A DNA stretch of 23,648 nucleotides, from positions 1 through 23,648 of IMG/VR virus record IMGVR_UViG_3300031787_000848; one strand, written 5' to 3'. Positions 1 through 23,648 of the stretch are shown one piece after another. The notes beneath the pieces were generated by a model, which was given only the letters and a program-made list of their open reading frames with translations, had not been told where the DNA came from and made no database searches. Position numbers and translations under genes: made by a program. Position 1 is the stretch's first letter; every line of letters begins with the position of its first letter. The DNA comes from a virus.

Positions 1-1155
1 GCCGAGTTCGATCTTGACCGGCCCCTTGCTGATGTTCAGGGCCTCCGAGATAAACCCGCTCATGTTGCCGTGGATCGACAGCGTCGTGGCGTCGATGAAC
101 TGGCGCAGCAGCTTGTTGATGGCGATGTTGGTCTTGCCCAGCAGGAAGCCCAGACCGTAGCCGTAGAAGCCGTCCGGGTTCGCGAGGAAGCGGTAGTGGG
201 TATACTCCTCGATGGGCATACGACCGTTCAGCGGGCGACCAAACTCGTCCACCTCGTAGCGGACCTCGATGCGGAGCAGCTTCTCCGAGGTCACATCCAC
301 CCAGACCTTGTACGGCTCGGCAATGCCGTCACCGTCGAGGTCGAGGTCGCGATGCTGCTCGATGATCTGGGCCATGTCCTCGCTCTCCATCGAGGACGGT
401 TGGATGCCGCTGTCGCGGTCATTCTGCTGCTGGATCAGGGAGGTGACGTTGCCGATCATCATCGGCTCGGGCGGGAAGAGGAAGTAACCCTCCGAGGCCC
501 GGATGCGCCCCTCGTTCAACTGGAGATGGATCAGTTCGGTCTTCCGATGCACATCCTCGATGTTGATCGGGCCGATGTGGTAGGGGACGAACAGGTCCTC
601 CGCGCGCACGGGGCGGGTGACGATCCGGTTCATCACGGGGTCGAAGTAGGTCTTGCTGAAGTCGCTGCCGTGGACCGCCACGCGCAGGAGCATCGCGGAC
701 TTGTCCTCCTTGTAGGTCTGGTCCTTGAAGAACAGGGACCATTGGAGGAACTGGCTGACCCGCTTGGCGCGCTCGGCAGACCCCGGAATGGACGGGCTGA
801 CCGAGATGGCCGCAACGGGCATCCGGGTGCCAAAGAACGCCTTGTAGGCACGGGACTGGAAGGAGTTGCAGGCTTCCGTCAGCAGGCCAAGGGACTCGTC
901 GGACGAGCCGGGCCACGGGCGATTGATCGGGGCGTCCTGCTGGTTGTAGACGGCCACCCAGTCGGCGTGCATCGCATCCCACTCGGAGCGACTGTCCTTG
1001 TCGGCGCGGAAGTCCTCAAGGCACACCTGCGCGATGGACTCCCGCTCCTTCTCCTCCAGCGAATCCGCAATGTTGACGAGGAGGGCATTCAGGGCTTGGC
1101 GCTTCTTGCGCTTGACCTTGTCGTTGTCTCCTCGCCACTTGCGGTCTTCGCTCAT
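1..1155 (-). CDS. Phage portal protein, C-terminus cut by window edge
   Basis: The first 385 residues of a portal (head-tail connector) protein, which forms the dodecameric ring through which DNA is packaged and ejected. The protein starts MSEDRKWRGDND and contains PWPGSSDESLGLLTEACNSF near residues 80-100, then an aromatic-rich stretch (SRAYKAFFGTRMPV), the usual portal pattern of a Pro/Gly-Ser turn followed by a long helix. A DLDLDGDGIAEPY segment near residues 270-285 resembles the acidic linker seen before the clip region of P22-like portals. The start codon overlaps the stop of the upstream glycosyltransferase as ATGA, so translation is coupled. The frame stays open to position 1, and the rest of the protein lies outside. 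The family call rests on motif recognition plus position downstream of terminase; a related connector protein is less likely. Confidence 0.83.
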   Translation of the reverse strand, partial: MSEDRKWRGDNDKVKRKKRQALNALLVNIADSLEEKERESIAQVCLEDFRADKDSRSEWDAMHADWVAVYNQQDAPINRPWPGSSDESLGLLTEACNSFQSRAYKAFFGTRMPVAAISVSPSIPGSAERAKRVSQFLQWSLFFKDQTYKEDKSAMLLRVAVHGSDFSKTYFDPVMNRIVTRPVRAEDLFVPYHIGPINIEDVHRKTELIHLQLNEGRIRASEGYFLFPPEPMMIGNVTSLIQQQNDRDSGIQPSSMESEDMAQIIEQHRDLDLDGDGIAEPYKVWVDVTSEKLLRIEVRYEVDEFGRPLNGRMPIEEYTHYRFLANPDGFYGYGLGFLLGKTNIAINKLLRQFIDATTLSIHGNMSGFISEALNISKGPVKIELG

Positions 1156-3140
1156 GTGTAGGTCTCCTCAAGCGTCGGCATCATGCCACGGGTGTTCTGC
1201 CACAACCACGCAACCATGCCGGGACCGTGGGCGTCCCATTGAATCCACGGGCTTTCCTGGAGGAACCGGGTGAAGTCCTGCGCCTGACAGAGGATGTCCC
1301 TGTCCGTCCAGAACTGCCGGTTCCTGCCCCCGACAGCCACATCCATGAGGACGTACTTCGGGGTGCCATCCTGATGCCGCGCGGACTTGTCCAGCTTGCT
1401 CTCGTCCAGATGACAGGAGTCAAAGCCGTACAGCCCAATCGACTGGAAGCCGAGGAACTGCCACGCGAGGATCATAGCGCGGCCAGCCGACGAAGATCCT
1501 CCCCCCATGAGGAACTTCTGGTGCTCCGGGGGCAGCACGGACTTCTCGTCCGCACCTACCGCAGCATGCCAGCCATAGACCTTGCCGCCCGTCTCCAGCA
1601 GGCGCTTCACGACGCCGGGATCGACCATCGAGGCGCAAAAGTACCGGACACCCGGATAGGCTGCCGGGAGGAGATCGGCGCGTGCCTTGCCGTGGGTGCT
1701 GATGCCATCGTGCGGGCGGGGGTCAAGGAGGACGCATCCCCACGGGACCAGACCGGCGTCAATCAGCTTCTGGTGGCTGTGCTTCACGCAGAACAGGACC
1801 GCACCCTCCTCCACCTCGCGGCGGATCTCGGCCAGGGTCTCGGGCATCTCCAGCGACGGGCCAGCGGAAACGATGATGGCCCGCCTCATGTGGTGCTTCG
1901 TGTAGCGCACCCAGTTCTGGACCTGTTCCAGATTGGCCTTGATGTTGGCGTGGATGGTCTCGTTGGGGACGCAGTTCTGCGTCTGGACCACCATGTTGGT
2001 CTGGTAGGCGTTGTTCGTAATCGACTTGATCTCTTCTTTCTTGATTGCCGACATCTGCCGCTGGTGGAAGACAGGGAGGTCGTCGGGGATCACGGGGAAG
2101 TCGCGGGTCACGGCAACATGGACGAACCCAAGCCCATCCGTCGCCCGCTCCACGGACTCGAAGGCAATCGTGTCCGTTCGCACCGCATTGATGCCAAAGC
2201 GGCTGGTGTCGATGTGCTTGCCGTTCTCGTCGGACGAGTAAAAGCCAATGAAAATCAATGGCTTGTCCTCAAGTGCCAGAAGGGCGCGGCGAATGTCCTC
2301 GACCGGCACCATGTCGCAATCGACCACCGGCACGGCATCTTCCGGGACGCTGCCGTCGAAGTCCTTCGGGTTGACGTAGGCGGGCTTGGCACCGCCCAGC
2401 AGCCGCTCGACAATCTCAGCGTTTGTCATCCCCGCCTTGCGGTTGCCCTTCTTGTGGACGAACACGTTGTCCAGCGGGCTGGCCTCGAAGGCGTCCAGGC
2501 CATAGGGACCGGCTCCGGCGGGGCAGAGGTCGTGCCACTCGCTCTTCTCGCTCTCCATGTGTGCGATGACGCAGACCATGAAGACGTAGCTGTCATGCAG
2601 TTCCGACAGCTTCAGCACATCGTCCTTCTCGTACATGCCGATGAACTTGCGGAGGAAGTCAGCCCCCTTGCGGCGAAGGTTGAAGGCCATGAACCCGCAC
2701 TCGGGATGCGTGGCTGTCTGCGCGCGCGAGAGCAGCACCCCGTCCTTGTCCTCGGGCAGGATGTGCTTGAGGAAGTCCATCGTGAGCGGGGCGCGGGTCT
2801 CGACATCGCCGTCTAGCCAGACAAGCCAGTCGCATCCGTCGTCCAGCCCATCTTCTCCGCCATAGCTAGCATCCTCAAGAGCCTCCTTCAGAGCGAAGAC
2901 CTTGTGGGCGAATCGCAGAAGATCCTGCCGGTAGTCGTATCCCGGCTGCTTAGGATCCAACTTTTGAACCGCATGACGAGCCATGAAGTTCCGAAAATCA
3001 GGATCCATTTCGAGATGCTTGTCGCTGATGACATTAATTTCGATACTAGGATCCCAATACTTGCTAGCGGTCTCAAGCCAGCGACGCCCGTAGAGTTCAA
3101 AGCCCGCCTCCGACCAGGACGAGCAGATCATCACTTTCAT
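1152..3140 (-). CDS. GT-A glycosyltransferase fused to a DUF115 (MAF/MptE-like) domain
   Basis: 662 residues starting MKVMICSSWSEAG. The start at 3140 has GGAG 8 nt upstream and lies 1 nt after the preceding stop. Residues 1-260 look like a GT-A nucleotide-sugar glycosyltransferase: WLVWLDGDVETRAPL carries the metal-binding DGD at 110-112, followed by ECGFMAFNL at 147-155. Residues 260-410 have no recognised fold. Residues 418-640 match the DUF115 / 6-hydroxymethylpterin pyrophosphokinase MptE-like fold: AIIVSAGPSL (421-430), LFCVKHSHQKLIDAGLVPWG (449-468), CVLLDPRP (469-476), GGGSSSAGRAMILAW (546-560), IGLYGFDS (568-575). In bacteria, DUF115 proteins such as MAF attach nonulosonic sugars to flagellin. 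Substrate here is unknown. The last gene before the portal, it overlaps it by ATGA. Inference: it glycosylates a virion or host surface protein. Confidence 0.82.
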   Translation of the reverse strand: MKVMICSSWSEAGFELYGRRWLETASKYWDPSIEINVISDKHLEMDPDFRNFMARHAVQKLDPKQPGYDYRQDLLRFAHKVFALKEALEDASYGGEDGLDDGCDWLVWLDGDVETRAPLTMDFLKHILPEDKDGVLLSRAQTATHPECGFMAFNLRRKGADFLRKFIGMYEKDDVLKLSELHDSYVFMVCVIAHMESEKSEWHDLCPAGAGPYGLDAFEASPLDNVFVHKKGNRKAGMTNAEIVERLLGGAKPAYVNPKDFDGSVPEDAVPVVDCDMVPVEDIRRALLALEDKPLIFIGFYSSDENGKHIDTSRFGINAVRTDTIAFESVERATDGLGFVHVAVTRDFPVIPDDLPVFHQRQMSAIKKEEIKSITNNAYQTNMVVQTQNCVPNETIHANIKANLEQVQNWVRYTKHHMRRAIIVSAGPSLEMPETLAEIRREVEEGAVLFCVKHSHQKLIDAGLVPWGCVLLDPRPHDGISTHGKARADLLPAAYPGVRYFCASMVDPGVVKRLLETGGKVYGWHAAVGADEKSVLPPEHQKFLMGGGSSSAGRAMILAWQFLGFQSIGLYGFDSCHLDESKLDKSARHQDGTPKYVLMDVAVGGRNRQFWTDRDILCQAQDFTRFLQESPWIQWDAHGPGMVAWLWQNTRGMMPTLEETYT

Positions 3141-3141
3141 G

Positions 3142-3732
3142 TCACTTCTCCACGAAGATGCTGTCCTTGCCGACAACTTCGGCAAGACGGTAGCCAAGAA
3201 GGCGAAGGACGTTCAGAGAGTCCTCCTTTGGCCGCTCGATGATGAGGACGGGCTTGTGGCGCTTGAGCGTCTCCAATGCCCCGACGAGGACACGATGCTC
3301 GTATCCCTCGGTGTCGATCTTGACCAGCCCGAGTTCGTCGTATTTGAACTCATCGATGGCAAACATTGGCACAGCGCCCGTCGCCGCCGCCTCAAACCCG
3401 CGCGCCCCGGTGTTGGCAACCGCATCGACTCGCACGTTGCCCATGCCCCTCTGCGCGCCAGCGGCTCCATACGTCGCCCGCACGGCCCATGACTGCACGT
3501 TGCGGACAAGGCAGGCGTAGTTATGCGCGTCAGGCTCAAAAGCGTGGACGAGCGAAAAGTCCTTTGACATGCGCCGCGAGAAGATCCCGATATGCGCGCC
3601 AACGTCGATGGCCGTGCCAGATGCCTTGATGTGTGCTGACGCCTTTGCATACGAGGCCATCTGATACGACGAGATGTCGCCAACGAAATGCTGGTCTGCG
3701 CTCGGCAGCCACCAGTCTCCCACCTTCTTCAT
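3142..3732 (-). CDS. FkbM-family SAM-dependent methyltransferase
   Basis: 196 residues, probably a cytoplasmic O-methyltransferase. A Rossmann SAM site is visible as AIDVGAHIGIFS (41-52) with the acidic loop HAFEPDAHNY (63-72). The FkbM hallmark LVKIDTEGYEHRVL (136-149) and the strand PVLIIE (161-166) complete the Methyltransf_21 pattern. The family typically methylates sugar hydroxyls in polysaccharides, glycolipids or glycopeptides. The start at 3732 is chosen because GGGAGG stands 5-6 nt upstream and the ATG overlaps the stop of the preceding glycosyltransferase (ATGA). Longer in-frame readings upstream give low-complexity residues antisense to that gene. Its position between two glycosyltransferases suggests that it caps a transferred sugar; that is inference. 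Confidence 0.87.
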   Translation of the reverse strand: MKKVGDWWLPSADQHFVGDISSYQMASYAKASAHIKASGTAIDVGAHIGIFSRRMSKDFSLVHAFEPDAHNYACLVRNVQSWAVRATYGAAGAQRGMGNVRVDAVANTGARGFEAAATGAVPMFAIDEFKYDELGLVKIDTEGYEHRVLVGALETLKRHKPVLIIERPKEDSLNVLRLLGYRLAEVVGKDSIFVEK

Positions 3733-4472
3733 TCGAACCTCCCCCGCGTCTTCATCATGTAGTCGTACTCGTTGGTCCACCAGCCCGCGAACGGGATGTC
3801 TCGCATGTGGTCGAACCAAGGCCCGCCATCGGTGAAGTGCATGAGGCGCGGCTTGATGTTGTGTTTCGTGTGGCCGACGAGGAAGTTCCACCCAGGCGAC
3901 AGGTCATCGATCTCGCTGTCCTTCAGCCATGTAAACGTGTGCAACTCGCGACCCGTTGCATGGTTGACGAAGTCTGGCGTCAGGACACGGTTTGACGGAT
4001 GCCCGCAGTTGAACAGGATCACGGAGGACCAGTTCTTCCTCGGGTACGGCTTCTGGATCTGGCCGTCCATCTTGATCTGGTTCTGCGGCAAGTGGATCTG
4101 CTTGACCACCATCACCGCATACTTGTCGTCGGCCTCCTTGAGAAGCTCGCCAACATCATCCAACCACAGCATGTCGCAGTCGGTGAACAGCGCCCAGCCC
4201 TTGTAGTCCTGCAAGTGCGGGACGAGGAAGCGCGTGAAGGCGAACTCCGTGCTGAACGGAAGCCCGTCGCGGACATCAAACATCTGCCCGGTCTTCGGGT
4301 CCACGCCCCACTCGCGGTCGAAGATGCCCTTGCCGCGAAGGTCCTTGTGGCGTAGCGCGCGCACATGCAGCGGGATGCTGCTCTTGCGCTGGCAGGAGAA
4401 CATGCAGACATCGTAGGCGTCGATCTCCCGCGCGTCGAAGCCTATCCAGTATGGCAACGGGTCATCGGCCAT
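3729..4472 (-). CDS. GT-A (GT8-like) glycosyltransferase
   Basis: 247 residues from MADDPLPYWIGFD. The metal-binding motif is ALFTDCDMLWLDD with DCD at 98-100. The downstream sections PYPRKNWSSVILFNC (142-156) and MHFTDGGPWFDH (211-222) follow the retaining GT8-like plan, in which a C-terminal His also helps hold the metal. The N-terminal WIGFDAREIDAYDV is the usual first strand. The start at 4472 is preferred because GGAGG lies 5 nt upstream; an in-frame ATG at 4484 would add four residues but lacks a good site. It overlaps the upstream methyltransferase by 11 nt and the downstream FkbM gene by 4 nt. Donor and acceptor cannot be read from the sequence. No membrane segment, so it would act in the cytoplasm. 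Confidence 0.8.
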   Translation of the reverse strand: MADDPLPYWIGFDAREIDAYDVCMFSCQRKSSIPLHVRALRHKDLRGKGIFDREWGVDPKTGQMFDVRDGLPFSTEFAFTRFLVPHLQDYKGWALFTDCDMLWLDDVGELLKEADDKYAVMVVKQIHLPQNQIKMDGQIQKPYPRKNWSSVILFNCGHPSNRVLTPDFVNHATGRELHTFTWLKDSEIDDLSPGWNFLVGHTKHNIKPRLMHFTDGGPWFDHMRDIPFAGWWTNEYDYMMKTRGRFE

Positions 4473-4980
4473 CATGGCCTCCATCGAAATGGATCATCAC
4501 GAACGCATCGCTCTGGAACCGATGGGTGTGGATGTAGTTCGTCCACACATCCTGGCTCCAGAGCGTCAGGTGTGCGTTGCGGCCATCCGGCAGAGTCTTC
4601 TTTGCCGGGAACGTCGCGATGCCGAAGACCACGAACTTCTTGGCGCGGATCGTCGCGTCGAACACCGCGCGCCTGAGTTCCTCGTCCTCAAGATGCTCCA
4701 ACACATCAAGGCAGATGACGCCATCGAATGGCAGCATCGGGTTCGGCAGCTTGTCGATGCCGGGGACAGCGGGATCGTAGAGCGTCGGCTTCTCGACGCC
4801 CCACTTCTCATGCAGCTTCAGGGAGTCGTACTGCATCCCCTTGCCGCTGCCAAAGTCGAGGATGGACTTGGCTCCATAGTCCTTGATGGCCTTGGCAACG
4901 ATGTCAGACCACTTCTCGGTGCTGTGGCCGGGGAACTTGCCCTCGGAGTGCATCTGCTTGTAGAGCGCAAGCGTACTCAT
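4462..4980 (-). CDS. Class I SAM-dependent methyltransferase
   Basis: 172 residues. Motif I is SILDFGSGKGMQY (39-51) and motif II/acidic is TLYDPAVPG (67-75). The catalytic-core strand VICLDVLEHLEDEEL (88-102) is typical of Methyltransf_11/23-type small-molecule or sugar methyltransferases. The C-terminal part (HLTLWSQDVWTNYI) is the variable substrate-binding region. The protein is short for the class but has the complete SAM core. The start overlaps the preceding stop (ATGA). The ribosome site is weak, so translation probably depends on coupling. A nucleic-acid substrate is less likely because no target-recognition domain is present, but it is not excluded. Confidence 0.83.
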   Translation of the reverse strand: MSTLALYKQMHSEGKFPGHSTEKWSDIVAKAIKDYGAKSILDFGSGKGMQYDSLKLHEKWGVEKPTLYDPAVPGIDKLPNPMLPFDGVICLDVLEHLEDEELRRAVFDATIRAKKFVVFGIATFPAKKTLPDGRNAHLTLWSQDVWTNYIHTHRFQSDAFVMIHFDGGHDGR

Positions 4981-5273
4981 TGGCTTTTACCAAGTGAACG
5001 AATTGAATCGATTGCGTCATTTGCTGCGTCAGCAAAACCAAACAAAATCGACTGAGGATTCCATCCAACGGGCCTGCGCTCATGCACCATCACGCCATCA
5101 GGGTCCAGTTTGTTGTATTTGCATATTTCCGCTGATACCGCCTTGAGCAGATCGACTTCTGATTGCACCACAATATCTATGATTGCTTCCGCCAAGCACT
5201 CAAGGTCCTTTGGATCGTGAGACTCCCCGCCAAGATCGCGAGCCACTTTCTCAATGAGTTCCTGCCTAGTCAT
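4977..5273 (-). CDS. Hypothetical 98-residue acidic protein
   Basis: No family recognised. The sequence starts MTRQELIEKVARDLGG and is largely helical and acidic, with a central segment (CLAEAIIDIVVQSEVDLLKAV) that could pack as a hydrophobic helix. GGAGGG lies 4 nt upstream of the ATG. The gene overlaps its neighbours at both ends by ATGA. Local base composition is visibly more AT-rich than the flanking genes (for example 5020-5170), which hints at recent acquisition. Coding status is well supported by the RBS and overlaps; function is unknown. Confidence 0.7.
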   Translation of the reverse strand: MTRQELIEKVARDLGGESHDPKDLECLAEAIIDIVVQSEVDLLKAVSAEICKYNKLDPDGVMVHERRPVGWNPQSILFGFADAANDAIDSIRSLGKSQ

Positions 5274-5572
5274 GCGTCCCTCCTCTTCCTGATGCAGAGT
5301 TCATAGCCAGCGGCGTTGAGCGCGGCCTCGAAGGTAACGAGCGCTGGCGAGTGCTGGTAGCGCCATTGGCTCATCGTGTCGATCTGTACGCCAGACCGCT
5401 CGGACAGCACCTTGAACGTGAGGAACGGGTCCTCGTTGACCAGTTCGTAGAACTCACGGACCAGCGGGTGCATGTTGCCGGTGGTCGCCAGCTTGATGCA
5501 GCGACGACCACGACGATTGTCGGCCATCTTGCGGTAGCCCATGATGCGGGCCGGGGTCATTTCCTGCGGCAT
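5270..5572 (-). CDS. Small helix-turn-helix-like protein
   Basis: 100 residues. A basic N-terminus (YRKMADNRRGRRCIKL, 13-28) precedes a segment that reads as a helix-turn-helix: FKVLSERSGVQIDTMSQWR (53-71), then PALVTFEAALNAAGYEL (76-92), resembling the end of XRE/Cro-type folds. The likely start at 5572 overlaps the stop of the nuclease gene (TGATG); an in-frame ATG at 5560 is an alternative. It may be a DNA-binding regulator or a partner of the neighbouring nuclease. Motif strength is moderate. Confidence 0.62.
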   Translation of the reverse strand: MPQEMTPARIMGYRKMADNRRGRRCIKLATTGNMHPLVREFYELVNEDPFLTFKVLSERSGVQIDTMSQWRYQHSPALVTFEAALNAAGYELCIRKRRDA

Positions 5573-5901
5573 CAGCCGACAAGCCTCTGGAACGTGGACC
5601 ACTTCATGTAGACGCGCGGCTCGTTCTCGGGCTGGAACGGCTCCGGGTCGATCCGCACGACAAGGACATCAGCGCGGCCAAGCCATCGCTCGCCCGTGGC
5701 CCATGCGTCCTTCTTGCGCTGCTTTGCTTCGACAAGGATCTGTGTCCCGTCCTTCAGTCGAGCAGATACATCGTGAGGAAACGCATCGAAAGCGCCAGAG
5801 CCAGGTTGCCGATGAGCAGCCAAGCCAAGGCTTTCAAGCTGCTTGACGATCCATTGCTCAAGGCGACGGCCCTTTGCCTTCGCGGACTTGGCTTTTATCA
5901 C
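5572..5901 (-). CDS. Holliday junction resolvase-like PD-(D/E)XK nuclease
   Basis: 109 residues beginning with GTG. KAKGRRLEQWIVKQLESLG (8-26) followed by GSGAFDAFPHDVSA (35-48) and QILVEAKQR (54-62) is the Hjc-type PD-(D/E)XK layout, with E15, D44, E58 and K60 as the likely metal/catalytic set. These enzymes cut four-way junctions or branched DNA. In phages they clear recombination and replication intermediates before packaging, which suits a place beside terminase. The GTG at 5901 is chosen over the longer ATG reading because GGGGAG lies 8 nt upstream and the codon overlaps the preceding stop as GTGA. A VRR-NUC or other small PD-(D/E)XK role is possible. Confidence 0.75.
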   Translation of the reverse strand: MIKAKSAKAKGRRLEQWIVKQLESLGLAAHRQPGSGAFDAFPHDVSARLKDGTQILVEAKQRKKDAWATGERWLGRADVLVVRIDPEPFQPENEPRVYMKWSTFQRLVG

Positions 5902-6683
5902 AGCGGAATCTCCCCATTGCCCTTCATATGCTCCAAAGCCTCGCCGTTCGCCATCTCCTTGAAGTTCCACATGCGACCGGCAATCAGGCAGAACGTCTCA
6001 TAGCGCCGTTCGCCCCACTTTCCGTCGGTCAGGTCTCCGGTTTTCCACGGCCAGAGCGTCCTCGGTGCGGTCATCACGACCTCGCAGCCCTTGCGGAGCG
6101 CCTCATAGCCCAAACCGGAGTTGAACGACGCCACGACGGCCACGTTCTCCCAGAAATCGTCGGTTTTTGGGCTTTTCTGGGTCGTCACGACCATCATGCC
6201 GGGGTAGAGACGCCTCAAGGTGGCCCTCCACTTGCCGTCAAAGTCGGGGGAGAGACCGTAGTGCTGCACCATGTATGCACTCGGCGGCTGGTAGATGACC
6301 AGTCGGCTCTTCTTGATGGCCCTCTTTGGCTCCAGCTTGAGCAATCCCTTCTTCTGGAGGGTTTCCAAGCGGCGCGAATCGTACTCGACGGTCAGCTTCC
6401 GCTCGTTTGACTGGTTGTTAAGCGAGAAACGGAAGTACCCGCCCCTGCTGTTCAGGTCCTCCGTGCGCCCAAAGAAGGCGTGGTCCACATGGACGTAGGA
6501 TTTCCATTCCTCCTGGGTCTTGCGGTACATCTCCGCGCCGCCGTAGAGGATGCCGTAGTGGAGATTGATCTCCGCGAGCGGCTCGCCGTGGCGCGCGTAA
6601 TGCTCACCGTGCATCCAGTTGCGGGCAAGGTTCTCGCCAAGCTGGTGCGGAGCGCCGCTGGGCGCAAAGAACTTGATCGTCAT
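5898..6683 (-). CDS. GT-B / capsule-synthesis-like protein (putative glycosyltransferase)
   Basis: 261 residues without signal peptide or membrane segment. The clearest clue is AVVASFNSGLGYEALRKGCE (182-201), which resembles the donor-binding loop of KpsC/KpsS-like capsule (Kdo) transferases and other GT-B enzymes. There a Ser-rich turn precedes Gly-x-Glu-Ala-Leu and a small residue before the next strand. LVIYQPPSAYMVQHYG (128-143) could be the linker strand and first C-terminal-lobe loop. The protein is shorter than complete GT-B enzymes, so it may be only a minimal or degenerate version. Start and stop overlap both neighbours by 4 nt. Role inferred from its company; catalytic residues are not proven. 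Confidence 0.66.
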   Translation of the reverse strand: MTIKFFAPSGAPHQLGENLARNWMHGEHYARHGEPLAEINLHYGILYGGAEMYRKTQEEWKSYVHVDHAFFGRTEDLNSRGGYFRFSLNNQSNERKLTVEYDSRRLETLQKKGLLKLEPKRAIKKSRLVIYQPPSAYMVQHYGLSPDFDGKWRATLRRLYPGMMVVTTQKSPKTDDFWENVAVVASFNSGLGYEALRKGCEVVMTAPRTLWPWKTGDLTDGKWGERRYETFCLIAGRMWNFKEMANGEALEHMKGNGEIPL

Positions 6684-7015
6684 CGTGCAAGTCGCCCCGT
6701 GACCTTGAGTTTCACATCCTCGTAGCGCCTACCGGCCATCAGGCCAGCAAGGATCTCCTCTGGGTCCGTGGCGGGAAGGTCGCCAAGCGAGGGAATATCG
6801 CCCATCGTCATGTAGGTCGGGCGCACCTTGCTGTTTGGCCCCCGAGAATAGCCGATGCGTTGCACAAGACCCTGCTCCACAAGCCGCATGACGACGACCA
6901 GCACCTTGGATGCCGTCGCGCCGCTGACCATGTCGCGGATCTCCGCAACCGCCCATTCGCCTTCCTGGCGAGCGATCACATCGCGGATCTCTGAAGCTAT
7001 CGTGCCGCGTACCAT
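6680..7015 (-). CDS. Winged-helix-like DNA-binding protein
   Basis: 111 residues. IRDVIARQEGEWAVAEIRDM, then VSGATASKVLVVVMRLVEQG and LVQRIGYSRG read as helix-helix-recognition helix-wing of a winged helix-turn-helix (about residues 10-60). The ATG at 7015 has GGAGG 5 nt upstream and shares one base with the terminase stop (TGATG); a GTG immediately before it is too close to the ribosome site. The C-terminal half (PRPTYM onward) has no recognised domain. It could be a late regulator or DNA-binding packaging factor. Lying directly after large terminase, it is the first gene of the inserted module. Confidence 0.68.
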   Translation of the reverse strand: MVRGTIASEIRDVIARQEGEWAVAEIRDMVSGATASKVLVVVMRLVEQGLVQRIGYSRGPNSKVRPTYMTMGDIPSLGDLPATDPEEILAGLMAGRRYEDVKLKVTGRLAR

Positions 7016-8511
7016 CACACCCTCCGTGTGCGTACTGCGTATGGGTCCCTCGAAACCGATCCTCCACTCAACTCCCGTGCGAGGTCAAGCATTTCCTCGT
7101 TGTACCTGTCTTTTTCCGTCGTGACCTTGCTGTGCATCGAGATTGCGAAGGACACCTCATCATAGACATGGTCCTCCTGCCGTCTGGTGGCTGGCCCCTT
7201 GTCAGGCTCAAGCTCGTCAAGCGTCAGGCCGGGGCAGGTGCGCCAGAAGTGGCGGCAGTTGTCGGTCACGAACAGCAGCGGCGACCAAGTGCCATCCGAT
7301 TGCTGCTCGCCAATGAGGTGCTGGACCATCGTCGTGTAGTTGGCCTTCCGATCCCTGCGGCCCTGCCGGAGGATGAATCGACCGGAAGTGGCGGTCCTCA
7401 TGTTGTCCTGAGGGGAGGGACCGTCCTGGCTGGCCCACATCTGCGGGTCAGCGACCCGGAAGTCCATCGGCGGCAACTGCATCTCGCCTTCAAGCCGGAT
7501 GACCTCGCGGGCCACCTCGGCTGCCGACATGCGCGCGCCCATGTCCGCTTCCCCGTTCCACCCGTACCACTCGGCAAAGCGGATCTTCGCGCCGGGCGGG
7601 AGGTAGACCTCGGGGAATCCGTCCTTGGCCTTCAGAGTTGCTCCCTCCGATATGCAGTACCATCCGATGGAGAAGGGCTTGGCTGTGCCCCAGTCCATAG
7701 CCATGAAATGGGTCCAATGTCGTGGGGGCTTGAAGCCGCGAATGAGATGCTTGCCCCGGTCGAGCATGGATAGGGCTGCTCCCGAAACCACATCCCAGTC
7801 GCCGTCCCGTAGTGCCTTGGCCCGCTCGGGGGACAAAGCGGTGAAGGATCCTTCATAGCTGTCAACATCCAGATGCGGGTTGTCGTCCATCTTTGCGGGG
7901 ATGTAGATGCTCTTCCACCCCGGCGAGTTCTTGGTCTTGGTCGTCTTGTCGTGGAAGAAGTGCATCGGCGGGGCTTGCTCGATGAAGATGTCCCGCAAGA
8001 GGTTGTGCGCGGGGCCGCCGGGATTGCTGCCGATGACAATCCTCGGGAACACATCCTCCTGCTGGGCCTTGTAGCGACCCAGACGCACTCGGGTACGGAG
8101 GAACTTGATCTGGTCAGGCAGCAGGAGCGCCGCTTCGTCCAGCCCCAGCCAATGCATCTCCGCGCCCTGGTACTTGTAGATGTCCGCCAAATCCTCCGCG
8201 AAGCAGAACTGGAGGAACGCCCCGTTGTAGAACGTCAGCTTCCGATCCGTTTCCTTCCAAACCGCCACCTCAGGGGGGATCGCCATCTGCTGGATGGGGA
8301 TCAGGTGGTTGTCCTTCAGTTCCGGGTAGGTCCGCCGAAAGAGATACGCCTGCAAGCCAGCGTTCTGGAGGCACGAAATGATGCCATCCATCCTGATGGC
8401 ATGACTCTTGCCCCCGCCCGCAGCACCACCGTAGAGAACCTGCCGCGCCTTAACTGCGTGGAAGATCCTCTGCTTCTCCGATGGCTGGTAGCCCAGCGAC
8501 CATTGGGGCAT
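7015..8511 (-). CDS. terL: Terminase large subunit (packaging ATPase/nuclease)
   Basis: 498 residues, full length. It powers DNA translocation into the procapsid through the portal and cuts the concatemer. Walker A is GGAAGGGKSHA (28-38). Walker B is MHWLGLDEAALL (119-130) with D125 and catalytic E126. The coupling motif is IVIGSNPGG (158-166). The RNase-H-like nuclease has FMAMDWGTAK (D273), FRVADPQM (D355) and EDHVYDEVSFA (D447/D451). GGAG lies 7 nt before the ATG. The first 62 nt overlap the small-subunit gene in another frame, so the two are probably translated in a fixed ratio. Confidence 0.96.
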   Translation of the reverse strand: MPQWSLGYQPSEKQRIFHAVKARQVLYGGAAGGGKSHAIRMDGIISCLQNAGLQAYLFRRTYPELKDNHLIPIQQMAIPPEVAVWKETDRKLTFYNGAFLQFCFAEDLADIYKYQGAEMHWLGLDEAALLLPDQIKFLRTRVRLGRYKAQQEDVFPRIVIGSNPGGPAHNLLRDIFIEQAPPMHFFHDKTTKTKNSPGWKSIYIPAKMDDNPHLDVDSYEGSFTALSPERAKALRDGDWDVVSGAALSMLDRGKHLIRGFKPPRHWTHFMAMDWGTAKPFSIGWYCISEGATLKAKDGFPEVYLPPGAKIRFAEWYGWNGEADMGARMSAAEVAREVIRLEGEMQLPPMDFRVADPQMWASQDGPSPQDNMRTATSGRFILRQGRRDRKANYTTMVQHLIGEQQSDGTWSPLLFVTDNCRHFWRTCPGLTLDELEPDKGPATRRQEDHVYDEVSFAISMHSKVTTEKDRYNEEMLDLARELSGGSVSRDPYAVRTRRV

Positions 8512-9196
8512 TCGCGCTCTCCGTAACGTCGATGACGTTCGCCAATGCCGCCTTGTCCTCGCGGCTCACCATGATCTCGATGGTCAGCTTGTCGTCCTTG
8601 CCGACCGCCTCCTGCTTGAACTCGGCCTTCGCGATCCCGCGCTCCAGCAGCCAAGCCGCAGCCCGCCAGTCGCGATCCTCCATGATCTTCTTGACCAGAG
8701 GTGCCGCCGACATGGCGCGAGCCTGCCGGAACATCGTGTCGAGACGCGGCTCCGAGTTCCGGTACTTCTGGCACACCCGCTCCGTGATCCCAGCCGCCTC
8801 CGCTGCCAAGACAACCGGCATACCACTCGCAACATTGTGCAAAGCCTGCGCCACTTCCACCATAGGAAAAGTAGCCTCATCCCACCTAGGCTTACTAACC
8901 CTCGCAAGCATATCCAACCACCCTGGCACAGAACTAGGTCTCCCTCCCTGTCCTACGGGAGGAGCATCCTCGTTAGCCACGGGTAGGCTCTTGTTATGCC
9001 CCCGCAAGGCAAGCGCAGAGTCCCGCGCAGCACGGTCCCACTCAAGGGCGCGCTTCGCCACGTTGCGCTCATGCACCGGATGGCGCTTGGTGATGTACCC
9101 AAGGGAAGCCCCGGCCTCCCAAAGAATACGGATATCCGCCCAGTCCACAAAGCCGTCCTGGGACAGCTCATGGTCGCTCTCAACCTCATAGGCCAT
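8450..9196 (-). CDS. terS: Terminase small subunit-like DNA-packaging protein
   Basis: 248 residues. Residues 18-60 (WADIRILWEAGASLGYITKR) look like one helix-turn-helix. A second, VAQALHNVASGMP followed by AAEAAGITERVCQKYRNSEP (131-150), precedes the segment DRDWRAAAWLLERGI (174-188), a motif seen in many phage small terminases just before the oligomerisation and terminase-binding tail. The gene lies immediately upstream of large terminase with 62 nt overlap. The start at 9196 has only a weak ribosome site (TTGGG); codons upstream give an Arg/Pro-rich non-phage-like extension, so 9196 is the best choice. It would bind the pac or cos site. Confidence 0.75.
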   Translation of the reverse strand: MAYEVESDHELSQDGFVDWADIRILWEAGASLGYITKRHPVHERNVAKRALEWDRAARDSALALRGHNKSLPVANEDAPPVGQGGRPSSVPGWLDMLARVSKPRWDEATFPMVEVAQALHNVASGMPVVLAAEAAGITERVCQKYRNSEPRLDTMFRQARAMSAAPLVKKIMEDRDWRAAAWLLERGIAKAEFKQEAVGKDDKLTIEIMVSREDKAALANVIDVTESANAPMVAGLPAIGEAEDLPRS

Positions 9197-9444
9197 ACCC
9201 AACGGTAGGTTTTTTTCTGGTTGGGGGCAAGGGTCTGTGTAGTGGCAAGCGTGGGGACATGGCCTTCGCGCCCGCCTGCGAGATCGCGAAAAGCCCAAGC
9301 CGGGGGGCCGGTTTTGCCGCGCCGCACAATCGATGGGGGCCGGGGGCCTAGCCTCGCCGCAGAATGGCCTGGCGCTGGCCCGGACGCTGGCACTGGTAGG
9401 GCCGCGAGCGGAAGGGCCGGAGCTCCCCCCGGCCCCCGCCCTGC
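9197..9444. other. Noncoding GC-rich spacer upstream of small terminase
   Basis: About 250 bp with no convincing gene on either strand. It has long G/C runs (9300-9440) and a T7 tract at 9209-9215, which is an A tract on the transcribed strand just before the small-terminase start. A weak candidate leftward promoter (TTGCCC, 17 nt, TACCGT) would place transcription start almost at the start codon. In many phages pac/cos sites lie in or near the small-terminase gene, so this spacer is a candidate recognition region; nothing in the sequence proves it. Confidence 0.4.
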
Positions 9445-9666
9445 TTAGTACGGGTAAGGAGAGCGCCGAGCGCCAATGCTAGCCATGAGCCGCTCCCATG
9501 TCATGGGGCGCTTTGCGCTGATGCGCCTCATATCGGCGTCGGCAGCGGCGTATGCCACGGGGTCAGGATGCGGCCCCGTAGGCCGGGCGGCGTAGCGGCG
9601 TTGAGCAGCCCTAGTGAAGGCCAGGGCCAAGTGGCCGGGCCAGTCTTTGCAGAAATCAGCGTACAC
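9445..9666 (-). CDS. Hypothetical 73-residue basic protein (GTG start)
   Basis: Starts with GTG, preceded by AAGGAGG and a 5-nt spacer, an excellent ribosome site that decides the start. The sequence (MYADFCKDWPGHLALAFTRA at the N-terminus) is Arg/Ala-rich, with no recognised domain. The ribosome site overlaps the stop of the membrane peptide encoded upstream, indicating an operon. It ends with TAA before a GC-rich spacer. Function unknown; a small DNA-associated or regulatory late protein is possible. Confidence 0.62.
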   Translation of the reverse strand: MYADFCKDWPGHLALAFTRAAQRRYAARPTGPHPDPVAYAAADADMRRISAKRPMTWERLMASIGARRSPYPY

Positions 9667-9676
9667 TTGAACCTCC

Positions 9677-9763
9677 TTAAATGTACATCGCCAGCACAGC
9701 CAGCGCCGCCATGCCGATGAAGCCGATGGTCGCCGTGAGGGCGTCTAGGATGCGGCGGGTCAT
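9677..9763 (-). CDS. 28-residue single-pass membrane micropeptide
   Basis: Reads MTRRILDALTATIGFIGMAA and then LAVLAMYI. It has two N-terminal arginines followed by about 20 hydrophobic residues, the profile of a tiny N-in membrane peptide. The ATG shares a base with the preceding stop (TGATG). A run of eight G residues lies 4 nt upstream. The stop TAA abuts the AAGGAGG of the next gene. It could be a lysis, superinfection-exclusion or regulatory micropeptide; the short length keeps confidence moderate. Confidence 0.5.
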   Translation of the reverse strand: MTRRILDALTATIGFIGMAALAVLAMYI

Positions 9764-9882
9764 CACACCCCCCCCGCTCGAAGCGCCGCCTCGCTCAGCG
9801 CCGCCATGATGCCGACGGCCAGCGTCGCGGCGAACAACGTCGCCATGATGCCGTAGAAGAAGATGTCATCGAGCTTGTTCAT
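9763..9882 (-). CDS. 39-residue membrane peptide, first gene of the leftward operon
   Basis: Starts MNKLDDIFFYGIMATLFAAT and continues as LAVGIMAALSEAALRAGGV: a short acidic N-terminus and one transmembrane segment (residues 8-30). GGAGGG is 5-6 nt upstream of the ATG. The predicted promoter at 9911-9939 would give a leader of about 20 nt. It overlaps the next membrane micropeptide by one base. No family recognised; possibly a holin-like or exclusion peptide. Confidence 0.62.
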   Translation of the reverse strand: MNKLDDIFFYGIMATLFAATLAVGIMAALSEAALRAGGV

Positions 9883-9910
9883 TGTGTCCCTCCAGTTAGT
9901 TGTATGTGCG

Positions 9911-9939
9911 TGTATATAGGGTGTGGTTGGGTATGGCAA
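9911..9939 (-). promoter_or_regulatory. Leftward sigma70-like promoter for the packaging operon
   Basis: On the minus strand TTGCCA (9934-9939) is followed after exactly 17 nt by TATACA (9911-9916), matching the -35 and -10 consensus at 4 of 6 and 5 of 6 positions. Transcription would begin near 9904 and give a leader of about 22 nt before the ATG at 9882, whose ribosome site is GGAGGG. It is the only strong leftward promoter seen ahead of the terminase/portal block. Confidence 0.6.
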
Positions 9940-10232
9940 TGGGAAATGGCGATGCCTGACATGCTTTTCCTGCATCCCCCTATTCGATTGCCGCATGGCT
10001 TGCAGGCTAGAACCTGGCCGAGAGGAACCTGATCCGCCTTGTCTCCCCCCGTGCTATCTCCCCCCTTAGAGGATGATAGAGCCGCTTTCGGGGGCCTCTT
10101 CTTTCGCAGCGCATCCCGCCACGCCCTTACACGCCCTAGACCCCGCAAGCGGCACGGTATCAGGCTACCATATCGCCGCTCCGGCCCTTCCGCTCGCCTA
10201 CACCATGACACACACAAGCACAAACGCATTTA

Positions 10233-10288
10233 TTGCATAGCACATATGCAAACATTGCGTAACTGGCAAACGCAATTCACGTTATTCT
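10233..10288 (+). promoter_or_regulatory. Rightward early promoter/operator cassette, copy 1
   Basis: Two dyads in tandem. TTGCATA (10233-10239), spacer GCACA, TATGCAA (10245-10251) is a perfect 7-bp inverted repeat. TTGCGT (10255-10260), 9-nt spacer, ACGCAA (10270-10275) is a perfect 6-bp one. A -10-like TATTCT (10283-10288) follows; the position 17 nt upstream (TAACTG) is a poor -35, so the second dyad covers the -35 region. The cassette is repeated at 11538-11594. This suggests a shared activator or repressor controlling both early units. The gene for that protein was not identified. Confidence 0.6.
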
Positions 10289-10323
10289 ATGCCCCGTGCC
10301 GCATGGTGCGGCCTGGAGGGTAG
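10246..10323 (+). other. Possible leader peptide ORF (25 codons) over operator copy 1
   Basis: An ATG inside the first dyad opens a 25-codon frame (MQTLRNWQTQFTLFYA...) whose TAG stop lies inside the ribosome site of the next gene, 2 nt before its ATG. The equivalent frame in copy 2 starts MQTLRSWYTQSTISYA, 11 of 16 residues identical. No Shine-Dalgarno precedes either ATG, and substitutions are not concentrated at third positions, so DNA-level conservation of the operator is the simpler explanation. Confidence 0.22.
10298..10312 (+). promoter_or_regulatory. Small hairpin just upstream of the first early ribosome site
   Basis: GCCGCA (10298-10303), loop TGG, TGCGGC (10307-10312): a perfect 6-bp stem ending a few bases before GGAGGG of the gene at 10326. 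It may affect initiation or mRNA stability. No equivalent is present in copy 2. Confidence 0.3.
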
Positions 10324-10325
10324 CA

Positions 10326-10775
10326 ATGGTATTGGATAGCTTGCGGCCTGGAACGTACAGGCTGGCGATTGACATAAAGAACCCTTGCGCCGATAGGCGG
10401 AAGAAGAACGACTGGCGCGCCGCGCCTATCATCTCTGCGGGGACGGGGTTTGTAGTAGAGGCTTTGTTAAACGAAGAGGGCCAGCCTATCGGCGCTTCCA
10501 TCATTTCTGCGGACGCCGGGAACGATTGGTCATGCGTCCCCTACTATCCGCGCGGTAGCCTCCGCCCACTCTTCGAAGCAATCGCGCCTAACCTTGTGCG
10601 CGTTGGCGACGAAACCCGGACGCCCGGACAGATAGCCGCCGCTATCCGCGAAGCCGCGCCAGACTTGCTGTCGGCCTTGGAGGATATTATCGGGGACGGA
10701 TACTCGACGCAAGCTATCGCGCCATCGGCTTATGAAGCCGCGCGGGCGGCTATCGCCAAGGCCAGGGGGGAGTGA
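10326..10775 (+). CDS. Hypothetical early protein, 149 residues
   Basis: First gene of early unit A. The ATG at 10326 has GGAGGG 5 nt upstream. The N-terminal half (RLAIDIKNPCADRRKKNDWR) has no recognised domain. The C-terminal half, with PDLLSALEDIIGDGYSTQ and ending ARAAIAKARGE, resembles the helical tail found in many small phage and plasmid proteins of unknown role. No membrane segment. The gene is followed after 4 nt by the next start, so both are probably translated from one message. Confidence 0.75.
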   Translation: MVLDSLRPGTYRLAIDIKNPCADRRKKNDWRAAPIISAGTGFVVEALLNEEGQPIGASIISADAGNDWSCVPYYPRGSLRPLFEAIAPNLVRVGDETRTPGQIAAAIREAAPDLLSALEDIIGDGYSTQAIAPSAYEAARAAIAKARGE

Positions 10776-10779
10776 ACCA

Positions 10780-11046
10780 ATGGCCACGAACCTTACCCCA
10801 TATCAGATTGCCGCAATGGCGGAAGACCTTGATGGCTTGGCGAACATCCGCCGCATCAACGCCCTCTTCCGCGAACAGGACGAAAGCCACCTCTACCCTG
10901 TTTGCGGTCGCTTCAATGCAACCGAACGGGCAATCCGGCGCCTTCGTAAGGCGCAAGCCGATGGCGCTTGTATCAATCCGGGCTTGGAATACGCCCTCGC
11001 CCTTGATGCAGAAATCTCCGCAATCGTTATCGATGCAGTGGCGTAG
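10780..11046 (+). CDS. Hypothetical early protein, 88 residues
   Basis: Begins MATNLTPYQIAAMAEDLDGL; the ATG is 7 nt after GGGGAG, and that ribosome site lies across the end of the preceding gene. The protein is helical, with ATERAIRRLRKAQADGACIN in the middle and an Ala/Ile-rich C-terminus. No family recognised. Short length and operon position suit an early host-takeover or regulatory protein, but this is not shown by the sequence. Confidence 0.72.
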   Translation: MATNLTPYQIAAMAEDLDGLANIRRINALFREQDESHLYPVCGRFNATERAIRRLRKAQADGACINPGLEYALALDAEISAIVIDAVA

Positions 11047-11113
11047 GCCTGACCTGGTTTGGCACGGCGGCGGGACGAAATCCGGCTACGTCTTCGTGCA
11101 GGTGTTCGCATGA
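11033..11113 (+). CDS. Possible 26-residue coupled micropeptide
   Basis: Reads MQWRRPDLVWHGGGTKSGYV and then FVQVFA. It starts inside the end of the preceding gene and its stop overlaps the ATG of the next peptide (ATGA), filling an otherwise empty 63-nt gap. No Shine-Dalgarno is visible, so expression would need re-initiation. Sequence composition looks protein-like but proof is lacking. Confidence 0.3.
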   Translation: MQWRRPDLVWHGGGTKSGYVFVQVFA

Positions 11114-11181
11114 TCGCGATCGCGCGTTTCATCGGCTATCTACTGCTACTGGCGCTGTTTGTCGCCGGGCTTTATCGCTAA
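11110..11181 (+). CDS. 23-residue membrane micropeptide
   Basis: MIAIARFIGYLLLLALFVAG plus LYR: a single hydrophobic helix with one positive residue on each side. AGGTG lies about 7 nt upstream. It ends just before the strong ribosome site of the next gene. Similar one-helix micropeptides occur elsewhere in this window (9677, 15028). Function unknown. Confidence 0.48.
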   Translation: MIAIARFIGYLLLLALFVAGLYR

Positions 11182-11192
11182 CGGAGGGGAAG

Positions 11193-11357
11193 ATGCGACG
11201 AATGTCGGAAGATGAAATCGAGCGGCGCGTCGAGCGCATGGTTGATGCGCTGGATAGACGCTTTATGGCCGACAAGCTGGATCAAGCGCAATACGACGCC
11301 GAAATGAAGAAGATTGACGCATGGTCAAAAGCGGCATTGATAGCACCGGCTAACTGA
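11193..11357 (+). CDS. 54-residue charged helical protein
   Basis: Starts MRRMSEDEIERRVERMVDAL and ends KAALIAPAN. The ribosome site GGAGG is 5 nt from the ATG. The sequence is strongly amphipathic and probably one or two helices, similar in style to short scaffolding or regulatory proteins of phages. It is the last gene of early unit A, 5 nt before the terminator. Confidence 0.7.
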   Translation: MRRMSEDEIERRVERMVDALDRRFMADKLDQAQYDAEMKKIDAWSKAALIAPAN

Positions 11358-11362
11358 CAAGC

Positions 11363-11388
11363 AGGGGCCTGGCGAAAGCTAGGCCCCT
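11363..11388 (+). terminator. Rho-independent terminator closing early unit A
   Basis: AGGGGCCT (11363-11370) pairs perfectly with AGGCCCCT (11381-11388). The stem continues through a G-T wobble and GC/GC pairs to a GAAA tetraloop (11374-11377). A pyrimidine tail CTCTTCCC follows. The stem is very stable; the tail is only moderately U-rich. It separates unit A from the second promoter cassette. Confidence 0.7.
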
Positions 11389-11510
11389 CTTCCCGCGCCC
11401 ATGCTCCCGCAAGCCTATCACATGGCCCCCGTGCCGCCACATGCGCTCGCCAGCCTATACCATGGCCGTGCGGGCAATATCGCGCGCCACGCGGGCATAT
11501 GGGGACACAT

Positions 11511-11636
11511 GAAGGACTGCCGTGAGGGGATGCTTCTTTTGCAGCACAGCCATGCAAACTCTGCGTAGCTGGTACACGCAATCAACGATATCTTACGCGC
11601 TCACGCGAACACGCCCCACCGTGTGAAGGACTGCCG
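11511..11636 (+). repeat. Direct repeat GAAGGACTGCCG flanking promoter copy 2
   Basis: The 12-mer GAAGGACTGCCG occurs at 11511-11522 and 11625-11636, bracketing the second promoter/operator cassette. A near copy (AAGGACTGCCGCG) is the ribosome site region of the gene at 12679. The 114-bp spacing makes it a candidate remnant of the duplication that created the second cassette or a regulatory site; short length means chance is possible. Confidence 0.35.
11538..11594 (+). promoter_or_regulatory. Rightward early promoter/operator cassette, copy 2
   Basis: TTTGCA (11538-11543), 9-nt spacer, TGCAAA (11553-11558), then TGCGT (11562-11566), 9-nt spacer, ACGCA (11576-11580), and a -10-like TATCTT (11589-11594). 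Aligned without gaps to copy 1, positions 11552-11591 match 10246-10285 at 32 of 40 bases, and both -10 hexamers fall at the same offset. It precedes early unit B, whose first start is at 11660. Upstream, imperfect repeats around CCTATnnCATGGCC (11413 and 11455) have no assigned role. Confidence 0.6.
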
Positions 11637-11659
11637 CAACCGGGGCTTTGGAGGGAAAG

Positions 11660-12184
11660 ATGGACGACATCATCTGCACAATTCCGGTCTTCGATGGGAA
11701 TTGGTCGGTTCAGCACTACTGGGCATACGAAGACGGGTACAGCGTCTGCGACGTGGACGGCAACCATGATGACTGCGAGGAGTCCGACATCCCCAGCCCG
11801 AAAGCGGTCTGCGAGGCGTGGAAGGAATACTCCTGGTGGGTTCTCAAGAATAACGGAGAAGACCCCCTGCGAGAGTTCCTTGTGGCTCGCACCGTTGAAA
11901 GCAAGTGGCGGGTGCGCCTGTCGAATAGCATTGTCGGGGTTGTGGCTTGCGAGTTCCGTCGCAACGGCAGGCAGGTGATGCGCGATGCCCTTCCAGAAGA
12001 GGCTGTCGATTACCTGTGCCTTCATCCCAATCGCAGGAATGTGATCGGCGTCAAGAAGGTAAGCGATGTCGATCCCATCACTCGGGTCGGATGGCACGAC
12101 TTCAAGATCAAGACCGCACGAAGCGATGCTGCAATCCGCCGAGACATCATCAACGCCGCAAAGCGGCATCTCAACATCTCGTAA
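11660..12184 (+). CDS. Hypothetical early protein, 174 residues
   Basis: First gene of early unit B. It starts MDDIICTIPVFDGNWSVQHY with GGAGGG 4 nt upstream. The acidic segment DVDGNHDDCEESDIPSP (about residues 31-47) is followed by KAVCEAWKEYSWWVLKNN. The C-terminus is basic (FKIKTARSDAAIRRDIINAA). No known domain or membrane segment recognised. Position right after an operator-controlled promoter suggests an early-expressed regulatory or host-takeover function, which is inference. Confidence 0.72.
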   Translation: MDDIICTIPVFDGNWSVQHYWAYEDGYSVCDVDGNHDDCEESDIPSPKAVCEAWKEYSWWVLKNNGEDPLREFLVARTVESKWRVRLSNSIVGVVACEFRRNGRQVMRDALPEEAVDYLCLHPNRRNVIGVKKVSDVDPITRVGWHDFKIKTARSDAAIRRDIINAAKRHLNIS

Positions 12185-12194
12185 GGAGGGACCA

Positions 12195-12380
12195 ATGCTC
12201 ATCTCGTCATACGTCCATAAGTTTGCCGTCCACGCGGAGATCGCTCCGTCTGGTCGCCACATCCTCGTAAAGCTGGACCAGGGGCATGGGGTCACCATGA
12301 CCATGAACCACTCCGAGGCCGCCGCTCTGCGCGATGCCCTCACAGGGGCCCTGCTCTCCATCCCGGAGGGCCAGCGATGA
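12195..12380 (+). CDS. Hypothetical 61-residue protein
   Basis: Starts MLISSYVHKFAVHAEIAPSG. AAGGAGGG lies 4 nt before the ATG, 10 nt after the previous stop. It looks like a small beta-rich domain (HILVKLDQGHGVTMTMNHSE) followed by one helix (AAALRDALTGALLSI), a layout seen in many unnamed phage early proteins. It overlaps the next gene by ATGA. Confidence 0.7.
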   Translation: MLISSYVHKFAVHAEIAPSGRHILVKLDQGHGVTMTMNHSEAAALRDALTGALLSIPEGQR

Positions 12381-12682
12381 GCCCGGAGGAGAAGTTCGCG
12401 GCCATCGTGGACACGGTGTGCCGCCATTACAACGTCCCGCGCAATGTCCTCATGGGTCCCCGCACCTCGCAGGCCATCAGCCGGGCGCGCCACATGAGCA
12501 TGGCGCTCTGCTATGCGATGGTGCCGGAATGGACCACCATCGAGATCGGTCGTCGGCACAACCGCAAGAGCGGGCATTGCATCACCCTGTACGCCAAGAA
12601 CAAGGTGCTTGCAGACGAACGCCAGAAGGAGGTCCACGCGCACCTGGTCGATGTGCTGGTGGGGAAAGGACTGCCGCGATGA
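12377..12682 (+). CDS. DnaA domain IV-like DNA-binding protein
   Basis: 101 residues. VDTVCRHYNVPRNVLMGP (11-28), RTSQAISRARHMSMALCYAM (29-48) and TTIEIGRRHNRKSGHCITLY (53-72) follow the DnaA C-terminal domain: first helix, the basic loop with Arg and the long helix ending in the AMYL-like hydrophobics, then the IGRxxxRxxHxTxxxA signature helix-turn-helix. No AAA+ ATPase is present, so this is a stand-alone DNA-binding domain. It might bind DnaA-box-like sites at the phage origin, recruit or compete with host DnaA, or act as a transcription factor. GGAGG is 7 nt upstream. Confidence 0.72.
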   Translation: MSPEEKFAAIVDTVCRHYNVPRNVLMGPRTSQAISRARHMSMALCYAMVPEWTTIEIGRRHNRKSGHCITLYAKNKVLADERQKEVHAHLVDVLVGKGLPR

Positions 12683-12972
12683 GCGACGATCTTTTGAAGA
12701 GGTTGACGTATTTTGCCTTCAAGTTGGAGGGCAAAGGTCAACTCGAAAGCGCCGCTTCTGACACTATGGTTGAAGCAGCAGCCCGTTTCGCGGCTCACAG
12801 CACCGCAATTGATGATTTGCGCGCCGAGGTTGAGCGGCTGCGCCCGGACAACGAGCGGCTGACCCGCCAGCGTGACAAGGCGTGGGTCGAGGTAGAACGT
12901 CTGCGCTCAGAGCTAGCCCTGATGAAGTCCGGCTTTGAGATCGCCTATCGAGCAATGGGAGACAAGCCATGA
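12679..12972 (+). CDS. Coiled-coil protein, 97 residues
   Basis: Starts MSDDLLKRLTYFAFKLEGKG. Residues 46-82 (DLRAEVERLRPDNERL then TRQRDKAWVEVERLRSEL) form a clear leucine-heptad coiled coil. AAAGGA lies 9 nt upstream and the ATG overlaps the previous stop. It shares the EVERLR repeat style with the protein at 14736, so the two could be distant paralogues or partners. Function unknown. Confidence 0.7.
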   Translation: MSDDLLKRLTYFAFKLEGKGQLESAASDTMVEAAARFAAHSTAIDDLRAEVERLRPDNERLTRQRDKAWVEVERLRSELALMKSGFEIAYRAMGDKP

Positions 12973-13133
12973 CCCCGCGATGCAAAGCCTGCGACGGAAT
13001 GGGCGAGATCCGCACGATGGTTGCGTCCCCCTCGATCTCCGGCCTGGGCGAGCATTGGTCCGAGCATGTCGAGGAATGCGAGGCCTGCGAAGGATCGGGC
13101 TGCGAGCCTCTTGACAATGACGAGGAGGAGTGA
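12969..13133 (+). CDS. DnaJ-like zinc-binding miniprotein
   Basis: 54 residues with CKACDGMGE (5-13) and CEACEGSGC (37-45): two CxxCxGxG motifs, as in the DnaJ cysteine-rich zinc domain, joined by a 28-residue linker and followed by an acidic tail (DNDEEE). There is no J domain. Such phage miniproteins may hold zinc structurally and mediate protein contacts. The start overlaps the previous stop (ATGA). A stretch without a gene follows. Confidence 0.72.
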   Translation: MTPRCKACDGMGEIRTMVASPSISGLGEHWSEHVEECEACEGSGCEPLDNDEEE

Positions 13134-13235
13134 TCTGAATTGGGGGCCGAGGAGGTTTGCTCCTCCCCGGCTCCCTGACGCAGCGGGTCTCGCAAACCCC
13201 TCCGTCGCGGACCCAGCCAAGTACGGGCGGGTCAT

Positions 13236-13252
13236 GTGCCAATTCATGGCAC
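13236..13252. repeat. Perfect inverted repeat, operator-like
   Basis: GTGCCA (13236-13241), spacer ATTCA, TGGCAC (13247-13252). The 6-bp arms and 5-bp spacer resemble a dimeric repressor or activator operator, or a small hairpin. No -10/-35 pair sits convincingly around it. Confidence 0.4.
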
Positions 13253-13549
13253 TTGTTCCCCAACCGTGCAAGGCCGATGGCTGTCAGTCAGCTACGCCTC
13301 TGCCCCATTCCGGGAAGACAGCAGGACAGGCGTTCAAGCGAAGCCAGAATGATGCCTTGAAACAGAGGCGCGCAGGCCGAGCGAGTTGCATCGCCAGGTT
13401 CTGCCACCGCGATATGGAGACAGTCGTAAGGGGGTGTGGTGGGGTAGTTGCCATCACATCGGATCGCCGCCCCGCCCATTGCCTAGCACAGGCTCAAAGG
13501 TGACTGATGCAATCTGCTCCGTGGCTCCAGATGGGACCCAGAAGCAGGA

Positions 13550-13577
13550 ACTCCGACTTTCCTCGGATGGTCGGAGT
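13550..13577 (+). other. Stable hairpin ahead of the methyltransferase
   Basis: ACTCCGAC (13550-13557) pairs perfectly with GTCGGAGT (13570-13577) around a 12-nt loop, 40 bp upstream of the methyltransferase ATG. No U tract follows, so it is not a standard terminator. The CCCAGAAGCAG repeats lie on both sides. It may be a structured leader element, mRNA processing site or part of an origin. Confidence 0.4.
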
Positions 13578-13616
13578 CTGCCCGCACACCACCCCAGAAG
13601 CAGACAGGAGGAGGAG

Positions 13617-14540
13617 ATGCCAGCCTACTACAACGAGATTGATCCCTATGCAGCACAATGGCTGCGGAACCTGATCGCTGCTGGACACATAGCTCCAGGC
13701 GACGTTGACGAAAGGAGCATCGTGGATGTCAAGCCGGACGACCTCATCGGATACACACAATGCCACTTCTTCGCCGGCATCGGAGGCTGGAGCCTCGCCG
13801 CGCGCCTCGCAGGATGGCCCGACGACCGACCTCTTTGGACAGGCTCCTGCCCCTGCCAGCCCTTCTCGTCGGCAGGACAGCGCAAGGGGGAAGCAGATGA
13901 GCGACACCTATGGCCCGTCCTTGCCGCCCTCGTCCGCGAGCGGAGGCCCCCTGTCGTGGCTGGAGAACAGGTTGCGAGCAAGGATGGGTTGCGCTGGCTC
14001 GATGGAGTATGCGCTGACCTGGAAGCTGCGAACTACACCGTCTGGTCGGCGGATTTCTGCGCTGCGAGCGTCGGCGCACCGCACATACGGCAGCGGCTAT
14101 GGTGGGTGGCGCAGTCCGTCAGCGAGCGACGCAGAGGGTGGCGTGATGCAGATCCGACCGTTGACTCACGCGCGGTACAAGCTGCGGGACGAAGCGCATT
14201 TGGCGGGGGCGGCATTGCTCTCGGGTTGTCTGACTCCATCGGCCAACGAGGATGCAGCGGGGCTGCCGGGGGCGGCATTGCTCTCGGGCTGGGCGACTCC
14301 AACGACGCGCGACCACAAGGACGGGTCAACGGATCTGGACAAAGCCGGGGTGCCGATCAACGGACTGCTTGGTCGTCAGGTCAGCCTGTCCCGTGCAGAG
14401 ACGGAAAATCGCGGCGCGTTGAACCCGGCATTCAGCCGCTGGCTCATGGGGTATCCAACCGAGTGGGACGCCTGCGCGCCTACGGTAACGCGATTGTCCC
14501 GCAGGTCGCGGCCGAAATCCTGAGAGCGTACCTAGACTGA
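13617..14540 (+). CDS. C5 cytosine-specific DNA methyltransferase
   Basis: 307 residues. Motif I is FFAGIGGWS (51-59), motif IV is GSCPCQPFS (76-84) with catalytic C80, motif VI is GEQVAS (116-121; Gln replaces the usual Asn of ENV), motif VIII is [14 protein letters not shown] (152-165) and motif X is [18 protein letters not shown] (285-302). It transfers a methyl group to cytosine C5 in a specific DNA sequence. The variable region between VIII and X (about 166-280) is the target-recognition part and is Gly-rich with an internal repeat. GGAGG-rich sequence is just upstream of the ATG. It likely protects phage DNA from restriction. Most of it overlaps another open frame that also looks coding. 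Confidence 0.9.
13726..14523 (+). CDS. Overlapping-frame ORF of a phage family found with C5 methyltransferases
   Basis: 265 residues wholly inside the methyltransferase gene in another frame. The order [16 protein letters not shown] (35-50), [20 protein letters not shown] (65-84), [17 protein letters not shown] (92-108), repeated GW-x-S/T-P segments (127, 167, 188), and [20 protein letters not shown] (231-250) is recalled from many annotated phage hypothetical proteins. The start at 13726 has GGAG 8 nt upstream; ATG 13897 after AGGGGG is an alternative. It may be a truly dual-coded protein, or a shadow frame kept open by methyltransferase codon constraints and repeatedly annotated. Confidence 0.42.
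14205..14288 (+). repeat. 63-bp spaced direct repeat in the dual-frame region
   Basis: The 21-mer from 14205 to 14225 recurs exactly at 14268-14288, and similarity continues 12 bp further to GACTCC. The 63-bp offset is 21 codons, so both frames stay in phase: GGGIALGL in the methyltransferase frame and GAALLSG in the other. It is consistent with a tandem duplication that lengthened the variable region. Confidence 0.8.
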
Positions 14541-14559
14541 CCAACCAAGGAGGGAGCCG

Positions 14560-14736
14560 ATGAAGAAGACAGGCTACAGAGACCACATCATCGAGACCGC
14601 AGGCACGCTGCGCGCTCGCATTGCTTGCCGCCAGGATGCGCTTAGGACAGCGCAAGCAGATAGCTGGATCTGGTGGCACCTGAACCGCACGATTGCAGAT
14701 TTGGAGAGACAGGTCATGGAGAGGGAGGGTGTGTGA
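14560..14736 (+). CDS. Hypothetical 58-residue helical protein
   Basis: Starts MKKTGYRDHIIETAGTLRAR with AAGGAGGG 5 nt before the ATG, 19 nt after the methyltransferase stop. It is a single amphipathic, charged helical protein (LNRTIADLERQVMEREGV at the end). No family recognised. Its stop shares a base with the next start (TGATG). Confidence 0.7.
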   Translation: MKKTGYRDHIIETAGTLRARIACRQDALRTAQADSWIWWHLNRTIADLERQVMEREGV

Positions 14737-15017
14737 TGGCAATAAGGAATGAACTCACCGAGGAGCAGTTCACCAATCTGATGCAGTCCTATCTGCCAGC
14801 GGAGGTCGAGCGGCTGCGCGCAAAGGTCGAGCGGCTGCGCGCCGATCTCGCCATCCAGCAGGGATGCTGCGATGGTGCTGCGGCGCAGGATGCCCACATC
14901 CGCCGCGAGCGCGAGGAGATGCAGAGCGCGAAGGCTGATGCCTGGGACGATGGATACGAGGCTCACCGTCAGATGATCGAGGGCATTGCCCGTAAACCCA
15001 GCAACCCATACCGATGA
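14736..15017 (+). CDS. Coiled-coil protein with exact 21-bp heptad repeat, 93 residues
   Basis: Starts MAIRNELTEEQFTNLMQSYL. AEVERLRAKVERLRADL (23-39) is encoded by two copies of a 17-mer at 14804-14820 and 14825-14841, spaced exactly 21 bp, so one coiled-coil heptad has been duplicated. A Cys pair and acidic helix (REREEMQSAKADAWDDGYEA) follow. GGAGGG lies about 6 nt upstream. It resembles in style the coiled-coil protein at 12679. Function unknown. Confidence 0.72.
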   Translation: MAIRNELTEEQFTNLMQSYLPAEVERLRAKVERLRADLAIQQGCCDGAAAQDAHIRREREEMQSAKADAWDDGYEAHRQMIEGIARKPSNPYR

Positions 15018-15027
15018 GGAGGAAGAA

Positions 15028-15096
15028 ATGAAACAGACGCTGCTACTCATGCTGTTCCTGGCTGCAATTCTCATAGGACTAGGGGTGCTGACATGA
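15028..15096 (+). CDS. 22-residue membrane micropeptide
   Basis: MKQTLLLMLFLAAILIGLGV plus LT: one hydrophobic helix after a single lysine. GAGGAGG lies 4-5 nt upstream of the ATG and the stop overlaps the next start (ATGA), so translation is well supported despite the size. It may be a membrane-active or regulatory peptide. Confidence 0.58.
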   Translation: MKQTLLLMLFLAAILIGLGVLT

Positions 15097-15698
15097 GCGA
15101 TATGCTTGGGGAGCCCTCATTCGAGGACTTCTGGCGGTCGTATCCGCGCCGCGTCGGGCGGGGGGCTGCGGTCAAGTCGTGGGACAAGATGACCAAGGCG
15201 TTGAAGATCGCCCCATCCGACATCCTCAAGGGCTGCCACGCCTACGCTGCTGCCATGCGGGGCAAGGACATCCAGTACGTCGCCCATGCCAGCACCTGGC
15301 TGAACCAGCAGCGGTGGCTGGACGAGCATTCGACTGCCGTTGCCTCCGACGAGCCGCAGTACCGTCAGGACACCGCAGCCGTAGAGGCACTCAACCAGAA
15401 CGACCTCGCACACCGCTGCAAGAAGGAGCTTCTTCAGCGCACCCGCGAGATCCACTCGGAGCAACTGCATGAGGCGGCTCGCAGGCTGAAGAGTACCGAA
15501 CCGGAACTGTGGGATTGCATGACGCCAGGAGGCGATGGCTTTGAGCGAAAGGCGTGGTTCGCTGCCGTGGCCCATGTCTTCCAGGGCGCGCCGCTGCCGG
15601 ATGCCATCTCGATCACCAAGGAGCATTGGCTGAGTGGTCGAGACCGGCTGGAGACACGAATCCGGTGCATCTCCGCCAAACAGGCATTGACAGGCTGA
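15093..15698 (+). CDS. Phage replisome organizer / replication protein-like
   Basis: 201 residues. FEDFWRSYPRRVGRGAAVKS (10-29), DILKGCHAYAAAM and HASTWLNQQRWLDEH (about 65-79) form the domain found at the C-terminus of many phage replication initiators (FW..YP..K..A...W through ..S.WLN..RW.D). It is thought to contact helicase or primase. Here it stands at the N-terminus and the origin-binding winged helix is absent, so origin recognition may be supplied by the DnaA-like protein at 12377. The C-terminal 120 residues are helical and unrecognised. Confidence 0.7.
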   Translation: MSDMLGEPSFEDFWRSYPRRVGRGAAVKSWDKMTKALKIAPSDILKGCHAYAAAMRGKDIQYVAHASTWLNQQRWLDEHSTAVASDEPQYRQDTAAVEALNQNDLAHRCKKELLQRTREIHSEQLHEAARRLKSTEPELWDCMTPGGDGFERKAWFAAVAHVFQGAPLPDAISITKEHWLSGRDRLETRIRCISAKQALTG

Positions 15699-15738
15699 GA
15701 CATACGATCCATAAACATCGCGCAACAAAGGAGGGACC

Positions 15739-16515
15739 ATGTTGCCAATCGCTAAGACCAAGTCGTGGCACGACGCCCGGAGGTCGGGTATCGGCGGCTC
15801 CGATGCCAACGTCATCATGTCTGGGGATGCCGAGCGCATCCACGACCTCTGGCTGGTTAAGACGGGCCAGAAGGAACCGGAAGACCTGAGTGACAAGTTC
15901 CAGGTCATGCTTGGATCTGCCACGGAGGCTTTCAACCTCAGTTGGTTTGAGAAGGTGACCGGCATCTCGCTCATGCGGGATGTATCGGTGGAGAGCAGCG
16001 GCTTCCTGCGCGCAACGCTTGATGGGCTGTGCGAAACGCACATCGTGGAGGCCAAGCACACCCACGCTCGCACCAGCATGCAGGAAGTTCTCGCGCGCTA
16101 CCAACCTCAGTTGCACCACAACATGATGTGCGCCGGGAAGACGCGGGCCTACCTCTCGGTGATTCTCGGAAACGAGTGGGACTACATCGAGGTCGAATAC
16201 AACGAGGAGTACGCGCTGCAACTGGTCGAGCGCGAGAAGGAGTTCTGGGAGTGCGTCACGCTCCGTCTCCCGCCGAGCAACGTGGCTGTCAAGATCGACC
16301 CACCCGAGGCAACACGAACCGTTGACATGACGGGCAACAACGAGTGGTCATCTGCTGCACACGAATGGCTGATGTGCAAGAACTACGCATCTCAGTTCGA
16401 CAAGGCCGCTGATACGATCAAGAAGCTGGTGGCTGCGGATGTTCGATCCGCTGCTGGTCACGGCATCACGGTGACGCGCGACAAGCGTCGTGCGCTCCGC
16501 ATCAAGGAGGGATGA
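15739..16515 (+). CDS. YqaJ / lambda-exonuclease-family viral recombinase
   Basis: 258 residues. RRSGIGGSDANVIM (14-27) is the YqaJ N-terminal signature. GSATEAF (59-65) supplies a conserved Glu, RATLDG (91-96) the catalytic Asp (D95), HIVEAKHTH (101-109) the E-x-K pair (E104, K106), and YQPQLHHNMMCAG (121-133) the conserved Gln. It would resect double-strand ends 5' to 3' to give 3' single strands for the annealing protein encoded next. GGAGGG lies 3-4 nt from the ATG. A 40-bp spacer precedes it. Confidence 0.9.
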   Translation: MLPIAKTKSWHDARRSGIGGSDANVIMSGDAERIHDLWLVKTGQKEPEDLSDKFQVMLGSATEAFNLSWFEKVTGISLMRDVSVESSGFLRATLDGLCETHIVEAKHTHARTSMQEVLARYQPQLHHNMMCAGKTRAYLSVILGNEWDYIEVEYNEEYALQLVEREKEFWECVTLRLPPSNVAVKIDPPEATRTVDMTGNNEWSSAAHEWLMCKNYASQFDKAADTIKKLVAADVRSAAGHGITVTRDKRRALRIKEG

Positions 16516-16516
16516 C

Positions 16517-17164
16517 ATGGACGAGAACCTGGACAAGCAGGCCCTGCTCTACGCTGCTTTGGCGGCGGCTCAGGGCAAGATGAGCAACCCCGTGAAGAAC
16601 CGGGAGGTCAGCGTGAAGTCGGATCGCGGGGCGTACAAGTTCGCCTACGCGACCTTGGATGCAATCCTCGACGGCATCCGTGGCCCGCTCGCAAGCAACG
16701 GGCTGGCCTTCACTCAGACGCTGGAGAGGCGCGAGGACGGCATGGTCATGTGCCTGCGACTCTTCCACAGCGGCGGAGGTCTGGTGTCCACCTGTATGCC
16801 GCTCGACAGCGCCCGCATCGTCAAAATGCAGGAGATGGGCAGCCTGATGACTTTCGCCCGGCGCTATCAGATCGCCAGCTTCTTTGGCCTCGCCGCCGAG
16901 GAGGATGACGACGCGAACTCGGCAGACGGCAATCAGGTCCAGAACATGACCACTCGGGCGTCCAAGCCCGACCCGCGCGCCGAATACAAGCGCATCCACG
17001 ACGCCATGTCGTCGGCCCAGGATGCGACGGCTCTGGCCGAGATCATGCTGGCGAACAAGGAAGCCATCATGCTGGTGAAGAACGCCAGCGAGCAGGGCTA
17101 TGCCGCCCTGATGGCTCTCAAGGACAAGCTGGTTGCCGGTTACAGCGGGGAGGGCGAGGCATGA
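16517..17164 (+). CDS. erf: ERF-family single-strand annealing protein
   Basis: 215 residues. FAYATLDAILDGIRGPLASN (42-61) with LAFTQTLE and QEMGSLMTFARRYQIASFFG (105-124) followed by AAEEDDDAN is the ERF core (GS.xTxARRYxL...Gx..EEDDD). It anneals complementary strands and pairs with the exonuclease immediately upstream. The C-terminal 70 residues carry a helical region (YKRIHDAMSSAQDATALAEI). The start at 16517 is set by GGAGGG 5 nt upstream. It overlaps the next gene by ATGA. Confidence 0.92.
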   Translation: MDENLDKQALLYAALAAAQGKMSNPVKNREVSVKSDRGAYKFAYATLDAILDGIRGPLASNGLAFTQTLERREDGMVMCLRLFHSGGGLVSTCMPLDSARIVKMQEMGSLMTFARRYQIASFFGLAAEEDDDANSADGNQVQNMTTRASKPDPRAEYKRIHDAMSSAQDATALAEIMLANKEAIMLVKNASEQGYAALMALKDKLVAGYSGEGEA

Positions 17165-17517
17165 GCGACGAGTACGCCAACGATGTCGTGCGGATGAATG
17201 CCATCAAGGACGGCACCCGCTTCGACATGGAGCCAATCCCGCAGGCAGAGAAGCTGGTCCTGCGCGCGTGTCACTCTGCCCTGATGGAGATCGACACCTG
17301 GATCACCGTGTTCAAGAAGCGGCGGGATGTCATCCAGCACGACATCACAGAGATGACGGCACAAGCGATCAACGAGCATTGCGGCGGCGACATCGAGCAG
17401 GAGGAGATCGCCGTCGCCCTGTTCGACTGGGAGAACGACGTTCTCGACATCATCACTAGCGACAAGGCATCCGAAATCATCAACGACATGAAGGAGAAGC
17501 GCAATGGAACGGCTTGA
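17161..17517 (+). CDS. Hypothetical 118-residue protein of the recombination cluster
   Basis: Starts MSDEYANDVVRMNAIKDGTR. Mostly helical and acidic with VFKKRRDVIQHDITEMTAQA in the middle and ending KEKRNGTA. No known domain seen. It sits between the ERF annealing protein and the SSB-tail protein with overlaps of 4 and 14 nt, so a recombination or replication accessory role is plausible. Confidence 0.72.
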   Translation: MSDEYANDVVRMNAIKDGTRFDMEPIPQAEKLVLRACHSALMEIDTWITVFKKRRDVIQHDITEMTAQAINEHCGGDIEQEEIAVALFDWENDVLDIITSDKASEIINDMKEKRNGTA

Positions 17518-17773
17518 CGCAATCTGCGGCACGAAGAGCAAGGATGGGCAGAAGACCTACTGGACGAAGGTAGGCTCTGCGTTTCCCAACAAAACGGGGG
17601 GCTACACCCTGTACCTCGACTACGTCCCCACGGGGCGCAGCGATGACGGCAAGACCGTGATCGTCCTCGCCCAGCCCAAGGAGCGCACGGACGCCCCGAG
17701 GGGCCAGGGTCAGCGGGCCATCGGCCAGCAGCAGTCGCGCCAGCGGGACATGGATGACGAGGTGCCGTTCTGA
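17504..17773 (+). CDS. Small protein with SSB-type C-terminal tip
   Basis: 89 residues. The N-terminal 60 (GQKTYWTKVGSAFPNKTGGY, TLYLDYVPTG, KTVIVLAQPKE) look like a compact beta-strand domain, possibly a minimal OB-like fold. A Gln/Arg/Gly-rich linker (63-81) follows, then DMDDEVPF (82-89), which matches the acidic amphipathic tip of bacterial SSB (DDDIPF) that recruits repair and replication enzymes. Next to the exonuclease and annealing genes, this argues for a phage single-strand-binding or SSB-mimic protein. The strand-binding part is unproven. GGAG lies 7 nt upstream. Confidence 0.7.
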   Translation: MERLDAICGTKSKDGQKTYWTKVGSAFPNKTGGYTLYLDYVPTGRSDDGKTVIVLAQPKERTDAPRGQGQRAIGQQQSRQRDMDDEVPF

Positions 17774-18096
17774 TGCTCTCTTCGGATTACATCGAGGGGC
17801 ATCTGAACGCACTCCAGAGGATCGGTGACCGGGCTGCCGAGGCGAGGGCTGACTACGAGTTCGCGTCCGACATGCTCCGCACGGTCTACGCTGCCGAGTA
17901 CCTCAAGAGCGAGTTGCCCCGCGCCGCCGACAAGGAGGCAGAGGCACTCGCATCCGAGGCGTACCGCAAGGCTCTGGAGGACCGCCGGAATGCCTTCGTG
18001 GTTGCCGAGAAGCTGCGCCATGAGCGGGCCTGGCGAGAGCGAGTGATCGACGCTTGGCAGACCATGAGCGCCAATGCGCGAGGGAGAATCCTGTGA
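17773..18096 (+). CDS. Hypothetical helical protein, 107 residues
   Basis: Starts MLSSDYIEGHLNALQRIGDR. Nearly entirely helical and charged (ELPRAADKEAEALASEAYRK), probably coiled-coil. The ATG shares a base with the previous stop (TGATG). GAGG about 10 nt upstream is a modest ribosome site. No family recognised. Confidence 0.7.
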   Translation: MLSSDYIEGHLNALQRIGDRAAEARADYEFASDMLRTVYAAEYLKSELPRAADKEAEALASEAYRKALEDRRNAFVVAEKLRHERAWRERVIDAWQTMSANARGRIL

Positions 18097-18317
18097 TCGA
18101 GATCGAAGAGTCCGTACCCATCCCCCGCAATCAGGTCGGCAGTCCTAAGTACCCGTTCAGCAAGATGAAGCCGGGGGACAGCTTCCTCGCGCCCGGCGAC
18201 CGGCGAGCCTGCGTCAATGTTCGCAACGCAGCCGTCAACTACGGCAAGCGGCACGGGTGGAAGTTCGCGACGAGGATGGTGCGGGGGACCGGCGTCAGGG
18301 TGTGGCGGGTCGAGTAG
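18093..18317 (+). CDS. Conserved small phage protein with YPFxxMxxGDSF motif (GTG start)
   Basis: 74 residues. The segments KYPFSKMKPGDSFLAPG (about 32-48), ACVNVRNAAVNYGKRHGWKF and ATRMVRGTGVRVWRVE form the pattern of a short protein widespread in phages (resembling DUF7303) with no established role. The basic, beta-hairpin-like C-terminus could bind nucleic acid. GTG at 18093 overlaps the preceding stop (GTGA) and has AGGGAG 6 nt upstream. Its last 23 bp overlap the end of the endolysin gene on the opposite strand. Confidence 0.68.
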   Translation: MIEIEESVPIPRNQVGSPKYPFSKMKPGDSFLAPGDRRACVNVRNAAVNYGKRHGWKFATRMVRGTGVRVWRVE

Positions 18318-18822
18318 ACATCTCGACTGCCTTCTTCCTGACCGCCTCCACCCTGCGGCCCCATCCCTTTCCGAATGTAGGCCAATGGTGGAGCGACTTG
18401 AGGTAGGCCAGTCTGGCGTCACAGATGTCGTTTATCAGGCCGCTGGCGTGGACAATGCTGGCGGCCTGTATCGTTCGGGGGCCGATCACTCCGTCCTGAC
18501 TCACCCCGAGCGCCTGCTGCAAGATCATGCCCGCGCGCTTCTGCCCTGAGTTCACGGCGATGTCGAACACGGCAAGGTCAACGCCGGGGGGCAGGCTGTC
18601 TGCCTTGACCGCAGCCCAGTAGCGGTCACGGTAGAGGGGAGTGACATCGTCCACCGTCAGGGAGCGCATGGTGGATTCGTCCACCTCGCGGCCCTTGAAT
18701 GCCTCCCAGGTTCGCTTGGTGACGCCGAGGTTGGTCATCCCGCCCGGATCTGCGGGGTGGTTGACGTACCCGCCTTCGTGCCGCAGCACCTCCTTCAGGC
18801 ACTCAAGGAAATTGCCGATCAC
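18295..18822 (-). CDS. Endolysin, glycoside hydrolase family 108 (lysozyme-like)
   Basis: 175 residues with GTG start. VLRHEGGYVNHPADPGGMT (12-30) is the GH108 signature with catalytic Glu (E16) in HEGGY, followed by LGVTKRTWE (32-40). DLAVFDIAVNSG (82-93) and LGVSQDGVIGPRTIQA (105-120) belong to the PG-binding_3 C-terminal domain. It cleaves peptidoglycan glycan strands at lysis. No signal peptide, so it needs the holin encoded immediately upstream. The GTG at 18822 overlaps the holin stop (GTGA); GGGAG lies about 10 nt upstream. Its stop overlaps the end of the early operon. Confidence 0.9.
   Translation of the reverse strand: MIGNFLECLKEVLRHEGGYVNHPADPGGMTNLGVTKRTWEAFKGREVDESTMRSLTVDDVTPLYRDRYWAAVKADSLPPGVDLAVFDIAVNSGQKRAGMILQQALGVSQDGVIGPRTIQAASIVHASGLINDICDARLAYLKSLHHWPTFGKGWGRRVEAVRKKAVEMSTRPATP
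18309..18327 (+). terminator. Weak terminator-like hairpin at the convergence point
   Basis: GTCGAG (18309-18314), loop TAGACAT, CTCGAC (18322-18327), followed by TGCCTTCTTCC. A 6-bp stem with a pyrimidine tail at the end of early unit B could stop rightward transcription before it runs antisense to the lysis genes. It is weaker than the terminator at 11363. Confidence 0.3.
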
Positions 18823-19211
18823 TTGGAGGCCACTCCCTTCAGCTTCTCGATGGTCCTGAGACCTCCGAGGCCCAGCATCGCGAACATCAGTTCCCAGAGG
18901 TTCGCATCCAGCACGGGAGGCTTGGGGATGGGCTTGCCAATGAGGAACCCGATCCACACGGCGAGAGGAACAAAGAGGTAGGTGTATGCCACGGCAGCCG
19001 CACAGACCCAGCCGATGCCCGGTCGCCAGCCGCCGATGAACAGGGACCCGGTCTCGGCCTCTGCCTTGTTTACCTCGATCTGCGCCCGGTCATGGGCCAG
19101 CAGGGCATCGCGCAGTTCCGCCTCTGCCTTGGCCCTGGCGGCAGGGTCGGGAATGAACTTGTCCAGCACCTTGATGCCAGCGGCGACCGCATCTCCGATT
19201 CCGAATGCCAT
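18819..19211 (-). CDS. Holin of the 3TM family
   Basis: 130 residues. A charged helical N-terminal region (RAKAEAELRDALLAHDRAQI) leads to GGWRPGIGWVC (60-70). Membrane segments follow at about 64-80 and 80-94, then a third at about 105-118 ending MLGLGGLRTIEK (112-123), the Holin_3TMs hallmark shared with gene-transfer-agent holins. It would open the inner membrane so the endolysin reaches peptidoglycan. GAGGAG lies 6-7 nt before the ATG. It overlaps its neighbours at both ends. Confidence 0.87.
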   Translation of the reverse strand: MAFGIGDAVAAGIKVLDKFIPDPAARAKAEAELRDALLAHDRAQIEVNKAEAETGSLFIGGWRPGIGWVCAAAVAYTYLFVPLAVWIGFLIGKPIPKPPVLDANLWELMFAMLGLGGLRTIEKLKGVASK

Positions 19212-19459
19212 CAGCGTCTCCTCTCGATCTCAGTTGCGACCAGATTCGTCAGGGTTGCGGCGAGACCGGCGGCGTGTTGGAGCGTGATCTGCGCGATGGT
19301 CAGCACCCCGTCCTTCTGCACGGCCACGGCTATCGGCGTCTCCCGGTTGTGGGAGGGGTAGATCATCGCCAGCGTCGGCCCTCTGTACGAGTCGGGACCA
19401 CTTTCCATGATGTCGAGGTGCGGGGCCGAGATCGTGCCATCCGTCAGGGGCTGGGTCAT
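19211..19459 (-). CDS. Hypothetical 82-residue protein upstream of the holin
   Basis: Starts MTQPLTDGTISAPHLDIMES. IAVAVQKDGVLTIAQITLQH and AAGLAATLTNLVATEIERRR suggest a small beta domain with a C-terminal helix. No signal peptide or membrane span. Both ends overlap neighbours (ATGA, TGATG). The weak ribosome site implies coupling. Unknown role in the lysis/tail operon. Confidence 0.68.
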   Translation of the reverse strand: MTQPLTDGTISAPHLDIMESGPDSYRGPTLAMIYPSHNRETPIAVAVQKDGVLTIAQITLQHAAGLAATLTNLVATEIERRR

Positions 19460-19665
19460 TTCGCGGGATCCACCTTACGACGACGCTTCCGCCGATAGGC
19501 AGATGGGTCGATGCAGAAGCCCATTGGTCCCCTGACCGGCTCAAAAGGCTTGCCCGGCGGGTCGTTGGAGCGGAGTTCATGGATGCTGCCGGAGAACGCC
19601 TCCCCGAGGTGGCTCCCGACCTCCTTCCAGTCCGGGTCATCGTACTCGCCGCGACGCCTTGGCAT
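19456..19665 (-). CDS. Hypothetical 69-residue basic protein
   Basis: Starts MPRRRGEYDDPDWKEVGSHL, and ends in a basic run (YRRKRRRKVDPAK). GGGAGG lies 6 nt before the ATG. The first 29 bp overlap the end of the phosphoesterase gene in another frame. The C-terminal Lys/Arg run could bind DNA or membrane. No family recognised. Confidence 0.65.
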   Translation of the reverse strand: MPRRRGEYDDPDWKEVGSHLGEAFSGSIHELRSNDPPGKPFEPVRGPMGFCIDPSAYRRKRRRKVDPAK

Positions 19666-20791
19666 GACGAGCCTCCCACTTCCCGCGCTTGTAGCGCATG
19701 ATGTCGATGGCCTCCGCGAGATCCGTGTACGCCTGGATGCCGCCGTCCGGGTCCACGACGATCCCCACCGTAGAGCCGTGCCGCGACTCCTGCGCCTCGT
19801 ACTGGTGCTGGTCGGCATAGCTGTCAATGTGCTTGTATCCCCGCGCGCGCACCAGCCAGAACGATTTGCTCCCTTTGGACGCATCCTGCCCTTGGTAGAT
19901 TTCGGCATGGTGCTGGTGACCGGCAGCGAGGATGTCGGCAACCCCGTCCGAGAACTGCCGCGCCCGCATCAACCCGTGCAGGGGGTTGTAGATGCTGCTG
20001 CCCTTGAAGTCGTGGCGGGCGTCGATCTTGGTGACATGGCCCGTTGGCGTGGCGACCTCGAACTGCGCCGCCCAGTCCTGCTTGACCGCATGGCCCCTAG
20101 CCATCCAGTCCAACGGATCACCCGCCCCCGACCACATGTCATGGTTCCCGGCAATCAGGACTATCCACGGCACCGCCCCGAAGAACCACTCGGCCAGCTT
20201 CCAAGCCTGCGTCCGGGTCGTCTCCTGCTCCGCGTAGAGGCGAACCAGCTTCCCCGTCCAGTTGTTCGTCACATCTCCTAAGCAGACCGCATGGACGTTA
20301 GGCGTCCGCATCAACTCCACATCGCGCTTGAGGAGGGGCCAGTTGCAGCCGGGGTCGTCCAGATGTGGGTCGCCCACTACCGCGATGACGTAGGGACCAT
20401 CCTCCTTCAGGCTGAACCGCATCCACTTCTTGGCTGCCCTATGCTCCGAGCGGCGGGTATAGCCTTCCGCCAGACGGTCTATGAGCGCCTCTACGGGGAT
20501 GTCGGGGTCTGGGATAGGGGGAGGGGTGTATCGCTGCTCCAGAGCCTCCCTGCGGCCCTTGGCGACGTACTGGGACCAGTCGATCTCCCGACCGGCGCTC
20601 TCCTCAAGCTGCTTGACGGTGCTGGTCTTGCCGTTGATGCGCTTGCCGAGGCGGAACATGGCTTCTGCCCAGGCCCCGCGCATTCCGGTCTGCGGCGTCA
20701 TGCCGGTGGGGACATGGCCCTCGCGGAGGCATTGCTCCACGGTCTCCACGCGCCGCAAGGCTTCCTCGCGGCTCAAACCCGGATTTGGCAT
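19637..20791 (-). CDS. Calcineurin-like metallophosphoesterase with N-terminal helix-turn-helix region
   Basis: 384 residues. The dimetal site is visible as VVGDPHLDD (D141, H143), CLGDVTNNW (D173), IAGNHDMWS (N216, H217) and AAGHQHHAEI (H292, H294), in the canonical order. H260 in DARHD may be the fifth ligand. Residues 1-70 (LSREEALRRVETVEQCLREG to TSTVKQLEESAG) read as a helix-turn-helix. This combination suggests a DNA-acting phosphodiesterase or nuclease, like other phage metallophosphatases near tail and lysis genes. Substrate unknown. The start directly follows the upstream stop. Confidence 0.86.
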   Translation of the reverse strand: MPNPGLSREEALRRVETVEQCLREGHVPTGMTPQTGMRGAWAEAMFRLGKRINGKTSTVKQLEESAGREIDWSQYVAKGRREALEQRYTPPPIPDPDIPVEALIDRLAEGYTRRSEHRAAKKWMRFSLKEDGPYVIAVVGDPHLDDPGCNWPLLKRDVELMRTPNVHAVCLGDVTNNWTGKLVRLYAEQETTRTQAWKLAEWFFGAVPWIVLIAGNHDMWSGAGDPLDWMARGHAVKQDWAAQFEVATPTGHVTKIDARHDFKGSSIYNPLHGLMRARQFSDGVADILAAGHQHHAEIYQGQDASKGSKSFWLVRARGYKHIDSYADQHQYEAQESRHGSTVGIVVDPDGGIQAYTDLAEAIDIMRYKRGKWEARHAKASRRVR

Positions 20792-21040
20792 TCAGGCACC
20801 CTTGCCGACGAGCTTCATGTCCCGCCCCATCGGGCCAACGCAGGCAATGCCGCTGGGGGCGACGATGACCAGCGTCCAGGAGCCGCTGCGGGAGGTGTAG
20901 ATCACCAGCACGTTGCCATTTGCCATGCGCCCAGCAACGAAGGCGCTCTCATGGTAGTCCTTGAGGACCGTTTCGATCTTGTCCAGCGGCAGGCACAACG
21001 GCTTGTCGTCCTGCTGCACAAGGAAAAGAAGACCCTCCAT
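20792..21040 (-). CDS. Hypothetical 82-residue beta-rich protein
   Basis: Starts MEGLLFLVQQDDKPLCLPLD; TAGGAGGG lies 3-4 nt before the ATG. The sequence alternates short strands (NGNVLVIYTS, SWTLVIVAPSG), suggesting a compact beta domain. No family recognised. It is adjacent to the phosphoesterase with no gap. Confidence 0.66.
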   Translation of the reverse strand: MEGLLFLVQQDDKPLCLPLDKIETVLKDYHESAFVAGRMANGNVLVIYTSRSGSWTLVIVAPSGIACVGPMGRDMKLVGKGA

Positions 21041-21048
21041 AGTCCCTC

Positions 21049-21264
21049 CTAACGAAGCGGGAAGAATGGCATCCACTTTACCACAACAGCCGTGACAGCC
21101 CCGCTCAACCCGCCAACGGCGACCAATACTCTCCACCCTCCACCGGCAGCGTCAAGCGCGCTCCTGACTGCCTTGAGGTCAGCGGACATCTCCTCGACGC
21201 ACTTGGTCAGGGCCTTTACTTCGGCCTCCAAGCGACCGAACTCACGGGGGTCAATCTCGGACAC
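21049..21264 (-). CDS. XhlA-like coiled-coil membrane protein (GTG start)
   Basis: 71 residues. An N-terminal coiled coil (FGRLEAEVKALTKCVEEMSA, DLKAVRSALD) is followed by one membrane segment (WRVLVAVGGLSGAVTAVVVK, about 47-65) and a short basic tail. This layout matches XhlA-type hemolysin/holin partner proteins. GTG at 21264 is chosen because GGAGG lies 6 nt upstream; a longer reading from ATG 21348 lacks a ribosome site. It may anchor at the inner membrane and modulate lysis. Confidence 0.7.
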   Translation of the reverse strand: MSEIDPREFGRLEAEVKALTKCVEEMSADLKAVRSALDAAGGGWRVLVAVGGLSGAVTAVVVKWMPFFPLR

Positions 21265-21355
21265 CTTCGACCTCCATCCACGAACGAGGGGCTTGGCGTC
21301 GCTCCATCTTGGAGATCCGATTGTCCACTTCTCGTCCTCCAGATCCATTGGTCAC
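21251..21355 (-). CDS. Possible 34-residue coupled peptide (GTG start)
   Basis: GTG overlaps the tail-fibre stop as GTGA. The peptide includes GGREVDNRISKMERRQ and ends 14 nt inside the XhlA-like gene in another frame, closing the gap between the two genes. It is charged and helical. No Shine-Dalgarno is visible, so it would be made by re-initiation. Confidence 0.4.
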   Translation of the reverse strand: MTNGSGGREVDNRISKMERRQAPRSWMEVEGVRD

Positions 21356-22941
21356 GGGTTGGCCTGCGCGTTGTTGGGCTTCCGAGACTGTACGAGCCGC
21401 TTGCCAGCAGTCGCCGTCCAGGTGTTGGAGCCGCTCGCGTTGTAGCTGGCCGAGGATGTCCGCAGCTTGAACCCACCGGCAGTCTTGTCGGCATCGGTTC
21501 CGAAGGTCACCCCATTGCCGTTGATCGTCAGCGTCGCGGGGTTGCCGTTCGTCCACACGAAAGGCCCATCTGCCGCTGCGTTGCCGGTGAAGGTTCCGCT
21601 GGTGGAGACTGCGGTGCTGGTGATGTTGGCAGTCGAGAGCGCCTTGAAGCCGGTGGGCGGGGTGTATGAGAAAGGGCGCTGACCGAAGTTCACGGCAAAG
21701 TCTGCACCAGAGATGCCGCTGACAAATGCGTACACATCACCAGATGTGACATTTGTATATGCAGACCCCTGGGAGACGTTGTTTTTGTAGAACGTCAGGG
21801 TCGTGGTGGACGGATCGTATGTCACGCCTATAACGTCACCTGTCGTGTACGTTGATCCGTAAGCCGTGCCTGAACCTGGAGCGTTGTTGTTGTTCTTCTT
21901 GCCAAGGTTATCGTAGCTCCAGCACCCCGCGCTAGAAAGAGTGTTGTTGGTTCCTTCAGTACCCTTAACTTGCTGAGAAGCAAGTATGATCCCGATATAC
22001 GCGGCACCGCCAACGGAAGTTACCGTGACCTCCCAGTATGACTTGGAGTTGATGGCTGCGCTCCCAACAATGATTGGGTAGTACGCTCCAGCCCCATACG
22101 ACCATTGCATGTTTGCCGCCGCAAATGTCCCAACAGAGGTGTGGGATGCAATCGGGTTCATGGTCGAGAAGTTTGTCGTCGGCGTGTCCAGCATCTGGTC
22201 GAACGTCACGCCGCTCGTCACCGAGATGCCGCTGGTCGTCCAGTTGTTGGCGTTGCCGCTGCTGTCGTAGCCGATGGTCGTGGTCGTCGTGGCGTCGTTG
22301 AACTTCAGATAGAAGCCGTTGTTGCCGTAGGTGCCAGCGTACTGTTTCGGCACCCACACCGAGCCAGCCGTGTAACCAAAGCTGCTGGGCGTCAGGGCTT
22401 GGCCGTCGATGAAGTTGAACTCAGCCAGATAGCCGTCGATGTAGTCTGCGCTCGTCGCAAACCAGCCAGCACCGTTGCTGATCTTAATCGACTTGCCGGA
22501 TTCGTTGAACGTGATGTCGGCATTCAAGGTGATCGTGCCGGACATGGTCACGGCTTGGTTGTTGGCGTAGACCTTGATGCGGTCCGCTGCCGTTGCCTGC
22601 GTCGTGTCCACGGCAACGACGAAGTGATGCCAAGCAGACGGGTCACGAAATACCGGCGTCGATGTCAGGCTCGCGCCGCGAACCAATATGCGAATCGTGT
22701 CGGGGGCGCCGTTGTCGAACGAGAAAAACGTCGATGCCCCACCCGTACTCTCCCCCCACACCCACTCAGGCCCGAGAGCGCCACGCTTGTGCCAGAAAGA
22801 CCATGTCGCGATCTTTGCGTTCGTCGGCGTACCCGCTGTCCGCGTCATGGCAGCGTTGTTGGACCGGCGAAAGCGCAGCGAGTAGGGGATCTGGTAGCCC
22901 GCAGCCCCGCCAATGCGGAACATCGGGTGCGCGCCGAACAT
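21352..22941 (-). CDS. Tail fibre/receptor-binding protein with LamG-like and SPRY domains
   Basis: 529 residues. Residues 20-195 look like a LamG/concanavalin-like jelly roll: ATWSFWHKRG (45-54), PSAWHHFVVAVDT (101-113), RIKVYANNQAV, then YIDGYLAEFNFIDGQALTP (167-185). Residues 300-435 resemble a SPRY domain: SYWEVTVTS (301-309), YIGIILAS, then TTGDVIGVTYDPSTTTLTFY (366-385) and FAVNFGQRPF (415-424). Both folds bind glycans or proteins, so this is a likely host-recognition or decoration protein. The C-terminal 90 residues (Thr/Ser/Gly-rich) are unassigned. The start shares a base with the preceding stop (TGATG). Confidence 0.83.
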   Translation of the reverse strand: MFGAHPMFRIGGAAGYQIPYSLRFRRSNNAAMTRTAGTPTNAKIATWSFWHKRGALGPEWVWGESTGGASTFFSFDNGAPDTIRILVRGASLTSTPVFRDPSAWHHFVVAVDTTQATAADRIKVYANNQAVTMSGTITLNADITFNESGKSIKISNGAGWFATSADYIDGYLAEFNFIDGQALTPSSFGYTAGSVWVPKQYAGTYGNNGFYLKFNDATTTTTIGYDSSGNANNWTTSGISVTSGVTFDQMLDTPTTNFSTMNPIASHTSVGTFAAANMQWSYGAGAYYPIIVGSAAINSKSYWEVTVTSVGGAAYIGIILASQQVKGTEGTNNTLSSAGCWSYDNLGKKNNNNAPGSGTAYGSTYTTGDVIGVTYDPSTTTLTFYKNNVSQGSAYTNVTSGDVYAFVSGISGADFAVNFGQRPFSYTPPTGFKALSTANITSTAVSTSGTFTGNAAADGPFVWTNGNPATLTINGNGVTFGTDADKTAGGFKLRTSSASYNASGSNTWTATAGKRLVQSRKPNNAQANP

Positions 22942-23645
22942 CAGGCAAACCCGTTGCTGATGCGGGCGTAGATCACGCTCGTCTCAGCGACGAAGTACGC
23001 GACCATGTCCCTTGCCGAGGCAGTCGTGGACAGGCCGGGGAAGGAGCCTCCCTCCCAGATCCACGAGTTGGTGAACGTCGCCGCTTGGCCGCCCGAGGCG
23101 TTCTGGATGACCTCGATCACACCCGTCGCACCCGGAATCGCCCCGGCCACGGCATTGAACGTCACGGCACCCGAGATGACCATGCGGTGGTTGAGAGCCG
23201 TGTTCAGGTTGAGGCTGATCGTCCCAGCCGTCGTCCCCATGTTGTTGATGGCCCCGAACAGGGCTGCTGCCGAGTTGGCCTGCGAGGACTGGAAGACGTT
23301 GCCGCCAATCGTCCCGGCCCCGAGGTTCCCGACCGCCGCCGCCGTCGTAGCCGAGGCGAAGACCGCCCGACCCACCGTACCGCCGCCGAGGGTGGTCTGG
23401 GCAATGGTGGTCGTGGCAGCAGAAAGAAGGGCCACCCCCGTAGCCCCCACAGGCACCATCCTCCCCGAGGTGGAACTGTCGAAGACCGCAATGCCCGTGG
23501 CACCGGCAGAGACATCGGCAAGCGCCATCGCCAGCGGGGCGGAGTAGTCCGTCCAGGAGTCGATGAGGTTGCTGAAGTCTGCGCTGGTGGGCTGGAAGTA
23601 AGCCTTCCAGAGGGCCTTCAGGGCGGTCTTCGACAGGGCCGTCAT
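22941..23645 (-). CDS. Tail fibre/appendage-like protein, low-complexity Ala/Gly/Thr-rich
   Basis: 234 residues. The start MTALSKTALKALWKAYFQPT followed by SADFSNLIDSWTDY is typical of phage tail-fibre or baseplate-attached proteins, which often begin with such an FxxxIDSW helix. Residues 45-140 are an Ala/Gly/Thr/Val repeat-like beta region (ATGIAVFDSSTSGRM, TTTIAQTTLGGGTVG). A C-terminal domain has VIEVIQNASGGQAATF and IWEGGSFPGL. The ATG is 3 bp from the window end, so upstream context is missing. It would act with the LamG/SPRY fibre. Confidence 0.75.
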   Translation of the reverse strand: MTALSKTALKALWKAYFQPTSADFSNLIDSWTDYSAPLAMALADVSAGATGIAVFDSSTSGRMVPVGATGVALLSAATTTIAQTTLGGGTVGRAVFASATTAAAVGNLGAGTIGGNVFQSSQANSAAALFGAINNMGTTAGTISLNLNTALNHRMVISGAVTFNAVAGAIPGATGVIEVIQNASGGQAATFTNSWIWEGGSFPGLSTTASARDMVAYFVAETSVIYARISNGFA

Positions 23646-23648
23646 GGC

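Follow-up and report, generated by a model that had tools for sequence, protein, structure and literature searches.

Class II activators bind at a site centred at about -42, with lambda CI at PRM as the model. At lambda PRM/OR tandem dyads lie about two helical turns apart, one activator site is located near -42 and the -35 is poor. In T4 middle promoters the MotA box is a single site at -30 with the sequence (a/t)(a/t)(a/t)TGCTTtA, and a good -10 is required (PMC2988021). The NarL-dependent ogt promoter of E. coli is weak, has TATCTT as -10 and depends on two upstream activator dimers at -44.5 and -77.5 (PMC7419079).

Here, a 23,648-nucleotide stretch of a virus record (IMGVR_UViG_3300031787_000848, positions 1 to 23,648, in the following called the window) was analyzed, in which one cassette with putative operators lies directly ahead of the first gene of each of two rightward units. 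It resembles lambda PRM/OR in all three features named above, and its binder is likely of the lambda-repressor fold, but the cassette occurs at two separate rightward operons, no divergent partner promoter is shown and no CI-type gene was found. With T4 middle promoters it has in common a host-type -10, a phage element replacing the -35 and the use for several units, whereas the dyads are placed at -42/-64 and the -10 is weak (4/6), so that the cassette does not belong to the MotA type. The ogt promoter is similar in its weakness, in the -10 TATCTT and in its two upstream dimer sites; its regulator is a host protein of a different family, with different sites.

The phage and its gene layout

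The window represents part of a tailed-phage genome. Genes for the small and large terminase and the portal (packaging/structural) are encoded leftward, and the rightward block contains a YqaJ/RecE-like exonuclease, an Erf-like annealing protein and a methyltransferase, typed from its sequence as 5-methylcytosine type. From this gene content the rightward units are presumably early. A second record, IMGVR_UViG_3300027816_000161 (45,768 bp), is 98.9-99.99% identical across the entire window and is probably a complete genome, since its ends overlap each other by about 127 bp. The genome has a G+C content of 61%, and both cassette copies are A+T-rich. The large terminase reaches a best similarity of about 34% to named phages, and a terminase search of the genome contigs found no prophage relative. 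The cassette offers a precise putative regulatory site for an uncultured phage group without a close named relative.

Upstream of the leftward genes (window 9890-9965, - strand) TTGCCA-N15-TATATA-like promoter hexamers were noted by eye, which are unlike the cassettes.

Two copies of one cassette

The duplicated promoter-like cassette of the original prediction was confirmed, with copy 1 at 10233-10288 as given there and copy 2 at 11539-11594, starting one base later than proposed. The two copies lie 1,306 bp apart and match at 40/56 bases; the best ungapped block (10246-10289 and 11552-11595) matches at 34 of 44 bases and the wider span (10224-10295 and 11530-11601, both intergenic) at 49 of 72. 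When both intergenic regions were dinucleotide-shuffled, the best of 1000 trials reached 29/44, compared to the real 34/44. The window contains two further same-strand pairs with an equal or better match, both of them coding repeats. The core pattern, expected 0 times in the window, occurs there exactly twice, and a search of the full 45,768-bp genome for further copies again gave exactly these two. In IMG/VR and the genome contigs no copy of the cassette was found outside this phage species. The 17-base pattern has other matches, but these stand alone, without the remainder of the cassette, and were read as chance. The cassette is thus real, above chance, promoter-like and common to two operons, and is an ordinary kind of phage control element.

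Putative operator sites and promoter-like elements

The two dyads originally described, TTGCAT-N7-ATGCAA and TTGCGT-N9-ACGCAA, are exact in copy 1. However, this inward-facing reading is awkward for one dimer because the spacers are unequal, and the same half sites appear better read as outward dyads AYGCAA-N3-TTGCRT with a constant spacer. The following elements were assigned:

10224..10238, putative operator site A of copy 1, ACGCAT-TTA-TTGCAT, 1 mismatch, centre about -64
10246..10260, putative operator site B of copy 1, ATGCAA-ACA-TTGCGT, 0 mismatches, centre about -42
10270..10275, extra half site ACGCAA of copy 1, between the -35 and -10 positions, conserved in copy 2
10283..10288, + strand, -10-like TATTCT of copy 1, 4/6 match to TATAAT, no -35
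11530..11544, putative operator site A of copy 2, degenerate, ATGCTT-CTT-TTGCAG, 3 mismatches
11552..11566, putative operator site B of copy 2, ATGCAA-ACT-CTGCGT, 1 mismatch, centre about -42
11576..11581, extra half site ACGCAA of copy 2
11589..11594, + strand, -10-like TATCTT of copy 2, 4/6 match to TATAAT, no -35

With up to one mismatch the N3 dyad occurs in the window only at 10224, 10246 and 11552. Shuffled windows contain it 0.18 times on average and a pair 20-24 bp apart in 0/300 cases, figures which are partly circular because the consensus itself was taken from the window. Sites A and B of copy 1 jointly form a 16-nt inverted repeat that is 81% complementary. The half site at 10270-10275 makes up the second of the originally described dyads together with 10255-10260, and may represent a weak third site.

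As predicted originally, a -10-like hexamer is present at the same offset in both copies, each without a good -35: at 15-19 bp spacing the match to TTGACA never exceeds 3/6. A sigma-70 promoter scan found none at the cassettes. Sigma-54 promoter and NtrC-type TTGCA-N9-TGCAA readings were compared by eye and set aside. If the start is set 7 bases past the -10, transcription would begin at about 10295 and 11601, and the centres of sites B and A fall at -42 and -64 in both copies. As in operator-controlled phage promoters in general, the copies are intergenic, lie directly upstream of an operon and combine a -10-like hexamer with an inverted-repeat putative protein site overlapping or adjoining the promoter. 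Both copies hold paired putative regulator sites in place of the -35, so that a single protein probably switches the two gene groups. Should both operons depend on one regulator, the cassette would be the master switch of the rightward program.

Genes and signals around the cassettes

Copy 1 is bordered by the leftward genes on one side and by the first gene of unit 1 on the other. Copy 2 sits within a 300-bp gap; a strong terminator precedes it, and the first gene of unit 2 follows. The surroundings comprise:

10298..10312, + strand, leader hairpin GCCGCATGGTGCGGC, immediately 5' of the ribosome-binding site GGAGG
10326..10775, + strand, first gene of unit 1, 149 aa, function not assigned
11362..11391, + strand, intrinsic terminator closing unit 1, GC-rich stem, -25.7 kcal/mol, z -3.3
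11510..11522, + strand, left copy of the 13-bp perfect direct repeat TGAAGGACTGCCG flanking cassette 2
11624..11636, + strand, right copy of the same 13-bp repeat, 114 bp from the left one
11660..12184, + strand, first gene of unit 2, 174 aa, function not assigned

In copy 1, TATTCT is followed by 9 bases, the small hairpin and GGAGG (hairpin plus GGAGG, window 10298-10322). The same hairpin and GGAGG follow a conventional promoter in the related phage contig L008 (3183-3199), at an equal distance from the -10, and in the relative L031 the leader has changed bases with the pairing retained. This leader common to relatives suggests the likely transcription start. A second leader of the hairpin-GGAGG type was observed in L031/L006.

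In relatives, GGACTGCCGC occurs once before the DnaA-C-like gene and once at its end; together with the repeats flanking copy 2 this suggests that cassette 2 may have come by recombination in the leader, on a segment of about 114 bp.

Promoters of the relatives

The proposal of a promoter class wider than this phage did not hold. No copy of the cassette was found in L008, L031 and the other relatives with an 89-90% identical large terminase, nor in more distant ones. The dyads, for which the original prediction looked to conservation in relatives, are not conserved in the clade; their function in this phage is not thereby refuted. What stands of the class used twice is an operator-bearing promoter-like element before each rightward unit of this one phage. 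Upstream of the relatives' first rightward gene there is mostly a -35-like hexamer and no operators; by eye it reads TTGCAC in L008, L031 and L013 and TTGACG in L010 and L015. The promoters ahead of the leader in L008 and L031 consist of TTGCAC and TATATC; the Caulobacter promoter consensus is quoted as TTGaCgS / GCtANAWC (PMC8144410). As the relatives mostly have a -35-like hexamer and lack operators, this one phage species has lost the -35 and, along with that, gained the operators.

Similar operators in other phages and candidate binding proteins

Operators that resemble the cassette in half site, N3 spacer and 21-23 bp spacing were found in six other contigs, one of their sites being nearly identical. 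The tandem operators of the form CTAYGCAA-N3-TTGCRTAG are located at:

L062, 2435-2475
L063, 4632-4669
L064, 310-431
L068, 8685-8724
L071, 11225-11264
L072, 776-815

An IMG/VR-wide search with two N3 dyads 22 bp apart matched this phage and one contig, L062, and a slightly altered dyad pattern matched L062, L063 and L064; all these matches came from patterns presupposing the N3 spacer, and by our own estimate of the collection size fewer than one would be expected by chance. All three of these unrelated phages have the tandem operator where a small XRE gene starts. A pattern with variable gap matched 20 stretches, several of which lie within coding sequence and look like chance rather than operators. 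L068 and L071 carry the exact tandem and L072 has two mismatches per site; these three encode the same XRE protein family 2-3 kb from the operator, which is placed near recT. A further array in L064 holds ACGCATTTATTGCGTAG, identical at 16/17 bases to site A of copy 1 (10224-10240). Copy 1 has the tandem N3 dyad at 22 bp, with 1 and 0 mismatches in the 12-base cores; its extended site B differs from CTAYGCAA-N3-TTGCRTAG at 2/16 bases, and copy 2 has one good site only.

With weak scores, the XRE family resembles phage repressors in PHROGs and, in the PDB, the repressors of lambda, 434 and P22. It is present in 6/13 records searched, and this phage, in contrast to the operator-bearing contigs, is not among them: neither profile A2 nor an hth profile detected a homologue in the window or the genome (G001). 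For the L063 member, named phage genomes contain no match. The operator class is plausibly XRE-bound, which would link the cassette to the operator found at the gene of a lambda-repressor-like family in another phage group. A literature search for the half site returned unrelated sequence matches only. In L069, a contig with 59% G+C, TTGCGTAG-N6-ACGCAA-N3-TTGCGTA (2747-2776) was observed in the gap that separates a methyltransferase gene from a small ORF.

The helix-turn-helix proteins of the window, named originally as candidates for a binding test, could not be linked to the sites. ORF 5270-5473 (- strand, leftward operon) encodes a 67-aa protein that is XRE-like by eye and 51-90% identical in relatives. 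It was rejected, being 76-90% identical in cassette-less relatives and showing no alignment with the operator-linked XRE family; its structure model (pLDDT 53) was too poor for use. The protein encoded at 12377-12682 contains the helix-turn-helix of DnaA domain IV (Pfam PF08299, E 7e-11); relatives with a terminase identity of up to 90% encode it at 33-40% identity. Both this protein and ORF 6680-7018 were set aside as binders because they are also found in relatives without the cassette.

Proposed regulation and alternatives

From these features we infer a promoter role, an XRE-like binder and activation. The cassettes would be a co-regulated phage promoter pair, activated from -42 by an XRE-like dimer, a reading to which we assign a probability of about one half. 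A dimeric lambda-repressor-like (XRE) protein would bind the AYGCAA-N3-TTGCRT sites, and the dimer at about -42 would substitute for the absent -35 and bring the RNA polymerase of the host to the weak -10. A second dimer could bind at -64 in copy 1; in copy 2 the corresponding upstream site is degenerate. The -42/-64 positions and the absence of a -35 favor an activator of the lambda CI or class II kind. Against this reading speak the degenerate site A of copy 2, the lack of an XRE family homologue in the genome and the absence of the cassette from the closest relatives.

Alternatively, the sites could be repressor operators, at which an XRE-like repressor made by the phage, a prophage or the host shuts both promoters in late feedback or immunity; we regard this as possible, though rather doubtful. 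The tandem operator at the XRE gene start in L062-L064, placed as in autorepression, and the conserved half site between the -35 and -10 positions (10270 and 11576) favor it, and the good conservation of this half site fits repression better than activation. However, promoters of such apparent weakness, with 4/6 in the -10 and no -35, would hardly call for a repressor, and the strongest site is found at -42 and not over the -10. Activation from site B could also be combined, in a mixed scheme, with repression at the weak third site.

Improbable in our view is that the phage has no regulator gene of its own and its operators read an XRE-family protein of the host or a resident prophage. If true, both rightward operons would respond to the presence of another element.

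That copy 2 is a functionless chance remnant of a recombined segment, with only copy 1 working, appears quite improbable. The 13-bp direct repeats on either side of copy 2 and its degenerate upstream site are in line with such a remnant. On the other hand, the core of copy 2 is retained at 34/44 bases, and unit 2, lying behind the strong terminator, probably needs its own promoter.

Replication-origin iterons instead of promoters are very unlikely: the most A+T-rich 72 bases of the window contain cassette 1, the cumulative GC skew has its minimum near 11000 and the DnaA domain IV-like protein is encoded nearby (12377-12682), but the skew turn coincides with the switch in gene direction, just two copies exist, each at an operon start with fittingly placed -10, hairpin or terminator, and by eye the dyads contain no recognizable DnaA-box-like sequence.

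Repeats of GGACTGCCG flank cassette 2 (window 11510-11522 and 11624-11636), and another is found where the DnaA-C-like gene ends (window 12668-12682). In relatives this word stands ahead of the DnaA-C-like gene and again at its end, as if marking module joints.

Follow-up and report, generated by a model that had tools for sequence, protein, structure and literature searches.

A selected gene nested in the +1 frame of a phage C5-cytosine methyltransferase gene, probably encoding a second subunit of the enzyme

Introduction

Long, fully nested genes on the same strand are considered rare in prokaryotes and are difficult to prove. Among C5-cytosine methyltransferases (MTases), M.EcoHK31I, an enzyme of YGGCCR specificity, has a small subunit of 176 aa whose coding sequence is an alternative frame within the gene of the large subunit, as Lee, Kam and Shaw reportedly described in 1995; M.EaeI is another two-polypeptide C5 methyltransferase. 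The large subunit of M.EcoHK31I carries motifs I-VIII and X, motif IX occurs only in the small second polypeptide, and the predicted target-recognition domain (TRD) is assigned to the large subunit (PMC3404938). M.AquI is likewise one C5 MTase made from two polypeptides (PMC3404938).

We describe here a phage MTase gene that contains a complete second gene in its +1 frame. Comparative evidence for this nested gene is given together with its motif content, start sites and distribution, and the locus is then compared with the enzymes above.

Results

A 265-codon frame within the methyltransferase gene

The stretch of DNA analysed (the window) is the 23,648 nt of IMG/VR virus record IMGVR_UViG_3300031787_000848. 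Its MTase ORF, here called alpha, lies at 13617-14540 (+), immediately 3' of a Shine-Dalgarno of GGAGGAGG type, and encodes a C5-cytosine MTase of 307 aa. Alpha passes the gathering cut-off of 22 for PF00145 (C-5 cytosine DNA methylase; E=3.7e-14, 53.3 bits), in an alignment that spans residues 75-168 only, and matches PHROG 363 (E=1.9e-83); together with the structural alignment given below, these matches identify it as the catalytic polypeptide.

The second frame, here called beta, is a same-strand +1-frame ORF inside alpha (13726-14523). The initial annotation had described a second frame of 265 codons at this locus, and such a frame is indeed present, running from ATG 13726 to the codon preceding the TGA at 14521-14523. 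Two of the peptide motifs quoted for it, EYALTWK and one of 21 residues, are found in the beta translation as given; another, SSAS...SLENRL, is present with SW in place of SL. The window beta matches PHROG 1008 (E=2.6e-27), a family labelled 'DNA methyltransferase', and a Pfam and NCBIfam domain search of beta returned no match. A further IMG/VR contig (IMGVR_UViG_3300027816_000161, L081) has a beta ORF with 100% identity to the window beta.

Elsewhere in the window, 7018-8511 (-) encodes a terminase large subunit, and 15093-17161 (+), just 3' of the MTase gene, encodes a replication initiation protein, a RecE-like exonuclease and an Erf-like annealing protein.

Stop codons are absent from the +1 frame

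Expected stop counts were obtained by shuffling synonymous codons, which leaves the MTase protein and its codon usage unchanged. The +1 codons 37-302 of the window gene stay open in 4 of 20,000 such shuffles, with 5.5 stops expected, so that the open frame is already improbable at this one GC-rich locus. For the wider comparison, 80 IMG/VR and 80 GTDB-genome relatives were retrieved with the alpha protein alone, blind to beta; the main set for stop counts comprised 113 non-redundant full-length alphas of the phage/Pseudomonadota clade. These contain no +1 stop at all over codons 95-283, against 288 expected (0 vs 158 for codons 95-165, 0 vs 115 for 166-269, and 0 vs 15 for 270-283), and 5 against 47 expected over codons 44-94. 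Codons 5-43, which lie 5' of beta, hold 175 +1 stops where 147 are expected, and the other forward frame (+2) of the same 113 alphas shows no stop depletion.

The same pattern recurs in more distant sequences. A Bacteroidota-type clade of 90 sequences with a mean GC of 46%, gathered with a Bacteroidota alpha as query, has a single stop against some 520 expected in bins 2-9 of the overlap, with normal or raised counts outside it, and six mycobacteriophage alphas have none against about 19 expected (bins 2-10). The control set of 31 canonical single-chain C5 MTases with an in-frame motif IX gave 356 stops vs 340 expected, with 0 of 31 frames open; the open frame is therefore no by-product of MTase motifs. 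Given this comparative evidence, a chance origin of the open frame is untenable.

Independent evidence was taken from shuffle-controlled tests only: E-values between close clades were not counted as such, because conserved alpha alone gives similar shadows. A larger set of 150 sequences, used below, was partly recruited through beta, a bias of which the counts for the 113 alphas and for the Bacteroidota-type clade are free.

Synonymous sites of alpha are frozen where beta is encoded

In a codon alignment of the 150 sequences, some of them recruited through beta, the synonymous sites of alpha are near neutral before codon 44, mildly constrained up to codon 94, and frozen from about 105 to 299. 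Examples of frozen codons are Val119 (GTT in 146/149), Phe115 (TTT, 103/103), Asp146 (GAT, 90/90), Ala276 (GCT, 140/141), His277 (CAT, 106/106), Gly278 (GGG, 147/148) and V283 (GTG, 132/134). The majority of the frozen codons are non-preferred in these genes, and each spells the beta residue; thus CAT at His277 supplies the Met (ATG) of WLMGYP in beta. When 41 independent close pairs were compared at positions where the residue is unchanged, the two codons differed in 31% of cases 5' of beta and in 16-18% over codons 95-299. Selection on the N-terminus of beta is light, since synonymous constraint is weak at alpha codons 44-94.

Over most of the gene alpha is the better conserved frame, but the pattern reverses in the linker region of alpha (residues 191-246), where beta residues change less than those of alpha (0.27 vs 0.32; 0.40 vs 0.54 in a second clade). 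The fastest-changing position in the linker is the third codon position of beta, the opposite of what holds outside it. Purifying selection acts on both frames. The initial annotation had proposed to test for constraint on the second frame, and the excess that it had in mind is found: stops are absent, and the synonymous sites of alpha are near-fixed where beta residues are determined.

Alpha has the catalytic motifs and lacks motif IX

Catalytic motifs I, IV, VI, VIII and X are all present in alpha, with a profile match at 4.7e-15. Motif I (FAGIGGW, 13770-13790) aligns to its canonical counterpart by hhalign (P=8.7e-6). Motif IV, with the catalytic Cys (PCQPFS, 13851-13868), is placed by alignment to M.HhaI, and its P79, C80 and S84 are invariant in 113 homologs, as are E117 and Q118 at the motif VI position (13962-13973), where GEQV replaces ENV as a feature of this alpha clade. 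R158 and R160 of motif VIII (HIRQRLWWV, 14082-14108) are invariant in the same 113, and motif X (GNAIVPQ, 14484-14504) has invariant G290, N291, A292 and I293. A canonical motif IX was sought between motifs VIII and X and found in 0 of 246 alphas.

The AlphaFold model of alpha is confident at residues 1-160 and 290-307, and its large domain aligns to M.HhaI (Z 15.5, rmsd 2.5 over 167 residues). Residues 191-246 (14187-14354), i.e. the linker at the place where a TRD is expected and whose DNA codes for the W-x-TP region of beta, are disordered in the model (pLDDT <50). Alpha is thus predicted to be without a folded target-recognition domain.

In alphas of the phage/Pseudomonadota clade, hhalign places the N-terminal 45 residues on the canonical motif II/III region (P=0.002); in the window this concerns 13617-13790, alpha residues 3-43 and 52-84. 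These alphas miss about 37-45 residues between motifs I and IV in comparison with Bacteroidota alphas, which keep the usual motif order. From these alignments the SAM-binding segment of the phage/Pseudomonadota alphas looks permuted, in the order II-III-I-IV.

Beta carries a motif-IX-like block

Near its C-terminal end beta has a 16-residue block (14419-14466) that resembles motif IX, of which RRLTPRECARLMGYPDDY is an example among the canonical single-chain sequences gathered. The block, LNPxxxxWLMGYPxxW, was scored with the pattern L-x-P-x5,6-MG[FYLW]P-x2-[WFYM], which occurs in 136/150 betas of the phage/Pseudomonadota clade, 84/90 of the Bacteroidota type and 4/6 from mycobacteriophages; betas missing the pattern are mostly close variants. 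Motif IX is also where beta aligns best in local profile comparisons with canonical MTases, with an hhalign P of only 0.06-0.2 because the block is short.

Two other features of beta recur in the family consensus. One is a conserved block of 40 residues (13956-14076), predicted by AlphaFold as a helix and a two-stranded hairpin (helix 18-30, strands 38-46 and 52-62, numbered from ATG 13897; pLDDT ~66-90 by block). The other is a series of W-x-TP repeats with the family consensus GWPTPxxxD. The initial annotation had spoken of a repeated GWxTP; the window has one exact copy (GWATP, 14287-14301), the others being degenerate (GWRSP, 14104-14118, and GCLTP, 14224-14238), and W-x-T-P repeats are usual in the homologs.

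Modelled alone (208 aa from ATG 13897), beta has a mean pLDDT of 63, for which reason structural matches of the model were left uninterpreted; its BFVD matches are sequence relatives with TM ~0.2. A PDB sequence search with the beta profile matched no chain.

Start of beta

ATG 13726 is preceded, at a distance of 8 nt, by the Shine-Dalgarno AAGGAG (13712-13717). Across the 150 homologs, alpha codons 27, 31, 37 and 41 show an excess of ATG in the +1 frame (z 3.5-6.2), which is greatest at codon 37, the position of the proposed start in the window (71 seen vs 41 expected, z 6.2; 65 vs 41 at codon 31); at most other positions +1 ATG is neutral or depleted. Directly 3' of this start-enriched zone the +1 stops disappear. 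A start codon is available at or before alpha codon 60 in 147/150 homologs, and in 103/150 an ATG at or before codon 75 follows a Shine-Dalgarno match of at least 4; 13/150 have no ATG, GTG or TTG near or after codon 50. The beta start varies among alpha codons 27-41, and about one third of the homologs lack a good Shine-Dalgarno plus ATG.

The downstream ATG 13897 was considered as the beta start and rejected: stops are already depleted in codons 44-94 (5 vs 47), +1 ATG is under-represented at the position of ATG 13897, and ATG 13726 has the better Shine-Dalgarno.

Internal initiation is favoured over frameshifting because of the ATG enrichment, the Shine-Dalgarno matches and the loss of stops past the start zone. 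By these signals beta would be translated from its own start, at sites that are not uniform across the family.

Distribution and variant copies

The nested pair is present in well-studied phages. Gene 58 of phage N15 contains both frames, of which alpha alone is annotated; epsilon15, Bas72 and mycobacteriophage Nitzel have the pair with beta unannotated; and in K1ind1, PhiXhv-5 and Paenibacillus phage Jacopo both frames are annotated. PHROG 1008 was found in 22 of 398 sampled Pseudomonadota genomes (~5%), and is matched by the betas of Jacopo (3.9e-72), Nitzel (5.4e-32) and a Bacteroidota copy (2e-22). PHROG 363 is matched by the alphas of N15, Jacopo and Nitzel. Since alphas match PHROG 363 and betas PHROG 1008, these families, catalogued as separate and both labelled 'DNA methyltransferase', are here two frames of the same DNA.

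A stand-alone beta was sought in the 398 Pseudomonadota genomes and the IMG/VR loci and none was found; all intact betas checked lie in the +1 frame within an alpha ORF that has the PCQ motif. In these samples the two frames always co-occur. A search of E. coli genomes with the DNA of N15 gene 58 gave no near match.

Some copies have unusual structures. (i) About a dozen nested-beta loci lack a standard motif X by the regular expression GN[AS][IVF]; those with a PCQ-motif alpha ORF and nested beta (L391, L398, L400-L402, L407, L412, L413, L417 and L418) are a further variant of the pair. (ii) The beta-frame ORF extends hundreds of codons 5' of or past alpha in L032, L035 (617 aa), L050 (450 aa) and L052 (479 aa). 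(iii) In three metagenome-assembled genomes (L185, L189, L192), alpha and beta exchange frames part-way, as single indels would give; these may be assembly errors or real exchanges between the products. (iv) Decayed copies occur in the insect endosymbionts Arsenophonus (L183) and Serratia symbiotica (L191), with alpha in several pieces and beta broken too. (v) A Dokdonella metagenome-assembled genome (L190) has a 685-aa alpha-frame ORF in which a motif I region with 85% identity to the window is far from the rest of alpha, with beta downstream, possibly through an insertion or a domain fusion.

Discussion

The two frames look like subunits of one enzyme because alpha is without motif IX and beta has a motif-IX-like block. 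We consider it likely that the locus encodes a two-polypeptide C5-cytosine MTase from two fully overlapping genes, alpha being the catalytic chain and beta contributing motif IX and probably the recognition domain; the latter assignment rests on the complementarity of alpha and beta, not on a structural match. Under this model, motifs I, IV, VI, VIII and X, for SAM binding and catalysis, come from alpha in frame 0, and translation of beta in frame +1 would begin within alpha, from a Shine-Dalgarno and ATG of its own. Beta would bring the motif-IX-like block, the helix-hairpin and the W-x-TP repeats over the stretch that alpha leaves unconserved, and its most likely role is that of the small (target-recognition) domain, folded onto alpha. 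The complex may then methylate a specific site, and the methylation presumably shields the phage DNA from restriction.

The initial annotation had set the use of both frames against shadow proteins in the databases, created by conserved MTase motifs. On the shadow reading, high GC and these motifs would leave the second frame open without its being translated, and the database entries would be ghost proteins. The window is indeed GC-rich, and a lone long +1 ORF is a weak argument, as several GC-rich loci are plausibly open by chance. However, synonymous shuffles give hundreds of stops where none occur, with the same result at 46% GC; canonical MTases with the same motifs show no effect; and the synonymous sites of alpha are held at the codons that the beta residues require. 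Stop counts and synonymous freezing thus reject the shadow reading, to which we give practically no credence, and selection supports the use of both frames. Synonymous constraint by itself is agnostic as to cause, so frozen sites could also mark an RNA or DNA element (a structure, origin or packaging signal) in place of a protein. Such an element would have to account for constraint that is about 200 codons long and is matched by a single frame wholly free of stops, for the third codon position of beta being the fastest to change where alpha is unconserved, and for a beta protein profile that recovers Bacteroidota copies (E=2e-22); we regard it as vanishingly improbable.

If beta is a protein, ribosomes might enter its frame by programmed frameshifting while translating alpha, and the product would be a fusion of the alpha N-terminus to beta. 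The 13/150 homologs without a nearby start codon and the weak constraint on beta before codon 95 would suit such a fusion, but the start codons by codon 60 in 147/150, the ATG with Shine-Dalgarno in 103/150, the enrichment of +1 ATG at codons 27, 31, 37 and 41 and the vanishing of stops just past that zone make it very unlikely. Beta could also be a real, selected overlapping gene whose product is not an MTase subunit, e.g. an anti-restriction or regulatory protein. This would agree with the lack of a Pfam or NCBIfam domain, the poor fold of beta alone and W-x-TP repeats unlike known recognition domains. We nevertheless think it unlikely: in three clades beta has a motif-IX-like block exactly where alpha lacks one, it never occurs without alpha in our samples, and alpha alone would, as predicted, be without a recognition domain.

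Returning to the two-subunit enzyme, we lean somewhat towards a broader proposal, that the locus belongs to a large and ancient class of C5 MTases that are obligately dual-coded, with catalysis in one frame, the whole target-recognition domain in the other, and internal initiation. The proposed class would cover Pseudomonadota, Bacteroidota and their phages, Mycobacterium and Paenibacillus phages, and some members from other phyla. If it is real, few prokaryotic gene pairs that are fully nested on the same strand would be as old or as widespread as these, in which specificity evolves in one frame while the other tolerates change as a disordered linker.

The locus offers a 265-codon nested gene with clear-cut comparative evidence, known from well-studied phages and from ~5% of the Pseudomonadota genomes sampled, and a testable system for two functions that share one DNA sequence. 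Annotation usually omits one frame or names both 'DNA methyltransferase'. Cloning and activity studies that express the annotated ORF alone may carry beta inside it unnoticed, and codon-optimised synthetic alpha genes would silently destroy beta, giving a dead or non-specific enzyme.

In the literature searched we found no account of a phage gene for a C5 MTase that harbours another gene inside it, and the breadth and depth of dual coding appear undescribed there. Canonical single-chain C5 MTases (M.HhaI and Dcm type) share the catalytic motifs and the large-domain fold with alpha; unlike alpha, they contain both motif IX and the TRD in their own reading frame and show no selection on the +1 frame. 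The split of M.AquI also differs, its small subunit carrying motifs IX and X, whereas motif X (GNAIVPQ) stays in alpha here. M.EcoHK31I is closer. As in that enzyme, motifs I, IV, VI, VIII and X are in the large chain, motif IX is absent there, and a motif-IX-like block is in the second chain. Our locus differs in being a phage gene, and in a recognition region that seemingly lies in beta, unlike the predicted TRD in the large subunit of M.EcoHK31I. Beta, at 265 aa, is longer than the 176 aa of the M.EcoHK31I small subunit, and its origin from a selected overlapping frame is like the layout reported for that polypeptide. The locus works like M.EcoHK31I on all testable features, the two being likened by description and not by sequence.
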